From: Pedobacter sp. | GTDB lineage: Bacteria > Bacteroidota > Bacteroidia > Sphingobacteriales > Sphingobacteriaceae | Direction of reading: 5' to 3' | Length of the DNA: 64,000 nucleotides | Assembly: GCF_031119335.1 (NCBI RefSeq) | Contig: NZ_JAVHXT010000003.1 | Location: 271,355 to 335,354, forward strand | Shown here: piece by piece, positions 1 to 64,000 of the stretch | How positions within the stretch are numbered: the stretch's first letter is position 1 | How the letters are laid out: each line of letters starts with the position of its first letter | The notes under the pieces: model-generated | The model's database searches: none | Seen by the model: the letters and a program-made list of their open reading frames with translations, nothing else | What the model was told of the DNA's origin: nothing | Position numbers and translations under genes: made by a program

Positions 1-70
1 AACTCATAAACAATGCGTAAGCGCCACGGTAATTAGGCTGAAGGGCTTACATAACCTAACACAATGCATC

Positions 71-140
71 GCGTTGTGATTAATACAACAAGCTAAAAAA
101 CGTCCTGAAAGGACAGCATAGTCAACATTAATCACATCGC
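71..140. repeat. REP-like hairpin overlapping the 3' end of the SafE-like gene
   Basis: The two arms GCGTTGTGATTAAT (71-84) and ATTAATCACATCGC (127-140) are complementary at 13 of 14 positions. The space between them carries a second small hairpin, GTCC-TGAAA-GGAC. The right arm runs into the coding region, so the last residues of the SafE-like protein are encoded by the repeat. The look is that of the REP palindromes scattered by RAYT transposases in Bacteroidota, but no transposase gene is present here, so this origin is inferred. It may also end the cco transcript, although no T-tract follows. Confidence 0.5.
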
Positions 141-826
141 TCTACATTCCCGTAGGTAGAATGCGTATGCGGCGACAGAAAAGGAATATCTAAGTTGGCA
201 GAACGAAGAATAAACAAGGCTCCTATAAAAAGTGCAAACCAAGGAATGAGTTTTTGACTGTTGAACCTAAAGTACTTTTTAAGGTAAACGCCACCTAATG
301 AAATGAAAAGCATCAAAGGTGTAGTACCTAAACCGAAAAGCAACATAAAGCTTGCTCCAGATTGTGCCGTGCCCGAGTTAAGTGCAGTTGCTAGTGCCAA
401 GTAGACCATTCCACAGGGAATTAAACCATTCAGCATACCTGCAAAAAATCCCCAAAACGGCAGCTTAAAAACCTTGCCCATCAGCTTACTAATTGGGAGT
501 ACCATTTTATTTTGCACTTTTTGAAAAGAACTCACGTACCTCCCACTCAACTGCGCTATCGTAAAAAGTATCAATACAATGCCTATGATTAAGCTGAGCG
601 TTTCTTGCTTTGCAAAAACTGAAAATGTATTGCCAACCAAGCCAACCAGTAAACCTAGTAAAGTATAAATCGATATTCTTCCTAACTGATATAACGATAC
701 TTGGAAAACATTATGCCAAAGCTTTTTTTTGTCTAATGGCAAGCCAAGCACAATTGGTCCGCACATAACGGCACAATGTACACTTCCCAAAAAGCCCATT
801 AAAAAAGCCAAGGGTATCAAACTCAT
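128..826 (-). CDS. SafE/TauE-family membrane protein of the cbb3 oxidase locus
   Basis: This 232-residue protein has about six hydrophobic segments. It carries two cysteine-containing motifs in membrane helices that are typical of the SafE (COG2836) branch: CAVMCGP near residue 19 and GLIPCGMVYLA near residue 135. Members next to cbb3 oxidase genes in Bacteroidota are usually annotated as sulfite exporter TauE/SafE family and are thought to help copper or redox handling during oxidase maturation. That role is inferred from context. Its start overlaps the fixH stop by 4 bp, so the two are translationally coupled. The C-terminal tail (about 12 residues) lies inside the REP-like hairpin and is probably not functional. 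Family assignment is firm; substrate is unknown. Confidence 0.85.
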   Translation of the reverse strand: MSLIPLAFLMGFLGSVHCAVMCGPIVLGLPLDKKKLWHNVFQVSLYQLGRISIYTLLGLLVGLVGNTFSVFAKQETLSLIIGIVLILFTIAQLSGRYVSSFQKVQNKMVLPISKLMGKVFKLPFWGFFAGMLNGLIPCGMVYLALATALNSGTAQSGASFMLLFGLGTTPLMLFISLGGVYLKKYFRFNSQKLIPWFALFIGALFILRSANLDIPFLSPHTHSTYGNVERCD

Positions 827-1251
827 ATCGTGATATCTTTGGTAAATAAATAGTCTTTGCCGCTAGAGCGCCATTCTATTTTTAACGACCATAGTCCCCT
901 GTCTAAGTTTGAAGTTTCTATAATGATCGAGTTTTCATCTCCCACAGTTTTACCGCTCGTATTTACATCTTTCTTTTTAGCCGATGGACGCATTAACGTA
1001 AGCTGATAATCTGCCGCGTCTTTTAACTTCAAAACGATTTGACTTTGGCCAACAGTAACCTGGGGAATAGCATCATCGTTTAAAACATTGCTTTTCGCTG
1101 CGTATTCCTTATCGTAGTTGATGCCTTTTTCATAGTAATCTTCTTCCACTAAGGCATCGTTATCGTGATTTTTGAACATATAAACCACCATTCCTATAAT
1201 GAACGACATGAACAATGCCATGCCTAAAATTAATTTCGTTCCCCAATTCAT
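823..1251 (-). CDS. ccoH: FixH/CcoH family protein, cbb3 oxidase assembly
   Basis: The 142-residue protein has one N-terminal membrane helix (about residues 7-26, GMALFMSFIIGMVVYMF) followed by a periplasmic domain. This is the FixH layout. The segment DNDALVEEDYYEKGINYDKEY matches the conserved family stretch where a YY-x-K-G-x-x-Y pattern follows the helix. CcoH is an assembly and stability factor for cbb3 cytochrome oxidase in proteobacteria, where it contacts CcoN and CcoP. It lies 75 bp downstream of ccoG and overlaps the next gene by 4 bp. The length is slightly below proteobacterial FixH but usual for Bacteroidota. Confidence 0.9.
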   Translation of the reverse strand: MNWGTKLILGMALFMSFIIGMVVYMFKNHDNDALVEEDYYEKGINYDKEYAAKSNVLNDDAIPQVTVGQSQIVLKLKDAADYQLTLMRPSAKKKDVNTSGKTVGDENSIIIETSNLDRGLWSLKIEWRSSGKDYLFTKDITI

Positions 1252-1255
1252 TACT

Positions 1256-1326
1256 TAAATTGCTTTATTGATAAATTGTTTAATTGTTGATTAACTGAAA
1301 ACTGTCAATTGTTCACTGCCAACTGG
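1256..1326. repeat. Degenerate TTAACTG/AATTGTT intergenic repeat
   Basis: The short gap between ccoG and ccoH is filled by AT-rich repeated words such as AATTGTT, TTAACTG and AACTGTCAATTGTT. The same words recur upstream of ccoS (6411-6480), upstream of the DAHP synthase gene (40729-40835) and before ssrA (about 59028-59045). This looks like a family of short intergenic repeats; its origin is unknown. Confidence 0.4.
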
Positions 1327-2712
1327 CTAAGGTTGCGAAAAAAACGTTGTGCTTGTTTCACTAATCACCTTCCCTTCTACCACTATTTCAAATTTAACTT
1401 TACTTTTAAAATCTTCAATGTTTTTAGGCTGCTTAATTAAGAAGAAAGTTAAATGTGCTGAGCCTTCTTTTGGCAAAATTGTATCTGCTTGTATAAATTC
1501 AATTTTATCTTTCGCATCGTCGGATTTGAACATAAATTTCATATCCTTATTGGTTTTATTAATTAGCTCGGCGTTGTATAAATTGGCAATACTGCCATCT
1601 GGGCGTTTTTGATATAGCGTTCCACTGGCTCTTAAAACAGTCGTCTGTACATCTTCTCTTTTATAAATTAAGGATGAGAAAATGATCATCACCACTGCCA
1701 AAACAGCGGCATACCCCCAAGCTCTAGCACCTAATTTAAATTTGTTTCTATGTTGTATAAAATCGTGAGTATAAAAACCGATTAGTTTTTCGGGTTTACC
1801 TATTTTGATCATTACTTCATCGCAGGCATCAATACAAGCAGTACAATTTACGCACTCTAGCTGTGTACCTTGCCTAATATCAATTCCTGTTGGACAAACA
1901 TGTACGCACAAATTGCAATCTATACAATCTCCTTTCAAACTTTGGTCTAGGTTCTTTTGGATACGGCCTCTAGGCTCGCCACGTGTTTCATCATAAGCTA
2001 CGATCAAACTTTTATTATCCAACAAAACGCCTTGCAATCTGCCGTAAGGGCAAATAACCGTACAAACTACTTCTCTTACGTAAGAAAATACGAAGTAAAA
2101 AATAAAAGTAAATATCCAAATTGAGATAAAACCTACGGTATGTTCGCTGATAGGCTCTGTAATGATCTGGTATAATTTATCGGAACTAATGATATAAGCA
2201 AGAAATACATTGGAAATCAGAAAGGAAATCGCCAAAAACAAAAAGTGCTTAAATCCTTTTTTAAAGACTTTCTCCGCATTCCACTCTTGCGCATCTAGCT
2301 TCTTCTGTTGGTTGGCATCCCCTTCTATCCAGTACTCTATTCTACGGAAAACCATCTCCATAAAAATAGTTTGCGGACAAACCCAACCACACCACAACCT
2401 GCCTAAAACTACGGTAAAACAGACAATAAACAACACCAAAATCAGCATTGCTAAAGCAAAGAGATAAAAATCTTGCGGTGTGAAGATGAGGCCGATAAAT
2501 ACAAACTTCCTTTCTAAAAAGTTAAGCAGTACTAATTGCTCGCCATTGAGCTTAATAAAAGGCAGGGAAAATAAAAGCAGAAGCAATACATAACTTACCC
2601 ATTTCCTTTGGTTGTATAATTTACCAGAGGGTTTTTTAGGGTAAAGGAATGTTCTGCCTCCGCTCTTTTTATTGTTATTTTGGATTTTTGCCATCTCTAT
2701 ATCTTTCTGCAC
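1327..2712 (-). CDS. ccoG: Cytochrome c oxidase accessory protein CcoG (FixG/RdxA), 4Fe-4S membrane protein
   Basis: This 461-residue membrane protein has about five to six helices. GRLWCGWVCPQT near residue 105 and VICPYGRLQG near residue 220 are the hallmark CcoG membrane motifs. Two 4Fe-4S sites, CIDCNLCVHVCP and CVNCTACIDACD (about residues 262-300), follow. The C-terminal third after the last helix is the Ig-like domain of the family. In Rhodobacter and relatives CcoG reduces copper for delivery to the CuB site of CcoN. The ORF could start at M1 or at M7 (MAKIQNNN); neither has a clear ribosome binding site. A 180-bp repeat separates it from ccoP. Confidence 0.93.
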   Translation of the reverse strand: MQKDIEMAKIQNNNKKSGGRTFLYPKKPSGKLYNQRKWVSYVLLLLLFSLPFIKLNGEQLVLLNFLERKFVFIGLIFTPQDFYLFALAMLILVLFIVCFTVVLGRLWCGWVCPQTIFMEMVFRRIEYWIEGDANQQKKLDAQEWNAEKVFKKGFKHFLFLAISFLISNVFLAYIISSDKLYQIITEPISEHTVGFISIWIFTFIFYFVFSYVREVVCTVICPYGRLQGVLLDNKSLIVAYDETRGEPRGRIQKNLDQSLKGDCIDCNLCVHVCPTGIDIRQGTQLECVNCTACIDACDEVMIKIGKPEKLIGFYTHDFIQHRNKFKLGARAWGYAAVLAVVMIIFSSLIYKREDVQTTVLRASGTLYQKRPDGSIANLYNAELINKTNKDMKFMFKSDDAKDKIEFIQADTILPKEGSAHLTFFLIKQPKNIEDFKSKVKFEIVVEGKVISETSTTFFSQP

Positions 2713-2713
2713 T

Positions 2714-2884
2714 TGTTCTTAAAAGATTGCTTCGTCGTTCCTCCTCGCAATGACGACAAAGGTTCCGTCATTTCGACCGTAGCGGAGAAATCTTTGGACT
2801 ATTCAAAAGAGCCTATTCAAAGATTTAACTCCGTTGATTTCCAATTCTCCATTTCGTTGCACTCCAGTCGAAATGACGTATTAT
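2714..2884. repeat. GTCATTTCGA/GAGAAATCT inverted-repeat element, copy A
   Basis: The gap between ccoP and ccoG holds AGATTGCTTCGTCGTTCC and GCAATGACG, then CCGTCATTTCGACC and GGAGAAATCTTT, and near the end TCCAGTCGAAATGACG. The outer words GTCATTTCGA and TCGAAATGAC are complementary. Related copies sit at 35062-35154 and 42020-42121. This is one of the common intergenic palindrome families of Sphingobacteriaceae. It contains no open reading frame of note. Confidence 0.6.
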
Positions 2885-2894
2885 TAAAGCAAAC

Positions 2895-3827
2895 CTAATT
2901 AGCTACAGCTTCTGCCGCAGCTGGGTCATATTTTTCACCTTGTGGTGCTTTTGCATTTGCAGGTTTAGAACCTTGTAAAGAGATAATGTAATTGGTTACT
3001 GCACTGATATTTGCAGAGCTCATATTTTTCTCCCAAGCCACCATACCCTTTTCTGGCGCACCATATTTTACCAATTTGAAGATATCTTTTACGCTACCAC
3101 CATGTATCCAAAACTCATCTGTTAAGTTTGGTCCTACCAAGCCTTCGCCAGCAGCACCGTGACAAGCCACACAATTCGCATCGAAAACACCCTTGCCTAC
3201 CGCAATTTGCGATGGATCTATCTTCACAGAGTTTTCATCAACAGACGAAGTAGATTTAGCTAGAAACTTTTGTTTTGCGATATCGGCTTTTGCCATTTCG
3301 GTCTTGTACTCATCATCTTGTCTTTCGCCATGCTCACCAATATGATAATAGTAAAGATATCCTGCAGCGAAAATTAATGTACCATAGAAAAGCACGTTAA
3401 ACCAAGCCGGAACAGGATTATTCAACTCCTTAATGCCATCGTAAGAGTGCGGAATTTCTAAATCCTTTTCTGCCGAAAGTGGTTTTAAACTCAACAACTT
3501 GTTCCAAATACTAGGTTTTTCACCGTGTTGTTTTACCCATTCTTCGTACTCTAAAGCTCTTTCTTCCTTCGTTTTATACGGCGTTGGATTTTTACTTTCT
3601 TGGTAAATTACCTTAAAACTTTTATACAATGTGATGGCAACAAACAACAAGATAATTGAAAATACCAACAAGGTGATGATTAGTAATTCTGTTGTGCTCA
3701 TGCCTAAAGATGGCTCTGCAATAACTACCTTTGTTTCTTCTTCGGCAGCGGCAGCAGCTTCTTGTGCAAATGAACCAAAAGCTGTAGCCAAGAACATCAT
3801 TAATAAACTAAACTTCTTCATATCCAT
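2895..3827 (-). CDS. ccoP: cbb3 cytochrome c oxidase subunit III (CcoP), mono-haem form
   Basis: The 310-residue protein starts with a signal-like hydrophobic segment (MKKFSLLMMFLATAFGSFAQ). Two further helices follow (about 45-68 and 145-160, WFNVLFYGTLIFAAGYLYYY), then a periplasmic cytochrome c domain with a single haem site, CVACH, near residue 220. A downstream methionine in APEKGMVAW is the likely axial ligand. Proteobacterial CcoP carries two haem c groups; this one has only one, as is usual in Bacteroidota. CcoP passes electrons from a soluble cytochrome c to CcoO and CcoN. Its start overlaps ccoQ by 20 bp. Confidence 0.93.
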   Translation of the reverse strand: MDMKKFSLLMMFLATAFGSFAQEAAAAAEEETKVVIAEPSLGMSTTELLIITLLVFSIILLFVAITLYKSFKVIYQESKNPTPYKTKEERALEYEEWVKQHGEKPSIWNKLLSLKPLSAEKDLEIPHSYDGIKELNNPVPAWFNVLFYGTLIFAAGYLYYYHIGEHGERQDDEYKTEMAKADIAKQKFLAKSTSSVDENSVKIDPSQIAVGKGVFDANCVACHGAAGEGLVGPNLTDEFWIHGGSVKDIFKLVKYGAPEKGMVAWEKNMSSANISAVTNYIISLQGSKPANAKAPQGEKYDPAAAEAVAN

Positions 3828-3993
3828 CTGTTGTTTGAGGTTCGTTAAAAGGTAGATTACTCATTTCTGCAACTTGTGCTTTACTCATTTTGATAAGATA
3901 AATACCCACCAAGATGAAGAAAACCATAAATATGAGCAGTGATGCGATGAGATAAAACTCACCGCCTGCTAGATCTTTTATTTGCTTAAACAT
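3808..3993 (-). CDS. ccoQ: CcoQ-like small subunit of cbb3 oxidase
   Basis: This 61-residue protein has one membrane helix (about 10-33, EFYLIASLLIFMVFFILVGIYLI). It lies between ccoNO and ccoP, the normal position of ccoQ. It begins 5 bp after the ccoNO stop and overlaps ccoP. CcoQ stabilises the oxidase complex in proteobacteria. The sequence is too short and variable for proof by motif, so the call rests on size, topology and position. The ending FNEPQTTDGYEEV shows it is not a truncated longer protein. Confidence 0.8.
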   Translation of the reverse strand: MFKQIKDLAGGEFYLIASLLIFMVFFILVGIYLIKMSKAQVAEMSNLPFNEPQTTDGYEEV

Positions 3994-3998
3994 AATTT

Positions 3999-6140
3999 TT
4001 ACTGGTTAGATGGAATAGTTGTTTTGTTAGCTTTGATATCGGTACCCATACGTTGCAGGTAAGCAATTAGGGCAATGATTTCTCTGTCGCTCTTTACTTC
4101 GATATTGTTTTGCTTCAAATCTGCAGCAATTGCGTCTGCTTGCTCTTTCAATTTAGCTTGCGCAACTTTATCGAAATTTTCTCTGTATGGTACACCCAAT
4201 GTTTGCATTGCTCTAATCTTAGCTTCAGTCATGCTGATATCTAATTTTTGAGTAATTAACCAAGGGTAAGCTGGCATAATACTACCCGGCGACATAGACG
4301 TTGGATCTAACATGTGGTTATAGTGCCATGCGTTAGAATATTTACCACCAATACGGTGCAAATCTGGTCCGGTACGCTTACTTCCCCATAAAAACGGATG
4401 GTCGTACACAAACTCGCCTGCTTTACTGTATTCGCCGTAGCGCTCAGTTTCTGACCTAAACGGACGGATAGTTTGAGAGTGACAGTTCACACAACCTTCT
4501 TTGATATATAGATCTCTACCTTCTAATTCTAGCGGAGTGTAAGGCTTCACACTGGCTATAGTTGGCACGTTACTTTCAATAGTGAACGTTGGCATCATTT
4601 CTACCATACCACCAATCAAAATCACAATCATAGAAAGCACCATGAATTTCATTGGTTTACGCTCTAACACACGGTGCCATTTTTTATCAGCTGGGTCTTC
4701 GTGAGTGATTTCCTTTTCTAATGGCATTGCTTCAGCTTCCTCTTCTGCAACCAATTTACCTTTCAACATGGTTTTAGCCAAGTTGTAAGTCATCGCGATA
4801 GCGCCAATTAAGTACAATGCACCACCGATAGAACGTAGCACGTGCATCGGGATAATTTGCAGCGTAGTGGTTAAGAAGTTAGCATATTTCAACAAACCTT
4901 CGTCGGTAAATTCTTTCCACATTAAGCCTTGTGTAAAACCAGCCCAATACATTGGAATAGCATAGAATAAGATACCTAATGTGCCAATCCAGAAATGGAA
5001 AGAAGCTAGTTTTTTAGAAAATAACTCTGTTTTGTAGATACGTGGAATTAACCAATATAATATACCAAAAGTTAAGAAACCATTCCAACCTAATGCGCCT
5101 ACGTGTACGTGAGCTACAATCCAATCGGTAAAGTGGGCTACGGCGTTGATTTGTTTCAACGATAACATTGGCCCTTCGAAAGTTGCCATACCGTAAGCAG
5201 TAAGGGCAACTACCATGAATTTTAGGGTTACATCTTCACGAACTTTATCCCAAGCACCACGTAAGGTTAACAAACCGTTAATCATACCACCCCAACTTGG
5301 TGCAATTAGCATAATTGAGAAAGCTACGCCTAAAGATTGCGCCCATCCTGGTAAGGAAGTATATAACAAGTGGTGTGGACCAGCCCAGATGTAGATGAAA
5401 ATTAACGACCAAAAGTGAAGAATACTCAATTTATATGAGTAAACCGGACGATTAGCCATTTTAGGCAAGAAGTAGTACATCATACCCAAATATGGTGTGG
5501 TTAAGAAGAATGCAACCGCATTATGTCCGTACCACCATTGTACCAAGGCATCTTGCACACCGGCAAAAACATAGTAACTTTTTAAGAAAGATATTGGCAG
5601 CTGAAATGAATTTACGATGTGCAACACCGCAATAGTTACAAAAGTAGCAATATAGAACCAAATGGCTACGTAAAGGTGTCTTTCTCTACGTTTGATGATG
5701 GTACCGAACATATTGATACCGAAAACCACCCAAATTAAGGTGATGGCAATATCAATTGGCCACTCTAGCTCTGCATACTCATGCGATGAGGTAATACCTA
5801 AAGGCAAGGTTATAACCGCCGAAACAATGATTAATTGCCAACCCCAAAAGTGAATTTTACTTAATGCCGTACTAAACATTCTTGCTTTAAGCAAGCGTTG
5901 TAACGAGTAGTAAACACCCATAAAAATGGCGTTGCCCACAAAGGCGAAAATTACCGCATTGGTGTGGAGCGGTCTTATACGACCAAAAGTTGTGTACTGG
6001 TTGCCCAAGTTCATGCTTGGCGAAAACAGTTGCGTGGCAACAAGTAGTCCTACTAGCATTCCGATGATGCCCCAAACGATGGTTGCAATACCGAAATCTC
6101 GTACAATCTTGTTGTCGTAGGTAAATTTTTCTAGCTGCAT
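3999..6140 (-). CDS. ccoNO: cbb3 cytochrome c oxidase, fused subunits I and II (CcoN-CcoO)
   Basis: The 713-residue protein joins two subunits that are separate in most proteobacteria. Residues 1 to about 470 are CcoN: twelve or so helices, the haem b ligand in PLHTNAV (H59), the CuB/tyrosine region WWYGHNAVAF, WAGPHHLLYTSLP and the haem ligands HVHVGALGWNG. After a linker (EEEAEAMPLEKE) the CcoO part starts with one helix and a cytochrome c domain with CVNCH near residue 550 and the distal methionine region TSMSPGSIMPAYPW. It forms the O2-reducing core with high oxygen affinity. The gene is preceded by a Crp/Fnr-type palindrome and a Bacteroidota -7 box. Identification is firm. Confidence 0.96.
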   Translation of the reverse strand: MQLEKFTYDNKIVRDFGIATIVWGIIGMLVGLLVATQLFSPSMNLGNQYTTFGRIRPLHTNAVIFAFVGNAIFMGVYYSLQRLLKARMFSTALSKIHFWGWQLIIVSAVITLPLGITSSHEYAELEWPIDIAITLIWVVFGINMFGTIIKRRERHLYVAIWFYIATFVTIAVLHIVNSFQLPISFLKSYYVFAGVQDALVQWWYGHNAVAFFLTTPYLGMMYYFLPKMANRPVYSYKLSILHFWSLIFIYIWAGPHHLLYTSLPGWAQSLGVAFSIMLIAPSWGGMINGLLTLRGAWDKVREDVTLKFMVVALTAYGMATFEGPMLSLKQINAVAHFTDWIVAHVHVGALGWNGFLTFGILYWLIPRIYKTELFSKKLASFHFWIGTLGILFYAIPMYWAGFTQGLMWKEFTDEGLLKYANFLTTTLQIIPMHVLRSIGGALYLIGAIAMTYNLAKTMLKGKLVAEEEAEAMPLEKEITHEDPADKKWHRVLERKPMKFMVLSMIVILIGGMVEMMPTFTIESNVPTIASVKPYTPLELEGRDLYIKEGCVNCHSQTIRPFRSETERYGEYSKAGEFVYDHPFLWGSKRTGPDLHRIGGKYSNAWHYNHMLDPTSMSPGSIMPAYPWLITQKLDISMTEAKIRAMQTLGVPYRENFDKVAQAKLKEQADAIAADLKQNNIEVKSDREIIALIAYLQRMGTDIKANKTTIPSNQ

Positions 6141-6174
6141 AATTGAATAGAAATAGAATTTGTAATGTTTATGA

Positions 6175-6240
6175 CAAAGTTATGGCAGTGATGGAGCACT
6201 GGTGATGATTAGCATTAGTCGGAAATGTGATTTTTATCAC
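6175..6240 (-). promoter_or_regulatory. ccoNO promoter with Crp/Fnr-type box
   Basis: On the minus strand TAACTTTG (6182-6175) fits the Bacteroidota -7 consensus TAnnTTTG and would start transcription near 6169, about 29 bp before the ccoNO start codon. The perfect palindrome GTGAT-TTTT-ATCAC (6227-6240) lies upstream, inside the 3' end of ccoS. In longer form it reads TGTGA-N6-TCACT, the Crp/Fnr-family pattern. Its centre is 58.5 bp from the -7 box edge, or about -64 from the predicted start, which is where class I activators bind. No -33 TTTG is obvious, as expected for an activator-dependent promoter. Confidence 0.65.
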
Positions 6241-6403
6241 TTTTCTCGTTGATGTCATTTTTCACCTCATCGTCGAACAAAATTCGAACACTTGGTGTGT
6301 ATACATCATCGTGCTGACCAGTTTTGAGCGCCCAAAAGAAGGCTCCCAGAAAAACCAGTGCTACTAGCACGCTGCAACCGATTAAGAAATAGAGTATGTT
6401 CAT
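6215..6403 (-). CDS. ccoS: cbb3 oxidase maturation protein CcoS
   Basis: The 62-residue protein has one N-terminal helix (MNILYFLIGCSVLVALVFLGAFFWALKTGQ). It then carries the CcoS signature, where a W-A-x-x-x-G-Q-x-D-D motif follows the helix (here WALKTGQHDD) and the segment SVRILFDDE comes after. CcoS is needed to insert redox cofactors into cbb3 oxidase in Rhodobacter. It sits between ccoI and ccoNO as in many genomes. Its last codons overlap the Crp/Fnr-type box of the ccoNO promoter. Confidence 0.9.
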   Translation of the reverse strand: MNILYFLIGCSVLVALVFLGAFFWALKTGQHDDVYTPSVRILFDDEVKNDINEKSDKNHISD

Positions 6404-6410
6404 TTGTTTG

Positions 6411-6480
6411 GTTAACTGTTGAAATTGTTTAATTGGTTAACTGTTGTTTGGTTCATTGGCCCATTTGTTCATTTGGTTTA
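6411..6480. repeat. TTAACTGTT/AATTGG repeat upstream of ccoS
   Basis: GGTTAACTGTT occurs twice within 35 bp, with the interposed words GAAATTG and TTTAATT, followed by variants such as TTTGGTTCATTGG. The same vocabulary is found at 1256-1326 and 40729-40835. Function unknown. Confidence 0.4.
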
Positions 6481-6491
6481 CTGCCTTTCAT

Positions 6492-6600
6492 AGTACTTTT
6501 CTCTCCCTTTTAGGGAGAGATGCCGAAGGCAGAGAGGGTTAAACCTCTCCCTAACCCTCCCGAATAGTCGGGACAGGTACTCCTTGAAAAGGAGAGGAAA
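6492..6600. repeat. C/T-rich inverted repeat between ccoI and ccoS
   Basis: A nested palindrome: CTCTCCC-TTTTA-GGGAGAG at the left, CCCGA-ATAGT-CGGG in the right half, and outer arms TTTCTCTCC with GGAGAGGAAA. The words CTCTCCCTAACCCTCCC are typical of intergenic repeats near gene ends in Pedobacter and Flavobacterium. It may act as a transcription block after ccoI. No coding potential. Confidence 0.6.
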
Positions 6601-6610
6601 TCGAGCAGTG

Positions 6611-9007
6611 CTAACTGCGTAACCCATTCTTCCTTGCAAAATACCTCGTTGCCAAACTTGTAAAACTGATGATTGTAATGGTGCTTATCGGCATTAAAAT
6701 AGCGGCAACTAAGGGATATAAAGTTCCTTGCACGGCGTAGTAAACCCCTATCAAATTATACGAAGTAGCTATAGCAAAGCTGATTTTTATCGTGGTTAAT
6801 CCATCCTTACTTAATTGGATGAAATTTGGCAACAAACCAAGCGAGCTACCACTCATAATGGCATCACAGCCCGGTGTAAAGTTGTTGATGTTGTCTGTAA
6901 TAGCTATACCGAAATTAGCTTGTTTCAAGGCACCAGCATCATTTAAACCATCGCCCAACATCATCACTTTTTTATTTCTGGCTTGCAAAGCTTTAATTTC
7001 ATCCAACTTTTGCACCGGACTTTGGTTAAACAGCATCGAGGTTGATGGCTTAAATATCTTCTTCAACTGCGGCTCGTCCTTATTCGTATCTCCAGAAAGT
7101 ACTTTTAGGTCATAATCTTCATTTAAATGGCTTATTAAAGGTTCGATACCTTCTCGCCATTGTTGCTCTACCGAGAAGCAGCCTTTGTATACTTCATCTA
7201 TCATGATGTGAACACCACCGTTTTCTTTATCTTGTGCTGCCGCAATTTCGAAAGGTAAGCCACGTTTACTTCCAGCGTAAATCATCCTTCCATTTACAAC
7301 ACCCATAATACCTTTACCCACTACTTCGTTGTACTTGGCAATACTGTAAATCTTACTCGGATTTAAAGCTTTTAGCACTTGTCTGCTCAGCGGATGCGAT
7401 GAATTGTAAAGCAGCGAGGCCACCAACAGCTTCTCGCCCGGAGTTAAATTCCCTTCAAAAGTAATTTCAGAGTGGTGCGTACTGGTCAGCGTTCCAGTTT
7501 TATCGAAAACCACCGTATCTAAATCTGCTAATTGCTCTACAGCATCAGTGTTTTTTACGTAGAAACCTTTTTTATCGAACACCGAAAGAATGGCCGAAAG
7601 CGTAAATGGCGTACTTAAAGCCAACACGCAAGGGCAAGCCACAATTACTACAGCGGTAAATGCCGACCAAGCTTTTGCATTATCACCCATCCACAACCAA
7701 TAACCTGTAGAAACAAAAGCAACCACAAATACACCGATACTGAAGTATTTGGCTATGCTATCGTTAAAATTCCTCTTCTTAAAATCGGTTTTGTAAAATT
7801 CTTTATTCCATAAACCCGTTAAGTAACTTTGCGAAGCCGGCTTAACTACTTCCAGCTCAATAGCTTCACCCATTTGCCTTCCGCCAGCATACACGATCTC
7901 ACCCAAAACCTTCTGCTGTGGCTCGGCTTCGCCAGTTACAAAACTCATGTCCAACCAAGCATCCCCCTTCATTAAGATGGCATCAGCTGGCACAAGCTCA
8001 CCATTGCGTATCAATAGTCGATCCCCAACGACTATCTCGCTAATAGCTACCGGTTTCTCCCGGTTATCTTTGAGGGTAGTTATTGCTATGGGAAAGTAAG
8101 AGCGATAATCCCTATCGAATGAAATATGATGATAAGTGCGTTGTTTTACCCATTTACCCATCAGCAATAAGAATACTAATCCCGTTAAGGTATCCCCAAA
8201 ACCTGGCCCATCATTAAATATGGTAGATATAGCAGTACGTATAAAAAGTACTGCTATAATTAATGCGAGCGGTGTATCCAGATTGATGTATTTTTGTTTT
8301 AAACTGGCATAAGCCGATGTAAAATATTCTTTAGCGCAATAGAAGGTTACCGGAATACAGAATGCCAAGTTTAGCCAAGCAAACAAATCTTGAAACTGTT
8401 TTTCTAAAGCAGATAAACCAAAATACTCTGGAAAGCTGAACAACATGACGTTGCCCATACAGAAGCCGGCAATGGCAATCTTCCAGATCAGCTGTTTGTT
8501 AACTGAGTTTCCTTTCTCCTTTACAACATCTTGTAAACTGATTAACGGCTCGTAACCAATTTGGTTAAGCACTTCTACAACTTGTCTTAAAGATACTTTA
8601 TCGTGCTTATAGCTAATTGTCACTTCTCTTTTCAGGAAATCTATACGAGAACTGAAAATGGCAGGGTTAATTTTATAGAGATGCTCTAACAACCAAATAC
8701 AAGAGCTGCAGTGAATGGCGGGAATGTAAAATGTAACTATAGAATTGTCCTTGTCTTTGTAATTGATGAGCTGGGCTATAATGGTTGGCTCATCCAAATA
8801 TTCGAAATGTCCATCATCTTTTATTCTTTGTCCAGGCGTATCGTTATAAGCGTAATAGTTGCACATATTGTTTTCAGATAAAATCTGATACACGCTTTGG
8901 CACCCTACGCAGCAAAAATCTTTCTCGTCGTAGTTTAGCTTTACAGCAGGCAATTTATCACCGCAATGGTAACATACTGAACTTTGGGTAACGGTTGGAT
9001 TGCTCAT
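6611..9007 (-). CDS. ccoI: Copper-translocating P-type ATPase CcoI/FixI of the cbb3 locus
   Basis: From ATG at 9007 this is a 798-residue P1B ATPase. The ORF track starts 28 codons earlier, but that extension is encoded by an intergenic palindrome and is unlikely to be used; MSNPTVTQ is the natural start. Features in order: an N-terminal cysteine-rich domain (CYHCG, CCVGC), an HMA-like domain with HCSSC, eight helices, the channel motif ACPCVLALS near residue 458, DKTGTLT near 503, the SHPLS motif and GDGLNDAGALK near 687. CcoI exports copper to the periplasmic side for assembly of the haem-copper centre. The two cysteine-rich N-terminal elements are usual for the Bacteroidota branch. Position next to ccoS supports the CcoI call over CopA. 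Confidence 0.92.
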   Translation of the reverse strand: MSNPTVTQSSVCYHCGDKLPAVKLNYDEKDFCCVGCQSVYQILSENNMCNYYAYNDTPGQRIKDDGHFEYLDEPTIIAQLINYKDKDNSIVTFYIPAIHCSSCIWLLEHLYKINPAIFSSRIDFLKREVTISYKHDKVSLRQVVEVLNQIGYEPLISLQDVVKEKGNSVNKQLIWKIAIAGFCMGNVMLFSFPEYFGLSALEKQFQDLFAWLNLAFCIPVTFYCAKEYFTSAYASLKQKYINLDTPLALIIAVLFIRTAISTIFNDGPGFGDTLTGLVFLLLMGKWVKQRTYHHISFDRDYRSYFPIAITTLKDNREKPVAISEIVVGDRLLIRNGELVPADAILMKGDAWLDMSFVTGEAEPQQKVLGEIVYAGGRQMGEAIELEVVKPASQSYLTGLWNKEFYKTDFKKRNFNDSIAKYFSIGVFVVAFVSTGYWLWMGDNAKAWSAFTAVVIVACPCVLALSTPFTLSAILSVFDKKGFYVKNTDAVEQLADLDTVVFDKTGTLTSTHHSEITFEGNLTPGEKLLVASLLYNSSHPLSRQVLKALNPSKIYSIAKYNEVVGKGIMGVVNGRMIYAGSKRGLPFEIAAAQDKENGGVHIMIDEVYKGCFSVEQQWREGIEPLISHLNEDYDLKVLSGDTNKDEPQLKKIFKPSTSMLFNQSPVQKLDEIKALQARNKKVMMLGDGLNDAGALKQANFGIAITDNINNFTPGCDAIMSGSSLGLLPNFIQLSKDGLTTIKISFAIATSYNLIGVYYAVQGTLYPLVAAILMPISTITIISFTSLATRYFARKNGLRS

Positions 9008-9039
9008 TGGTTTGAGTTTTGTTTTTAACTGGGCTTCAA

Positions 9040-9129
9040 AACACCCCGCCCGTTGGGCACCCCTCGGGAAGAGGGGAATTGCATCCGACATTCCCCTCTT
9101 GCAGAGGGGTGGTCGAAGACCGGGGTGTT
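9040..9129. repeat. AACACCCCG...CGGGGTGTT palindromic element
   Basis: Outer arms AACACCCCG and CGGGGTGTT bracket an inner pair GAGGGGAAT and ATTCCCCTC. It fills the gap between hemN and ccoI and would fold into a long stem in RNA. Part of it is translated in the ORF-track extension of ccoI (FPRGAQRAGCFEAQ), which is an artefact. This C-rich element type is frequent between genes in Bacteroidota. It may attenuate read-through from hemN into ccoI. Confidence 0.65.
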
Positions 9130-9140
9130 ATCTATACTAT

Positions 9141-10487
9141 CTATATCGCTGCACTAAATAATTGGGTTTTGGGTTGCTGCTGCCATAATCTTTCATCAAA
9201 AGCCATGCACACATTACGTAAGAAAGATTTTCCTAATGGAAGTATTTTAACTTCTTTATTTCTGATGGCCACTAGTCTATCTGCTATCATGGGTTGTAGG
9301 CGCTCAACTACTGCTGCCGGAATATCATCCACAAAGCAAGTTTCACTTTGGCACATCAAATCAAGAATTTGCCTTCTGATGCGTAAATCTTCCTCGCTTA
9401 GCAAATGACCTTTTTGCACAGCCAATTCATCCGACAGAATAAATTTTTTATATTCCTCTACCGTTTTGGCATTTTGGGCAAAGGCTGTACCGCAATCGCT
9501 GATGGACGATACTCCCAAGCCCAGTAAAATATGTGTATGTTGATCGGTGTAGCCCATAAAATTGCGATGCAACTTACCTTCCTCACTGGCGATGTACAGA
9601 CTATCTGTTTTTAATGCAAAATGGTCCATGCCAATTTCTTCATAACCCGCCGCCACTAGCATTTCTCTCCCTTGTTGGTACAAAGCAAATTTTTCATCGC
9701 CCTGCGGAATATCTTTCTCTGTAAAATGGCGCTGACCAGCTTTAATCCAAGGCACATGTGCGTAACTATAAAAGGCAATACGATCTGGCTTTAGTGCAAT
9801 TACTTCATTAATAGTTTCAATTAACCCACCCATGTTTTGACCAGGCAAACCATAAATTAAATCGTAGTTGATAGATTGATAACCGATACTTCGTGCCAGC
9901 TCAGTAATTTTTAAAACCTGTTCGGGAGTTTGGTAACGGTTAATCATAAACTGCACCTTCGGATCGAAATCTTGGATACCAAAGCTTACCCGTTTAAAAC
10001 CCAAGTTATAAAGCACTTGTAAATGATCTGCTGTGGTATTATCTGGATGTCCTTCGAAAGAACAAGCAGCATCGTCATTAAATTTTGAAGCACCCGCAAT
10101 GGTTTCTAAAAGCTGTTTGAGGTTATCGGCACTGAAGAAAGTTGGTGTACCGCCTCCTAAATGTATTTCCTTGATTTTTGGTCTCTCACCCAACAGTGCA
10201 CAATACATCTCCCACTCTTTTAACAAGGCATCGATATAAGGGAGTTCTACCCCGTGATTTTTCGTGATACGTGTATTACAGCCGCAATAAGTACATAAAC
10301 TTTCGCAAAAAGGCAAATGGATATAAAGACTAATTCCTTCATCTTTGTGCTCACCATAAGCTGTAACTAATCTGCGCTTCCATTGTGTTGCGCTAAAATT
10401 TTCGTTGTCCCAATATGGTACTGTAGGATAGCTGGTATATCTAGGTGCTGCAATGTTATATTTACGTAAGAGTTCGGCGGCTTCCAT
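9141..10487 (-). CDS. hemN: Oxygen-independent coproporphyrinogen III oxidase HemN (radical SAM)
   Basis: The 448-residue protein begins with RYTSYPTVPYW, the HemN N-terminal motif, and has the radical SAM cluster site CESLCTYCGC (about residues 61-70) with the extra CGC cysteine typical of true HemN. The glycine-rich GGGTPTF and GLPGQ motifs follow, and the C-terminal HemN domain starts near residue 360. It converts coproporphyrinogen III to protoporphyrinogen IX without oxygen, which fits haem supply for cbb3 oxidase when oxygen is low. Its ATG overlaps the stop of the upstream gene by one base (TAATG), and GAGGG lies just before, so the two are coupled. Predicted control is by the Crp/Fnr-type promoter at 10947-11012. 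Confidence 0.93.
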   Translation of the reverse strand: MEAAELLRKYNIAAPRYTSYPTVPYWDNENFSATQWKRRLVTAYGEHKDEGISLYIHLPFCESLCTYCGCNTRITKNHGVELPYIDALLKEWEMYCALLGERPKIKEIHLGGGTPTFFSADNLKQLLETIAGASKFNDDAACSFEGHPDNTTADHLQVLYNLGFKRVSFGIQDFDPKVQFMINRYQTPEQVLKITELARSIGYQSINYDLIYGLPGQNMGGLIETINEVIALKPDRIAFYSYAHVPWIKAGQRHFTEKDIPQGDEKFALYQQGREMLVAAGYEEIGMDHFALKTDSLYIASEEGKLHRNFMGYTDQHTHILLGLGVSSISDCGTAFAQNAKTVEEYKKFILSDELAVQKGHLLSEEDLRIRRQILDLMCQSETCFVDDIPAAVVERLQPMIADRLVAIRNKEVKILPLGKSFLRNVCMAFDERLWQQQPKTQLFSAAI

Positions 10488-10927
10488 TAATGTCCCTCCT
10501 CTTCTTCTTTAGTGGTCTTTGCACAATCGTTAGGGCAACAACAAGCCTTACCTACACATTTCCCCGCAGCCCAATTATCAAGATTTTTAATCACCTGTTG
10601 CATTCTGGGCATTACCCCTTCTTCACCTTGCTTAAAAGGTACATTTGCAATTTTAAAACCAGCCACTCCAGCTGCATTTAAATTGATATGCTCGGTTTCG
10701 AAAGACGAAGTAGCAATATATTTAATGCCCAAAGCCCTTAATCCCATAATAAGTTCCTCATCTAAAGGATCTTCATTAAACACAATCAATGCTTCTTTAC
10801 CTTGCGCAAACGGCATAGTTTCCCTACTCAAACTATTGGCTATAATAGTGATATCATGTTTCTTATGATTAGCCAACACCAAGCACTCTTTTTCTTCAGG
10901 TTTAATATTATAAGCAATAGCCTTCAT
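10487..10927 (-). CDS. NAD-domain-less D-lactate dehydrogenase-derived protein with Cys-rich tail
   Basis: Residues 1 to about 100 (MKAIAYNIKPEEKE, KKHDITII, ALGIKYIAT, AGVAGFKIANVP) closely resemble the first half of the catalytic domain of Bacteroidota D-lactate dehydrogenases. The protein then jumps to MQQVIKNLDNWAAGK, which looks like the C-terminal helix of those enzymes. The whole NAD-binding domain of about 190 residues is therefore missing, and with it the catalytic Arg, Glu and His. The substrate loop is changed too (SSFETEHIN where dehydrogenases have RSVGTDHID). A tail with cysteines 124, 129, 130, 131 and 135 (CVGKACCCPNDC) could bind metal. It cannot be an active dehydrogenase. 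Coupling to hemN and the Fnr-type promoter suggest a role in low-oxygen haem, copper or iron handling; that is inference. Confidence 0.75.
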   Translation of the reverse strand: MKAIAYNIKPEEKECLVLANHKKHDITIIANSLSRETMPFAQGKEALIVFNEDPLDEELIMGLRALGIKYIATSSFETEHINLNAAGVAGFKIANVPFKQGEEGVMPRMQQVIKNLDNWAAGKCVGKACCCPNDCAKTTKEEEEGH

Positions 10928-10946
10928 GAAATCTTTTTATGTTTCA

Positions 10947-11012
10947 CAAAACTAGCTAGCCATGTATCCTTCAGAGTTGAGCGTAGTTATCCAAAAAAGT
11001 GATATTCGTCAT
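10947..11012 (-). promoter_or_regulatory. Promoter of the LDH-like/hemN unit with Crp/Fnr-type box
   Basis: On the minus strand TAGTTTTG (10954-10947) matches TAnnTTTG and places the start near 10941, 14 bp before the start codon. GTGAT-ATTC-GTCAT (10999-11012) has the TGA-N6-TCA core of Crp/Fnr-family sites, though its right half is imperfect. The centre lies 58.5 bp from the -7 box edge, identical to the spacing in the ccoNO promoter. Confidence 0.6.
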
Positions 11013-11260
11013 ATTTATCAAGTCATCATTTTACTAATCTTTTATAACAATCATTGTACATCACATTTTGTATTTCTCATAGTATTTTCAACTCATCAGT
11101 TGTTTTTTAAGAGAAGGGAACTTTAAATCTTTAGCTATTCCCAGACACAATGCAAGCTGGATGTTAAGAAACAGGTCTAAAAAAATAGCGAAAAAAAATA
11201 CATGTCAAAAGAGAAGAAATTAAACCATCAAGCAATACAGACATATTAAATAATTTTCAT
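11013..11260. other. Intergenic stretch without recognised gene
   Basis: This AT-rich stretch lies between the hemN promoter and the terminator after lutC, in a 462-bp gap. No ORF with convincing codon use, repeat or RNA structure was seen. Confidence 0.5.
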
Positions 11261-11292
11261 AAAAAATCCCTCTCAAAATATTAGAGAGGGAT
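11261..11292 (-). terminator. Rho-independent terminator after lutC
   Basis: Minus-strand RNA reads ATCCCTCTC, a 9-base loop, GAGAGGGAT and then TTTTT. The 9-bp stem is perfect. It is the first strong terminator found downstream of susC and so marks the probable 3' end of the whole polysaccharide-utilisation operon. Confidence 0.85.
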
Positions 11293-11389
11293 AGTTAACA
11301 AGGTTCTAGTTCTAATAGTAAAAGCAAACCAAGTTGACGTTATGCAACAAGTAAAAGAACCCGACATTCAACTATTACATAACAATTAT

Positions 11390-11998
11390 TTAAGTAGCCC
11401 ATTCATTAACCAAACACACTGTCATTGATCTTGGTCCATGCGCTCCCAAAACTAGCGACTGTTCTATATCTGCTGTTTTTGAAGGGCCAGCTATAAAAAC
11501 ACCATAACCATACGCATCCCGTCCAATTATTTCGTACGCTTGATGCATCGTAGGAACAAAAGCTTTTATTGAAACCAGTAAGATTAAATGTTGTGCTATA
11601 AATGGTAATACCCGCTGTAAGGTATTTACCTCGGGCAACCAACAAGCTCCGTTTTCCGCAACTGCAATATCAGCCCTTAGCACTGCCAGTTCTACATTGG
11701 CTAAACTATGCGGATCTGTATCAATAACGTCTAAACCATTAAACTTTAACAATTCGGGAATACTGGATAAAACACGGCCTCCCTGCTTAAAATTTTCATT
11801 AATATAGTTTTCAACTTCTTGTAGATGATCTAGCTCTACAAAATTCCCTCCTACATTACGAAGTGCTAATGCAAATTTGTTTGGAAGATCTTCTGTAGAT
11901 TGAGGGATATTGATATCTGCAAACGATACAAAATTAGGCTGATTTGCCTTTACTGCTTTTAATATGCGCTCTCTACTCGTAACCATATTAACTTTCAT
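11390..11998 (-). CDS. lutC: Lactate utilisation protein C (LutC/YkgG, LUD domain)
   Basis: The 202-residue protein has the LUD-domain features of LutC: the N-terminal TSRERILKAVK helix, the central VLRADIAVAENGACWLPEV stretch and the C-terminal IAGPSKTADIEQSLVLGAHGP motif. LutABC oxidises L-lactate to pyruvate with electrons passing to the respiratory chain; LutC lacks Fe-S motifs. It overlaps lutB by 11 bp. The start MKVNMVTS could equally be at the second methionine. Gene order on this strand is lutA-lutB-lutC as in Bacillus subtilis. Confidence 0.92.
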   Translation of the reverse strand: MKVNMVTSRERILKAVKANQPNFVSFADINIPQSTEDLPNKFALALRNVGGNFVELDHLQEVENYINENFKQGGRVLSSIPELLKFNGLDVIDTDPHSLANVELAVLRADIAVAENGACWLPEVNTLQRVLPFIAQHLILLVSIKAFVPTMHQAYEIIGRDAYGYGVFIAGPSKTADIEQSLVLGAHGPRSMTVCLVNEWAT

Positions 11999-13358
11999 TT
12001 TTTGCTCTTTGTTTGTACCACTCTCTAAAAGATTGTTTTGCTGCGCTTGGCATTTCTCTTTGGTTGTACCAAGGGTTCAATTTATTGTTAAAAAGATATG
12101 GAGCAGCCGTCATCAATCTGCGTCCTACTTTACCTGCCCAACTAAATAAAGATGGATGAGCAAACAAAAAGCTCATTGCTTTCATCCCCCATTTTTTCTT
12201 CGCATCTACATATCCTGCGCTAACCAATTCTTGTCGCCATTGGTAAAGCTGGTTGTGGATATCAATTTTAACTGGGCAAACATTAGTACAAGAGCCGCAT
12301 AAAGTGGAAGCAAAAGGCAAATCAGCATGTTTTTTCATATCCAGATTGGGTGCCAGAATAGAACCTATAGGTCCCGAAATAGTGTATTGGTAACTATGTC
12401 CACCACTTTTTCTATAAACAGGACAGGTGTTCATACAAGCTCCACATCTAATACATTTTAGGGAGTTCCTGAAGCTTTCCCTCCCCAATTGTTGGCTCCT
12501 ACCATTATCAACCAATATAATGTGCATTTGCTGACCCGAACGGGGAGTTCTAAGATGACTAGAATAGGTAGTAATAGGCTGTCCGGTTGCACTACGGGCC
12601 AACAACCTCAAAAAAACTCCCAAATGCCTGCGTTGGGGAACAAGTTTTTCGATACCCATTGATGCAATGTGAACATCTGCCAAGTGCGCCCCCATATCCG
12701 CATTACCCTCATTAGTGCAAATCACCATTTCTCCAGTTTCGGCTACGGCAAAATTAACCCCTGTTAAAGCTGCCCTTCTAGTCAAAAAAACATTTCTTAA
12801 ATCTTGCCTTGCAGCTTCGGTCAATACTTGGGGATCTGCCTCGCCAACAGGCGTACCCAAGTGCTCATGAAACAATTCTCCTATTTCTTCTTTCTTTTTA
12901 TGGATACAAGGCAAAACGATATGACTTGGTGGCTCCTTCGCCAACTGAACAATTCTTTCTCCTAAATCCGAATCGATGACCTCAATGCCATTATTTTCTA
13001 AAAAAGTATTCAAATGGCACTCTTCTGTAAGCATCGACTTACTCTTCACCATTCGGTTAATGCCATTTCTCTTTAAAATTGATAAAACAATTTCATTGTG
13101 CTCGGCAGCATTGGCAGCCCAATGTACCTTTACGCCATTGGCCAAAGCTTTTGCCTCGAACTGCTCTAAATAAGCACTTAAATTAGAGAGCGTATGCTGC
13201 TTGATCTGTGAAGCATTTTCTCTCAATAGTTCCCATTCTGGCAATGTCTTCACGGCTTTATCACGCTTCTGACGTATCCACCAAAGGGTTTCATCGTGCC
13301 AGTTTACCCGCTGTTCATCTGCATTGAAAATAGCCGATAGCTCAGAATGATCTTTCAT
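11988..13358 (-). CDS. lutB: Lactate utilisation protein B (LutB/YkgF), iron-sulfur protein
   Basis: This 456-residue protein combines an N-terminal LUD domain (about 60-290, with AVAETGEMVICTNEGN) and a C-terminal ferredoxin-like part. Cluster motifs CIRCGACMNTCP near residue 306 and CGSCTNVCP near 357 each end in the usual CP. A C-terminal helical domain follows (LFAHPSLFSWAGKVGRRL), normal for LutB. It is the central electron-transfer subunit of the L-lactate oxidising complex. It starts 11 bp after lutA and overlaps lutC. Confidence 0.93.
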   Translation of the reverse strand: MKDHSELSAIFNADEQRVNWHDETLWWIRQKRDKAVKTLPEWELLRENASQIKQHTLSNLSAYLEQFEAKALANGVKVHWAANAAEHNEIVLSILKRNGINRMVKSKSMLTEECHLNTFLENNGIEVIDSDLGERIVQLAKEPPSHIVLPCIHKKKEEIGELFHEHLGTPVGEADPQVLTEAARQDLRNVFLTRRAALTGVNFAVAETGEMVICTNEGNADMGAHLADVHIASMGIEKLVPQRRHLGVFLRLLARSATGQPITTYSSHLRTPRSGQQMHIILVDNGRSQQLGRESFRNSLKCIRCGACMNTCPVYRKSGGHSYQYTISGPIGSILAPNLDMKKHADLPFASTLCGSCTNVCPVKIDIHNQLYQWRQELVSAGYVDAKKKWGMKAMSFLFAHPSLFSWAGKVGRRLMTAAPYLFNNKLNPWYNQREMPSAAKQSFREWYKQRAKNES

Positions 13359-13369
13359 TGATTATCAAA

Positions 13370-14110
13370 TTAACTGGCATTTAAAATTTCTGCGATATGA
13401 ATAATCTGCACTTCGCTACCCTGTCTTTTTAATATTCCCTCCATGTGCATGAGGCAAGACAAATCAACTCCAGTAATATACGTAGCTCCGTTAGCAATAT
13501 GATCTGCAACCCTATCTTTCCCCATTTTTACGGAAACGGCTTCTTCTGCAACACAAAATGTACCACCAAAACCGCAACATTCATCTTTACGGGAAAGCGT
13601 AACCATTTCCAGCTCTTCTACCATGCTCAATAATTGCAAAGGTTTGGAAAATGCTGGTGCTACCAACTCACTCATTTGCGCTAATTTCAATCCCCTCAAA
13701 CCGTGGCAACTTTGATGCAAACCTACTTTATACGGAAACCTAGCCTCCAAATCCTGTACTTTCAATACATCTACTAAAAACTCTACCAACTCATATATCT
13801 TCAACTGTATTTGCTTGGCTTTCTCGGGATGCTTTGATGAATGCAAATGATCTTTTAGGTGTAATGCACAACTTCCAGATGGACAAACGATATAATCGAA
13901 ATCAGCAAAGCTTTTCGTAAACAATTCATCGCAAGCTTGCGTTAAATGGGCAAAGCCAGAATTTGCCATCGGCTGGCCGCAACAAGTTTGTCTTTCTGGA
14001 AAACATACTTTTACCCCTAGCTTCTCTAACAATTCTAATGTTGCTATAGCCGCCTTTGGATAAAACTGATCTACGTAGCAGGGAACAAATAATCCTACAG
14101 TCATCATCAT
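13370..14110 (-). CDS. lutA: Lactate utilisation protein A (LutA/YkgE), CCG-domain protein
   Basis: The 246-residue protein has two cysteine-rich CCG domains: TCCGQPMANSGF near residue 42 and ECCGFGGTFCV near residue 180, with HQSCHGLRGL between them. This is the LutA/GlpC-type fold that binds a noncubane iron-sulfur cluster. It is the first gene of the lut trio and begins directly at the stop of the GH50-like gene (no spacer), which ties the lactate genes to the polysaccharide-utilisation operon. The ORF starts MMMT; any of the three methionines may be used. Confidence 0.92.
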   Translation of the reverse strand: MMMTVGLFVPCYVDQFYPKAAIATLELLEKLGVKVCFPERQTCCGQPMANSGFAHLTQACDELFTKSFADFDYIVCPSGSCALHLKDHLHSSKHPEKAKQIQLKIYELVEFLVDVLKVQDLEARFPYKVGLHQSCHGLRGLKLAQMSELVAPAFSKPLQLLSMVEELEMVTLSRKDECCGFGGTFCVAEEAVSVKMGKDRVADHIANGATYITGVDLSCLMHMEGILKRQGSEVQIIHIAEILNAS

Positions 14111-16255
14111 TTAGTAATCGATATAATCACTGTATGGGGATTTGTTTTTCTTCATTGTTTTCCCCTCTCTGGTTTCGTACAGACTATAACCAATTTCCCG
14201 AACCTTCTCTATGGTTTCCCAATACGGGGTATCGCAAATATCCACCATGCCAACTTGAAAATTTTCGCCATCGAACCTACCAGTAGTGGCTTGATCTGCA
14301 AATTGGTGCCAATGTGTACCAATAATGCTTGGATGCTTTAAGGCTGATTTCACATAATTGAAATAAGCCTGGCCTCGTTCTTCTTGGTTTTTTGTTTTGA
14401 TTAAGCTAGGATGAAAAAGTCCTCTATCCAAAGCTCCAAAATGGAACTCACCGATTAATACAGGCTTATCGAGATTGTTTGGCAGCTTAAAATTATCAAG
14501 TGTTTGTGCATAAATATTGTAGCTCATCACATCACAATATTTAGCGCCTATGGTAACCGCGTTAATATTCGATCTTGCAAAACGACAGCCCAGATAAAGT
14601 TTATTTGGAGCCACTTTTTTAAACTCGGTTCTTACTTTTTTGAAATACTCTTCCGTGATTACTTTACTAAAAGCAATGCAATCTACTTTTGAGCCTAAAG
14701 GAGCTTTTTCTCTACTTTCTAATAGCGATTGCCAATCTTTAAAACTAGTTTTCCAAGCCGTATTTAATTGCTGTATGGTTTTATATTTGGTTTTAAGTGT
14801 TTCTACAAAAGCTATTTTTGCTGCTTGTGTAGCTGGCGATTGTAAAGTCCATTCGGCCAAAGTAGCTTCTTCTCCCCAATTGATTTCGTTATCTACAAAA
14901 AAACCTAAACACCAGGGATCGTTCAACTCCTTCTCCCTTTCCAACAATTGCCTTCTAAAATCGCTTGTAAATTGCGGATCAAAAGGATCGTTAAACTTCC
15001 ACCACATTCCTTTACTGCCTTCAATATAAGGAGATTTCAATTCAATTCTATCCGTGTAGGCCGTTTTACGCTGCATAAAAATCTGCTTATCCGAACTATT
15101 GGCAATAGTGTTCAATCCCCAACTTTTTAACCGCTGATGCGCCAAGTCTGCATAGATTTCACGCCAATTCTCACCATATTTACGTTTGATATTGGCCGCT
15201 GAGAAATCATAGGTACTGTCAATATTTCTAGCAGTATAATAGGGTTTCAGCAGTTCATCATGAGTGGTATAAAATTCGGCAAAGGCGTTATCTTTTTTTG
15301 GCAGATCAGAAAAGTAATGTTTCCTACCGTCTAAAGGCGTAATTCCAGAATGCGGCGTTACCCTAACCACACCATGCGACCAAAACAGATAGCCCTCTGG
15401 GTCTACCATCCACCATTTACCCTCTATTTTTTCTACTCTAAAAGAACCTGTTGCCTTTAATTTTGGACCATTTTTCCAACCACCAAACTTTGATCTTTCG
15501 GTTGGGCCAGCGTATTTTTCGAGACTGGCCAATTCTTTTTGTCTTGCATCTTTAAGTTCTTGGTCACTATGAATTTTCCCCGGCCACTCTTGGTACTTGA
15601 ATTGCCCGTATTGGTCTATAAAAGGGAAAAATTCTTTTTCTTGCAAACTCATCCAAGCAGGATTGGCTTGTTTTTCCCCAACTTCTGCTTTGATATAATT
15701 GACACTCCAATTCCAATTGTACCTAGGTTTATTGACATACACCGATAGCGAAACAACTTCCTTCAAATCTATATTAGATATCAGTCCCCATTTGGTAAAA
15801 GGTGTCATCCGCATCCCCACCAACTGTTCGTCTATCACTTTAGAAAAATCATTCGGAAGAGCAATACTCACTTTACTTGTCTGATTAGGGGCGATATATA
15901 TTCGCTCTAAAAACACGCCCCGCCTTTTGCCCATACTTGCCCCTTTATTTTCTAATACCACTGTCAATGGCAAATCCCCCAACAAATCATGATTAGTAAT
16001 TTCGAGCACAAGCTGGTTGCATTTAGATAAATCCCAGTTTCCTTTAATTTCGATGCCGGGAGCTTCTTCTTCCTGTTTTGTTTGCACATTCAATGCATTT
16101 CCTTGTAACTTCAAAACACTATTTTGTAGTGCTACAATAGGCTTAATTGATTTGTCGGTGCCCTTGAAAAAATAGATGGCGGGCTCTTCTTTAAACTTGA
16201 AAGCAACGAGCATTAAGCTTAAAAAGGCGATAAATAAATAACGGAAGTGGTTCAT
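14111..16255 (-). CDS. GH50-like secreted glycoside hydrolase (agarase/beta-galactosidase type)
   Basis: The 714-residue protein has an N-terminal hydrophobic segment (YLFIAFLSLMLVAF), a beta-rich CBM-like domain (about 30-230) and a TIM barrel. Barrel motifs are those of GH50 agarases and the wider GH42-like group: DPFDPQF, GFFVDNEINWG with candidate acid/base E near 453, YLGCRFA, SYNIYA, IGEFHFGALDRG with candidate nucleophile E near 603, and AHWHQF-like THWHQFADQ. GH50 enzymes cut beta-1,4 linkages in agarose; in a soil-type Pedobacter the substrate could be another beta-galactan. Signal type is unclear. It abuts lutA and is 7 bp after the dehydratase gene. Fold is likely; exact family is moderate. 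Confidence 0.7.
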   Translation of the reverse strand: MNHFRYLFIAFLSLMLVAFKFKEEPAIYFFKGTDKSIKPIVALQNSVLKLQGNALNVQTKQEEEAPGIEIKGNWDLSKCNQLVLEITNHDLLGDLPLTVVLENKGASMGKRRGVFLERIYIAPNQTSKVSIALPNDFSKVIDEQLVGMRMTPFTKWGLISNIDLKEVVSLSVYVNKPRYNWNWSVNYIKAEVGEKQANPAWMSLQEKEFFPFIDQYGQFKYQEWPGKIHSDQELKDARQKELASLEKYAGPTERSKFGGWKNGPKLKATGSFRVEKIEGKWWMVDPEGYLFWSHGVVRVTPHSGITPLDGRKHYFSDLPKKDNAFAEFYTTHDELLKPYYTARNIDSTYDFSAANIKRKYGENWREIYADLAHQRLKSWGLNTIANSSDKQIFMQRKTAYTDRIELKSPYIEGSKGMWWKFNDPFDPQFTSDFRRQLLEREKELNDPWCLGFFVDNEINWGEEATLAEWTLQSPATQAAKIAFVETLKTKYKTIQQLNTAWKTSFKDWQSLLESREKAPLGSKVDCIAFSKVITEEYFKKVRTEFKKVAPNKLYLGCRFARSNINAVTIGAKYCDVMSYNIYAQTLDNFKLPNNLDKPVLIGEFHFGALDRGLFHPSLIKTKNQEERGQAYFNYVKSALKHPSIIGTHWHQFADQATTGRFDGENFQVGMVDICDTPYWETIEKVREIGYSLYETREGKTMKKNKSPYSDYIDY

Positions 16256-16262
16256 ATCGGTA

Positions 16263-17426
16263 TTATTTAAAGTACTGGGTTTGGTCTGCAGGCCTGATAT
16301 CTGTTAAATTTCCCTGATAGTGACGAAGATTTCTGGCCTCGTAAGGATATTTCAAAATCGCTTCTTCATTGATATCAATGCCTAAACCTGGCGCATTGCC
16401 AATTAGCATTTCGCCATTTTCAAAAACGACTTTCTCTGTACTGATTTCGTTTCTGTAAGGAATATCGTTAGACATGGTTTCTAACAAATAGAAATTTGGA
16501 ATACAGGCCGCCAACTGTAGGGTTGCAGCATTTGCAATTGGCCCACTTGGATTATGCGGACAGATTGGAATATAATGTGCCTCGGCCATCGAAGCGATTT
16601 TCTTCAATTCCATTATCCCGCCAGCGTGAGAAACATCTGGTTGCCAGTAATCGGCGCATTCCATCCTCAGATAATCTACAAAATCGTACTTGCTGTACAA
16701 CCTCTCGCCACCCGAAACCGGTGTACTGATTTTTTTCCTAACCCAAGCAATTCCCGCTTTATCATCTGGCGGAATTGGTTCCTCGAACCATAAAATATCA
16801 AATTCGGCAAGGGCATTTCCTATTTTAACCGCAGTGGGCACATTGAACCTGCCATGTCCCTCTATAATTAAGTGAACCTGATCTCCTACCGCATCTTTTA
16901 CTGCCCTAATACAATCCAAAGCTTCTTTCAAGGCTTTAGGATCGATGTTCATATATTCTTTACCAAAAGGATCCCATTTAAGTGCTTTAAAACCAGCTTT
17001 AACCGCTATCTTTGCCTTTTCAGCAAATTCTTCTGGTTGTTTTGCCCCAGCAAACCATCCATTTGCGTAGCAAGGTACCGATGTTCTTACCTTACCACCT
17101 AACAATTGGTATACTGGCACTCCCAAATCCTTACCTTTGATGTCCCAAAGTGCCATTTCTACCCCTGCTAGTGCACTCATCAACACTACTCCACCTCTCC
17201 AATAAGCATCTCTATAAATATCATGCACAATGGCTTCTATATCATGTGGATCTCTGCCAACAATATATCGTTCCAACTCCTTTATGGCCGTTTCCACTGT
17301 TAATTCCCTCATCTCTAGGGTAGATTCGCCCACGCCATAAATCCCGGCATCGGTAAGTACTTTTACAAAAACCCAATTGGTTCTATACGAATGGCAAATA
17401 AATGTTTTAATTCCTGTGATCTTCAT
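16263..17426 (-). CDS. Enolase-superfamily sugar-acid dehydratase (galactonate dehydratase-like)
   Basis: The 387-residue protein has the mandelate racemase/muconate lactonising enzyme layout. The N-terminal capping domain includes YRDAYWRGG and GVEMALWDIKGK. The barrel shows IIEGHGRF (metal ligand and His), WFEEPIPPDD and SGGERL as further metal-ligand positions, then ICPHNPSGPIANAA with the catalytic His. It resembles D-galactonate dehydratase (DgoD) and related enzymes that turn aldonates into 2-keto-3-deoxy acids. The first ligand position carries E rather than the D usual in DgoD (EGH where DgoD has DFH), so the substrate may differ. It starts just before the DUF6259 stop, inside the locus. 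Confidence 0.82.
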   Translation of the reverse strand: MKITGIKTFICHSYRTNWVFVKVLTDAGIYGVGESTLEMRELTVETAIKELERYIVGRDPHDIEAIVHDIYRDAYWRGGVVLMSALAGVEMALWDIKGKDLGVPVYQLLGGKVRTSVPCYANGWFAGAKQPEEFAEKAKIAVKAGFKALKWDPFGKEYMNIDPKALKEALDCIRAVKDAVGDQVHLIIEGHGRFNVPTAVKIGNALAEFDILWFEEPIPPDDKAGIAWVRKKISTPVSGGERLYSKYDFVDYLRMECADYWQPDVSHAGGIMELKKIASMAEAHYIPICPHNPSGPIANAATLQLAACIPNFYLLETMSNDIPYRNEISTEKVVFENGEMLIGNAPGLGIDINEEAILKYPYEARNLRHYQGNLTDIRPADQTQYFK

Positions 17427-17427
17427 C

Positions 17428-19638
17428 TTATTGTACTTTTTTCCATGTCATTAATCGGATACTTTCGGCTGCTAATGGTTCATTTACGGCTACCGCAGCT
17501 TTGCCCGGTGCTGTTATGGTTTCGAGAACGTAGCCTGGAACATTCAAGGTAAACGGTTGTGCTGTAGCGCCATAGTTCCAAACTATCACACCCAACCTAT
17601 TTCCGTTTTCGAATGCTTTTGCTACTAGCTGATTGCCCGTAAAATCAAATTTCTTTCCATCTATATATTTGCCGTGCCATAGTAAGTCGGCATTTTCACG
17701 CTGAAAATCTATAATTGCTTTAGTATAGACTTTCATTGCAATTGGATCTTGAGAAGTCACCAATTCTAAATCTGGCTTACTGATAACATTCGCATAATCT
17801 TCGGGTACTGGAATACGGTTTTCTTTCAAATAACGTACATCCGCAGCGTACCTCGATTCCAACTCCTGACGGAAACCATAAACGGTAGCATAGTTCAAAA
17901 TCAGCCTGTTGTTTACCGGAGAAGGATTTCGGGTAGTGGTCAGCATTTCTGGAAAGGTGTACTTAAACATCTCCGGATATACCGAACTGTAGGCAGTTTT
18001 ACTATACTTTCCTTCAATTTCCTTTTGCGTAGGCACGTAAACGCCATTTTCGTAACCATGAAACCAAGCAACAGAATTGAGTACAACATCACTTAATCCT
18101 TCAGTCATCACAATAAAATCTGGGTTGATGGTTTTCATGGTGGTGGCAATTTTTCTTAAAAAGGCATATCTATCGCCAGTGTACATCACCTCTGGTGTTT
18201 TGTGATTATGGCTTGTAGCGTAGCAGTATTTTGGTGCTGTTACCGCAAGCTGATCGTAGATGATACCATCTGCGCCATAATCATTCGCCTCTTTCGCCAA
18301 TTGGAGCATTCGCTCGTACCACAAATCAGCACTTAAACAAGCCAAACCATGAAATCTTGCTGGCGCATCTTTATACTTATGCCATTTTTGGTAGTCTAGC
18401 TGTTTATCTTTTTTAACAATGTTGATGGATTTACCGATAGAATCCCAATAGTTGGTTCCATTTTGGTCCATTAGCTGACCGTTAACGTAAATAATGGAAC
18501 GTTTGCCCGCCTTTTTAATATCTGTCAAGGCTTTAACCAAAGCTTTGTGTCCGCCCATTAAAGTATCTGGATAATAATCTGGATAGAAACGGTCGTGGCC
18601 GCCATGTGCCCAGCCATACAAACCAATGATATCCAACCCTCTTTCTACAGAAAGTTTGTTCATTTCATTTAATGCCGGATAGTCCCACATTACTTCGTTA
18701 TTCTGTTGTTTAAGAATGGTCAACATCCAACCAGAAGCATTTTTTGCCCAAGTTGGCACTTCTACCAAAGGCATCGAAGTATCGAACCATTTACGATAAA
18801 CATCGGCTGCCTGGTGCCAACTCCCCTTGAAAGGATAAATCACCAGCGCAGGAAAATCGTATTGTGTTTGAGGATGAATAGCTACCTGATGACTGAAAGA
18901 AAAATCATATTGCTTTTGGTTCTCCACATAATTTACGTTGAATATTTTCGAACCATGCTTAACATCGTGGCTACCAAAGTAAACCCCACCGTTTTTTCCT
19001 TTAAAGGCGCACCATTGCATCGTTGCAAATCGAGATGGATAATGTGCGGTTAATCCGTAGCTTCCAGGATTAGCCTTGTCCGAAATCCATGATAGGCCGC
19101 CTTTAAAGCTCACTTTCTTAGCGGCAATTTTAGCTGTCGGCGTAATCACAAATTCTTGACCTACCCCATTCGGCATCATTAGGTTATAATCTTCCATTTT
19201 CAAGTTGATACCGTTTACAATAGGGCCATCAAACTCTACTACCACTAGTTTTTTTTCATTATTGCGTATTTTAGATGACAGGCTAAACTTTTGACCTTCG
19301 GTAGTGAAAATAATATCAAGTGCTATTTGGTAGCTCTGGGAAGCTTTCTTCAATTGCGTATAGGAAACCATAAAACCTCCCGCTATTTTTTTAACAGTAG
19401 AAGTTTGTCCTGAGCTTTGTAGCAAGATGGTGTCGAAATTTTGTTCTGGGTCTTCCAGTTTCAGTTTCCATTTCAAATCTGACAGAGAGGTAGCCGCCAA
19501 ACCATTGTTAAAGTTCATCTGGGTTTTTCCTTTTGCATAGCTAAGCTTACCCAAGGAAGTATTTAACGAATAGCTGTCCTGCTGGGCAAAACCAGAGAAC
19601 CAACTCATCAGTAATAGCAGTATTGTTGCAAATCTCAT
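17428..19638 (-). CDS. DUF6259-type putative glycosidase, secreted
   Basis: This 736-residue protein has a clear signal peptide (MRFATILLLLMSWFSGFAQQ). A beta-sandwich N-terminal half is followed by a TIM-barrel-like region: IGLYGWAHGGHDRFYPDYYPD, RSIIYVNGQLMD, ANDYGADGIIYDQLA, FIVMTEGLSD. The pattern of acidic residues at strand ends (YDQLA and MTEGL) resembles GH31/GH36-like clan enzymes, and I recognise it as DUF6259-like. No activity can be assigned from sequence alone. It lies between the UlaG-like hydrolase and the dehydratase, 2 bp from the latter. It is one of only two glycosidase-like proteins in the locus. Confidence 0.65.
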   Translation of the reverse strand: MRFATILLLLMSWFSGFAQQDSYSLNTSLGKLSYAKGKTQMNFNNGLAATSLSDLKWKLKLEDPEQNFDTILLQSSGQTSTVKKIAGGFMVSYTQLKKASQSYQIALDIIFTTEGQKFSLSSKIRNNEKKLVVVEFDGPIVNGINLKMEDYNLMMPNGVGQEFVITPTAKIAAKKVSFKGGLSWISDKANPGSYGLTAHYPSRFATMQWCAFKGKNGGVYFGSHDVKHGSKIFNVNYVENQKQYDFSFSHQVAIHPQTQYDFPALVIYPFKGSWHQAADVYRKWFDTSMPLVEVPTWAKNASGWMLTILKQQNNEVMWDYPALNEMNKLSVERGLDIIGLYGWAHGGHDRFYPDYYPDTLMGGHKALVKALTDIKKAGKRSIIYVNGQLMDQNGTNYWDSIGKSINIVKKDKQLDYQKWHKYKDAPARFHGLACLSADLWYERMLQLAKEANDYGADGIIYDQLAVTAPKYCYATSHNHKTPEVMYTGDRYAFLRKIATTMKTINPDFIVMTEGLSDVVLNSVAWFHGYENGVYVPTQKEIEGKYSKTAYSSVYPEMFKYTFPEMLTTTRNPSPVNNRLILNYATVYGFRQELESRYAADVRYLKENRIPVPEDYANVISKPDLELVTSQDPIAMKVYTKAIIDFQRENADLLWHGKYIDGKKFDFTGNQLVAKAFENGNRLGVIVWNYGATAQPFTLNVPGYVLETITAPGKAAVAVNEPLAAESIRLMTWKKVQ

Positions 19639-19654
19639 AAAATGATATTTTAAA

Positions 19655-20386
19655 TTATAGATTAAATATTTTAGCAGTTCCCGGCTCCATCAGTTCGCAA
19701 GTCAGGCCAAGTTCTTGAATAGATTGATTGAAAAAATCTGGTGCTACGGTATTCGATTCGAACATGCCGTAGTGCATGGGCATAGCAGCTTTTGGTCTAA
19801 ATGCTTTTACTACTTCTACCGCTTCTTCGTCAGTCATATTTCCCAATTTTCCGTTGATGCAAATCATCATTAAAGACAAACCTTCCTGTATCTCTTTTTT
19901 TAGCGAGGGAATGAGTTGAGCATCCAATAACGTATCGCCAGAAATATAGATTTGATGTTTGTGATAGGTAAAAACAAAACCAATGGAGTATGCATCGGTA
20001 TGAAAAGCGGGCACAGCATTTACACTAAAAGTGCGTGAATGATATATTTCGCCTTTATTTAATACCTGAAATTGCTTTGGGTTAAAACCTAACCTAGCGT
20101 AATGTTCGGCTACACTGTTTGGGCCTAAAAATTTGCAGATTGGATAATAGCTTGTTAGGGCAGTCACCGTTTCCTCGTCAAAATGATCGGCATGGTCGTG
20201 GGTGAATAGCACATAATCTGGGCGCAATTCTTCCGAAACAATAGGAATTGCGATCATTCGTTCTATCCCTCTTGCAGCCAAACTGTTTGACAAGTATGGA
20301 TCTACAACTACCCTTACTCCATCAAATTCAAACAAAAAGCCCCCCTGTCCCAACCAAATTACTTTTAAGGTTTCCATTTTGCTCAT
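19655..20386 (-). CDS. UlaG-like metallo-beta-lactamase fold hydrolase
   Basis: The 243-residue cytoplasmic protein has the MBL signature THDHADHFD (about residues 59-67), further metal ligands in ISGDTLLDA and MPMHYGMFE, and the start WLGQGGFLFEF typical of the UlaG branch. UlaG opens L-ascorbate-6-phosphate lactone, and several relatives are lactonases. In this operon, between an oxidoreductase and a sugar-acid dehydratase, a sugar-lactonase role is a reasonable guess. The start may be M1 or M4. It is spaced 2 bp from the SDR gene, a strong operon sign. Confidence 0.78.
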   Translation of the reverse strand: MSKMETLKVIWLGQGGFLFEFDGVRVVVDPYLSNSLAARGIERMIAIPIVSEELRPDYVLFTHDHADHFDEETVTALTSYYPICKFLGPNSVAEHYARLGFNPKQFQVLNKGEIYHSRTFSVNAVPAFHTDAYSIGFVFTYHKHQIYISGDTLLDAQLIPSLKKEIQEGLSLMMICINGKLGNMTDEEAVEVVKAFRPKAAMPMHYGMFESNTVAPDFFNQSIQELGLTCELMEPGTAKIFNL

Positions 20387-20388
20387 CG

Positions 20389-21141
20389 TTATCTGATATA
20401 CATTCCACCATTGATATCAATGGTCACACCAGTTAAGTATTTAGATTCATCGGCGCACAAGAAAGCAACTACATTGCCCACATCGTCAACCGAGCCTAAA
20501 CCTAAGGGAACAGTTTTCGCCAATTGTTCTACTCCTTCTTTTCCATGTATTTTCTCTAGCAATTCGGTATGGATAATGCCTGGAGCAACCGCGTTAACCG
20601 TCACGTTATATGAAGCGCCCGTTCTGGCCAAGGTTTTCATTAAACCTAACTGACCGCTTTTAGATGCTGCGTAATGTGCATGGCCGTACAAAGCACCTTG
20701 TTGGGCAACCAAAGAGGAAACAAACACAATTCTGCCTGAATTTTGTGCCTTAAAGATTTGCATTGCTTTTTTTGAACAGAGAAACCCGCTACCCAAATTA
20801 ACCTCCATCATCTTATTCCAATCTTCGAAATCCAATTCGAAAATATCTTTAGCCTGCGAAGTACCTGCATTATTGATAAGAATATCTAACTTGCCATAGC
20901 GATCTGCGATTTCTTTGAATAGCCTTTCTACCTCGACTTCCTTACTTACATCGGCGTTAATCATTATTGCTTCTACGCCTAATCCTTTCAGTTCGTTTAG
21001 CGTTTCTTCCGCAACTTTATCATCGCCAATGTAATTGCCTATGATAGTTGCCCCTTTTTTGGCCAATGCTATGGCAATGCCCTTACCAAGCCCCTGCGAT
21101 GCACCCGTAACGAGTGCAATTTTATCTTTAAATTCGTACAT
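20389..21141 (-). CDS. Short-chain dehydrogenase/reductase (FabG-like)
   Basis: The 250-residue protein is a classical SDR: TGASQGLGKG nucleotide-binding motif (12-21), NNAG near residue 91, catalytic S near 142 with YAASK near 157, and a C-terminal GGMYIR. Acidic or basic cofactor selectivity cannot be settled (GNYIGDD follows beta-2, so NAD or NADP). Although annotation engines would call it FabG, its position beside a lactonase-like hydrolase and a sugar-acid dehydratase points to a sugar or keto-acid dehydrogenase. It starts 5 bp after the DUF4380 stop. Confidence 0.85.
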   Translation of the reverse strand: MYEFKDKIALVTGASQGLGKGIAIALAKKGATIIGNYIGDDKVAEETLNELKGLGVEAIMINADVSKEVEVERLFKEIADRYGKLDILINNAGTSQAKDIFELDFEDWNKMMEVNLGSGFLCSKKAMQIFKAQNSGRIVFVSSLVAQQGALYGHAHYAASKSGQLGLMKTLARTGASYNVTVNAVAPGIIHTELLEKIHGKEGVEQLAKTVPLGLGSVDDVGNVVAFLCADESKYLTGVTIDINGGMYIR

Positions 21142-21146
21142 ATATT

Positions 21147-22367
21147 TTAATCAGCCCTCTTATTGCTTTCTTTTGTTTCTGTTAATGTTACCGATAGCTC
21201 GTCTACATGAAATGTCCCGATATCAATTTTTAGCTCTATTTTTAAAGGATGGTTAGGATCAGCTTTAAACTCTTCACGATAGTGCTGTTTCCCACTTTTA
21301 GTATCTTCAATATTCAATTCCATAGCTTTCTCCTCAAAAAAACCATACGAGGCCGTTACTACCACAAAGCCTCCCTCACCTAAAACAGTAAGTGGCACAC
21401 AAGTAATTCTATCTCTATTGACCTGTTGAATGGTATCTCCCAATGCAATGGTAGACACCCCAATTTGATAAGAGAAAGTAGCCTTTTGCTGAGGCTGGAT
21501 AGGTTTTAATGGTGATAACAGCTCAATTTCCAGATAAGGTGGATTTTGATGGATATTATTTGGAAACTCTTTAATGATGTTCCTAGAGTAGATCATTCCC
21601 CTGCCCTGTGTCCATATTTGTACGGTTGAGTTATCTGGATAAGGCTGGCCTAATTCCGTTTCAAAAAAATTGACATATACCTTTCCGTTTTCCTTGTTTA
21701 AATAAGCTACCCATCCTTGGTCGCTATCGGCAGCTATCTTTCCAATCAGATATTGAAAATTGAGCTTAAGTTGTTTATTTTCTATTCTTATTTGAGGATT
21801 ATTGACCAAGCCATGCATTACATAAAAACCTGTAGCATAACTACTTTTTTCTGCCAATGGCAAAATGAGTTCGTAAGAATTATTTTCAAAATTTTCTGCA
21901 TGCAACTGTGCTACTGGCCAGATGGCCCACTCTTTCACTTCCCCACTTTTATTTTCAAACACACAATCTACCTGAATAATCGTATTGCTATCATTAATAG
22001 AAACTGTTCTTGAAACCTGCAGACCTGTATATGGATCGACCTCGCTTTCCAGATAAAACTCGTTTCCATTTTTCTCTAACGCAAATACACCTCCATCCAA
22101 AACCACATCTGGTGGACCTGGCCAAAGTGTCTTCTTACCCCATCCTTGTGGGGCAGGCCAAAGCTTTTCACCACCATAATTGATCCACTGCCCCGCAGAC
22201 GCTTTTTCTCTATAGTTTTCGGTAATGATATTTGATGGATTATTGAACAAGAATGAATAGCCATCTAGGCTGATTTGCATGATCCTTCCACCAATTTCGG
22301 GCACAAACTGAACCTGAAGCCATTTGTTGACACCTTCTACTACCTTGAAATAATCTCGAAAACTCAT
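21147..22367 (-). CDS. DUF4380 domain protein, aldose-epimerase-like fold
   Basis: The 406-residue protein shows FVPEIGGRIMQISLDGYSFLF and NYGGEKLWPAPQGW near the N-terminus, the hallmark of DUF4380. The first half looks like a galactose-mutarotase-type beta sandwich. No signal peptide is present, so it should act in the cytoplasm. Its biochemical role is not established. In a sugar-oxidation gene set it may present the correct anomer to a dehydrogenase, but this is speculation. The start overlaps the MFS stop by 4 bp. Confidence 0.75.
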   Translation of the reverse strand: MSFRDYFKVVEGVNKWLQVQFVPEIGGRIMQISLDGYSFLFNNPSNIITENYREKASAGQWINYGGEKLWPAPQGWGKKTLWPGPPDVVLDGGVFALEKNGNEFYLESEVDPYTGLQVSRTVSINDSNTIIQVDCVFENKSGEVKEWAIWPVAQLHAENFENNSYELILPLAEKSSYATGFYVMHGLVNNPQIRIENKQLKLNFQYLIGKIAADSDQGWVAYLNKENGKVYVNFFETELGQPYPDNSTVQIWTQGRGMIYSRNIIKEFPNNIHQNPPYLEIELLSPLKPIQPQQKATFSYQIGVSTIALGDTIQQVNRDRITCVPLTVLGEGGFVVVTASYGFFEEKAMELNIEDTKSGKQHYREEFKADPNHPLKIELKIDIGTFHVDELSVTLTETKESNKRAD

Positions 22368-23602
22368 TTTTTAAGTGTTAGTTGTAATTTTTCGAAATCC
22401 TTTTTATAAAACCTGCGGTAACCGATAAACAGTATAATTGCGCAAACCAACCAAACTACCGACAGCAAAGAAATACCCGAAGCCAAACCTATCTGCGGCT
22501 TTAAATAGCCCAATACCAAAGGTGAGAGTGAGCCTACTGAAAATCCTATCATCTGCATCATGCCCGAAGCCGAAGAATGGTATTTTTCTGGAATTACATC
22601 GAATAGCACGGAGTAAGTGTTGGCATCGAAAAATGCCCTGGCAAAACCAAAACCTGCCAAACCAATGTAAACGGGCAATAAGGTGGTAGACTGCCCAACC
22701 AACAAAATAAACGGTATAGCAGCCAACAAGCCTATTGCCTGTAGCAACATTCGTTTCTGTGGATATCGTTCGGCCAGTTTATCAGAAAATTTTCCGGCAA
22801 AGAAGATGCCTACAAAAGCGGCAATATGTGTAAAAAACATCGACATAAAACCTGCCTTAGAAAGTGATAGGGAGAAGTTTTCGTAAAGATAAGTAGGTGT
22901 CCAAGTAAGGTAGCCCACCAAAACAAATATCAATCCGCTAAAAGCGATGGTAAGAATGAGTGCCGTAGGAGTTTTGAACAGAATTAATATGGCCTCTGTT
23001 AATTTAGGTTTCTCTTCTTCGGTTGTTGGTTCACTCTTTTTATCCTTCAACCTAAAAATCATATAGATACCATGAACAACTCCCACAGCCCCAAAAACAT
23101 AAAATGCATTACGCCAGCCCCAATTTTCGGCAATATAGCCAGCTAAAAAGCCACTGGCAATAATACCCACATAATAGGCTGTTTGATGGATAGACATGGC
23201 AAATGCCCTCGTTTCTTTATGATAACCTGCCAACAGGGAATAGTTTGCAGGCCCAAACATGGCTTCGCCCAATCCCGTGGCCGTACTTCTAAACAAGATG
23301 AACATCAACAAAGTAGAACTGATACCTGTAAGCATGGTTGCCCCACTCCATAAAATGATACTAAAAATGATGATCCATTTCTTGCTCCAGCTATTTCCTA
23401 GAATGCCTGAAATGGGAACAAACAGTGCGAATACCAAATTAAAGATTGTGGCTATCAATCCAATTTCTACATCAGTTAGGTGCATATCGGCCTTGATAGA
23501 GGGCAACACTACATTGAATATTTGCCTATCTGCCTGATTTAAGAAAAATGCAATCCATAAAAGGAAAAGCACTTCCCATTTGTATCTCTTATTGGTGTTC
23601 AT
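22364..23602 (-). CDS. MFS sugar (acid) transporter, ACS-like family
   Basis: The 412-residue protein has twelve predicted helices. NQADRQIFNVVLPSIKADMHL near residue 23 is typical of the anion:cation symporter group that includes hexuronate and galactonate carriers. The loop after TM2-3 (GNSWSKKWII) is a weak form of the MFS A-motif, and a cytoplasmic loop (KDKKSEPTTEEEKPK) separates the two halves. It probably brings the released mono- or oligosaccharide, or its acid, across the inner membrane. Overlap with DUF4380 and 16 bp to the phosphoesterase place it in the operon. Confidence 0.88.
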   Translation of the reverse strand: MNTNKRYKWEVLFLLWIAFFLNQADRQIFNVVLPSIKADMHLTDVEIGLIATIFNLVFALFVPISGILGNSWSKKWIIIFSIILWSGATMLTGISSTLLMFILFRSTATGLGEAMFGPANYSLLAGYHKETRAFAMSIHQTAYYVGIIASGFLAGYIAENWGWRNAFYVFGAVGVVHGIYMIFRLKDKKSEPTTEEEKPKLTEAILILFKTPTALILTIAFSGLIFVLVGYLTWTPTYLYENFSLSLSKAGFMSMFFTHIAAFVGIFFAGKFSDKLAERYPQKRMLLQAIGLLAAIPFILLVGQSTTLLPVYIGLAGFGFARAFFDANTYSVLFDVIPEKYHSSASGMMQMIGFSVGSLSPLVLGYLKPQIGLASGISLLSVVWLVCAIILFIGYRRFYKKDFEKLQLTLKK

Positions 23603-23618
23603 CTTTAATATTGCGTGT

Positions 23619-25136
23619 TTAATAATTAAGGAATGCGCTTAAACCCGAAATCATTTGTGTTTGTTGATATACATTACCAAAACGATCGGTTGCCTTGACC
23701 ATATATTGTGCACTGGCATTTTGTGGTCTGTAATGAAAAATATGATCTGGTCTTCTAAACCATGTGGTTGAGGTGTTTGGCGTTGCAGGTTCTGCCTTGC
23801 CCAATCCTTTAAAAAACTGATAAGCCGCTTTATCATAATCTTCCATTCTACTCATATCTCCAGTTTCTACACCATTTTCAAAAAATTCTACTTTCCATGC
23901 TTCGTCTACATTCCATACATTGGCAGTAACATAACCAGAAAGATCGCCAAAAGAAAAGGCAGGATACATTCTTATCTGATAGCTTTTATCGAAGTTGGTT
24001 GACTTGTAGTACCAATTGCTTATAGTTTTATCAGAAATTTGGTACACACCATAACCATTCGGCGTACCATCGGCATTGATAGTTCCTGTCCACCAAGCAC
24101 CGCACGCAGCACCATGTACATGTTCGTAGGTATTGGCGGAAACCAGTACATTTTCATTATAGTGCGTATGTCCCGACATCACATGTACTTCTTTAAACTC
24201 AGACATCAGCGCCTGTGCATCTTTTAACCTAGCTACGCTGCTGCCATTACGTAAAGGGATATGTACAGCCAAAATTAGGAGCTTGTCTTTATCTACAAAT
24301 TTCAAATCGTCCCTTAACCATTTAATTTGTTGCTCGGTAAAGCCTGCCGTATAGTTTTGCTGCCCAGTGTACAATACATCGTCCATGACTACAATATGTG
24401 CATTGCCCCTATCAAAAGAATAATTAACCGGACCAAAAACATCCTCATAACCCATCATTGCATCAAAGTCATTATTGGTGGTCTGTAGGTGATCGTGGTT
24501 GCCAATTACCGGAAATAACTTGATATGATCTGATTTTACCGAGGTTTTCATAGGCTGCAGTAACGAAGGTGCATCGTAGATGATATCGCCCAACATCAAT
24601 CCATAAACATTGCTATGTGTTTTTGCCGAGTTGTTAATATCTACCATCGACTCTTTTTGGAAACGCCCCAAATCTGTATTGGTTCTTACTTGTGGATCGG
24701 CAATGGCATAAAGTGTGAAATCTTTTTCAATGCCATTTTCCAGCATCTCCAATGCAAAATCTTGTCTAAAGATAGCTTGCTGTTTATCAATTTTCACATA
24801 AAAATCTGGCAAACCATCTTTCATCTGCACTTTTGCTATAGCTGGAATAACATAATGAACAAATCTTGCATTAGAAGCACGACTTAGCTGATAGACGCCT
24901 TTTTCATCAGTCTGTACTACGCTGTAACCATCACTTACGGCAACGCCCTTAAGAGGTTGCTTTGTTTTTGCATCGGTAATGATCCCAACTAGGTTCATTC
25001 CTAATTTAACATCTATGCCTTCTAAATTTGTCTGGGGTGGCTTGGTTGGTTCAACCACTGGGTCTTTCTTTTTAGAACAGGCTATTAAACCACAGCAGAG
25101 AAGTATCAGCAATCTAAATTTTACAGTATTCATCAT
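23619..25136 (-). CDS. Calcineurin-like metallophosphoesterase lipoprotein
   Basis: This 505-residue protein has a lipoprotein signal (LLILLCCGLIACSKKKD). A carboxypeptidase-regulatory-like beta domain follows (GIITDAKTKQPLKGVAVSDG, about 50-120). The phosphoesterase motifs are ADPQVRT, GDIIYD, GNHDHL and SGHTHYNEN, with a C-terminal beta domain from about 400. This three-part design is common in Bacteroidota glycan loci. The substrate is unknown; it may remove phosphate or sulfate-like groups from the glycan, which is inference. It lies between susD and the MFS gene with short gaps. Confidence 0.85.
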   Translation of the reverse strand: MMNTVKFRLLILLCCGLIACSKKKDPVVEPTKPPQTNLEGIDVKLGMNLVGIITDAKTKQPLKGVAVSDGYSVVQTDEKGVYQLSRASNARFVHYVIPAIAKVQMKDGLPDFYVKIDKQQAIFRQDFALEMLENGIEKDFTLYAIADPQVRTNTDLGRFQKESMVDINNSAKTHSNVYGLMLGDIIYDAPSLLQPMKTSVKSDHIKLFPVIGNHDHLQTTNNDFDAMMGYEDVFGPVNYSFDRGNAHIVVMDDVLYTGQQNYTAGFTEQQIKWLRDDLKFVDKDKLLILAVHIPLRNGSSVARLKDAQALMSEFKEVHVMSGHTHYNENVLVSANTYEHVHGAACGAWWTGTINADGTPNGYGVYQISDKTISNWYYKSTNFDKSYQIRMYPAFSFGDLSGYVTANVWNVDEAWKVEFFENGVETGDMSRMEDYDKAAYQFFKGLGKAEPATPNTSTTWFRRPDHIFHYRPQNASAQYMVKATDRFGNVYQQTQMISGLSAFLNY

Positions 25137-25155
25137 GACTATTCCAGCTTATAGA

Positions 25156-26892
25156 TTAATAATTAGGATTCTGCTTCAAATTAGGGTTGATTAATATATC
25201 TGATGCAGGAATAGGCCACAAATAGTGCTTATTCTTATCAAAAACCCTAGTTGATAGTTTTCTAATTAACGATTGGTTCATCGTTGCAAAATTTGGCGTA
25301 CCATCGTCATCAATGTCTGGTGTGCCCGGAAAGAACCATAAGCCAGGTACCACCAATTTAGTACGCAGATCGTTATTAGCTGCCAACAACCCGTAATTAG
25401 GTCTATTCATTACTTTTTCTGCTAATTTCCAACGTCTAATATCAAAATACCTCAATCCTTCGAAAGCCATTTCCATTCTTCTTTCCATTCTTAATTGCTT
25501 CCTTAAAGCTACTTGTCCAGTTACAGTAACCGCAGGATAGCTTGAAGTCTGTCCAACAGCTACACCATAGGCTCTTGCCCTTACCTGGTTAATGGCATCC
25601 AATACAGAAGCATCAATATCATTAAGCTCAATTTTGGCCTCGGCATACATGAGCAATACATCTGCGTAGCGCATCAATATTTTATCTGGTGCAGCCTGCA
25701 AATCATCAGTCCAATCGCCATCTATCCCTTTTTTCAATACCAGTCCGTTATAAGAAGCGTATTGGTCTCCAGCTTTAGAGTCTTTGTTGGCGATATAAAT
25801 GCCACTGGCATAACTCCATACCCTAGAAGAATCTGGATGTGGCGAATAAGTGAAACCCAAATGCGGTTTATCGAACTCAGCAATAGTTGCCGTACATCTA
25901 GGATCTCTGTTTAAAAATGGCTTACGTGGATTGTAAAGAGGCGATTCGTCAATAGGTTTGCCATCTGTACACAGATAAGAACAGAAAAGATCCCATGATG
26001 GATTACCTGTACTGGTTCCTCCTACCGTTCTTGGCAAGTAGGCAGTGATATTCCCTCCCCTTAAAGCAGCATTGAAATCTGCACTTAATTCAACCGATCT
26101 AGGAATGATAAATACTGACTCTACAGCATTTTTTGTTTTCGACAAAAAAAGTTCCGAGTATGAGGGATATAAACGATATTTCTGCAGCTTGATACATTCA
26201 TCGGCAGCAGTTTTAGCAGTTTGCCAATCTTCCATATACAAGGCTATTCTTGCTTTCATAGCGTAGGCAGCTCCTTTTGAAACCCTTTGCACCTCACTTC
26301 CACTAAAATCAACAGGAAGGTTTTGGATGGCATAATCAAAATCTTCATATACCTTTTGTAGCGCCACAGTCCTTGCCGTTCTGCCCATTTTAAAGGCTTC
26401 CTCTAGCTCTAGTTCCTCATTAAAATATACAGGATCTCCAAAAAGTGTAATAATTCTTGAATATTGGCATGCCCTAACAAATCGGGCGGTAGCTACATAT
26501 TTGCGATAATCTTGATCGCTAAGGTTAGCTTTTGCCCTGTCAATATTTGCCAATATGGTGTTGGCACGACTGATGGCCTTATAACTGTATGACCAAATAC
26601 CCCCAACCATTGCCGTTTGGCTATTGAAAGTGCCGCTGGTAAAAGAGAGTAAAGTTGTTCTATTGGTCCAATCATCTGCCAACTCATCAAAAGCTGCTGT
26701 AGCTGTTGGTATTTCTGTTTTTACTACTGGCCAAAACTGGTGCAAGAACAATGTATTTAGGCTCATTTCTATTTGAGCTTTGTTGGTGTACCAGGTTTCA
26801 TTAGAGGCCTCTGATAAGGGATGTAAATCTAGCTTGGTGCAAGAAGTTAATGCTGATATCCCTAATATCGATACTAAATATCTTAATTTCAT
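25156..26892 (-). CDS. SusD/RagB-family glycan-binding lipoprotein
   Basis: From ATG at 26892 this is a 578-residue protein starting MKLRYLVSILGISALTSCTKLD, a lipoprotein signal with cleavage before C18. The ORF-track start 15 codons earlier would spoil the signal and is unlikely. SusD features include LHPLSEASNETWY near the N-terminus, a TPR-like helical core (RAKANLSDQDYRKYVATARFVRA, ARIALYMEDWQTAKTAADEC) and the C-terminal RRMEMAFEGLRYFDIRRW motif. It forms the lid of the SusC pore and binds the oligosaccharide at the cell surface. It follows susC by 22 bp. Confidence 0.95.
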   Translation of the reverse strand: MKLRYLVSILGISALTSCTKLDLHPLSEASNETWYTNKAQIEMSLNTLFLHQFWPVVKTEIPTATAAFDELADDWTNRTTLLSFTSGTFNSQTAMVGGIWSYSYKAISRANTILANIDRAKANLSDQDYRKYVATARFVRACQYSRIITLFGDPVYFNEELELEEAFKMGRTARTVALQKVYEDFDYAIQNLPVDFSGSEVQRVSKGAAYAMKARIALYMEDWQTAKTAADECIKLQKYRLYPSYSELFLSKTKNAVESVFIIPRSVELSADFNAALRGGNITAYLPRTVGGTSTGNPSWDLFCSYLCTDGKPIDESPLYNPRKPFLNRDPRCTATIAEFDKPHLGFTYSPHPDSSRVWSYASGIYIANKDSKAGDQYASYNGLVLKKGIDGDWTDDLQAAPDKILMRYADVLLMYAEAKIELNDIDASVLDAINQVRARAYGVAVGQTSSYPAVTVTGQVALRKQLRMERRMEMAFEGLRYFDIRRWKLAEKVMNRPNYGLLAANNDLRTKLVVPGLWFFPGTPDIDDDGTPNFATMNQSLIRKLSTRVFDKNKHYLWPIPASDILINPNLKQNPNY

Positions 26893-26914
26893 TTCTTTAA
26901 AGATTAATAATCCA

Positions 26915-29900
26915 CTATAGTTTAACTGAAAGTCCAAATACGATTGATTTGGTAATTGGATAGCCTGTACGGCTCACTTCTGGATCCCAGCCTTTAGGAT
27001 ACTTGCTGAAGGTAAAATAGTCTGTAACGTTGGTATACAGTCTAGCACCCTTAATTAAGCTCTTTTGTCCGAAAACATGATCAAAAGTATAACCTAAAGA
27101 AATATTCTTTATCCTTAAATAAGATCCATCAAACAGCCAATAATCAGACATGGCATAGTTGTTATCGCCGGTAGCATCAGATAGTCTAGGATATTTGGCT
27201 GCTGCATTTTGCGCTGCATTGTTGTAAACACTCCAATAGTTGCCATCTACAAAATCGGGTATATTGTACCATTGTGCTCTCAACGGACGCACCATTTCTT
27301 CTGTTAGCAATGCCGTTTGTTTAGCTACGCCTTGTATTACCATCCCAAAATCGAAATTCTTATAAGAAGCAGAGATATTTGCTCCAAAGAGATAACGAGG
27401 TAAAGAACCACCTAACAATACCCTATCAAATTCTGGAGAAATCACGCCATCAGGCACGCCATTTGGACCGCTGATATCCATATATTGTAGGTCTCCAGCG
27501 GTAATGGTATTGGCCGTACGAGGAGAATTAGTAGCACTTTGCGCACTCTGATAGATGCCTACACTTTTGTAACCATACCATTCATTAAACTCACTACCTT
27601 TAAACTTTACCTGGTTGCCCAAGAACTCAGTGCCCTTTAAATCTCCCATTACAGATCTATAGTCTGATAGGTTAGCTGAAACCGAATACCTGAAATCGTT
27701 TACCTTATCGTTCCAACTCAACTCCAGATCCCAGCCCTTGGTGTGCATCCTGCCCGCGTTCTGTTGCGGATTAGAGAAGCCCATATAGGTAGGAATTTGT
27801 AACGCCAACAACATATCTTTAGTAGTTTTCTTATAAACCTCAAACGAAACACCTAATCTGCTCTTCAAAAACTGCGCATCTACACCCAAATTGGTAGACT
27901 CAGTGGTTTCCCATGAGATATCCCTAATCACATATTGATAGGCCGAGGCTCCTTGTACGCCTGTCACATTACCGCCTTGATACAGCACTGGTGTATTAAA
28001 TTCTAAGGTAGACTGGTAAGGATAATTACCAATACGCTCGTTTCCTAACTGCCCCCAAGACCCTCTCAATTTGAGGTAAGAAATTGCCGGAATATTTTTC
28101 ATGAACTTCTCTTGACTGATTACCCAACCTGCAGAAACCGATGGAAATGTTCCCCAACGATTATCTTCATGAAACCTTGAAGAACCATCATACCTTAAAT
28201 TAGCTTGCAGGTAATATTTATTATCATAATTGTACATTAACCTACCGAAATAAGAACGATATGCATATTCATAAGCATTGCCAGAGTTGTTAACAAAATT
28301 CTTAGGTCCTGCATCTAAATATCCATAATAAGTCATGCTGTACTGATCTCTTGAAGCTGTAAGACTTTCGTAGAAAGAATAGAAATTTTCATAGCCAGCC
28401 ATTGCATTTAGGTTATGTTTACCAAACGACTTGGTATAATTTCCAATCAATTGAGTGGTAAACTTTTTATTATCTCCCCTAGACTCTAACAGGCTTGTTG
28501 TATTTGCCCCTTGAATAAAACCCGAAACAATAGAAGGATCATCATATTGAGTATAAGGAACCGCCAAAGAAAAGTTCTTAGATTTCGAAAAGTTGTACTC
28601 TGGCGAGAAGATAACCGACAGCTTTAAGCCTTCTAACGGCGTAACATCTAATACGCCACGTCCACCCAATTGGGTTCCTCCTTTATCTATCTTACCACCG
28701 TATCTTAATAATCCGTAAGGATTTGTACCCGTTTTACCTTCGGCTAAACGACCATCAAGATATTCGGCAGCATAAATTGGCGCTGCATAACGCATTTGTG
28801 CCGACGGACTATAAGAAGGATTTACATTCTTTTCTATATTAGAAAAAACATCTACCGAAGTTGAAATAAATTTATTGATCTTGATATCGTTGTTAATCCT
28901 TGCCGTTACACGATCGTAGGAAAGATTATATTTAAATAAACCTCCAGAATTATCGTAACCGATACCAATTTTAGTCCTACGCTTTTCATCTCCCCCAGAT
29001 ATGCTCAGGAAGTGATTATGTCTTAAAACATTATCTTTTAAGATGTAATCTAGCCATTTGGTATTTGGATACCTATCTGGATCTTGCGCATTCAAGGCAT
29101 CATAATCGGCAATCAATTGCTGAGGATGTATAGAATATTCGTTGTTTGGAAGATTGGCAATCTGGTTCCATGCCAATTCATTCTGCATTTGCATATAGCG
29201 GGTTGCACCCACAAAATCGGGCATATTGGTTGGTCGCTCTATAGCCGAAAATGTAGAATAATCTATGTTAACGCCAGATCTGCTACCACGTTTGGTTGTA
29301 ATAAGGATAACACCAGCGGCAGCCCTAGAACCATAAATAGAAGAAGAGGCTCCATCTTTAAGCACCGAGATTTGGTCTACATCTTGTGGATTAACATCAT
29401 TTATACTGGAAACAGGTACACCATCTACAACCACCAGTGGACTACTTTCCTGAATGGAAGTAACGCCTCTAATTAATATAGAAGCTCCAGTTCCTGGCGC
29501 AGAACTAGATCTGCTTACAGTAACACCTGCCACAGCTCCTTGTAAGGCTTCAGAAATTTGGGTGGTATTACGTTTACTTACTTTTTCTCCGCTAACCGAA
29601 CCAACCGCACCGGTTAAATCTTTTTTAGCCACCGTTCCGTAACCAATTACCACTACTTCGTTCAAATCGTTCTGCGAACTTTCCAGAACCACATTGATTT
29701 CTTTCTTACTACCAACAAGTATCTCCTGGGTAACATAGCCTATAGCAGAAAACACTAATACATCGTTGGCAGAAATACCGCCAATAGTGAAAGTACCATC
29801 ACCATCGGTCATCACTCCCTTGTTTTTAACATTTTTTACCGAAACCGATACACCTGGTATTACACCCGTAGCATCTTTAACTGTACCCCTTAACTGTGTT

Positions 29901-30022
29901 TGAGCGTAAGACAGGTTGCTCAGTAGTAAGAGCATAAGAACAAGCACCGAGTGCCATTTCCTACTTTGCAGCAAACGCCTTAACACAAGACCCTTGCAAA
30001 CCTTTTTGTTCATTTTTTTCAT
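26915..30022 (-). CDS. SusC/RagA-family TonB-linked outer membrane transporter
   Basis: The 1035-residue protein has a long signal peptide ending near LSNLSYAQ, then a carboxypeptidase-like beta domain (QLRGTVKDATGVIPGVSVSV). A TonB-box region follows (VVVIGYGTVAKKDLTGAV), then the plug with VDGVPVSSINDVNPQDV and SSIYGSRAAAGVILITTK, and the 22-stranded barrel to the C-terminus. It imports glycan fragments across the outer membrane with SusD. It is the first gene of the operon and is transcribed away from the GntR regulator across a 202-bp gap with two repeat arrays. Start could be M1 or M4. Confidence 0.96.
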   Translation of the reverse strand: MKKMNKKVCKGLVLRRLLQSRKWHSVLVLMLLLLSNLSYAQTQLRGTVKDATGVIPGVSVSVKNVKNKGVMTDGDGTFTIGGISANDVLVFSAIGYVTQEILVGSKKEINVVLESSQNDLNEVVVIGYGTVAKKDLTGAVGSVSGEKVSKRNTTQISEALQGAVAGVTVSRSSSAPGTGASILIRGVTSIQESSPLVVVDGVPVSSINDVNPQDVDQISVLKDGASSSIYGSRAAAGVILITTKRGSRSGVNIDYSTFSAIERPTNMPDFVGATRYMQMQNELAWNQIANLPNNEYSIHPQQLIADYDALNAQDPDRYPNTKWLDYILKDNVLRHNHFLSISGGDEKRRTKIGIGYDNSGGLFKYNLSYDRVTARINNDIKINKFISTSVDVFSNIEKNVNPSYSPSAQMRYAAPIYAAEYLDGRLAEGKTGTNPYGLLRYGGKIDKGGTQLGGRGVLDVTPLEGLKLSVIFSPEYNFSKSKNFSLAVPYTQYDDPSIVSGFIQGANTTSLLESRGDNKKFTTQLIGNYTKSFGKHNLNAMAGYENFYSFYESLTASRDQYSMTYYGYLDAGPKNFVNNSGNAYEYAYRSYFGRLMYNYDNKYYLQANLRYDGSSRFHEDNRWGTFPSVSAGWVISQEKFMKNIPAISYLKLRGSWGQLGNERIGNYPYQSTLEFNTPVLYQGGNVTGVQGASAYQYVIRDISWETTESTNLGVDAQFLKSRLGVSFEVYKKTTKDMLLALQIPTYMGFSNPQQNAGRMHTKGWDLELSWNDKVNDFRYSVSANLSDYRSVMGDLKGTEFLGNQVKFKGSEFNEWYGYKSVGIYQSAQSATNSPRTANTITAGDLQYMDISGPNGVPDGVISPEFDRVLLGGSLPRYLFGANISASYKNFDFGMVIQGVAKQTALLTEEMVRPLRAQWYNIPDFVDGNYWSVYNNAAQNAAAKYPRLSDATGDNNYAMSDYWLFDGSYLRIKNISLGYTFDHVFGQKSLIKGARLYTNVTDYFTFSKYPKGWDPEVSRTGYPITKSIVFGLSVKL

Positions 30023-30062
30023 TTAATCTCAATTTTGCATAGCTTTATCCGCTTTAACCACT

Positions 30063-30077
30063 GTAGTGTGGTGTGGT
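30063..30077. promoter_or_regulatory. Candidate operator: three 5-bp tandem units GTAGT-GTGGT-GTGGT
   Basis: Three consecutive pentamers follow ACT, 40 bp upstream of the susC start codon. A related four-unit array lies at 30148-30167. The pair in the divergent promoter suggests binding sites for the adjacent GntR-type regulator. Five-base periodicity is half a helical turn and is unusual for a GntR dimer, so another factor is possible. Confidence 0.5.
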
Positions 30078-30110
30078 GCAAAAATGCAAGCTATAGATTA
30101 GATTTAAGTT

Positions 30111-30118
30111 TATATTTG
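30111..30118 (+). promoter_or_regulatory. Candidate -7 box of the GntR regulator gene
   Basis: TATATTTG matches TAnnTTTG and predicts a start near 30124, leaving a 100-base leader that contains the second pentamer array. No clear -33 TTTG is found. Confidence 0.4.
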
Positions 30119-30147
30119 GTTAAGTTTTTGTTATCAACACCAAAACT

Positions 30148-30167
30148 GTAGTGTAGTGTGGTGTGGT
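30148..30167. promoter_or_regulatory. Candidate operator: four 5-bp tandem units (GTAGT)2(GTGGT)2
   Basis: The array again follows ACT. It begins 85 bp after the start of the first array and lies downstream of the predicted regulator transcription start, so binding here would fit autorepression. Confidence 0.5.
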
Positions 30168-30224
30168 ATTCAAATGTAGAATTTAGTTTTTATTTCTACA
30201 AACTTTTTTATTTTTATTTCCGAT

Positions 30225-31250
30225 ATGATATTTAAGATCGAGGCAGATTCTGCCGTTCCAGTATATAAGCAGCTTCTAAACTCCTTTGAGGAGCAGCTCA
30301 AAAACCAACAGTTGAGCAATGGAGATATTCTACCTTCTATGAATGTGCTGAGCCAGCATTTGGGTATTTCTAAAGAAACCGTAAAAAAAGCCTATACTAT
30401 TTTACGTGAGATGAACTATATAGAATCTAGTCATGGAAAAGGTTTCTACGTTAACGTAACAAAAAATATAAACCAAAAAGTATTAGTTATTTTTGATAAG
30501 CTTTCTGCCTATAAGTTGCTTACTTATCAAGCATTGAAAGAATCGTTAGGCTACAGTGCCGATATTAATATCATTTTGCACGACCAAGACATTGAGCTTT
30601 TTGCCCAAATGGTTGAAACTAACTTAAACAACTACGATTTCTTTATTATCTCTGCAAATTTTAAATTAGAGAAAACTATACAGGACAAGTTGGTGCAGGT
30701 GCTAAAACGTATCCCAAACCGAAAATTATTGTTGTTAGATAAATTAGTAAACCAACTACCAGGAAATTTTGGAGCAATTTATCAGGACTTTGAAAATGAT
30801 GTTTACGATGCTCTTAGCGAAAAAGCCAAACTAATAACCAAATACGAAAAGGTAAACGTAATCTGCTCTCCCAATAGTTTATACTATACACTAATATCAA
30901 AAGGGATACAGAAATTCTGCAAGGAACACCAACTAAGCTTCTCAAACTTCACCAATTTTGATGCTGAGAATATTCAGCCCAATGAAATATATGTGGTACT
31001 TAACAGACAGCTCGACGAAGAACTTTTTAGTATCTTAAAGATGGTAAAACAGAAGAATTATAAATTGGGTAAGGATATTGGAGTTATCTCTTATAATGAA
31101 TCTCCTATCAACGAATTTATATTAGATGGACTTACCGTACTATCAACAGATTTTACAGAGATGGGCTTGTTAGCCGGAAATATGATTAAAGAAAAATCCT
31201 TGCGAAAGATCAGAAACAAGTTTGAATTGATTGTTCGTAAGACTTTATGA
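30225..31250 (+). CDS. GntR-family regulator with LacI-like sensor domain
   Basis: Residues 1-78 form a GntR winged helix: VPVYKQLLNSFEEQL, LPSMNVLSQHLGISKETVKKAYTILREMNYI and GKGFYV. The remaining about 260 residues look like a periplasmic-binding-protein/LacI effector domain (KVLVIFDKLSAYK, NYDFFIISANF, KKLLLLDK-like RKLLLLDKL, DIGVISYNESPINEF, GLTVLSTDFTEMGLLAGNMI). Such GntR-LacI hybrids often sit beside SusCD loci in Bacteroidota and sense an inner-membrane-imported sugar. It is transcribed divergently from susC and likely controls the locus. Confidence 0.9.
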   Translation: MIFKIEADSAVPVYKQLLNSFEEQLKNQQLSNGDILPSMNVLSQHLGISKETVKKAYTILREMNYIESSHGKGFYVNVTKNINQKVLVIFDKLSAYKLLTYQALKESLGYSADINIILHDQDIELFAQMVETNLNNYDFFIISANFKLEKTIQDKLVQVLKRIPNRKLLLLDKLVNQLPGNFGAIYQDFENDVYDALSEKAKLITKYEKVNVICSPNSLYYTLISKGIQKFCKEHQLSFSNFTNFDAENIQPNEIYVVLNRQLDEELFSILKMVKQKNYKLGKDIGVISYNESPINEFILDGLTVLSTDFTEMGLLAGNMIKEKSLRKIRNKFELIVRKTL

Positions 31251-31432
31251 AAATTGCTAAATGTTTTGTGTGTACCTGTAACCATATTATAGATAAATTT
31301 AGATCTTAGCTATTAGTACGGCTTTAGAATGAATGTACTATCCAGGTTCTGCAAAAGAAATCGGTATTTAAATTTTGTAGTTGAAAACATAAAAACGAAA
31401 ATTAAGGACAGGCTATAAAGTAATTTTACAAC

Positions 31433-31462
31433 AAAAAAGCCACCCAAATTAATGGATGGCTT
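31433..31462 (-). terminator. Terminator after tRNA-Met
   Basis: Minus-strand RNA: AAGCCATCC, 8-base loop, GGGTGGCTT and a run of T. It lies 2 bases downstream of the tRNA 3' end. Confidence 0.85.
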
Positions 31463-31464
31463 TG

Positions 31465-31538
31465 TGGGCCATGATGGGCTCGAACCATCGACCAAAAGAT
31501 TATGAGTCTTCTACTCTAACCAACTGAGCTAATGGCCC
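31465..31538 (-). tRNA. tRNA-Met (CAT), elongator type
   Basis: Reading the minus strand, GGGCCAT pairs with ATGGCCC, the D arm has AGCTCAGTTGGTTAGAGT, the anticodon loop is CTCATAA (anticodon CAT) and the T arm contains GGTTCGAGCC. Length is 74 nt and CCA is not encoded. The G1-C72 pair excludes the initiator tRNA. An Ile2 tRNA with lysidine at the CAT anticodon cannot be fully excluded, but the body fits elongator Met of Bacteroidota. Confidence 0.93.
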
Positions 31539-31605
31539 ATCAAAAACGTATGTTGTTTTTGCGAGTGCAATGTTACATATTTGCAGCGAATTTTGGAAAC
31601 ACTCA

Positions 31606-32241
31606 ATGGAAAAAATTAAAAATATTATTTTCGATTATGGCAACGTGATATTTGCTATCGACTTCATAAGAACTCAAAACGCTCTATCACAATTGGGTAT
31701 CCCCAACGTTACAGATTTTTTTGCGCATAAGGGGCATAATCAATTATTTGACGATTTTGAAACTGGCAGCATCTCTCCTGCCCAGTTTAGAGATGGTATT
31801 AGAAAAGTTGCCGATAAATTAGACCTCACAGATCAACAAATAGACGATGCTTGGAACAGCCTTTTACTAGGTGTATCTGGCAACAACCACGACGTTTTGT
31901 TAGAAGTAAAACAAAAATATCGCACCTTCCTGCTCAGTAACAATAACAAAATTCATTACGATTGGATCATTGCTTACTTGCAGAAAGATTTTGGCTTCAA
32001 TAACTACGACGATTTCTTCGAACGAGCATATTTCTCTCAAGACACTACCATGCGCAAACCTAATGTAGAGATCTTTGAGATGGTTTTGAAAGAAAATAAC
32101 CTAAATCCTGAAGAAACTGTGTTTATAGACGACAGCCCACAGCATATTGAAGGCGCTAAAAAAGCTGGATTAAATACCTTGCTTATGGACGTTCATCCAG
32201 AGAAACTACGTGATTTTTTAGTGCATCACCAATTATTATAG
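31606..32241 (+). CDS. HAD-superfamily hydrolase (HAD-IA, YihX-like)
   Basis: With ATG at 31606 the product is 211 residues, starting MEKIKNIIFDYGNVIFAID. The upstream ORF-track start adds twelve residues that look non-coding. HAD motifs are DYGNVIF (nucleophile D), LLSNNN (motif II), RKPNVEIF (Lys) and VFIDDSPQHI (acidic pair). A helical cap lies at about 15-85. This group includes sugar-phosphate and FMN phosphatases such as YihX; the substrate is unknown. It is followed 27 bp later by a DUF962 gene. Confidence 0.88.
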   Translation: MEKIKNIIFDYGNVIFAIDFIRTQNALSQLGIPNVTDFFAHKGHNQLFDDFETGSISPAQFRDGIRKVADKLDLTDQQIDDAWNSLLLGVSGNNHDVLLEVKQKYRTFLLSNNNKIHYDWIIAYLQKDFGFNNYDDFFERAYFSQDTTMRKPNVEIFEMVLKENNLNPEETVFIDDSPQHIEGAKKAGLNTLLMDVHPEKLRDFLVHHQLL

Positions 32242-32268
32242 TTAATTTTAGGGGTAATCCGTAAATGT

Positions 32269-32586
32269 ATGAGCACCAAAAAATACAAATCTCTACAAGA
32301 GTTTTATCCCTTTTATCTTAGCGAACATCAAAATACCACCAGCAGAGTACTTCATTTTATAGGGACAGCATTGGTTGTTATCTCTTTAATTGGCGGTATA
32401 TTATTTCACGATCTACGTTTTCTTATAGCCATCCCATTTTTGGGCTATGGCTTTGCATGGGTTGGCCACTTCTTTTTCGAAAAAAATAAACCTGCAACTT
32501 TTCAATATCCTGCGTACAGCTTAGCCAGCGATTTCATGCTGTTCTGGGATTTACTTAACGGCAAGCAATCTTTTAAGGTGAAATAG
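32269..32586 (+). CDS. DUF962/Mpo1-like membrane protein
   Basis: The 105-residue protein has SLQEFYPFYLSEHQNTTSRVLHFIGT, the conserved DUF962 start with catalytic-type His residues, two to three helices and WVGHFFFEKNKPATFQYPAYS. Yeast Mpo1 of this family is an Fe-dependent dioxygenase of 2-hydroxy fatty acids. Bacterial members are uncharacterised. It is probably co-transcribed with the HAD hydrolase. Confidence 0.88.
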   Translation: MSTKKYKSLQEFYPFYLSEHQNTTSRVLHFIGTALVVISLIGGILFHDLRFLIAIPFLGYGFAWVGHFFFEKNKPATFQYPAYSLASDFMLFWDLLNGKQSFKVK

Positions 32587-32761
32587 CTTCTGCCTATTTG
32601 CCTATAGAGAAAAGCACTTTGACATCATCAATTGCTTACCGTACCTTTAAATAACCAAAAGGTATGGACATAGCAAACAAAACAAACAAGCGAAATGTCT
32701 TTTCAATAGCATTTATAGCTATCGAAAAAATACCATACATCGTTAACTAAAAAATTAATAA

Positions 32762-35038
<2,277 letters not shown>

Positions 35039-35061
35039 GTCACAACCTTCTAAAATATCAC

Positions 35062-35154
35062 GTCGTCATTTCGAAACGAAACATAGTGATTGAGAAATCT
35101 AGCAACAATCTAACTATTGCTAGATTTCTCCTCCTTCGTTGTCGAAATGACGAC
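35062..35154. repeat. GTCATTTCGA/GAGAAATCT inverted-repeat element, copy B
   Basis: Outer arms GTCGTCATTTCGA and TCGAAATGACGAC, inner arms GAGAAATCTAGCAA and TTGCTAGATTTCTC. It is the cleanest of the three copies in the window and forms a long hairpin downstream of katG. Confidence 0.75.
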
Positions 35155-35235
35155 TTTGCTTATACCAAAGTCCTCCTATTGTAACAAAAGCTTTTCTTTT
35201 TGCTTTTCTCCTTTAACAAAAGCATCTTTGTTAAA

Positions 35236-35385
35236 ATGAGCAACAACAATACATCAGAAATAAAACCTAGCTTCTTGAAAAAGAAGAAGGAGATTGTATT
35301 GTCTTTCGCTCTTCCATCAACGCTATTTTTGAGCATCACTATTAATCCAATTGCTTTAAACGAGAGCAAGGATTTTATTAACTAA
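35236..35385 (+). CDS. Small ORF of unknown function (49 residues)
   Basis: The frame MSNNNTSEIKPSFLKKKKEI continues with a moderately hydrophobic stretch (VLSFALPSTLFLSITINPIAL) and ends LNESKDFIN. It has a basic patch before the hydrophobic part. There is no cysteine, no recognisable family and no clear promoter. It could be a small membrane protein or chance. Confidence 0.25.
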   Translation: MSNNNTSEIKPSFLKKKKEIVLSFALPSTLFLSITINPIALNESKDFIN

Positions 35386-35501
35386 ACCCCGATTTCAGCA
35401 TTTTTCTTTTAAGGATCTCGGGGAATAACCACCTACGATTTTAATTCTATGCCTTCGGCCTAACAGCCCAAGGCTATCTATTCATTAAATTTTCATATCA
35501 A

Positions 35502-35894
35502 ATGGAAACAAAATCAATTTTATTATCAAAAAGCGATTACAAATTTTTAAACGAGCATCTGGAAAAAGCTGTGATGAGCGACTACAACAAGTCTAGATTA
35601 AGAGAAGAAGTTAAAAATGCCAAAATATTTGATGACGACAAGCTTCCAACTGATGTTGTTTCGCTTTACACGGAGGCTAAGATAGAAAGCACAAGCAATG
35701 GTCAAACTTTTGTATTTAAACTCGTTTTACCTAAAGACGCTAATATAAAACAACAAAAAGTATCTATCTTTGCGCCTATCAGCATTGCCTTATGGGGTTA
35801 CCAAACCGGCGACCTTATAAATTGGGAAATGCCCGATGGCATCAAAGAGTTCAAAATCATTTCTGTAAGAAAACTTGCAGAAAACGAGCACTAA
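35502..35894 (+). CDS. Rnk/GreA-GreB-family RNA polymerase secondary-channel protein
   Basis: The 130-residue protein has a short N-terminal coil (about 1-45) and a C-terminal FKBP-like GreA domain: TEAKIESTSNGQTFVFKLVLP, VSIFAPISIALWGYQTGD, INWEMPDG. The short coiled coil is like Rnk (nucleoside diphosphate kinase regulator) and not full-length GreA. Rnk binds the polymerase secondary channel without cleavage-stimulating activity. It has no operon partner except perhaps the small membrane ORF downstream. Confidence 0.82.
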   Translation: METKSILLSKSDYKFLNEHLEKAVMSDYNKSRLREEVKNAKIFDDDKLPTDVVSLYTEAKIESTSNGQTFVFKLVLPKDANIKQQKVSIFAPISIALWGYQTGDLINWEMPDGIKEFKIISVRKLAENEH

Positions 35895-35966
35895 TATTTA
35901 AACAGCTAACTTTCTAACGTTGGTGTCCTCGCCAACGTTCAAATTATAAATTTCAACCGTTAAGTT

Positions 35967-36089
35967 ATGAAGACAGAACGTTCAGAAAAACTAAAAAAGT
36001 GGATTAAAAAGCTTGGCTTTTGGGGCTTTATGTTCTTTTTAGTAAAGGGCTTGGTTTGGTTAGCTGTTGGTTATTTTATTGTGAAGTAA
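35967..36089 (+). CDS. 40-residue single-helix membrane protein, below ORF-track limit
   Basis: ATG at 35967 opens MKTERSEKLKKWIKKLGFWG, then FMFFLVKGLVWLAVGYFIVK and a TAA stop. A basic amphipathic start (KKWIKKLG) precedes one helix with small residues. I recall similar tiny proteins in Bacteroidota; the pattern of basic residues, Trp and a conserved-looking GFWGFMFF core argues for a real gene. Function unknown. It is 72 bp downstream of the Rnk-like gene. Confidence 0.6.
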   Translation: MKTERSEKLKKWIKKLGFWGFMFFLVKGLVWLAVGYFIVK

Positions 36090-36159
36090 GTTGCAAGCAT
36101 CAAGTTTTACAGGATGATTAGCTAAACTGAGCAAATAACGTAAAACTTGATATTCGACA

Positions 36160-37344
36160 CTAAATCCCTCTCCTAGTCTTCTCTTTGCTAATTAAACCTA
36201 ACTCTCTACCGGTTTGCCCAGCTACAGAAGTATTTTCTTGTGCTCTTCTAAATAAGTAAGGCATTACCGCTTTAATCGGTCCATAAGGAACGTATTTTGC
36301 AACATTATAACCAGCATTAGAAAGGTTGAAGCTTAGATTATCGCTCATCCCCAAAAGTTGGGCAAAATAAACGTGGGGATGGTTATGCGCTATCCCCTTT
36401 TCATCAATTAGTTCGGTTAATAAACGACTACTTTCTTCATTATGTGTACCACAAACAAAGCCAATTCTATCTATGTTTTCTACACAGAAACGCAATGAAA
36501 GGTTATAATCTCTATCAGTTGCTGTTTTATCTGGCTGTATTGGCGATGGGTACCCTTGCTCTTCGGCACGTTTACGCTCCTTTTCCATATACGCACCACG
36601 AACCAATTTAGCTCCTAAAACAAAACCGGCTTCTTTTGCAATGAGATAGTCGGCTTCCAAACCTGCTAGCTTATCATGGCGGTAGATTTGGTAGGTATTA
36701 AAAACAATCAGTTGTTCTTTATTGAACTTCATCATCATTTCTATCGCCAACAAATCAATGGTGTCTTGTATCCAAGTTTCTTCCGCATCTATCATTACTG
36801 GTACCTTTCTTTCAAAGGCTGTGCGACAGATTTTCTCGCAGCGTTGCTTTACTCGGTCAAATTCAGCGGTTTCAATTTCAGTCAGCTCTTGTTTGGCATC
36901 TAATTTTTCCAATAATGCAAATCGGCCAATGCCAGTAACTTTAAAAACTGTAATCGGTATTCTTGGATCGCCATCTGCACGCTCAATAGTTCTGATAATT
37001 TCTTCGCAGGTAAAATCGAAAACATGCTCTTCATCCTCACCTTCTACAGAATAATCTAAAATTGTTCCAACTTTTCCTTGATGCAACTGCTCAATGGTGT
37101 GCTCACATTCTGCAATGGTTTCGCCACCGCAAAACTGTTTAAAGATGGTTGCTTTAATGGCTCCTTGTATCGGCAAACCAATATTCAGCATAAAATTAGC
37201 TACCGGAGGACCAATTTTAGTTAGAAAATTACTTCCAATCATCTTAAAAAGCCAATACGCTTGTTTCAGTTCACCGTTAGATTTGTGTTTAAAAGCTACT
37301 TCAGTATTGTTGAAGTCTATTTTTTGCTTGGGAAAAGCATCCAT
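36160..37344 (-). CDS. Proline dehydrogenase (monofunctional PutA domain)
   Basis: The 394-residue protein is a stand-alone PRODH. Features include VPVMIDAEETWIQDTID, the FAD/substrate motif GAKLVRGAYMEKER near residue 250, FVCGTHNEESSRL and YVPYGPIKAVMPYLFRRAQENTS at the C-terminus, where the two conserved arginines bind proline. It oxidises proline to pyrroline-5-carboxylate. The partner dehydrogenase is not in the window. It is transcribed alone, opposite to aroB. Confidence 0.92.
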   Translation of the reverse strand: MDAFPKQKIDFNNTEVAFKHKSNGELKQAYWLFKMIGSNFLTKIGPPVANFMLNIGLPIQGAIKATIFKQFCGGETIAECEHTIEQLHQGKVGTILDYSVEGEDEEHVFDFTCEEIIRTIERADGDPRIPITVFKVTGIGRFALLEKLDAKQELTEIETAEFDRVKQRCEKICRTAFERKVPVMIDAEETWIQDTIDLLAIEMMMKFNKEQLIVFNTYQIYRHDKLAGLEADYLIAKEAGFVLGAKLVRGAYMEKERKRAEEQGYPSPIQPDKTATDRDYNLSLRFCVENIDRIGFVCGTHNEESSRLLTELIDEKGIAHNHPHVYFAQLLGMSDNLSFNLSNAGYNVAKYVPYGPIKAVMPYLFRRAQENTSVAGQTGRELGLISKEKTRRGI

Positions 37345-37436
37345 TTTTTATAAGTATTAGTCAGAACGCTGCAAAAATAGAAATAACTAGGCTACCTAGC
37401 ACGAAAGACTTTCAAATAATTGTAAATTGCGCCGTT

Positions 37437-37643
37437 ATGATACAATTTAAACTAGAAGGGGAATTTATCCCACTAATTGCATTGTTAAAAGCTACTGCAC
37501 TCGTTCAAAGTGGCGGAGAAGCACAATCTATTGTAGAAGAAGGACTTGTAAAAGTTAATGGAGTTACAGAAGAACGTAAACGCTTAAAGGTTCGTGTTGG
37601 TGATAAGGTTCAATTTTTGAGTAATACTATAGAAGTAATTTAA
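37437..37643 (+). CDS. S4-domain RNA-binding protein (YbcJ/RlbA-like)
   Basis: The 68-residue protein is a single S4 fold: LIALLKATALVQSGGEAQSIVEEGLVKVNGV and RLKVRVGDKVQF. Proteins of this size and type (YbcJ, YaaA) bind structured RNA; the target is unknown. Its stop overlaps the aroB start (TAATG), so translation is coupled. Confidence 0.9.
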   Translation: MIQFKLEGEFIPLIALLKATALVQSGGEAQSIVEEGLVKVNGVTEERKRLKVRVGDKVQFLSNTIEVI

Positions 37644-38701
37644 TGGAAGCTTTAAAAAACAACGACCATTTTATCCATTTCGAAAGTGGATTAGCACCAT
37701 TGAATGATATTCTTGCTGCAAAAAACTACAGCAAAGTTTTCGTTTTTGCAGACTCTACCACAGCTGAAGTTTGTATACCCGTATTTCAGGAGTTTTTACC
37801 TGATTTAGATAATTTTGACATCATAGAAACCGACCCGGGAGAAGAAAACAAGAACATTGATTTCTGCATAGGCATTTGGAAAACCTTATTAGATTTTGAG
37901 GCGGACCGTAAGTGTTTGATGATTAATCTTGGCGGTGGCGTAATTACCGATATGGGTGGTTTTGTTGCTTCTACCTACAAACGCGGTATCGATTTCATTA
38001 ACATTCCTACTACCCTGCTTTCGCAAGTAGATGCTTCTGTAGGTGGTAAAACAGGTATCGATATTGATAATGTGAAGAATATGGTAGGTACTTTCAGTTT
38101 GCCACAGGCTGTATTTATCGAAACCAAATTCTTGCAAACTCTGCCGCAACGTGAATTATTATCTGGCTTCGCCGAAATGATTAAGCATGGTTTAATTGCG
38201 GATGCGACTTATTATCAAGAACTAAAAGAAAGCGATTATACAAACATTAGTGCAGCAGCCATTTATCATTCTGTGAAAATTAAAAACGAGGTGGTATTGG
38301 CCGATCCGTTTGAAAGAGGTTTACGAAAGATTTTAAACTATGGTCATACTATCGGCCATGCCGTAGAGGGATATGCCTTAGTAAATGATAAAAAACCTTT
38401 AACCCACGGCGAAGCCATAGCAATTGGAATGATTTGCGAGGCTTATTTATCAGTGAAATACTGCAACTTATCTCAGGATGAGTTAACCGAAATTGCCAGT
38501 TATATCCTATCGTTGTATCCAAAATACGAAATTAAACCGAAGAGTTTTGAAGATCTGATGGTACTAATGCAAAGCGATAAAAAGAATGAGGATGGTTTTA
38601 TCATGTTTTCGTTGCTGGACCAAATTGGAAAATGTGCTTTCAATTGCAAAGTGACTAAGGAAGATATTTTTAATAGTTTTACTTACTACAATAGTTTGTA
38701 A
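37643..38701 (+). CDS. aroB: 3-dehydroquinate synthase
   Basis: The 352-residue enzyme makes 3-dehydroquinate from DAHP in the shikimate pathway. Motifs: NLGGGVITDMGGFVAST (NAD and zinc region), IPTTLLSQVDASVGGKTGID, EMIKHG and LNYGHTIGHAVE with zinc-binding His, then HGEAIAIGM. It is slightly shorter than the E. coli enzyme. It is coupled to the S4 gene and followed 5 bp later by a desaturase-like gene. Confidence 0.95.
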   Translation: MEALKNNDHFIHFESGLAPLNDILAAKNYSKVFVFADSTTAEVCIPVFQEFLPDLDNFDIIETDPGEENKNIDFCIGIWKTLLDFEADRKCLMINLGGGVITDMGGFVASTYKRGIDFINIPTTLLSQVDASVGGKTGIDIDNVKNMVGTFSLPQAVFIETKFLQTLPQRELLSGFAEMIKHGLIADATYYQELKESDYTNISAAAIYHSVKIKNEVVLADPFERGLRKILNYGHTIGHAVEGYALVNDKKPLTHGEAIAIGMICEAYLSVKYCNLSQDELTEIASYILSLYPKYEIKPKSFEDLMVLMQSDKKNEDGFIMFSLLDQIGKCAFNCKVTKEDIFNSFTYYNSL

Positions 38702-38706
38702 TAAAA

Positions 38707-39636
38707 ATGACGTTTACCGGAAGTGATATTTCTGTAGGCACACTATTTAGTTTTGTGATCGTTTTGACCATAGTTGAGATGTATTTCAGCTATTCTCATG
38801 ATAAAAAGCTTTATACTAAAAAAGATACCTGGACCAACATTTATTTAATGGTCTGTGCCATATTGGTAAACTTAACCATGAAGTTTGCCACTTTCTATTT
38901 ATTGAATTATTTCTACGATTTTAGGCTTTTTGAGATACACAATCCATGGGTGTACTGGATTGTTTTGGTACTTGCGCAAGATTTGCTTTATTGGTTTTTA
39001 CACACCGTGGGGCATAATGTGCGTTTTTTTTGGGCTATGCACGTTACCCATCATTCGTCAGAACATTTTAACCTAACTACGGGATTTCGTTCTACAGTTT
39101 TTGAGCCTTTTTACAGAGTATTTTTTTACTTGCCTTTAGCTTTTATGGGTTTTAACGCTATGGATATCATGTTTGCCTATCTTATCACGCAGATTTATGG
39201 CAACTTGGTACACACCAGAACCGTGGGAAAACTCCATCCAGTTTTTGAATACATCTTCGTAACACCTTCTCATCACAGAGTTCATCACGCTTGTAACATC
39301 CGTTATTTGGATAAAAACATGGGTATGGTACTTATTCTATGGGATAGAATGTTCGGTACTTTCCAAGAAGAGTTACCTGAAGACGAAATAAAATATGGTT
39401 TAACTACACCACCTGAAGATAAAGGGGCTTTTAACATTATTTTTCACGAGTTTTTAGCTTTAAGTAAGGATGTAAAAAAGGCGCCAGCTTTTTCTGATAA
39501 GCTAAAATATATCTTTAATCCTCCTGGTTGGAGCCACGATGGCAGCACTCAAATTGCGAAAAAAATGCAAAAAGAGCTACTAGAAGTAGAAAAGGAAAGC
39601 CACTACATTGGAAACAGCGTTAAAACTTTCAGTTAA
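38707..39636 (+). CDS. Sterol desaturase/fatty acid hydroxylase family protein
   Basis: The 309-residue membrane protein has four to five helices and the di-iron histidine boxes HTVGH near residue 100, HVTHHSSEHFN near 115 and HRVHHACN near 195. The family introduces hydroxyl or double bonds into lipids; Bacteroidota members act on ornithine lipids, carotenoids or unknown lipids, so the product cannot be named. It follows aroB by 5 bp and ends just before the pheA attenuator promoter. Confidence 0.9.
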   Translation: MTFTGSDISVGTLFSFVIVLTIVEMYFSYSHDKKLYTKKDTWTNIYLMVCAILVNLTMKFATFYLLNYFYDFRLFEIHNPWVYWIVLVLAQDLLYWFLHTVGHNVRFFWAMHVTHHSSEHFNLTTGFRSTVFEPFYRVFFYLPLAFMGFNAMDIMFAYLITQIYGNLVHTRTVGKLHPVFEYIFVTPSHHRVHHACNIRYLDKNMGMVLILWDRMFGTFQEELPEDEIKYGLTTPPEDKGAFNIIFHEFLALSKDVKKAPAFSDKLKYIFNPPGWSHDGSTQIAKKMQKELLEVEKESHYIGNSVKTFS

Positions 39637-39694
39637 AATACCGTTTCGTTATTTGGTTCAAAAACCACAAAATAAAATTATTTTCATTTAACTA

Positions 39695-39725
39695 TTGACA
39701 AATTAAATTTGTTGGTGTACATTTG
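39695..39725 (+). promoter_or_regulatory. Promoter of the pheA leader
   Basis: TTG (39695-39697), a 20-bp spacer and TACATTTG (39718-39725) match the Bacteroidota TTTG-N19-TAnnTTTG promoter. The predicted start near 39731 is about 12 bases before the leader peptide ATG. Confidence 0.7.
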
Positions 39726-39742
39726 ACACCAGAAGACAAAAA

Positions 39743-39805
39743 ATGAATTTTAACACTACATATTGGTTTGGTTACTTTTACTACTTTAGTAAGAGCCAGG
39801 GCTAG
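39743..39805 (+). CDS. pheA attenuator leader peptide
   Basis: A 20-codon ORF of which 9 residues are aromatic, with the core YWFGYFYYF followed by SKSQG and TAG. It is preceded by a good Bacteroidota promoter and followed by a competing terminator and antiterminator upstream of prephenate dehydratase. This is the standard logic of ribosome-mediated attenuation: stalling at Phe/Tyr codons when charged tRNA is scarce allows read-through. The mix of Phe, Tyr and one Trp suggests that it senses more than phenylalanine. Confidence 0.85.
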   Translation: MNFNTTYWFGYFYYFSKSQG

Positions 39806-39878
39806 TATGCAGAAAAATATATAAAAGATATTTAAAATGTGTAAAAAGGTCCTGGCTAAAAAGTCAGGACCTTTTTTT
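39793..39878 (+). terminator. Attenuator: terminator with competing antiterminator before pheA
   Basis: The terminator stem AAGGTCCTG with CAGGACCTT, followed by seven T, spans 39846-39877. AGCCAGGGC (39794-39802), which covers the last leader codons, can pair over nine bases (one G-U) with GTCCTGGCT (39849-39857), the left arm of the terminator. A ribosome that finishes the peptide hides AGCCAGGGC and lets the terminator form; a stalled ribosome frees it. Confidence 0.85.
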
Positions 39879-39891
39879 GTTTAGCGCAATT

Positions 39892-40725
39892 ATGAAGACA
39901 AAAACAAGGGTAGCCATACAAGGTATTAAAGCATCATTCCACGAAGAGGCAGCGTTCAAATTTTTCGGTAGAGATATTGAAACAGTTGAGTGCAACTCGT
40001 TTAAACAAACCTGCGATGTATTGGATGACGATAAAGCTGACTATGTAGTAATGGCAATTGAAAACTCTATTGCTGGTAGTTTATTACCCAACTACACTTT
40101 AATTAGAGAATACAATCTTGCCGTTGTTGGCGAAGTTTACCTACCTATCCAGTTACACTTATTGGCATTACCAGGTGTAAAATTCGAAGACATTAAAGTG
40201 GCTACATCCCACCCTATCGCCATTAGGCAATGTGTAGATTTTTTCGAGGAATTTCCTCAAATACAAGTAATAGAAGGAAATGATACTGCCGCTTGTGCTA
40301 AAAAAATAAAAGACGGACAGCTAAAAGATACTGTCGCTATTGCCAACGCCTTAGCTGCAGAAACTTATGGCTTAGATATCATTGAAAGAAGAATAGAATC
40401 TAATAAAAAGAATTTCACCCGTTTCTTAATTCTTAGAAAAGACAAAGCTGAAGTGGAAAAAGGGATCAATAAAGCCTCTATCTGTTTTCAGGTTGGTCAC
40501 CACGTTGGTGCTTTGGCTCAAGTACTTCAAATCTTTGCAGAATTGAATGTTAATTTAACAAAAATACAATCTATGCCAGTACTTGGTCGTAGAAACGAAT
40601 ACTACTTTTATGTAGATATCGAATGGAAAAGCATAGAAAACTATGATACCGCCATTAGAAAAGTGTTAAAGTACACTGTGAATTTCAACATCATGGGCGA
40701 ATACATTAAGAACGACAAAGTATAG
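39892..40725 (+). CDS. pheA: Prephenate dehydratase
   Basis: The ATG at 39892 gives 277 residues; the ORF-track start is a TTG inside the terminator and is rejected. The PDT domain covers about 1-185 (VAIQGIKASFHEEAA, AIENSIAGSLL, TSHPIAIRQC, NFTRFLIL with the TRF catalytic motif). An ACT domain follows (GHHVGALAQVLQIFAELNVNLTKIQS) for Phe feedback. The ACT motif ESRP is altered to QSMP, so inhibition may be weaker. It makes phenylpyruvate from prephenate. It lies directly downstream of the attenuator. Confidence 0.93.
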   Translation: MKTKTRVAIQGIKASFHEEAAFKFFGRDIETVECNSFKQTCDVLDDDKADYVVMAIENSIAGSLLPNYTLIREYNLAVVGEVYLPIQLHLLALPGVKFEDIKVATSHPIAIRQCVDFFEEFPQIQVIEGNDTAACAKKIKDGQLKDTVAIANALAAETYGLDIIERRIESNKKNFTRFLILRKDKAEVEKGINKASICFQVGHHVGALAQVLQIFAELNVNLTKIQSMPVLGRRNEYYFYVDIEWKSIENYDTAIRKVLKYTVNFNIMGEYIKNDKV

Positions 40726-40728
40726 GTT

Positions 40729-40835
40729 AACTGTTTAAACTGCGGATTTGGTTAACTGTCAACAGTACAATTAACCAATTTCAACAATTAACCAATTAAC
40801 CTCAACAACAATAAAGCAATTTAACAATACAAATT
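40729..40835. repeat. TTAACTGTT/AATTGG repeat upstream of the DAHP synthase gene
   Basis: GTTAACTG occurs twice, followed by CAATTAACCAATTTCAACAATTAACCAATTAACC in inverse orientation. The vocabulary is shared with 1256-1326 and 6411-6480. It separates pheA from the next aromatic gene. Confidence 0.45.
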
Positions 40836-40845
40836 ATCCTAAAAA

Positions 40846-41988
40846 ATGAAACTTAATTTAAACATCGAGCCTTTAGAAAACTGGCTAACGGCAAACAACC
40901 AGCCTTTATTAATCTCTGGACCTTGTAGTGCAGAAACTGAAGATCAATTATTAACTACTGCACATTTACTAGCTGCTACTGGCAAAGTAAGTGTTTTAAG
41001 AGCTGGTATTTGGAAACCTCGTACTCGTCCGGGAGAATTTGAAGGAATTGGCAGTATTGGTTTAGAATGGTTAAAACGTGCTAAAGCAGAAACTGGATTA
41101 CCTACAGCGGTAGAAGTTGCTAATGCAAAACACGTGGAAGAAGCTCTAGCTGCTGGCGTAGATATCCTTTGGATTGGTGCTCGTTCTACTGTAAACCCTT
41201 TCACAGTACAAGAAATTGCTGATGCTTTACAAGGACACGACATCCCTGTTTTGATTAAAAACCCAGTAAATCCAGATTTACAATTGTGGATTGGAGCTAT
41301 TGAGCGTATCAATAAGGCAGGAATTACCAAAATTGGTGCTATTCACCGTGGTTTCTCTTCGTTCGAGAAATCTTCGTTCCGTAACGAACCAATGTGGGAA
41401 CTTGCTATCCAATTAAAAACGCTTTGCCCAGATTTGCCAATCATTAACGACCCAAGTCACATTTGCGGTAACCGTGAACTAATTCCTTACATTTCTCAAA
41501 AAGCGTTAGACTTAGATATGCAAGGCTTAATGATTGAGTCGCACTTAGACCCATCAGTAGCCTGGACAGATGCTAAACAACAGTTAACTCCTGCCGCAGT
41601 AAGCGAATTAATGGACCGTTTAACAGTTCGTGAGCCAGAGTCGGCAAACGAAGCTTTTGTAGATAAATTAGCTGATTTACGTAAATCAATTGATAAGATT
41701 GATGATTTGTTACTGCAAAAATTAGGTGAGCGTATGTCTATCGTTGAGAAAATTGGCGAGTACAAACGTGATAACCAAGTAACTGTATTGCAAGTTAATC
41801 GTTGGGATGAAATCCTTAAAAAAGGAACTTCATTTGCTAAAGCTTTGAAATTAGATTTGCATTTTACTGAGAAATTCTTGGAATTGGTACACGGCGAATC
41901 TATCCGTAAACAAACTGAAATTTTAAACGCTGGCCAAGCTACTCAAGCAGGAATTGCAGCTGAGCAACACACAGAAGTAAAAGCTTAA
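40846..41988 (+). CDS. DAHP synthase-chorismate mutase fusion (AroG-like with type II CM)
   Basis: The 380-residue protein has an N-terminal DAHP synthase of the AroF/KDO8P-synthase-like class: LISGPCSAET, RAGIWKPRTRPGEFEG, GARSTVNPF, AIHRGF, DPSHICG, MIESHLDPS. A chorismate mutase domain follows (about 275-365, LRKSIDKIDDLLLQKLGERMSIVEKIGEYK, with the Arg/Lys active-site helix). The fusion is common in Bacteroidota and channels both ends of the pathway. It opens and continues aromatic synthesis. It follows pheA after a 120-bp gap with repeats. Confidence 0.93.
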   Translation: MKLNLNIEPLENWLTANNQPLLISGPCSAETEDQLLTTAHLLAATGKVSVLRAGIWKPRTRPGEFEGIGSIGLEWLKRAKAETGLPTAVEVANAKHVEEALAAGVDILWIGARSTVNPFTVQEIADALQGHDIPVLIKNPVNPDLQLWIGAIERINKAGITKIGAIHRGFSSFEKSSFRNEPMWELAIQLKTLCPDLPIINDPSHICGNRELIPYISQKALDLDMQGLMIESHLDPSVAWTDAKQQLTPAAVSELMDRLTVREPESANEAFVDKLADLRKSIDKIDDLLLQKLGERMSIVEKIGEYKRDNQVTVLQVNRWDEILKKGTSFAKALKLDLHFTEKFLELVHGESIRKQTEILNAGQATQAGIAAEQHTEVKA

Positions 41989-42019
41989 GGATTTTACTCA
42001 TTTTTTAGGATAAAAATGC

Positions 42020-42121
42020 TTCAGTGTTCCGTCATTTCGACGAGGAACGAGGAGAAATCTAACAATTTGCTAGATATCTCACCCGAAGAATTATCGGGTT
42101 CGATATGACGGAACAACTGAA
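42020..42121. repeat. GTCATTTCGA/GAGAAATCT inverted-repeat element, copy C
   Basis: Outer arms TTCAGTGTTCCGTCATTTCGA and TCGATATGACGGAACAACTGAA are complementary with few mismatches. Inside are GGAGAAATCT, TAGATATCTC and CCCGA-AGAATTA-TCGGG. The arms span nearly the whole gap between the DAHP synthase and aroA. Confidence 0.7.
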
Positions 42122-42157
42122 GTCTTTAACCTATATCGACCTAATACCAACCAAACC

Positions 42158-43423
42158 ATGCATAAAAATGCGATTGTTTCTTTTAAAGGAACACAAAATA
42201 TACAAGCGGAAATACAACTAACAGGCTCAAAAAGCGAATGCAACAGAGCACTGATTATCAAATCGTTGAGCAAGAAATTGGTAAAAGTAGAAAACTTATC
42301 AAACGCTGCCGACACCGTTACCCTAAATGCTATCCTTTCTGATTTAGATACCTATGAGAATGATAGCACTATCGAAAAAACTGTAGATGTAGGTCCAGCT
42401 GGCACTGCCATGCGTTTTTTATCAGCCTACCTATCTGCTAAAAATGGAAACTTCCTACTAACAGGAACCGAACGCATGAAGCAACGTCCCATTGGGATTT
42501 TAGCTGATGCCTTGAAAGAAATTGGTGCAGATATCAGCTATGCTGAAAAAGAAGGCTTCCCTCCGTTGGCTATCAACGGCCCATTAGCTCAAACAAGTTC
42601 GCACATCAAAATAAAAGGAGACATTAGCAGTCAATATATTTCGGCTTTGCTGATGTTAGCTCCTACCCTTAAACAAGGTTTAACCCTAGAAATTGTTGGC
42701 GAATTAACCTCTAAACCATATGTAGAAATGACTTTGGCAATGTTAGCCGAATGTGGCATTTCGCACGAATGGAATGGAAATTTAATTACCATCAAACATC
42801 AAGAATTTAAGCCCTCTACGCTTATTGTTGAACCAGATTGGAGCGCCGCTTCTTATTGGTACAGCATTGTAGCTTTGGCAAAACAAGCACAAATTACCTT
42901 ACCGCACCTGCGGGATAAAAGTTTGCAGGGAGATAGCCAAATCAAAACCATTATGGAGATTTTTGGCTTGAGTACTACTAAAACTGATAACGGAATAGCT
43001 TTTACAAAAGACCAAGCCATTAAAGACACCGATAAAGTTTTAGACTTAAAAACTTGCCCAGATTTGGCACAAACCATTGTAGTTGTTGCGGCTGCTTTGG
43101 GAATAAATATGGCTTTTACAGGTTTAGAAACCTTAAAAATAAAAGAAACCGACCGTGTTGCGGCATTGCAAAACGAGTTGGCAAAAATTGGCGTGAAGCT
43201 AAATGAAGATAACTTAGTTTACACTTTAGATTGCGCTGAACTTCATTTCCCTAAAAAGGTAAGCATCGCTACTTACGAAGACCACCGTATGGCAATGGCT
43301 TTTGCTCCTTTGGCTTTATTAATTGAGGAACTGGAAATTGAAGACTATAACGTAGTTGAAAAATCTTATCCTTATTTTTGGGAAGACTTAAAGAAGGTGG
43401 GATTTGAAATCAGTATTGCGTAA
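42158..43423 (+). CDS. aroA: 3-phosphoshikimate 1-carboxyvinyltransferase (EPSP synthase)
   Basis: The 421-residue enzyme joins shikimate-3-phosphate and PEP. Motifs: LTGSKSECNRALI near residue 22, VGPAGTAMRFLSAYL near 87 (GNAGTAMRPL in E. coli), GTERMKQRPIGIL, GDISSQYISALLM, and ETDRVAALQNEL and YEDHRMAMAFAP near the C-terminus. The P in GPAGTAMR and F after R depart from the E. coli sequence but are usual in Bacteroidota. It lies between the DAHP synthase and aroC. Confidence 0.95.
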   Translation: MHKNAIVSFKGTQNIQAEIQLTGSKSECNRALIIKSLSKKLVKVENLSNAADTVTLNAILSDLDTYENDSTIEKTVDVGPAGTAMRFLSAYLSAKNGNFLLTGTERMKQRPIGILADALKEIGADISYAEKEGFPPLAINGPLAQTSSHIKIKGDISSQYISALLMLAPTLKQGLTLEIVGELTSKPYVEMTLAMLAECGISHEWNGNLITIKHQEFKPSTLIVEPDWSAASYWYSIVALAKQAQITLPHLRDKSLQGDSQIKTIMEIFGLSTTKTDNGIAFTKDQAIKDTDKVLDLKTCPDLAQTIVVVAAALGINMAFTGLETLKIKETDRVAALQNELAKIGVKLNEDNLVYTLDCAELHFPKKVSIATYEDHRMAMAFAPLALLIEELEIEDYNVVEKSYPYFWEDLKKVGFEISIA

Positions 43424-43533
43424 TGCGATTTGCGTATTGCGACATTACCCATAACTAAACAAAATACAGCTAACGCTATTTGCGTGCTGCAATTAATAAA
43501 CCAATAGACGAAACTGTATTGCACAAGAGTATC

Positions 43534-43561
43534 TCAATACTCAATACTCAATACTCAATAC
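43534..43561. repeat. Four tandem copies of the heptamer TCAATAC
   Basis: TCAATAC is repeated four times without interruption, ending 7 bp before the aroC ATG. Upstream sequence holds related words (GCGTATTGCG, GTATTGC). A run of 7-bp units could vary in number by slippage and alter the leader of aroC. Confidence 0.85.
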
Positions 43562-43568
43562 TATAAAC

Positions 43569-44666
43569 ATGGCAGGCAACTCATTCGGACAATTATTTCG
43601 CATTACAACTTTTGGTGAATCTCATGGTGTAGCCATAGGCGTTATTTTAGATGGATGTCCGGCAGGATTGGAGATAGATTTAGATTTCATACAATCGGAG
43701 CTAGACAAAAGAAAACCTGGTCAATCGAAAATTACTACTCAACGTAAGGAAAGCGATACCGTTCAAATTCTTTCTGGAACTTTTGAAGGAAAAAGCACAG
43801 GAACGCCAATTGCGATGTTAATTCCAAACGAAGACCAGCGAAGTAAAGATTACGGGCACAATGTGGATGTTTACCGTCCAAGCCATGCAGATTACGTTTA
43901 CGATGCCAAATACGGCATTCGCGACCATCGTGGTGGCGGGCGTTCTTCGGCAAGAGAAACCGCAGCTAGAGTAGCCGCTGGCGCAGTTGCAAAATTGTTG
44001 TTAAAGCATCATGGCATTAATATTTTTGCTCACGTTACAGCAGTTGGAAAAATAAACGCACCTATTTTAGGAAGCGATAACATTGCTGAATTATTGGAAT
44101 TAAGAGAAGCTAATATTGTTCGTTGCGCCGACCCTGCAACAGCAAACGAAATGATTGAATTTATCGACAGCGTTCGTAAAGATGGTGATACTGTTGGTGG
44201 TAAAGTTTCTTGTGTGATAAAAGGATGTCCTGCGGGTTTAGGAGAACCAGTTTTTGATAAACTACATGCAGATTTAGGCAAAGCAATGCTGAGCATCAAT
44301 GCGGTTCATGGCTTTGAATATGGTTCTGGCTTTGAAGGTACTGAATTAAGGGGTTCTGAGCATAATGATGTCCCATTACCAAAATCTCAAGAAGAAAATC
44401 AATTTAAAACCATTACCAACCACGCTGGCGGTATTTTAGGTGGCATTTCTAACGGAATGGATATTACTTTTAAAGTGGGTTTTAAACCTGTAGCTACCAT
44501 TATGCACAATCAACAGACAATTAATGCTGCTGGCGAAGCTTCGGAGATTAAAGGCAAAGGTCGTCATGATCCATGTGTAGTACCAAGAGCTGTGGTAATT
44601 GTAGAAGCAATGGCTGCTTTGGTTTTGGCAGATCATCTGTTAAGGAATAAATCTTCTAAATTGTAA
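43569..44666 (+). CDS. aroC: Chorismate synthase
   Basis: The 365-residue enzyme makes chorismate from EPSP using reduced FMN. Motifs: [20 protein letters not shown] at the start, [22 protein letters not shown] near residue 120, [13 protein letters not shown], and [21 protein letters not shown] near the end. Length and all signatures are normal. The DUF1684 gene starts 3 bp downstream, so the two are probably co-transcribed. Confidence 0.97.
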
Positions 44667-44669
44667 AAA

Positions 44670-45281
44670 ATGTATCGGTATTTAACGTTGTTGATGTTTT
44701 TGGTAAGCAGCACTTGCTTCGCACAGTCTTTTAAGGAACAAATTGCTACACACCGCGAGCACTACAAAGCAGATTTTGTAAATAGCGAACGTGCACCACT
44801 AAAAGAACCTGATTTAAAATATCTTCAATTTTACGATGCCGATAGCACTTACAAAATAGACGCAAAAGTTACCCTGCTAGAAGGTGAAAAAGCCTTTAAA
44901 ATGCCAACTTATGCAGGCACCACTGCAGACTATATCCGCTATGCGAAACTGACATTTGAGTTAAAGGGCAAACCTGTACAGTTAACTTTATACAGAAACA
45001 TTGCCTTAGCTGCCAATGCTGCTTACAAAGATTATTTATTCTTACCTTTTACCGACCAAACCAACAACAAAGAAACTTACGGAGGTGGTCGTTACATCGA
45101 TTTAAAAACTACCGCTATTGTAGATGGGAAGTTAGAACTCGATTTCAATAAAGCATACAATCCATATTGTGCTTACAGCGATGGTTACCGCTGCCCTATT
45201 CCGCCAGAAGAAAATGATTTACAATTGGAAATTAAAGCTGGTGAGAAAAAATATACAGGCGAGAAAAAGAAACGAATTTAG
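44670..45281 (+). CDS. DUF1684 secreted protein
   Basis: The 203-residue protein has a signal peptide (LTLLMFLVSSTCFAQS). The DUF1684 core follows: LKYLQFYDADSTYKIDAKV, MPTYAGTTADYIRYAKLTFELKG, LFLPFTDQTNNKETYGGGRYIDL, and YNPYCAYSDGYRCPIPP. The family is widespread but without known function; the GGGRY-D and NP-C-x-Y patterns suggest a conserved binding site. It begins immediately after aroC. Confidence 0.88.
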   Translation: MYRYLTLLMFLVSSTCFAQSFKEQIATHREHYKADFVNSERAPLKEPDLKYLQFYDADSTYKIDAKVTLLEGEKAFKMPTYAGTTADYIRYAKLTFELKGKPVQLTLYRNIALAANAAYKDYLFLPFTDQTNNKETYGGGRYIDLKTTAIVDGKLELDFNKAYNPYCAYSDGYRCPIPPEENDLQLEIKAGEKKYTGEKKKRI

Positions 45282-45369
45282 TCACTATTTTCAATATCAG
45301 TAATTATAGGTATTCCTTTCTTTCGTAGAATTGTCGATTTTAGTTCTTCAACTACAAAAGAAAAGCGAT

Positions 45370-46413
45370 ATGCAAAATCTGTTAAAATATTGGCAGTGCC
45401 TACTTCTTATTTACCCGCTGTTACTAGGTTGTCCTGGTAAAAAAACTGATCCCGAACCAGAAAAACAACCTACTGCCCAAGAAGTAATGGCCGATTGGTC
45501 CAAAGAGGTTAGTTTTACAAAAATCACTGTTTCATCTGGAACTTGGAGCTATAAAGACATCGTTTTCAACAACGGAAATGCCGCTCTTTTAGATAACGAT
45601 AATAGGATTTTCTTCTCTTATGATAATGGCGTTACTTGGACCGAACGCGTAAAAATCTCTGGTAATACACTGCAAAGTATAGCCCTAAAACCCGATGGAG
45701 AAAAGCTATTTATTGGAGGTATTAGTTTAGGGCCATACACTTTCGGAGCTAAATTTTGGGTTTATAACACGCCAAAAAATGGAACTGTAAGCTTAGATTA
45801 CAACGGCGAAGCCATAACAGCTCAACTCAATGACCCTATTAACCACGATTTTCAGCGTACACAATGGAATGGTGATGGTGCTGTATACGCTAGCTTTGGT
45901 CGCAGCAATAAAATGGATGGCTTTTTCGGCAACATTACTCCCGATGGAAGAAAGATTTTTACTCGACGAACTCCTTCCTTTTCTCGTATAAACGATAAAA
46001 ACCCTACCCAAGCACCATCACACTGTGCCGGGTTTTACATCAAGAACAATAGCGAAACCACCATTCTTTGCGCTTACGAGTATATTCCATCTGGAATGAC
46101 CAATGTACTTACTCCCTACCAATCCGACACAAAAGGTAGTGGTAACAGTTGGCTAAATCTTTCTCTTTACTGGAAAGCCGATTTGGTGTACCACATTGGG
46201 CAAGACCTCACAGGAAAACATGCTGTATACGTATCGCAAGCCAATAGGCTGTTTTATGATGGAAAGCACCTCATTAACCATAAAAACCTACAAGGCGAAC
46301 TGCAATGCGCTTCTATAGACAATAATGGCTATTTGTGGGTTGGTACGAGTAACGGTTTATACAAAGCCACTAAAAAAATGCCCGATTTACCTAAAACCGT
46401 ATTCGATAAATGA
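45370..46413 (+). CDS. Lipoprotein with beta-propeller-like repeats, unknown function
   Basis: From ATG at 45370 the product is 347 residues with a lipoprotein signal (CLLLIYPLLLGCPGKK). The ORF-track start is a TTG. Repeated motifs typical of BNR/propeller blades are visible: IFFSYDNGVTWTE, LQSIALKPDGEKLFIGG and ASIDNNGYLWVGTSNGLY. It is probably an extracytoplasmic propeller protein. No catalytic residues recognised. It overlaps the next gene by 4 bp, which indicates an operon. Confidence 0.7.
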   Translation: MQNLLKYWQCLLLIYPLLLGCPGKKTDPEPEKQPTAQEVMADWSKEVSFTKITVSSGTWSYKDIVFNNGNAALLDNDNRIFFSYDNGVTWTERVKISGNTLQSIALKPDGEKLFIGGISLGPYTFGAKFWVYNTPKNGTVSLDYNGEAITAQLNDPINHDFQRTQWNGDGAVYASFGRSNKMDGFFGNITPDGRKIFTRRTPSFSRINDKNPTQAPSHCAGFYIKNNSETTILCAYEYIPSGMTNVLTPYQSDTKGSGNSWLNLSLYWKADLVYHIGQDLTGKHAVYVSQANRLFYDGKHLINHKNLQGELQCASIDNNGYLWVGTSNGLYKATKKMPDLPKTVFDK

Positions 46414-48053
46414 AAACGATAACACTTTCTCTTCTACTTCTTGGCTGCTTGTCAAACATACAGGCACAACAGTTATTTGTATCAGCTAACAGTAAGTTTA
46501 GCAGCGTTGACCCTGGTATAAGCGATGGTAAAAAATTTATAGTAAAAGCAGGAAAATACGAGCAAATTTATACCACAAAGAGTTGTTTTATAGCTGTAGA
46601 TAAAAATGGAGAAATTGATTTGCTTGATAGGAATACAGCAAAAAAAATTGGACAACAACGTTACAGATTCGAAGATGGTTTTGCTTGGAATATTAAAAAA
46701 ACTGTGGGAAGTCAACATTTAAAGCAATATGAACATCGATTTTATATCCTTCGTAACCAAAATAGCGAATACAAAAAATATGCTTTGTACAACTTAGATA
46801 TGAATCCTATAACCGACTTTGTTTACGATGGCATTTATGGAGACAGACAGCATTCTTCTAAAAAAATAGCACTAGAACGTTTAATTATTAAGAAGGACGA
46901 TAAGTTTGGTATAATGTTAGAAAACGGAACGGTACTTATTGAGCCTAAGTATAAAGCATTAAAAAAGGCAAGTGTATTAGTAGACGATATACATGATGTT
47001 TTTGAGGTAATGAACCCTGAAAAACCCAACGAATTACTGTACTACATTCACCCTGACGACAAAATTGCATATGGCGCCAATGCTTTAAAGTTCTTTCGAG
47101 TATCAAGCAATGAGTTTAATTTAAAAGAGGCCATGAATTACCTATTAAGTAATCTAAATAATTTAAAGCCTGAAGACAAGTCTGTAATAGGTTTTATAAA
47201 TATTTCGCCCTTTCATACCAAAACACCAAATAACGACGAAGGTTTTGAATGGCTTGTAAAAGCATATAAAGAAAAACAAACTTATTATACAGCACAAAAA
47301 TTAGCTTACTTTTTAGATAGAGAAAAGCAATATGTAAGTTACTTAGAGCAGTCTGATTTTTATATCGAATTATTAAAATACTTATCGAATTTTAGTAATG
47401 CTTATGCTTATAAATTAGGAGATGCATACGCTTATGGTAAAGGTGTAAATAGAGATGTAGATAAAGCCATTGAATACTATACTAAAACCACAAATACATC
47501 AGAAAATGTGTTGTATGACGCTACTGTTACTAGCGCATTTGGCGAGTTAGCTAAGCTGTATAATGAAAAAAGTGATGTTAAAAATAGAGACAGAGCCTTA
47601 TTATGGTACATGAGAGGTGGTAGAAAAGACAATCCACTAACCGGAAAAACATTTGCCAACAGATTAAGTGTTGGACAAGTAGTTAGCTACCAAAACAAAC
47701 CAGCTGCTATTGCTGCCATAACACTAGATGGGGTTATCCTAAGTGATGGACGAAAAATACCTGCAACATCAACAGAATATACTATTTTAAATACCAGTAA
47801 CGCTAACTATTTGGTAAAATGCAAGTATTGTTATGGTATCGGTAAGGTTACACGTACTTATAAAAATGTAACTACCTATTTACCTACCCACACCACAAAA
47901 GAATATATTGCTGGTTCTTCTATAACTGGACCTCAAATTAAAACTACAACTACTGGTGGTCCTATTACACAAGATATACATGTAGAAGGGCAATGTTCTC
48001 GTTGTAATGGCACTGGAAAAATAATACCCGCCAGTAGTTTAGAGAGAAATTAA
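46410..48053 (+). CDS. Secreted WG-repeat/Sel1-like protein with DnaJ-type CxxCxGxG motifs
   Basis: The 547-residue protein has a signal peptide (LSLLLLGCLSNIQAQ). A WG-like beta repeat is present (KFGIMLENGTVLIEPKYKAL near residue 165). A Sel1-type helical repeat follows (AYKLGDAYAYGKGVNRDVDKAIEYY near 330) with a second partial one. The last 80 residues carry two CxxCxGxG motifs, CKYCYGIG near 470 and CSRCNGTG near 530, like a split DnaJ zinc finger, separated by a Thr/Gly-rich loop. I know no named protein with this combination. Function unknown; export of a zinc-finger domain to the periplasm is odd. Confidence 0.65.
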   Translation: MKTITLSLLLLGCLSNIQAQQLFVSANSKFSSVDPGISDGKKFIVKAGKYEQIYTTKSCFIAVDKNGEIDLLDRNTAKKIGQQRYRFEDGFAWNIKKTVGSQHLKQYEHRFYILRNQNSEYKKYALYNLDMNPITDFVYDGIYGDRQHSSKKIALERLIIKKDDKFGIMLENGTVLIEPKYKALKKASVLVDDIHDVFEVMNPEKPNELLYYIHPDDKIAYGANALKFFRVSSNEFNLKEAMNYLLSNLNNLKPEDKSVIGFINISPFHTKTPNNDEGFEWLVKAYKEKQTYYTAQKLAYFLDREKQYVSYLEQSDFYIELLKYLSNFSNAYAYKLGDAYAYGKGVNRDVDKAIEYYTKTTNTSENVLYDATVTSAFGELAKLYNEKSDVKNRDRALLWYMRGGRKDNPLTGKTFANRLSVGQVVSYQNKPAAIAAITLDGVILSDGRKIPATSTEYTILNTSNANYLVKCKYCYGIGKVTRTYKNVTTYLPTHTTKEYIAGSSITGPQIKTTTTGGPITQDIHVEGQCSRCNGTGKIIPASSLERN

Positions 48054-48203
48054 TACAATAACAACTTATGGAAGTGTTAATATTTATATAGCTGCTAAAA
48101 TTAATTATACCAGCATAGATTATTACATCAATTTTAAAAATATAGTTAAACCAGCCATTTAACAAAGTCTTTTTAACGAAACCTTATATGATAAATACTT
48201 AGC

Positions 48204-48767
48204 ATGAACACCAGCTACACCTTTAAAAAATCGGCATTCGAGAAAATACAACATTGGGAACTAACCGATAACGGACTCTCGTTTAAGCAAGAAGGCAAGA
48301 CTGATGCACTCATCCCCTACCAATGTATTTCTACCATAAGGATGCAATACAAGCCTTTTCGATACAGAACCTATAACTACAGTTGTATCATATCAACGGG
48401 AACTAGCTCGGTCGAACTGTTTTCTACCAGTTACGAAGGCTTTGCCGATTTTAGCGATTTAAGAGAAACCTACACTCCATTTGTAAAAGAGTTGGTAAAA
48501 ACAGTTCAAGAAAATAATCCAAACTGCATTATCCAAGTTGGACAAACTTCTAGCGTGTTTTACGGCACTTTAGCCCTCAATATCTTTCTATTATTTGTGC
48601 TATTAGGACTAGTTTATTTCATTCCTATACAAGGCAGTATGTCTATCGTTATTAAGCTAGTACTTGTTGGTTACTATTTCTTTTACGTGGTAAAATCTTT
48701 CAAAAAGAACAAACCTAAACAAGCTACAAGCAGCGAAATTCCAAACGAAGTTTTACCCTCATTTTAA
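48204..48767 (+). CDS. Membrane protein with PH-like N-terminal domain, unknown function
   Basis: The 187-residue protein has an N-terminal beta-rich part (about 1-110, ELTDNGLSFKQEGKTDALIPYQCISTIRMQY) that reads like a PH-type domain. Two adjacent helices follow (ALNIFLLFVLLGLVYFIP and IVIKLVLVGYYFFYVV). No catalytic motif. It starts 150 bp after the WG/Sel1 gene and 5 bp before the next gene. Function unknown. Confidence 0.65.
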   Translation: MNTSYTFKKSAFEKIQHWELTDNGLSFKQEGKTDALIPYQCISTIRMQYKPFRYRTYNYSCIISTGTSSVELFSTSYEGFADFSDLRETYTPFVKELVKTVQENNPNCIIQVGQTSSVFYGTLALNIFLLFVLLGLVYFIPIQGSMSIVIKLVLVGYYFFYVVKSFKKNKPKQATSSEIPNEVLPSF

Positions 48768-48772
48768 AACAG

Positions 48773-49567
48773 ATGAAGAAACTATACTATTTATCAATTT
48801 TACAATTCCTATTCCTTAGCACGTTCGCCCAGCATCACCTTATTGTAGGAGTAAACGGTACACAGCACGACATTAAAACAGCAAAGCTGAATAACTTTGT
48901 GAGCACCTTTAACAGCTATTACCAAGCCAACGGATTTGTTCCACTTACAGATTTTTCGTCGAAAATGCGTGGATTAGGTTTTAGTACTGGCTATCGCTTG
49001 ATGGGCAAAGAAGGGTTTAATTTAGGTATGATTTACGTGTTCAGCAAAAATGGACAAGACAATAGCACCACACTAGCTACAAAATCTGGCTACGATTTTA
49101 ATTATCGGGCAAAAAACCACGACTTTATTTTCGAGTTAGGTTATAATATCGGAGGTATTTTTACCATCAACGGTGTTTTTGGCATGGGTATACGTGGCAA
49201 CGATATGGAAGTTTGGAAAGTTTACGCCAACGGCGATAGAAGTTTTGGCTACGAAAACGATATTACAGGCCACTACAAAACCAATTCTTTTACTATGGAC
49301 TATGGCGGTTCTGTAGGTTTAAAACTTTGGAAATTCTACGTACCCATTCGTGTAACCTATGGCTCTGCCCTATTTAACAAAGGCGAAAGCGTACTAATGG
49401 ATTACAGTACCAATCGTTATCGTAGCAATGAATTTCCGCATGATTTTAAACAATGGATAGGTTCTAACACTACCTACGACGAAACCAACAGTATTGGTCA
49501 AAATGAATTTGTAGGTATGAAAATAAGTGTTGGTTTAGAATTTATGATACCACTAGGAAAAAAATGA
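48773..49567 (+). CDS. Secreted protein, probable outer-membrane beta-barrel
   Basis: The 264-residue protein has a signal peptide ending near FLSTFAQ. Alternating hydrophobic/polar strands are rich in Gly, Tyr and Phe (YRLMGKEGFNLGMIYVF, FIFELGYNIGGIFTINGVFGMGIRG) and it ends KISVGLEFMIPLGKK, which resembles a C-terminal barrel strand. It is likely an outer-membrane porin-like or PorT-like protein. It follows the PH-like gene by 5 bp. Confidence 0.6.
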   Translation: MKKLYYLSILQFLFLSTFAQHHLIVGVNGTQHDIKTAKLNNFVSTFNSYYQANGFVPLTDFSSKMRGLGFSTGYRLMGKEGFNLGMIYVFSKNGQDNSTTLATKSGYDFNYRAKNHDFIFELGYNIGGIFTINGVFGMGIRGNDMEVWKVYANGDRSFGYENDITGHYKTNSFTMDYGGSVGLKLWKFYVPIRVTYGSALFNKGESVLMDYSTNRYRSNEFPHDFKQWIGSNTTYDETNSIGQNEFVGMKISVGLEFMIPLGKK

Positions 49568-49591
49568 TTGAATTACTAATGAACTAACAAA

Positions 49592-50056
49592 ATGAAAAAA
49601 ATATACTTTTCTATTTTAGCAATAAGTCTTTTACTTAGCATTTACGGCTGTAAAAAAGAAAGCTATCGCATTGGCGATAAAATGCTTGGCGAATGGAATA
49701 TCGATGTTTACCGTCGTTCTGAAATTAAAGCCGATGGCACCGAAACCATTACCAAAGACGAAAAAAATGTTGGTCACTGGCGCTTTTATAGTAACTCTAG
49801 CACCAAAAGCATTGTAGATTACGACTTCTCCTACACGGGTTCTCCGGCTGCAAGTATAACCGGTGGCGTTATCTTTATTTCTGAAGAAGGCAAGCGTATG
49901 ATTTTACCAAATTTCAAATGTAAAGGTATTGGCTGTGATGAAGCTTACACCATTCAAGAATTTTCTGGCAGAAAAATGGTAATAGAACAATACTCGCCAC
50001 AAACCAATACAGACCAATTGGTTTATAAACTGAGAATGGAGTTGAGTAAAAAATAG
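49592..50056 (+). CDS. Lipocalin-like lipoprotein of unknown function
   Basis: The 154-residue protein has a lipobox (LLLSIYGCKKE). LGEWNIDVYRRSEI and HWRFYSNSSTKSIVDYDF form the pattern of small lipocalin-like domains common in Bacteroidota lipoproteins. Two further cysteines (CKGIGC) may form a disulfide. It is part of the same tightly spaced cluster. Confidence 0.6.
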   Translation: MKKIYFSILAISLLLSIYGCKKESYRIGDKMLGEWNIDVYRRSEIKADGTETITKDEKNVGHWRFYSNSSTKSIVDYDFSYTGSPAASITGGVIFISEEGKRMILPNFKCKGIGCDEAYTIQEFSGRKMVIEQYSPQTNTDQLVYKLRMELSKK

Positions 50057-50090
50057 CAGTAAAATCCATCTACAGTAAATTTTTAGCTTA

Positions 50091-50840
50091 ATGCCCATGA
50101 GTAAATACAAATGGCTTATGCCTAATGTAAACAACCTTTTAATATGGATGATGTCTATCATTATGCTATTAGGTGTACTTGTTTTTAACTGGCAGGCCGA
50201 AACCATACTGATCACTTACTTTTTTGAAACCATCATTATTGGCTTCATTCACATTTTTAAATTGCTAGCTACTTTTCTATTCAGTAAATCAGCCTCAACT
50301 GAAACAGGTAAGCACAAAACGTCAGATATTTTTCAAATTCCATTTTTTATATTCCACTATTTCTTTTTCATATTCATTCAGTCGACCTTTGTTTTTATGT
50401 ACCTCAGTTTTTTCATAAAAGGTATTAAAGACGACATTAATGTTTTAAAAAACTATCATTTTTTGCTTCAACAGCAAGATATGCAAATGGCTTTTATAAG
50501 TCTATCGTTATTTAGTGTGGCTATGGCATTAAAAAATTTCTTTTTACCTAAACGTTTTTTACATACCAACGTTAAAAAACTATTCATGCAACCCTACCTA
50601 CGTATATTTATACAACAGTTTGTTACCATAATAGCAGGTTTTGGAATTTTAATTTTCAACATGCCCATAGCTTTGGCAGTGTTACTCATCGTAACACGAT
50701 TGGTAGTAGATTTGGCTTTGCAAGAAGCTGCAAAAAATGAAGAATTCAAAAAGATTTTTGTCAAATATCTAGCACAATCGCAAAACGAAAAAGAAATAAA
50801 AAAAGTAGAAAAACAAGTTGAAACTTTTTTGAACGAATAG
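50091..50840 (+). CDS. DUF6498-like polytopic membrane protein
   Basis: The 249-residue protein has about six helices. WQAETILITYFFETIIIGF near residue 35 and FFIFHYFFFIFIQSTFVF near 85 resemble DUF6498. The C-terminal part ends in a charged cytoplasmic tail (FLNE after EKEIKKVEKQVET). No known activity. It is the last of the accessory run before the response regulator. Confidence 0.55.
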   Translation: MPMSKYKWLMPNVNNLLIWMMSIIMLLGVLVFNWQAETILITYFFETIIIGFIHIFKLLATFLFSKSASTETGKHKTSDIFQIPFFIFHYFFFIFIQSTFVFMYLSFFIKGIKDDINVLKNYHFLLQQQDMQMAFISLSLFSVAMALKNFFLPKRFLHTNVKKLFMQPYLRIFIQQFVTIIAGFGILIFNMPIALAVLLIVTRLVVDLALQEAAKNEEFKKIFVKYLAQSQNEKEIKKVEKQVETFLNE

Positions 50841-50905
50841 TTTGGATAAAACATCCTTCTATAAATAAGTTCAAAATATCTACGAATACACTATATTTAG
50901 CAGAT

Positions 50906-51655
50906 ATGAAGATTAACTGCTTGATCATAGACGATAATGAAATCGAAAGAGATTTGTTAGAAACTTACTTACGCAAATTTAGCGAACTTGAAATTGTTGC
51001 TATTTGCGAAGATGGGATACAAGCACTAGAAGTACTGAGAAATCAAAAAGTAGACCTTGTTTTCTCAGATATAGATATGCCAGACCTATCGGGTATCGAT
51101 TTACTGAAGAACATCAAAAATGCACCAGCATTTATTTTTGTAACCTCACATTTAGAACATGCTGTAGAGAGCTTCGAACTTGATGCCTTAGATTTTATTG
51201 CCAAACCTTTAAGTATGGAAAGATTAACGAAATCAGTTAATAAGGCTTTAGATTACCTACACTTGAAAATTAGGGCTAATGGCGAGATTACAGATAAGTT
51301 AGCGGACAGTGAAGGCATTTTTTTCATCAAAGAAACTAAAGGATACACACGCCTAAACTACGATGAAATAGTTTACATTGAAAGTTTGGGAGATTTCTCC
51401 AAACTCTTTACCCCTCATGGCGTGCATATCACTTTAATAAACCTAAAAAATCTGGAGCACCAACTCCCTAATTATTATTTTAGGATCCACAAACAATATA
51501 TTGTCAATTTCAATAAAATCGTAAGCGTAAATACTCACGAAATTTTACTAGAAAACGATTATAAAGCTCCTTTAAGTCCTTCCTATCGGGATCAAATTCT
51601 CTCAGTAATTAACCAAAGAACCTTAATTAGAACCAAAAGAAAAGATCTTAATTAA
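50906..51655 (+). CDS. LytTR-family response regulator
   Basis: The 249-residue protein has a receiver domain (LIIDDNEIERDLLE with acidic pair; phosphoacceptor D in FSDIDMPDLSG near residue 56; KPLS lysine near 104). A LytTR DNA-binding domain covers about 145-240 (IFFIKETKGYTRLNYDEIVYIESLGDFSKLF, FRIHKQYIVNFNKI). It probably controls genes by DNA bending at direct repeats. No LytS-type kinase is beside it; the nearest kinase is the convergent TPR histidine kinase. Confidence 0.93.
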   Translation: MKINCLIIDDNEIERDLLETYLRKFSELEIVAICEDGIQALEVLRNQKVDLVFSDIDMPDLSGIDLLKNIKNAPAFIFVTSHLEHAVESFELDALDFIAKPLSMERLTKSVNKALDYLHLKIRANGEITDKLADSEGIFFIKETKGYTRLNYDEIVYIESLGDFSKLFTPHGVHITLINLKNLEHQLPNYYFRIHKQYIVNFNKIVSVNTHEILLENDYKAPLSPSYRDQILSVINQRTLIRTKRKDLN

Positions 51656-51750
51656 TTTCTCATTTAAAGGCGACGTAGTTTGATCACATCTTGATAAACA
51701 TATATGCCAAAATTCATTAAGAATTTCCAAAAACTTTTACTTTTAAGATG

Positions 51751-51829
51751 TTTCATCGAGGTATGCGTTATCTAATTTCACATCCAAATTAGGCGAAAAA
51801 CCTTAAGCATTTTTTGCTAGTCGATGAAA
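51751..51829. repeat. Inverted pair TTTCATCGA/TCGATGAAA between convergent genes
   Basis: Nine-base perfect arms 61 bp apart lie in the gap between the response regulator and the kinase. They are followed by two direct copies of ATGAAAGTAT about 18 bp apart. No T-tract makes a convincing terminator. Confidence 0.35.
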
Positions 51830-51882
51830 GTATCATTTTAATATATGAAAGTATATGATGGGTATACGAAGAAATAATTGTG

Positions 51883-54177
51883 CTAAACCAAAGGCAAGCA
51901 AAAAGTAAAAATAGTACCTTTTGGCTGGTTAGTTGTCACAGTTAATTTAGCTGTCATCAAATTAGCGAATGATTTGCACAAAGTTAACCCTAAACCTGTT
52001 CCTTTTTCTTTGTTTGTACCTAAAGTGGTTTCCCCAAGTTGGTTTACATCAGTATTGAAGGCTTGAATTTGTGTTGCACTCATGCCTATTCCAGTATCAC
52101 TAATGGTTACACAAACTTTATCAGCTTTTTCTGCCAAATCAATCGTTATAATCCCTTCTTTGTCCGTAAACTTAATAGCGTTGTTAAGGATATTTCTTAT
52201 GATAAGCGAAGTCATATTCTCGTCTGCAATAGCACTGTAATTAGATATTGGTTGATAGCTAATATTAATTCTCTTTTGCTGTGCCTCTGCTTGTAAGGCA
52301 TCAACTGCCGATTGTACTACATTCGCAACATTAATAACTACTGGATTTGGTTTAAAGCCCTGCATCTGGCTGTAAGCCCAATTCAATAGATTTTCCATCA
52401 TGGCCGAAGTGTAACCTAAAGAGTTTTTAAGATTTGCTGCATATCTTTTCAGCTTTTCCTCACTTACATCTCCATTCTCTAATAGATTGATGAAAGAAAT
52501 AAGCGAATTTACTGGTGTACGCATATCATGACTTACTACGCTGAAAATTCTATCTTTTACCTTAGCTAAACTCTCCAGTTCTTCCTTCTGTAATAACACG
52601 AGCTTATTTAGCTTCGCGGTTTTACGCTGCGCTTGATAAACGTAAATTGAAGCAGTTAATAAAACTACTGCTAAAACACCAAAAAATATCGAGAAATTTC
52701 GATTGAGCTTGATTTCATTTTCCTTGATCAGAAGTTGCTGATCTGCTTGTTCTTTCTGCAGTTTTGCACCCAACCTTTGTTGTTTTAATTGGTTTTCCCG
52801 CTGGATTTTTTCACGCTCTAGGTTAGCCTGCTTTTGTAAGAAGCTTAACCTTTGGATATTCTTCTCTTTATCGCTAAGTGCTAGTTGTTGTTGCTTTAAA
52901 AGCAATTGTTGTTGTCGCTCTTTCACCAATAACACCTGTTTATCTAATGCTAAATTAGTAAGCTGCTGTTTGGTTTGATAATCTTTTTCCTTAACCGAAA
53001 AATCAAGCTGCATTTGCTTACGGGTAATCTCTTTCTCCTTCTCCTGATTAAAAATTTGTTCCTTAAATGAAATAAAGCTTCTAAAATTCTTTAATGCATC
53101 TGTAAATCTGCCATTCTTCTCATCTAGAGTAGTAAGTGCTAAATAACCATCTCTTTGCAGGCTTAAAATCTTATTTTGATTACCTATTTCGATAACTTCT
53201 TTAAGTAAAGGTTCGGCTTCAAGGTAAAGATCTTGGGCAATGTAAAAATTGGCTAGGCTTAACACACTTGATGCATATTCCTTTTTAGCAGTTGTATTCG
53301 CATAATAATCAACAGATTTCTGATAACTTATCTTGGCCAGTTCCTTATTGCCTATAGCTTTATAGATATCTCCCTTAGTCTGATAAATACTACCTTTTAG
53401 AGAGAAATTATCATCAACTTTCTCTGCATATTTCATAGCTTGGTCAAGGTTCCATAACGCTTTATCAAAATTTTCTGACTTAGCTACTTGAAGTTTTTTA
53501 AGATCTTCATCAGTAGCACTGAAATAAGCATCGCCTAAGTTGGCGTAGCATAAAGCAATTCCATACTCATTACCTTCAATATTTTTAAATATTTTTAATG
53601 CTTTATCTAAATACAGAATGGCACTGTGATACTGTTTCAAACCGGTGTATACACTCGAAATATTTACATAACAACCTCCTACGCTGCCAACATCCTTAAT
53701 TTCCGTGAAAACATCAACCGCTTTAAAGTTGGCATCCAAAGCTTTTGAATAATCTGGAATATTGGCATACATTGCACTCAAATTCTGATAAATACCACCA
53801 ATCCATTCCTTATCATTTAATTCAGTAAATTTCTCTAGCGCTTTTCGGTAGTATTCTTCAGCTATAAAGTACCTACTAAAAGTATGGTGATAAAATCCAA
53901 TTCTGTAGTAAGCATCAGCGATAAAAGTTGGCTTATTTAATTTTTTAGCGAGGGCTATGGTTTTTTCGATATAAATATTGACTTCAGTTGCTTTATTCAA
54001 CCTCATGTAATTTCTATACAACTGGTTATAGCGAGTTAGTTTTAAAGAATCTTCAATTTGGTGTTTAACATTTAATTCTAATATACTGTCGATCTTTTTT
54101 TGAGGATTACTTGATTGAGGCCAAACAAAATTGGAGTAAATACATAGCAAGAAAGCTAGCGACAAGAGAGACTTCAT
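51883..54177 (-). CDS. TPR-containing sensor histidine kinase
   Basis: The 764-residue protein has a signal peptide (LLSLAFLLCIYSNFVWPQS). About six to eight TPR units follow (40-340, YYRKALEKFTELNDKEWIGGIYQNL and similar), then a Gln-rich coiled coil (370-465), one helix (FFGVLAVVLLTASIYVYQ) and a kinase core. The core has the H-box VSHDMRTPVNSL near residue 545, the N-box NILNNAIKF, DTGIGM and GTGLGLTLCKS. This is a common Bacteroidota design in which the periplasmic or coil region senses an unknown cue. It is convergent with the LytTR regulator and may or may not be its partner. Confidence 0.93.
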   Translation of the reverse strand: MKSLLSLAFLLCIYSNFVWPQSSNPQKKIDSILELNVKHQIEDSLKLTRYNQLYRNYMRLNKATEVNIYIEKTIALAKKLNKPTFIADAYYRIGFYHHTFSRYFIAEEYYRKALEKFTELNDKEWIGGIYQNLSAMYANIPDYSKALDANFKAVDVFTEIKDVGSVGGCYVNISSVYTGLKQYHSAILYLDKALKIFKNIEGNEYGIALCYANLGDAYFSATDEDLKKLQVAKSENFDKALWNLDQAMKYAEKVDDNFSLKGSIYQTKGDIYKAIGNKELAKISYQKSVDYYANTTAKKEYASSVLSLANFYIAQDLYLEAEPLLKEVIEIGNQNKILSLQRDGYLALTTLDEKNGRFTDALKNFRSFISFKEQIFNQEKEKEITRKQMQLDFSVKEKDYQTKQQLTNLALDKQVLLVKERQQQLLLKQQQLALSDKEKNIQRLSFLQKQANLEREKIQRENQLKQQRLGAKLQKEQADQQLLIKENEIKLNRNFSIFFGVLAVVLLTASIYVYQAQRKTAKLNKLVLLQKEELESLAKVKDRIFSVVSHDMRTPVNSLISFINLLENGDVSEEKLKRYAANLKNSLGYTSAMMENLLNWAYSQMQGFKPNPVVINVANVVQSAVDALQAEAQQKRINISYQPISNYSAIADENMTSLIIRNILNNAIKFTDKEGIITIDLAEKADKVCVTISDTGIGMSATQIQAFNTDVNQLGETTLGTNKEKGTGLGLTLCKSFANLMTAKLTVTTNQPKGTIFTFCLPLV

Positions 54178-54237
54178 TTAGGAAAAGAAAAGTAGTTCGA
54201 TTTAGCCTCTAATATACAGAAAGATAGCGTGTAGAAA

Positions 54238-54269
54238 ACAGAAAAGGCGACAAATATCGCCTTTTCTGT
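54238..54269 (-). terminator. Terminator between E1 dehydrogenase and kinase genes
   Basis: A perfect 13-bp inverted repeat ACAGAAAAGGCGA and TCGCCTTTTCTGT with a 6-base loop. On the minus strand the right arm ends in TTTTCTGT, so termination of the E1 gene is likely. Confidence 0.75.
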
Positions 54270-54291
54270 AAAATCAATTCAAAATTATAGA

Positions 54292-56715
54292 TCAATATAA
54301 TTTAGGATACCTATCTGGATTAGTTTCATTCATCATTGCATAAGCAATTTCAATAATATCATCTACAGATGGCTTTGCAAAATAGTCACCATCAGAACCA
54401 TAAGGCGGACGATGCGCTTTCGCTGCCAAAGTTTGAGGTTTACTATCCAACAAATAATAACCTTTTTGTACTTCTAAGATTTGTTGCAAGATATAAGCAC
54501 TTGCACCACCCGGCACATCTTCATCAACCACCAAAAGCTTATTTGTCTTTTGCAACGATGCAGCACACAACTGATCTAAATCAAATGGAAGCAATGTTTG
54601 TACATCAATAACTTCTAGTTCAATTCCAAAAGCTGCTAATTCTTCAGCTGCCTCTTCCACCAGCCTTAAAGTAGAACCATAACTAACCACAGTAATATCT
54701 GTTCCAGCTTTAATTATTTCGGCTTTGCCCAATGGTACGGTAAACTCACCCACATTATCAGGCAGTTTTTCTTTCAAACGATAACCATTCAAGCATTCTA
54801 TCACCAAAGCAGGTTCATCAGATCTGAACAAAGTATTGTACATACCAGCAGCCTGGGTCATGTTACGTGGTACACAAATGTGCATTCCTCTTAATGAACC
54901 TAAAATCATGCCCATTGGAGAGCCAGAGTGCCAAATACCTTCTAACCTGTGTCCTCTACTTCTAATAATTAAGGGTGCTTTTTGCCCCGCTTTTGTTCGG
55001 TAAGACAAAGTTGCTAAATCATCACTTAAAACGGTGATGGCATATAATAGATAATCTAAATATTGAATTTCGGCAATTGGCTTTAAACCTCTCATTGCCA
55101 AACCAATACCCTGTCCTACAATCGTTGCTTCTCTAATACCAGCATCAGTAACCCTTAAATCGCCGTACTTAGCTTGCAAACCTGCAAATCCCTGATTTAC
55201 ATCGCCAATGGCACCTAAATCTTCTCCAAAAGCTAGCAACCTAGAATCTCTGGCAAAGTTAGCATCAAAACAAGCGTTTAATATCTCCCTACCATCTAAC
55301 ATTTTGCTGGTTTCATTGTATTGAGCCGCAACGGTGTTAACATTGAAAGGACTTTCTATTCCTTCTGTGTGAAGTTTAGAGTTATATAATTCGGCAAATA
55401 CCGAAGTTTTATCTTCGTACCATTTAATTAAAGTACTTCTATCTGTAGATGGTAAATTCACACTTAAACGTATGGCTTTTCTTGCAGCAGAAACCACTTC
55501 CTTACGCAAAGCATCATGCGTAGAAGCTAACTGCGCTGCAATTTTAGTTAGTGTAGGATTTCCATTAGCCAAATTGTTGATCATCCGCACCACATCTGCC
55601 TGCTCTTGTTTAATCGAATCTAAAAACTCATTCCAAGCTTCTTTCTGCACTTCTTTAACATACTTTTTAGCACTCTCCTCTAGCTCGTCAAGTTCTTCTT
55701 TAGTTGCAATAGCAGATTCAAGCATCCAATCACGCATCTTCACAATGCAATCGTGTTCCTTTTCCCAAGCTAAACGTTCTTTGCTTTTATAACGTTCGTG
55801 AGAACCCGAAGTAGAATGGCCTTGTGGTTGCGTTACCTCGGTTACGTGAATTAAAACTGGTACGTGCTCGTTTCTGCAAACCTCAATAGCTTTAATGTAA
55901 GTTTCGCATAAAGCGGGATAATCCCAGCCTCTTACCTTGAAAATCTCGTAACCGTTAGTACCTTCTTCACGCTGAAATCCTTTTAGTACCTCAGAAATAT
56001 CTTCTTTTGTAGTTTGATATTTTGCAGGAACGGAGATACCATAGCCATCATCCCAAACGGAAATTGCCATTGGCACTTGCAGTACGCCTGCCGCGTTAAA
56101 AGCCTCGAAAAACACCCCTTCAGAAGTAGAAGCATTACCTATAGTACCAAAAGCAACTTCATTTCCATTAATAGAGAAGTTTTTTAAATAATCGAGTTCT
56201 TTATTTTGCTTGTAAAGTTTTGATGCATAAGCTAAACCCAACAAACGAGCCATTTGACCACCTGTGGTAGAAATATCTGCAGAGCTATTTTTTACTTCTG
56301 TTAAATTTTTCCAGCTACCATCTTCATTTAGGGAACGTGTAGCAAAATGCCCATTCATTTGTCGCCCAGCCGATGCAGGATCTGCATTAACATCTGGATT
56401 AGCATATAATTGTGCGAAAAATTCTTTAATGGTCGAAATTCCAGTAGCGAAGGCAAAAGTTTGGTCTCTGTAGTAACCAGCACGCCAATCGCCTTTTCTA
56501 AACATCTTGGCCATAGCTAATTGAGGAACCTCTTTCCCATCGCCAAAAATGCCAAACTTGGCTTTGCCTGTTAACACTTCCTTTCGCCCTAACAAACTCG
56601 CCTGACGGCTTTCTACAGCAATTCTGTAATCGTTTATTACGATGTCTTTAAAAGCATCAAAACTTAGTTCTGAAGCGTCTATCTCATTGGTAATAACTTT
56701 CCCGGCTGACCTCAT
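54292..56715 (-). CDS. Fused E1 alpha/beta component of a 2-oxoacid dehydrogenase
   Basis: The 807-residue protein has an alpha half (1 to about 450), with AFGTIGNASTSEGVFFEAFNAAGV and ISVWDDGYGIS in the thiamine pyrophosphate site and HSTSGSHERYK in the phosphorylation-loop region. The beta half runs from about 470 (LAFGEDLGAIGDVNQGFAGL, RVTDAGIREATIVGQGIGLA, IIRSRGHRLEGIWHSGSPMG, DEDVPGGASAYI). The classical GDG...NN motif of E1 alpha is changed, but this form recurs in Bacteroidota. It likely acts on branched-chain 2-oxoacids with separate E2 and E3; those are not here. It is divergent from the DUF1573 gene. Confidence 0.9.
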   Translation of the reverse strand: MRSAGKVITNEIDASELSFDAFKDIVINDYRIAVESRQASLLGRKEVLTGKAKFGIFGDGKEVPQLAMAKMFRKGDWRAGYYRDQTFAFATGISTIKEFFAQLYANPDVNADPASAGRQMNGHFATRSLNEDGSWKNLTEVKNSSADISTTGGQMARLLGLAYASKLYKQNKELDYLKNFSINGNEVAFGTIGNASTSEGVFFEAFNAAGVLQVPMAISVWDDGYGISVPAKYQTTKEDISEVLKGFQREEGTNGYEIFKVRGWDYPALCETYIKAIEVCRNEHVPVLIHVTEVTQPQGHSTSGSHERYKSKERLAWEKEHDCIVKMRDWMLESAIATKEELDELEESAKKYVKEVQKEAWNEFLDSIKQEQADVVRMINNLANGNPTLTKIAAQLASTHDALRKEVVSAARKAIRLSVNLPSTDRSTLIKWYEDKTSVFAELYNSKLHTEGIESPFNVNTVAAQYNETSKMLDGREILNACFDANFARDSRLLAFGEDLGAIGDVNQGFAGLQAKYGDLRVTDAGIREATIVGQGIGLAMRGLKPIAEIQYLDYLLYAITVLSDDLATLSYRTKAGQKAPLIIRSRGHRLEGIWHSGSPMGMILGSLRGMHICVPRNMTQAAGMYNTLFRSDEPALVIECLNGYRLKEKLPDNVGEFTVPLGKAEIIKAGTDITVVSYGSTLRLVEEAAEELAAFGIELEVIDVQTLLPFDLDQLCAASLQKTNKLLVVDEDVPGGASAYILQQILEVQKGYYLLDSKPQTLAAKAHRPPYGSDGDYFAKPSVDDIIEIAYAMMNETNPDRYPKLY

Positions 56716-56799
56716 AAGCTACAAGTTGGTTAAGGCGCAAAGATACAATTCTTTCTTACTTTGACTTAAGTATAGCGGCAAATAATATTTGGAATACTT

Positions 56800-56828
56800 T
56801 TTGTTTTAAACTATAAACACTAAATTTG
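56800..56828 (+). promoter_or_regulatory. Promoter of the DUF1573 gene
   Basis: TTTG (56800-56803), a 17-bp spacer and TAAATTTG (56821-56828), with the start codon 16 bp further on. On the opposite strand, TATCTTTG (56745-56738) is a candidate -7 box for the E1 gene. Confidence 0.5.
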
Positions 56829-56844
56829 TTCAAACACAAAAATT

Positions 56845-57237
56845 ATGAAAAAGTTACTTTTAATGTTAGTCGCAGTTGTTGGATTAGGCCTAGCTGCCAA
56901 TGCACAAACTAAACCAGCCGAGTTTAAGTTTGAGACTGAGACTCACGACTTTGGTAAAATAAAATTAGACCAAGCAGTTAGTTACACTTTCAATTTTACT
57001 AACGAAGGTGAAGCGCCATTAATTATATCTAAAGTAGAGCCAACTTGCGGTTGTACTGTAGGCGAATACACACAAACACCTGTTAAAAAAGGGGAAAAAG
57101 GTTTCATAAAAGTTACAGTAAAGAAATCAGGATCGCCACTACCATTTAATATGGCAGTAACAGTTACTTCTAACGCAAGAACTACCACTAAAGTGCTTTA
57201 TTTAAAAGGCGAAACCGTAGCAAATGCAACAAAATAG
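56845..57237 (+). CDS. DUF1573 secreted protein (PapD-like Ig fold)
   Basis: The 130-residue protein has a signal peptide (LLMLVAVVGLGLAANAQ). One Ig-like DUF1573 domain follows: ETHDFGKIKLDQAVSYTFNFTNEGEAPLII, VEPTCGCTVGEYTQTPV, FIKVTV and TSNARTTTKVLYLKGE. Members are abundant in Bacteroidota envelopes, and function is poorly known. A clear terminator follows 33 bp later. Confidence 0.92.
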   Translation: MKKLLLMLVAVVGLGLAANAQTKPAEFKFETETHDFGKIKLDQAVSYTFNFTNEGEAPLIISKVEPTCGCTVGEYTQTPVKKGEKGFIKVTVKKSGSPLPFNMAVTVTSNARTTTKVLYLKGETVANATK

Positions 57238-57269
57238 GTAGTTTCTATCCAATTAAATATTTTTCTGAG

Positions 57270-57295
57270 AACCTCGTTATTACAACGGGGTTTTC
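57270..57295 (+). terminator. Terminator after the DUF1573 gene
   Basis: AACCTCGTT, 5-base loop, AACGGGGTT followed by TTTC. All nine pairs form (one G-U). Confidence 0.75.
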
Positions 57296-57308
57296 TTATT
57301 TTTGTGCC

Positions 57309-58508
57309 ATGCCAAAAATATCAGAAAAAGGGCTTCAAATGCCCGCTTCGCCAATTAGAAAACTAACTCCGTTTGCCGATAAAGCTAAAACCGACGGAAA
57401 AAAAGTATATCATTTAAATATCGGTCAGCCAGATATTGAAACCCCAGAAGGAATGTTAAACGCCATTAAAAACATTGATTTTAATGTTTGGGCTTACACA
57501 CCATCTGAAGGAACATTGGCTTACAGACAAAAACTAACCGAATATTATAACAAATTAGGTTATAACATTACACCAGAAAACATCTTGGTAACAGTTGGTG
57601 GCTCTGAAGCCATCACTATCGCTATGCAAACTTGCGTAAACGAAGGCGATGAAATTATCATCCCGGAACCTTTTTACGCAAACTACAATGGTTTCGCCTG
57701 TATGAGCAACGTGGTGGTTAAACCAATTCTATCTTACATTGAAAATGGTTTTGCGCTACCTCCTATCGCCGAGTTCGAGAAATTGATTACCAAAAAAACC
57801 AAAGCGATTATCATCTGTAACCCAAACAACCCAACGGGTTATTTATATTCAAGAGAAGAGTTAGAAGCTCTAAAAGAACTTTGCGTTAAATACGATTTGT
57901 TCTTATTCTCTGACGAAGCTTACCGCGAATTCTGTTACGACGGCCGTGAGTTTATCTCGCCAATGCACTTAGATGGATTGGATGAAAACGTAGTGATTAT
58001 GGATACCGTTTCTAAACGTTATAGCGCTTGTGGTGCTCGTTTAGGCTGTTTAATCACCAAAAACAAGCAAGTAATTGCTTCGGGACTGAAGTTTGCGCAA
58101 GCTCGTTTAAGTCCGGGTATGGTAGAGCAAATTGCTGGTGCAGCTGCTGTAGATACGCCTGATAGCTATTTCGAGGCAGTAAACAAAGAATACACCCTGC
58201 GTAGAGATACTTTGGTAAATAGATTAAACAATATTGATGGTGTTTTCTGCCCTAACCCAGGTGGTGCGTTTTATGTAGTGGCTAAATTCCCAATCGACGA
58301 TGCTGATAAATTCTGTCAGTGGATTTTGGAAAGCTTCGAACATAACAATTCTACCGTGATGATGGCTCCTGCTACAGGTTTCTATTCGTCTGCTGGGTCT
58401 GGCAAAAATGAAGTGCGTATGGCATACGTGCTAAATGTTGATAATTTAAATGCAGCTATGGATTGTTTAGCGCTGGCATTGCAACAATATCCGGGAAGAA
58501 CTGTTTAG
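57309..58508 (+). CDS. Class I PLP-dependent aminotransferase
   Basis: The 399-residue protein is a fold-type I aminotransferase of the aspartate/aromatic group. Features: YHLNIGQPDIETPEGM, GGSEAITIAM, NPNNPTGYLYSREEL near residue 170, FSDEAYREF, the lysine in SKRYSACGARLGCLI near 235, and RMAYVL near the end. Many such enzymes act on aspartate or aromatic amino acids. The window lacks another aminotransferase for phenylpyruvate, so an aromatic role is possible but only inferred. A strong terminator follows. Confidence 0.92.
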   Translation: MPKISEKGLQMPASPIRKLTPFADKAKTDGKKVYHLNIGQPDIETPEGMLNAIKNIDFNVWAYTPSEGTLAYRQKLTEYYNKLGYNITPENILVTVGGSEAITIAMQTCVNEGDEIIIPEPFYANYNGFACMSNVVVKPILSYIENGFALPPIAEFEKLITKKTKAIIICNPNNPTGYLYSREELEALKELCVKYDLFLFSDEAYREFCYDGREFISPMHLDGLDENVVIMDTVSKRYSACGARLGCLITKNKQVIASGLKFAQARLSPGMVEQIAGAAAVDTPDSYFEAVNKEYTLRRDTLVNRLNNIDGVFCPNPGGAFYVVAKFPIDDADKFCQWILESFEHNNSTVMMAPATGFYSSAGSGKNEVRMAYVLNVDNLNAAMDCLALALQQYPGRTV

Positions 58509-58530
58509 TTCGTTCTTAATGAAAAAGATT

Positions 58531-58557
58531 AGCCATTCCGTAAAGGGGTGGCTTTTT
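58531..58557 (+). terminator. Terminator after the aminotransferase gene
   Basis: AGCCATTCC, GTAAA loop, GGGGTGGCT and TTTTTT. The 9-bp stem has two G-U pairs. Confidence 0.85.
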
Positions 58558-58570
58558 TATGTCATAAGGT

Positions 58571-58760
58571 TTTTATCTGAAGCGCAATTACAGCTTTTCA
58601 TTTTATTGGTAGTCCCGCTTTTTGCTACTGCCGATAAAATCGGCATCCACTTCAATCGGGGCTAGCTTGCAAAACCTGTGCTAATGGCTACATGAGGGGC
58701 TGCTAACCCAAAAGCTTTGCCTTTAAAAAATAAACCCGACTTAGCGAGAAAGCCCGCAAT
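58571..58760. other. Intergenic repeat-rich stretch, no gene
   Basis: The sequence resembles common Pedobacter intergenic words (GTCCCGCTTTTTGCTACTGC, GATAAAATCGGCATCCAC, TTCAATCGGGGCTAGC). Neither strand has a credible ORF; the 69-residue ORF in the track (58703-58912, minus) lies mostly in palindromes. Confidence 0.5.
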
Positions 58761-58761
58761 C

Positions 58762-58929
58762 CCGATTTTATCCTATCGTGTGGACACATCTCATTCCTCC
58801 CCCTTGAATCCCCCTCCAAAGGGGGACACATAGCGCTTAAGCATTTTGCATATCCCCCTCTTCGAGGGGGCAGGGGGAGGAAAATGGCATTTGCTAATAT
58901 TTGTGTCCACACGATAGGATTTTATCGGG
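58762..58929. repeat. Large palindromic element with 19-bp perfect arms
   Basis: Outer arms ATCCTATCGTGTGGACACA (58770-58788) and TGTGTCCACACGATAGGAT (58902-58920) are perfectly complementary, with further weaker pairing in the CCCGAT and ATCGGG words outside. Inside is a second C/G-rich palindrome (CCCCCTTGAATCCCCCTCC with GAGGGGGCAGGGGGAGG). About 150 bp sits between the aminotransferase and ssrA. No ORF. Confidence 0.8.
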
Positions 58930-58998
58930 AGAGGACTTGATATTATCACTGCTTTACTAATATTTCTTGTTACCGCAGCTAGATTGGCATTTTATTTG

Positions 58999-59006
58999 TA
59001 CTTTTG
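58999..59006 (+). promoter_or_regulatory. Candidate -7 box of ssrA
   Basis: TACTTTTG matches TAnnTTTG and would start the precursor about 48 bases before the mature tmRNA end, leaving room for RNase P processing. No good -33 element is seen. Confidence 0.45.
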
Positions 59007-59059
59007 TAATCGCTTTGGCAGGGTTGGTTAATTGTTAACTGTAAACTACCAATAGAAAT

Positions 59060-59426
59060 GGGGCTGTTCCTGGATTTGACAGGGTGGCGCTAAGTATGTA
59101 AGCATGCAGTGCGTTGTACGGTGAGCACTTTAAAGAGAACGTTCAAAACAATAATTGGCGAAAATAACTACGCCTTAGCTGCCTAATTTAGAATTACGCA
59201 AGCTTTTGTCTCGCTAACTGCCGCATAGTTAGGTTAGCATCAGAGGCATCGATATAACCATGCTAGCTTTTGTAGAGGTACGATACAATTGCGAAACAAA
59301 GTACCTAAGGATGTTGTTAAGGTCGGTTTCCAGCCCGACGCATCTCGAAAACTAATTGGAAAATAAGCACGTAGAAAGCATAATTTATCACACAACTGGA
59401 CAAGGGTTCGACTCCCTTCAGCTCCA
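59060..59426 (+). ncRNA. ssrA: Transfer-messenger RNA (tmRNA)
   Basis: The 5' end GGGGCTG pairs with the 3' end CAGCTCC, followed by discriminator A; CCA is not encoded. The 3' T arm contains GGGTTCGACTCCC. The tag frame GGC GAA AAT AAC TAC GCC TTA GCT GCC TAA encodes GENNYALAA, the usual type in Bacteroidota, near 59157-59186. The RNA rescues stalled ribosomes and marks their products for proteolysis. Length is about 367 nt, one-piece. No protein gene overlaps it; the ORF-track entry on the minus strand is spurious. Confidence 0.97.
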
Positions 59427-59431
59427 CTAGA

Positions 59432-59466
59432 AAAGTCTATCACCTAAAGTGATGGACTTTTTATTT
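59432..59466 (+). terminator. Terminator of ssrA
   Basis: AAAGTCTATCAC, CTAAA loop, GTGATGGACTTT then TTATTTT. A 12-bp stem 5 bases after the tmRNA end. Confidence 0.9.
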
Positions 59467-59483
59467 TATAGCATTTTTACAGC

Positions 59484-59513
59484 AAAAAAGCCCGCAGCGT
59501 AGTGCTACGAGCT
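59484..59513 (-). terminator. Terminator of the gene at 59536-60624
   Basis: Minus-strand RNA AGCTCGTAGC, 5-base loop, GCTGCGGGCT and TTTTTT. All ten pairs form with three G-U. Confidence 0.8.
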
Positions 59514-59535
59514 TATTGATGTTCGTTAATTCTAA

Positions 59536-60624
59536 TTACCTTTTAGCTACAACAGGTTGGGTATGTGTAATCGCTCCATCTTTATCTACCTGTGCTACCC
59601 TAATATAAGTCGCTTTACCTGCCCTACTGCCATCTTCCAACCCTTGAAAACCATCATTATCTTTGGCGCAAGCTACTACCATAGATACCACTACGATCAA
59701 CATCCCCACCCTCATTAGTCTGTTTCTAACAGCAGGCAACAATAATAAGCCTAGCAAACCAAAGCCTGCCAATATGGTATCGCCCCATTGTCTAGAGAAA
59801 CTGTAAGCAATTTTCACAGACGAGTTGCCCCCGGGCGCTTTGGTAGCTACCGTTCCTAAATCCATCCAGGTTTTACCATCACTAGAACCTTGTACAACAA
59901 ACTTGTCATTATCTTTTTCGCTAACAGTATTCCAGTCTACAATTAAATTTCCACCTTGAATTTTAGCCGACAATCCCTCAAAAGCAACAGGAAGTGTTCC
60001 CGTAGGCGCTGCAACAGCATAATAAATTCGATAATCTACACCAACACCTAAGTTAATCAATGATGGATTGAATACAATTTCAACTTCATCAAATGGCTGT
60101 GAGGCAGTAAAATATACATCTACAGGAACGTTTGGTGTAGTTAAAAGTGAAAGTCCAATTAAGCTCGAACCAGGGGCTGTTTGTCTTAGCACACCACCTT
60201 CGTAGGTTTGGATTGAAAAACTATCCCCCAGCACATTTAGTCCAATAAGCTGGCTCGTTGCTATCCTGAAGCCAGCTTGGTGCCCTATTGGAGCAGAACT
60301 ACCTCCTGTATTTAATCTAGCACGTATAGAATAGTTTTGATTTTCGCAGCCTATTGGTAAACTTACTAGGCCAGAAATTTGAGCGTAGTTGGTCAGGTCT
60401 GCATCAGCCACATTTTGTCCATCGGTTAGTGTTGGTACAACACAGCTAGATCCGCTAGGTGTTATAATAGAAAAGTTGCCTGCGGGCGTTGCAAAATTTG
60501 AATAAAAGGTTTGCGCCCATGCGGTTGAAAATGATGCCAATAATATGAATGCCAACATAACCATTTTAAATTTATTAATGTTAACTGGCATTTGTTTTTC
60601 GTTTTTTAAAATAAGAGTTTGCAT
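59536..60624 (-). CDS. Secreted protein with Fn3-like domain interrupted by membrane/lipobox segment
   Basis: The ORF is 362 residues. A signal peptide ends near ASFSTAWAQ, and starting at M12 (MPVNINKF) would give a normal signal length. Residues about 40-205 are beta-rich and unassigned. An Fn3-like linker domain seen in many Bacteroidota surface proteins follows (LPVAFEGLSAKIQGGNLIVDW, FVVQGSSDGKTWMDLG). It is broken by about 55 residues holding two hydrophobic segments (GFGLLGLLLLPAV, MLIVVVSMVVACAKDN, the latter like a lipobox). It resumes as YIRVAQVDKDGAITHTQPVVAKR. No T9SS sorting domain is present. Function unknown. Confidence 0.65.
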   Translation of the reverse strand: MQTLILKNEKQMPVNINKFKMVMLAFILLASFSTAWAQTFYSNFATPAGNFSIITPSGSSCVVPTLTDGQNVADADLTNYAQISGLVSLPIGCENQNYSIRARLNTGGSSAPIGHQAGFRIATSQLIGLNVLGDSFSIQTYEGGVLRQTAPGSSLIGLSLLTTPNVPVDVYFTASQPFDEVEIVFNPSLINLGVGVDYRIYYAVAAPTGTLPVAFEGLSAKIQGGNLIVDWNTVSEKDNDKFVVQGSSDGKTWMDLGTVATKAPGGNSSVKIAYSFSRQWGDTILAGFGLLGLLLLPAVRNRLMRVGMLIVVVSMVVACAKDNDGFQGLEDGSRAGKATYIRVAQVDKDGAITHTQPVVAKR

Positions 60625-60980
60625 AAGAGATCAGATTAAAGTGAATATTTTTTATGACCTCACAGGAAGATGGATACAGAAAGATTTTTGATATTTAAGC
60701 GAATAGATCGATCAAAAACCAAATGCGCCAATATTAAGGTGCTAAGGGCCGAATACTTATGAAAAAGAATAATCTATACATGATTTTGTTATTAATTTTT
60801 GGTTAATCTGATAACAAATCATTTTTACAAATTGGAGACACTGCACCCTAAAATCAGGTACAAAAAGCATCAAATCTGGTATTTATTCTTGTAAGTTGTA
60901 ACTTTTACGCATTTTTTCTAGCAGGAATAGACAGTATAAATACCCACTTCTTTTAAGAAAATAGCACTTTTACGTCAAAA
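60625..60980. other. Intergenic stretch without recognised gene
   Basis: The 356-bp AT-rich gap lies between a minus-strand surface-protein gene and the GH28 gene, so it should hold the promoter of the former. No clear TAnnTTTG box, repeat or terminator was identified. Confidence 0.4.
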
Positions 60981-62345
60981 TTACTTTACTGCCGATGGCA
61001 CTGTAACTTGCTTGCCAATTACTACATCATTGAAAATAATATTCTCTGTATTGGATAAACTTAAAGCAGTAGTACATGAGTCAATCTTCACTTTAGTAAA
61101 ATGTACATCCCTCACCTTCTTATCAGGATAGCCTTGGATAACCAAACCTGCGTTATGAGCAGTCTTAAATCTCAGGTTATCAATAAATATATCGTGAATG
61201 TCTGTAGCAAAGCCTTTTCCCTCGCCATGATAATATGAGGTAATAAAAACTCCATCCTCCACATCACCAAACTCAACATTACTCACATAAATATTTTTAA
61301 TAAAACCACCTCTATCTGGATTTGATTTTAGGTAAATCCCTCTTTTGCAATAGCCTCCATAGGTACAATTTTCTACAAACACATTCTGTACCCCTGCAGA
61401 CATTTCGCTTCCAATTACCACACCATGCAAGCCTTTAAAGCGGCAGTTGCGGATAATGATATTTTCTGAAGAGATAGCTGTCTTTCTACCTTCGTGATCT
61501 CGTCCTGCTTTGATCGCTACGTTATCATCTGCATTGTTAAAGTCGATATCCTCTATTAAGACATTTTTGGAATACTCGGGATCAAAACCGTCGTTATTCT
61601 TATTAAAGGCATTGAATTTAACTTTCCTAGCGGTGATGTTCTCAGATTTTAAAAAATGTACCGACCAAAAAGGAGAATTAGCAATGGTTACCCCTTCTAT
61701 TAAAATGTTCTTGCAATCGTAAAATTGAATGAGGTGCGGACGCAGGTAATGCCCTTCGCCAAAAACGCGATCTTTCAAAGGTGTTTCTTCTTGGTTCATT
61801 TTTCTGCTTAATTGTTGACTTGGCTTTTGCAAATCGTACCATTTGCTGAACCCATCCTTGCCGTTGCCATCAATAGTTCCTTCACCTATAATAGCGACAT
61901 TTTCAACTTTATAAGCGTAAATCAGCGGGCTGTAGTTGTAGATAAAAGTACCTTCCCAGCTAGTTGGTACAACAGGCAAATAATCTTTTGCATTGGTACC
62001 GAATATCAACTTTGCACCTTTTTGTAGCTCAATGGTTGTGTTGCTCACAAATTGGATGGGTCCATTGACTATGTAAACACCTGGCGTTACGACAATTTTA
62101 GCTCCGCCTTTAGCTTTACTGGCTTGCATGGCTTTATCAAAAGCAGGTTTGTTATTAGCAGCAGAATCGCCTTTGGCCCCAAAATCTGTAAGCTGTAAAA
62201 TATAAGTGGAAATCTCGGGGACTTTAATGTCTCTTAAAATGGCATCTCTTTTCTCTTCTCTAGATAGTTCCTTTTTAGATTGACAGCAAATTAATGTAGT
62301 AGATATATATAAGGCAAATAACCAAATAGTTCTTTGAAGTATCAT
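60981..62345 (-). CDS. GH28-family lipoprotein (polygalacturonase-like)
   Basis: From ATG at 62345 the product is 454 residues with a lipoprotein signal (LFALYISTTLICCQSKK). The ORF-track start 21 codons upstream would hide the signal. The right-handed beta helix begins TDFGAKGDSAANNKPAFDKAM. GH28 catalytic motifs are intact: NDGFDPEYSKNV, NADDNVAIKAGRD, GLHGVVIGSEM and RGIYLKSN. The family hydrolyses galacturonan or related polymers. No SusCD pair or regulator is adjacent, so it is an isolated enzyme. Confidence 0.88.
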   Translation of the reverse strand: MILQRTIWLFALYISTTLICCQSKKELSREEKRDAILRDIKVPEISTYILQLTDFGAKGDSAANNKPAFDKAMQASKAKGGAKIVVTPGVYIVNGPIQFVSNTTIELQKGAKLIFGTNAKDYLPVVPTSWEGTFIYNYSPLIYAYKVENVAIIGEGTIDGNGKDGFSKWYDLQKPSQQLSRKMNQEETPLKDRVFGEGHYLRPHLIQFYDCKNILIEGVTIANSPFWSVHFLKSENITARKVKFNAFNKNNDGFDPEYSKNVLIEDIDFNNADDNVAIKAGRDHEGRKTAISSENIIIRNCRFKGLHGVVIGSEMSAGVQNVFVENCTYGGYCKRGIYLKSNPDRGGFIKNIYVSNVEFGDVEDGVFITSYYHGEGKGFATDIHDIFIDNLRFKTAHNAGLVIQGYPDKKVRDVHFTKVKIDSCTTALSLSNTENIIFNDVVIGKQVTVPSAVK

Positions 62346-62464
62346 ATTTTGTAAAGATGGCTTTAAAGGTAACTTATTAAGCGTAAAAATAGATAATCTG
62401 ATAAGCAAACCATGTGTTTAAAGATCGCAACATTTTTGCTTTTAACTTAAAAACAACATAAGAA

Positions 62465-63364
62465 TTACTGTTTTAACAGCATCACTTGCTCCAGTAGTAT
62501 CGGCAACCCACTAGGATTTACCTGGTCATTATTCCAAAAACTCATTACGCAACTTACAAATCTTTCGCGTACTGGTGCCACAACAAAGTATATGGTCAAT
62601 GTTTTGCCTCCAGTCATACCAACAAGCACTGATGTTACCCCTTTAAAGTCATAAATTACCCTTTTTGCTTTTACTTCGCTTCCCTCAAAAACCACATTTA
62701 CCTCTTCTTCAGAAACTATCTTACCTTGCTTTTTAGATTGAATAACTTTATATTGATTTTCAACTGAAATTGCCGCATCTTGAGCAATTTTATGAATACT
62801 CCAATTCATTTGTCCGTTATAGGGACATTGCATATTAGCCACCCCCATCCATCTGCAATTTTTGCCCAACTTAATCTTGCGCCCCACGAAGTTAACACTG
62901 TCTACGGTGAGGCTTTCGTAATAAGAACGAGGAATTTTATTGTTGATAATTAACGGCACCAACTCTTTTTCCAATGCCTTATCAGTCTTGTTAACTCCTG
63001 CAAACGCAATTCCATTTATTCCATTAGAGGTCTCCACAAAATAATAAGTGGTATGTTGCAAGATGCCCGGAGCAATCTCAACCTTTTTCTCTACATAATA
63101 ATTTTGCTGTTTAATTGAGCTATCAGACAAAAGCAATTCTGTTTCTTTAACATTATAGTACTTAAACTTCTTAGCAATTGCCTTTTTTGAAAACTCTACC
63201 GATACAGCTGCGTTACTTATTTCTATTCCATCAATATTGAAAAAGTCAGTGCCATTATTAGATATGGCCTGCAGTCGCGAAAAAATTTCTTCTTTTGAGC
63301 CTTGCGCACAGCAATTAGTGCCGTAAATTAAAAGAAATAGAATGATTAGCGATTTAAAACTCAT
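62465..63364 (-). CDS. Secreted protein of unknown function
   Basis: The 299-residue protein has a signal peptide (SLIILFLLIYGTNCCAQG). The mature part is alpha/beta with a conserved-looking CRWMGVANMQCPYNGQMNWS segment near residue 170 and a C-terminal TIYFVVAPVRERFVSCVMSFW. It has four or more cysteines outside the signal. I do not recognise a family; the end GLPILLEQ is not a GLPGLI motif. It precedes the GH28 gene by about 120 bp. Confidence 0.55.
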   Translation of the reverse strand: MSFKSLIILFLLIYGTNCCAQGSKEEIFSRLQAISNNGTDFFNIDGIEISNAAVSVEFSKKAIAKKFKYYNVKETELLLSDSSIKQQNYYVEKKVEIAPGILQHTTYYFVETSNGINGIAFAGVNKTDKALEKELVPLIINNKIPRSYYESLTVDSVNFVGRKIKLGKNCRWMGVANMQCPYNGQMNWSIHKIAQDAAISVENQYKVIQSKKQGKIVSEEEVNVVFEGSEVKAKRVIYDFKGVTSVLVGMTGGKTLTIYFVVAPVRERFVSCVMSFWNNDQVNPSGLPILLEQVMLLKQ

Positions 63365-63453
63365 GGCCGTAGCATTTTAAAGACCAAGATAACTGAAGCC
63401 TTTGATAACTACAAACAACTATCAGAAGCAATAACTAATCGTGCAATAATTCT

Positions 63454-64000
63454 TTACATATATCGCTTAATCGCTTCCCACAAAATTGGATCGTAATTGT
63501 AAACATCTGGCCTAAATTGAACGGTACCACTATCATCCGCCCATGCGGTATAATAAGCAATGAACACACCAATGCTCTTACGTGGCGAGTACCAAGTTGG
63601 CTTTAACTTAAATGTGTTAAGCGTATCTGTTTTTTTAGCCAATTTCTTTTGAAAGATGGCATTTTTGGTGGTATCAATTGGCGGTAAATCTACATCCATA
63701 CGTAAATTATCGTACTGATATTTATCTTTCACCATTAGCTCTGCAAACTTCAACGGCTGCTCTATACGTACACAACCGTGACTAATCGCTCTGTTCGCTA
63801 ATTTAAAGCCATATTTATTGTTAGTGTCATGTAGGTAGATACTAGAACTGTTATCGAAAACAAACTTAAATTTGCCTAAAGCATTACCATCTCCAGAACC
63901 CTGTTTGAAGCTAAAGGGAAGCTTTTCTCTCGGATATCTATTCCAATTGATAGTATCTGGGTCGGCAACTAATTTACCCTTGTAGTAAACCCTAATGTTA
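63454..64000 (-). CDS. YcbB-type L,D-transpeptidase, 5' end outside window
   Basis: The reading frame stays open to the window edge, so the M-start at 63753 in the ORF track is internal. The visible 182 residues contain the YkuD catalytic motif ISHGCVRIEQP with the Cys nucleophile, preceded by FDNSSSIYLHDTNNKYGF, and end with the C-terminal YcbB-like domain (SIGVFIAYYTAWADDSG, WEAIKRYM). The enzyme forms 3-3 peptidoglycan crosslinks or attaches proteins. The missing N-terminus prevents checking for the large YcbB domain and signal. Confidence 0.88.
   Translation of the reverse strand, partial: NIRVYYKGKLVADPDTINWNRYPREKLPFSFKQGSGDGNALGKFKFVFDNSSSIYLHDTNNKYGFKLANRAISHGCVRIEQPLKFAELMVKDKYQYDNLRMDVDLPPIDTTKNAIFQKKLAKKTDTLNTFKLKPTWYSPRKSIGVFIAYYTAWADDSGTVQFRPDVYNYDPILWEAIKRYM

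Follow-up and report, generated by a model that had tools for sequence, protein, structure and literature searches.

The window, a stretch of 64,000 nucleotides from Pedobacter sp., carries directly in front of hemN a gene that encodes only part of a D-lactate dehydrogenase (D-LDH). We asked where this protein, called mini-LDH below, came from and what it does in its present position.

The reading frame of mini-LDH is unbroken. A Pfam search matched residues 17-98 to 2-Hacid_dh (PF00389; E 2e-9, above the gathering score), the only match at E up to 10, with no match to the NAD-binding domain PF02826; in the full-length relative L090 that domain is found with an E of 7.5e-45. A search of NCBIfam returned general D-LDH or VanH models alone, far below cut-off. 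Solved D-LDHs align to residues 1-98, and residues 105-120 correspond to the terminal helix of D-LDH (..TIKNLDxW), showing that the two catalytic halves are joined and the NAD domain is gone. This agrees with an earlier note on this DNA, which had described a D-LDH derivative with its NAD domain removed and its catalytic halves directly joined; the loss is indeed precise. The note had also proposed structure prediction, and an AF2 model (mean pLDDT 81.8) showed the D-LDH catalytic fold, overlaying that domain at 1.3-1.9 Å over ~100 residues. Confidence in the Cys tail of this model was low (pLDDT about 50 or less), too low for placing a metal site. The catalytic Arg, Glu and His are absent from all mini forms. 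Mini-LDH cannot work as a dehydrogenase, though databases would label it a lactate dehydrogenase.

Mini-LDH is not peculiar to this strain. Homologues of the same size, which the earlier note had suggested seeking beside hemN, proved abundant: one genome scan gave 16 loci, and 35 of 60 relatives carry one. Strong profile matches (E < 1e-30), mini or full-length, were found in 263 of the 301 genomes of an order-wide sample, all of them Sphingobacteriaceae, though a few of these may be untailed full-length D-LDHs. No member of the family was detected outside Sphingobacteriaceae in a class sample of 295 genomes; the D-LDHs of other families in this sample were all ordinary, full-length and tailless, and matched in the N-terminal lobe. 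Two matches of the genome scan (L002 and L016) carry other family names and are probably misnamed or misbinned. The family is present in most Sphingobacteriaceae, which rules out a recent deletion in one strain; both findings that would have refuted the note are thereby excluded. Pairwise dN/dS within the family is 0.02-0.10, so mini-LDH is maintained by purifying selection; this rules out a decaying pseudogene, as the note had argued. A literature search (LDH, hemN, FixL and the host; most subscription journals outside its coverage) found no paper on mini-LDH, in line with the impression that it is undescribed. That mini-LDH is built in this way, and that its family exists, we regard as practically certain.

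Some irregular copies were also seen. L078 (G029:C8) is a second mini-LDH copy that stops before the Cys tail and lies beside a Crp-type gene and another copy of hemN; it is a decaying or altered duplicate. Genome G097 combines an orphan mini form that has an operator of its own (L126) with a full-length copy whose catalytic Arg is changed to Ser (L127). L076 and L077 are full-length D-LDHs that lack the tail and share 48-50% identity with the N-terminal lobe; the former is flanked by a cation P-type ATPase gene and a PfkB-like gene.

Features of the mini-LDH locus (positions in the window)
Feature	Position	Strand	Remark
mini-LDH, 146 aa	10487..10927	-	NAD-domain-less D-LDH with a 4/5-Cys tail
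Cys tail CVGKACCCPNDC	10523..10558	-	invariant core CX4CXCX3C (C124, C129, C131, C135)
Crp/FNR-type palindrome TGACGAATATCA	11000..11011	-	inferred operator
Bacteroidota -7 promoter element TAGTTTTG	10947..10954	-	TAnnTTTG
hemN, 448 aa	9141..10487	-	radical SAM; PRYTSYPT and CX3CX2CXC motifs
ccoI/fixI-type Cu P-type ATPase	6611..9091	-	downstream of hemN
ccoS-like small protein	6215..6403	-	by eye
Second operator and -7 arrangement	6175..6239	-	before ccoNO
ccoNO, 713 aa	3999..6140	-	CcoN-CcoO fusion of cbb3 oxidase

The hemN assignment is based on a PF04055 match (E 5e-21) and on the PRYTSYPT and CESLCTYCGC motifs read in the sequence. The stop codon of mini-LDH and the start codon of hemN share one base (TAATG), and the coupling claimed for this strain is general: hemN lies directly downstream of the LDH gene across loci, mostly within ~50 bp, for mini and full forms alike. 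In most loci read, a histidine kinase gene comes first, then the gene of a receiver-Crp regulator, the LDH gene in its mini or full form, and hemN; ccoI and ccoNO often follow. The note's description of a haem, copper and oxidase locus was borne out but incomplete, in that a FixL-type kinase and a receiver-Crp regulator are usually present as well; in the window strain this pair is unlinked, at G000:C10. Directly upstream of mini-LDH, and outside the conserved neighbourhood, are lutABC-type lactate utilisation genes (window 11390-14110, minus strand).

The PAS domain of the neighbouring kinase is closest to FixL PAS structures (E 8e-33), and the FixL-type haem-PAS His and GR (Arg) motif was found in 80/80 kinases. 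The regulator combines a receiver and a Crp-type DNA-binding protein in one fusion. In 83 of 104 non-redundant loci the DNA upstream of the LDH gene has the palindrome TGAYN4RTCA followed, at exactly 45 bp, by a TAnnTTTG element, and in 89 the distance is 44-46 bp; no such pair was found in 50 shuffled sets. The whole window genome has five of these arrangements, compared with two for a reversed-pattern control. They precede the mini-LDH operon, ccoNO and a 587-aa gene upstream of the FixL-type kinase, with two elsewhere. The spacing is of a kind expected for a Crp/FNR-type protein acting as a class I activator, and the linked receiver-Crp regulator would be the protein binding the palindrome. 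We consider it likely that mini-LDH is under low-oxygen control.

The remaining two arrangements (G000:C4:19154-19219 and G000:C24:226742-226806) may be chance occurrences or mark regulon members; the latter precedes two genes, one AraC-like and the other similar, by eye, to acetyl-CoA hydrolase/transferase. The product of the 587-aa gene is a protein (IPVLGLGFSIDTPLKVARYGISSV..; 587-615 residues) without a Pfam match, encoded at L213:553-2313 (G000:C10, immediately before the FixL-type kinase gene) and L214:5038-6882. Its gene has the same operator/-7 arrangement in the window genome and adjoins the mini-LDH locus in G329, and it probably belongs to this regulon as a so far undescribed component.

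The reading we favour, tentatively, is that mini-LDH is a domain-excised D-LDH pseudoenzyme of the Sphingobacteriaceae low-oxygen (FixL/receiver-Crp) regulon, and that it serves as a four-Cys feedback regulator of FixL. Falling oxygen would cause FixL to activate the receiver-Crp protein, which would bind the TGAYN4RTCA site and switch on the mini-LDH, hemN and cbb3 genes. Through its four Cys mini-LDH would bind metal, probably as an Fe-S cluster sensitive to oxygen and otherwise as some other thiol-bound metal, and it would feed back on the FixL/receiver-Crp pathway, limiting haem and oxidase induction.

We compared the presence of the LDH-type gene and hemN across the 301 genomes. Both were present in 252, an LDH-type gene only in 11, hemN only in 8 and neither in 30 (Fisher p 6e-25, with hemN absence called at E 1e-80). 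This co-occurrence is explained as well by the main rival as by the feedback model. The rival takes the protein for an accessory of HemN or haem synthesis, whose tail would bind iron, haem or Fe-S and which would assist HemN by repairing its cluster, transferring electrons or handing on its product; coupled translation would keep the pair in step. The short distance to hemN, common to mini and full forms, also speaks for it. However, 11 genomes keep the protein without hemN, the Cys tail being complete in all of those read, and dN/dS stays at 0.08-0.09 between the hemN-less sister species pairs L121/L168 and L141/L170. The 8 genomes with hemN and no LDH-type gene point the same way, and we rate a HemN accessory as rather unlikely.

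The same 11 genomes also lack ccoNO, while a receiver-Crp regulator was found in 11/11. Mini-LDH is thus not just a factor serving HemN or the oxidase, and this pattern of retention points to a role in oxygen sensing more than to one with HemN or the oxidase alone. A cbb3- or copper-specific function is unlikely for the same reason. FixL/receiver-Crp pairs without a mini-LDH protein also exist (for example in G061, G116 and G242), so the protein is dispensable.

The note had further claimed a new CX4CCCX3C tail. The motif is present in the window protein (C124, C129, C130, C131 and C135), but across 58 mini forms C130 varies; the invariant residues include C124, G126, C129, C131 and C135, giving the core listed in the table. 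Nor is the tail new: where relatives have a full-length D-LDH at this locus, it bears the same Cys tail. The tail must therefore be older than the NAD-domain deletions, and its gain after deletion is ruled out. Single lineages, among both mini and full forms, have wholly or partly lost the tail (L172 in G067, L173 in G063 and L151 in G062). The invariant cysteines would also suit a small metal or Fe-S handler, that is a chaperone, a store or a Cys redox switch for the general low-oxygen proteome, in which the D-LDH lobe is merely a scaffold; a low-oxygen regulon containing a Cu-ATPase and haem genes is consistent with such a role. The lack of a tie to ccoNO, with 11 ccoNO-less genomes keeping the protein, argues against it, and we find this explanation distinctly unlikely.

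The full-length relatives are informative about origin. In many members of the genus-level group g26, probably Mucilaginibacter, a tailed full-length D-LDH of ~340 residues occupies the mini-LDH position. Most full-length tailed copies retain the catalytic Arg, Glu and His, while in L127, L163, L164 and L166 the catalytic Arg has become Ser and the tail is kept. One could suppose that the tailed full-length enzyme is the functional form, making fermentative lactate at low oxygen, and that the mini forms are inactive remnants preserving hemN translation, as the retained catalytic residues and the general closeness to hemN would allow. This is very improbable, because the mini forms are under strong purifying selection with invariant residues spread along the protein, persist where hemN is gone, and arose by repeated losses that end at the same domain boundary and spared the tail in every g26 mini form.

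The number of losses was estimated on a tree built from the neighbouring kinase, regulator and hemN proteins. Within g26 and its sister group, well-supported branches force at least seven changes between mini and full forms; the outermost lineages, all of them mini, lie beyond this count and may represent separate losses or one older shared loss. A single origin was rejected both for g26 with its sister group (p-AU 2.6e-36) and for all mini forms (p-AU 7e-10), which rules out one ancient deletion. Mini forms L121 and L168 still contain traces of the sequence on either side of the lost domain (VSPLtI.EH...IPHHLLTSDALQQIA), and the junction sequences differ among mini clades. Fewer losses would be needed if the mini form were ancestral and certain lineages had recombined with an ordinary D-LDH and so regained the NAD domain; the all-mini outer lineages suit this, and counts alone do not give the direction of change. 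The flank traces, the differing junctions and the at least seven changes that one group requires in either case leave us giving it scant credence.

We are confident that the NAD domain was lost repeatedly and independently. The data show that the ancestral gene, placed between hemN and the genes of the FixL-type kinase and receiver-Crp regulator, encoded a D-LDH ending in a CX4CXCX3C tail, and that its NAD domain was removed many times at the domain boundary, while the alpha/beta lobe and the four Cys remain under purifying selection. At least seven separate losses, at a conserved locus beside an oxygen switch, suggest that the leftover part probably does a new job in low-oxygen control. One conserved locus presents a natural series in the conversion of an enzyme, comprising tailed D-LDHs that are still intact, full-length copies that are catalytically dead and many copies that were gutted independently. 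As the whole series is present in living species, both the sequence of changes and the role of what remains of the enzyme are directly testable. The Bacteroidota low-oxygen regulon also gains an overlooked, widespread component coupled to haem synthesis.

Under the feedback model mini-LDH would act like FixT of Caulobacter, built from a dehydrogenase rather than a receiver domain. FixT is an Fe-S-binding single-domain receiver with four Cys (C53, C56, C59, C64) that inhibits FixL; its loss leads to porphyrin excess, and FixLJ up-regulates hemN in that organism (PMC7078487). Both are small alpha/beta proteins with a four-Cys motif in a FixL-type regulon linked to haem genes, control of mini-LDH being inferred. 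In contrast to FixT, mini-LDH gives no receiver-domain (Response_reg) match and is not homologous, and its cysteines differ in spacing (CX4CXCX3C) and in position. The missing receiver match, the other Cys spacing, the poorly modelled tail, the dispensability of the protein and the unlinked FixL pair in this strain all count against a FixT-like role. It is possible, though doubtful, that a new family of regulators responding to oxygen or redox state arose here once a D-LDH had gained a cluster-binding four-Cys tail and come to control the FixL pathway, that the enzyme parts, no longer needed, were then cut out independently at least seven times, and that the function converged on that of FixT.

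The regulon itself resembles the FixL-FixJ-FixK/cbb3/hemN regulons of Alphaproteobacteria in its haem-PAS kinase with the FixL His and Arg, its Crp/FNR-type regulator and site, and its hemN and cbb3 targets. Unlike in those regulons, receiver and Crp are fused here, the promoter is of the Bacteroidota type and an LDH-derived protein is included. With D-LDHs and other D-isomer-specific 2-hydroxyacid dehydrogenases (PF00389 with PF02826), mini-LDH has the catalytic-domain fold and sequence in common, over residues 1-98 and the C-terminal helix, and common ancestry is clear; it differs from D-LDH in having no NAD-binding domain, no catalytic Arg, Glu and His, and an additional four-Cys tail. CtBP is likewise a pseudoenzyme of the 2-hydroxyacid dehydrogenase fold, a dehydrogenase scaffold put to regulatory use, but it retains the NAD domain, which in mini-LDH is the part removed.
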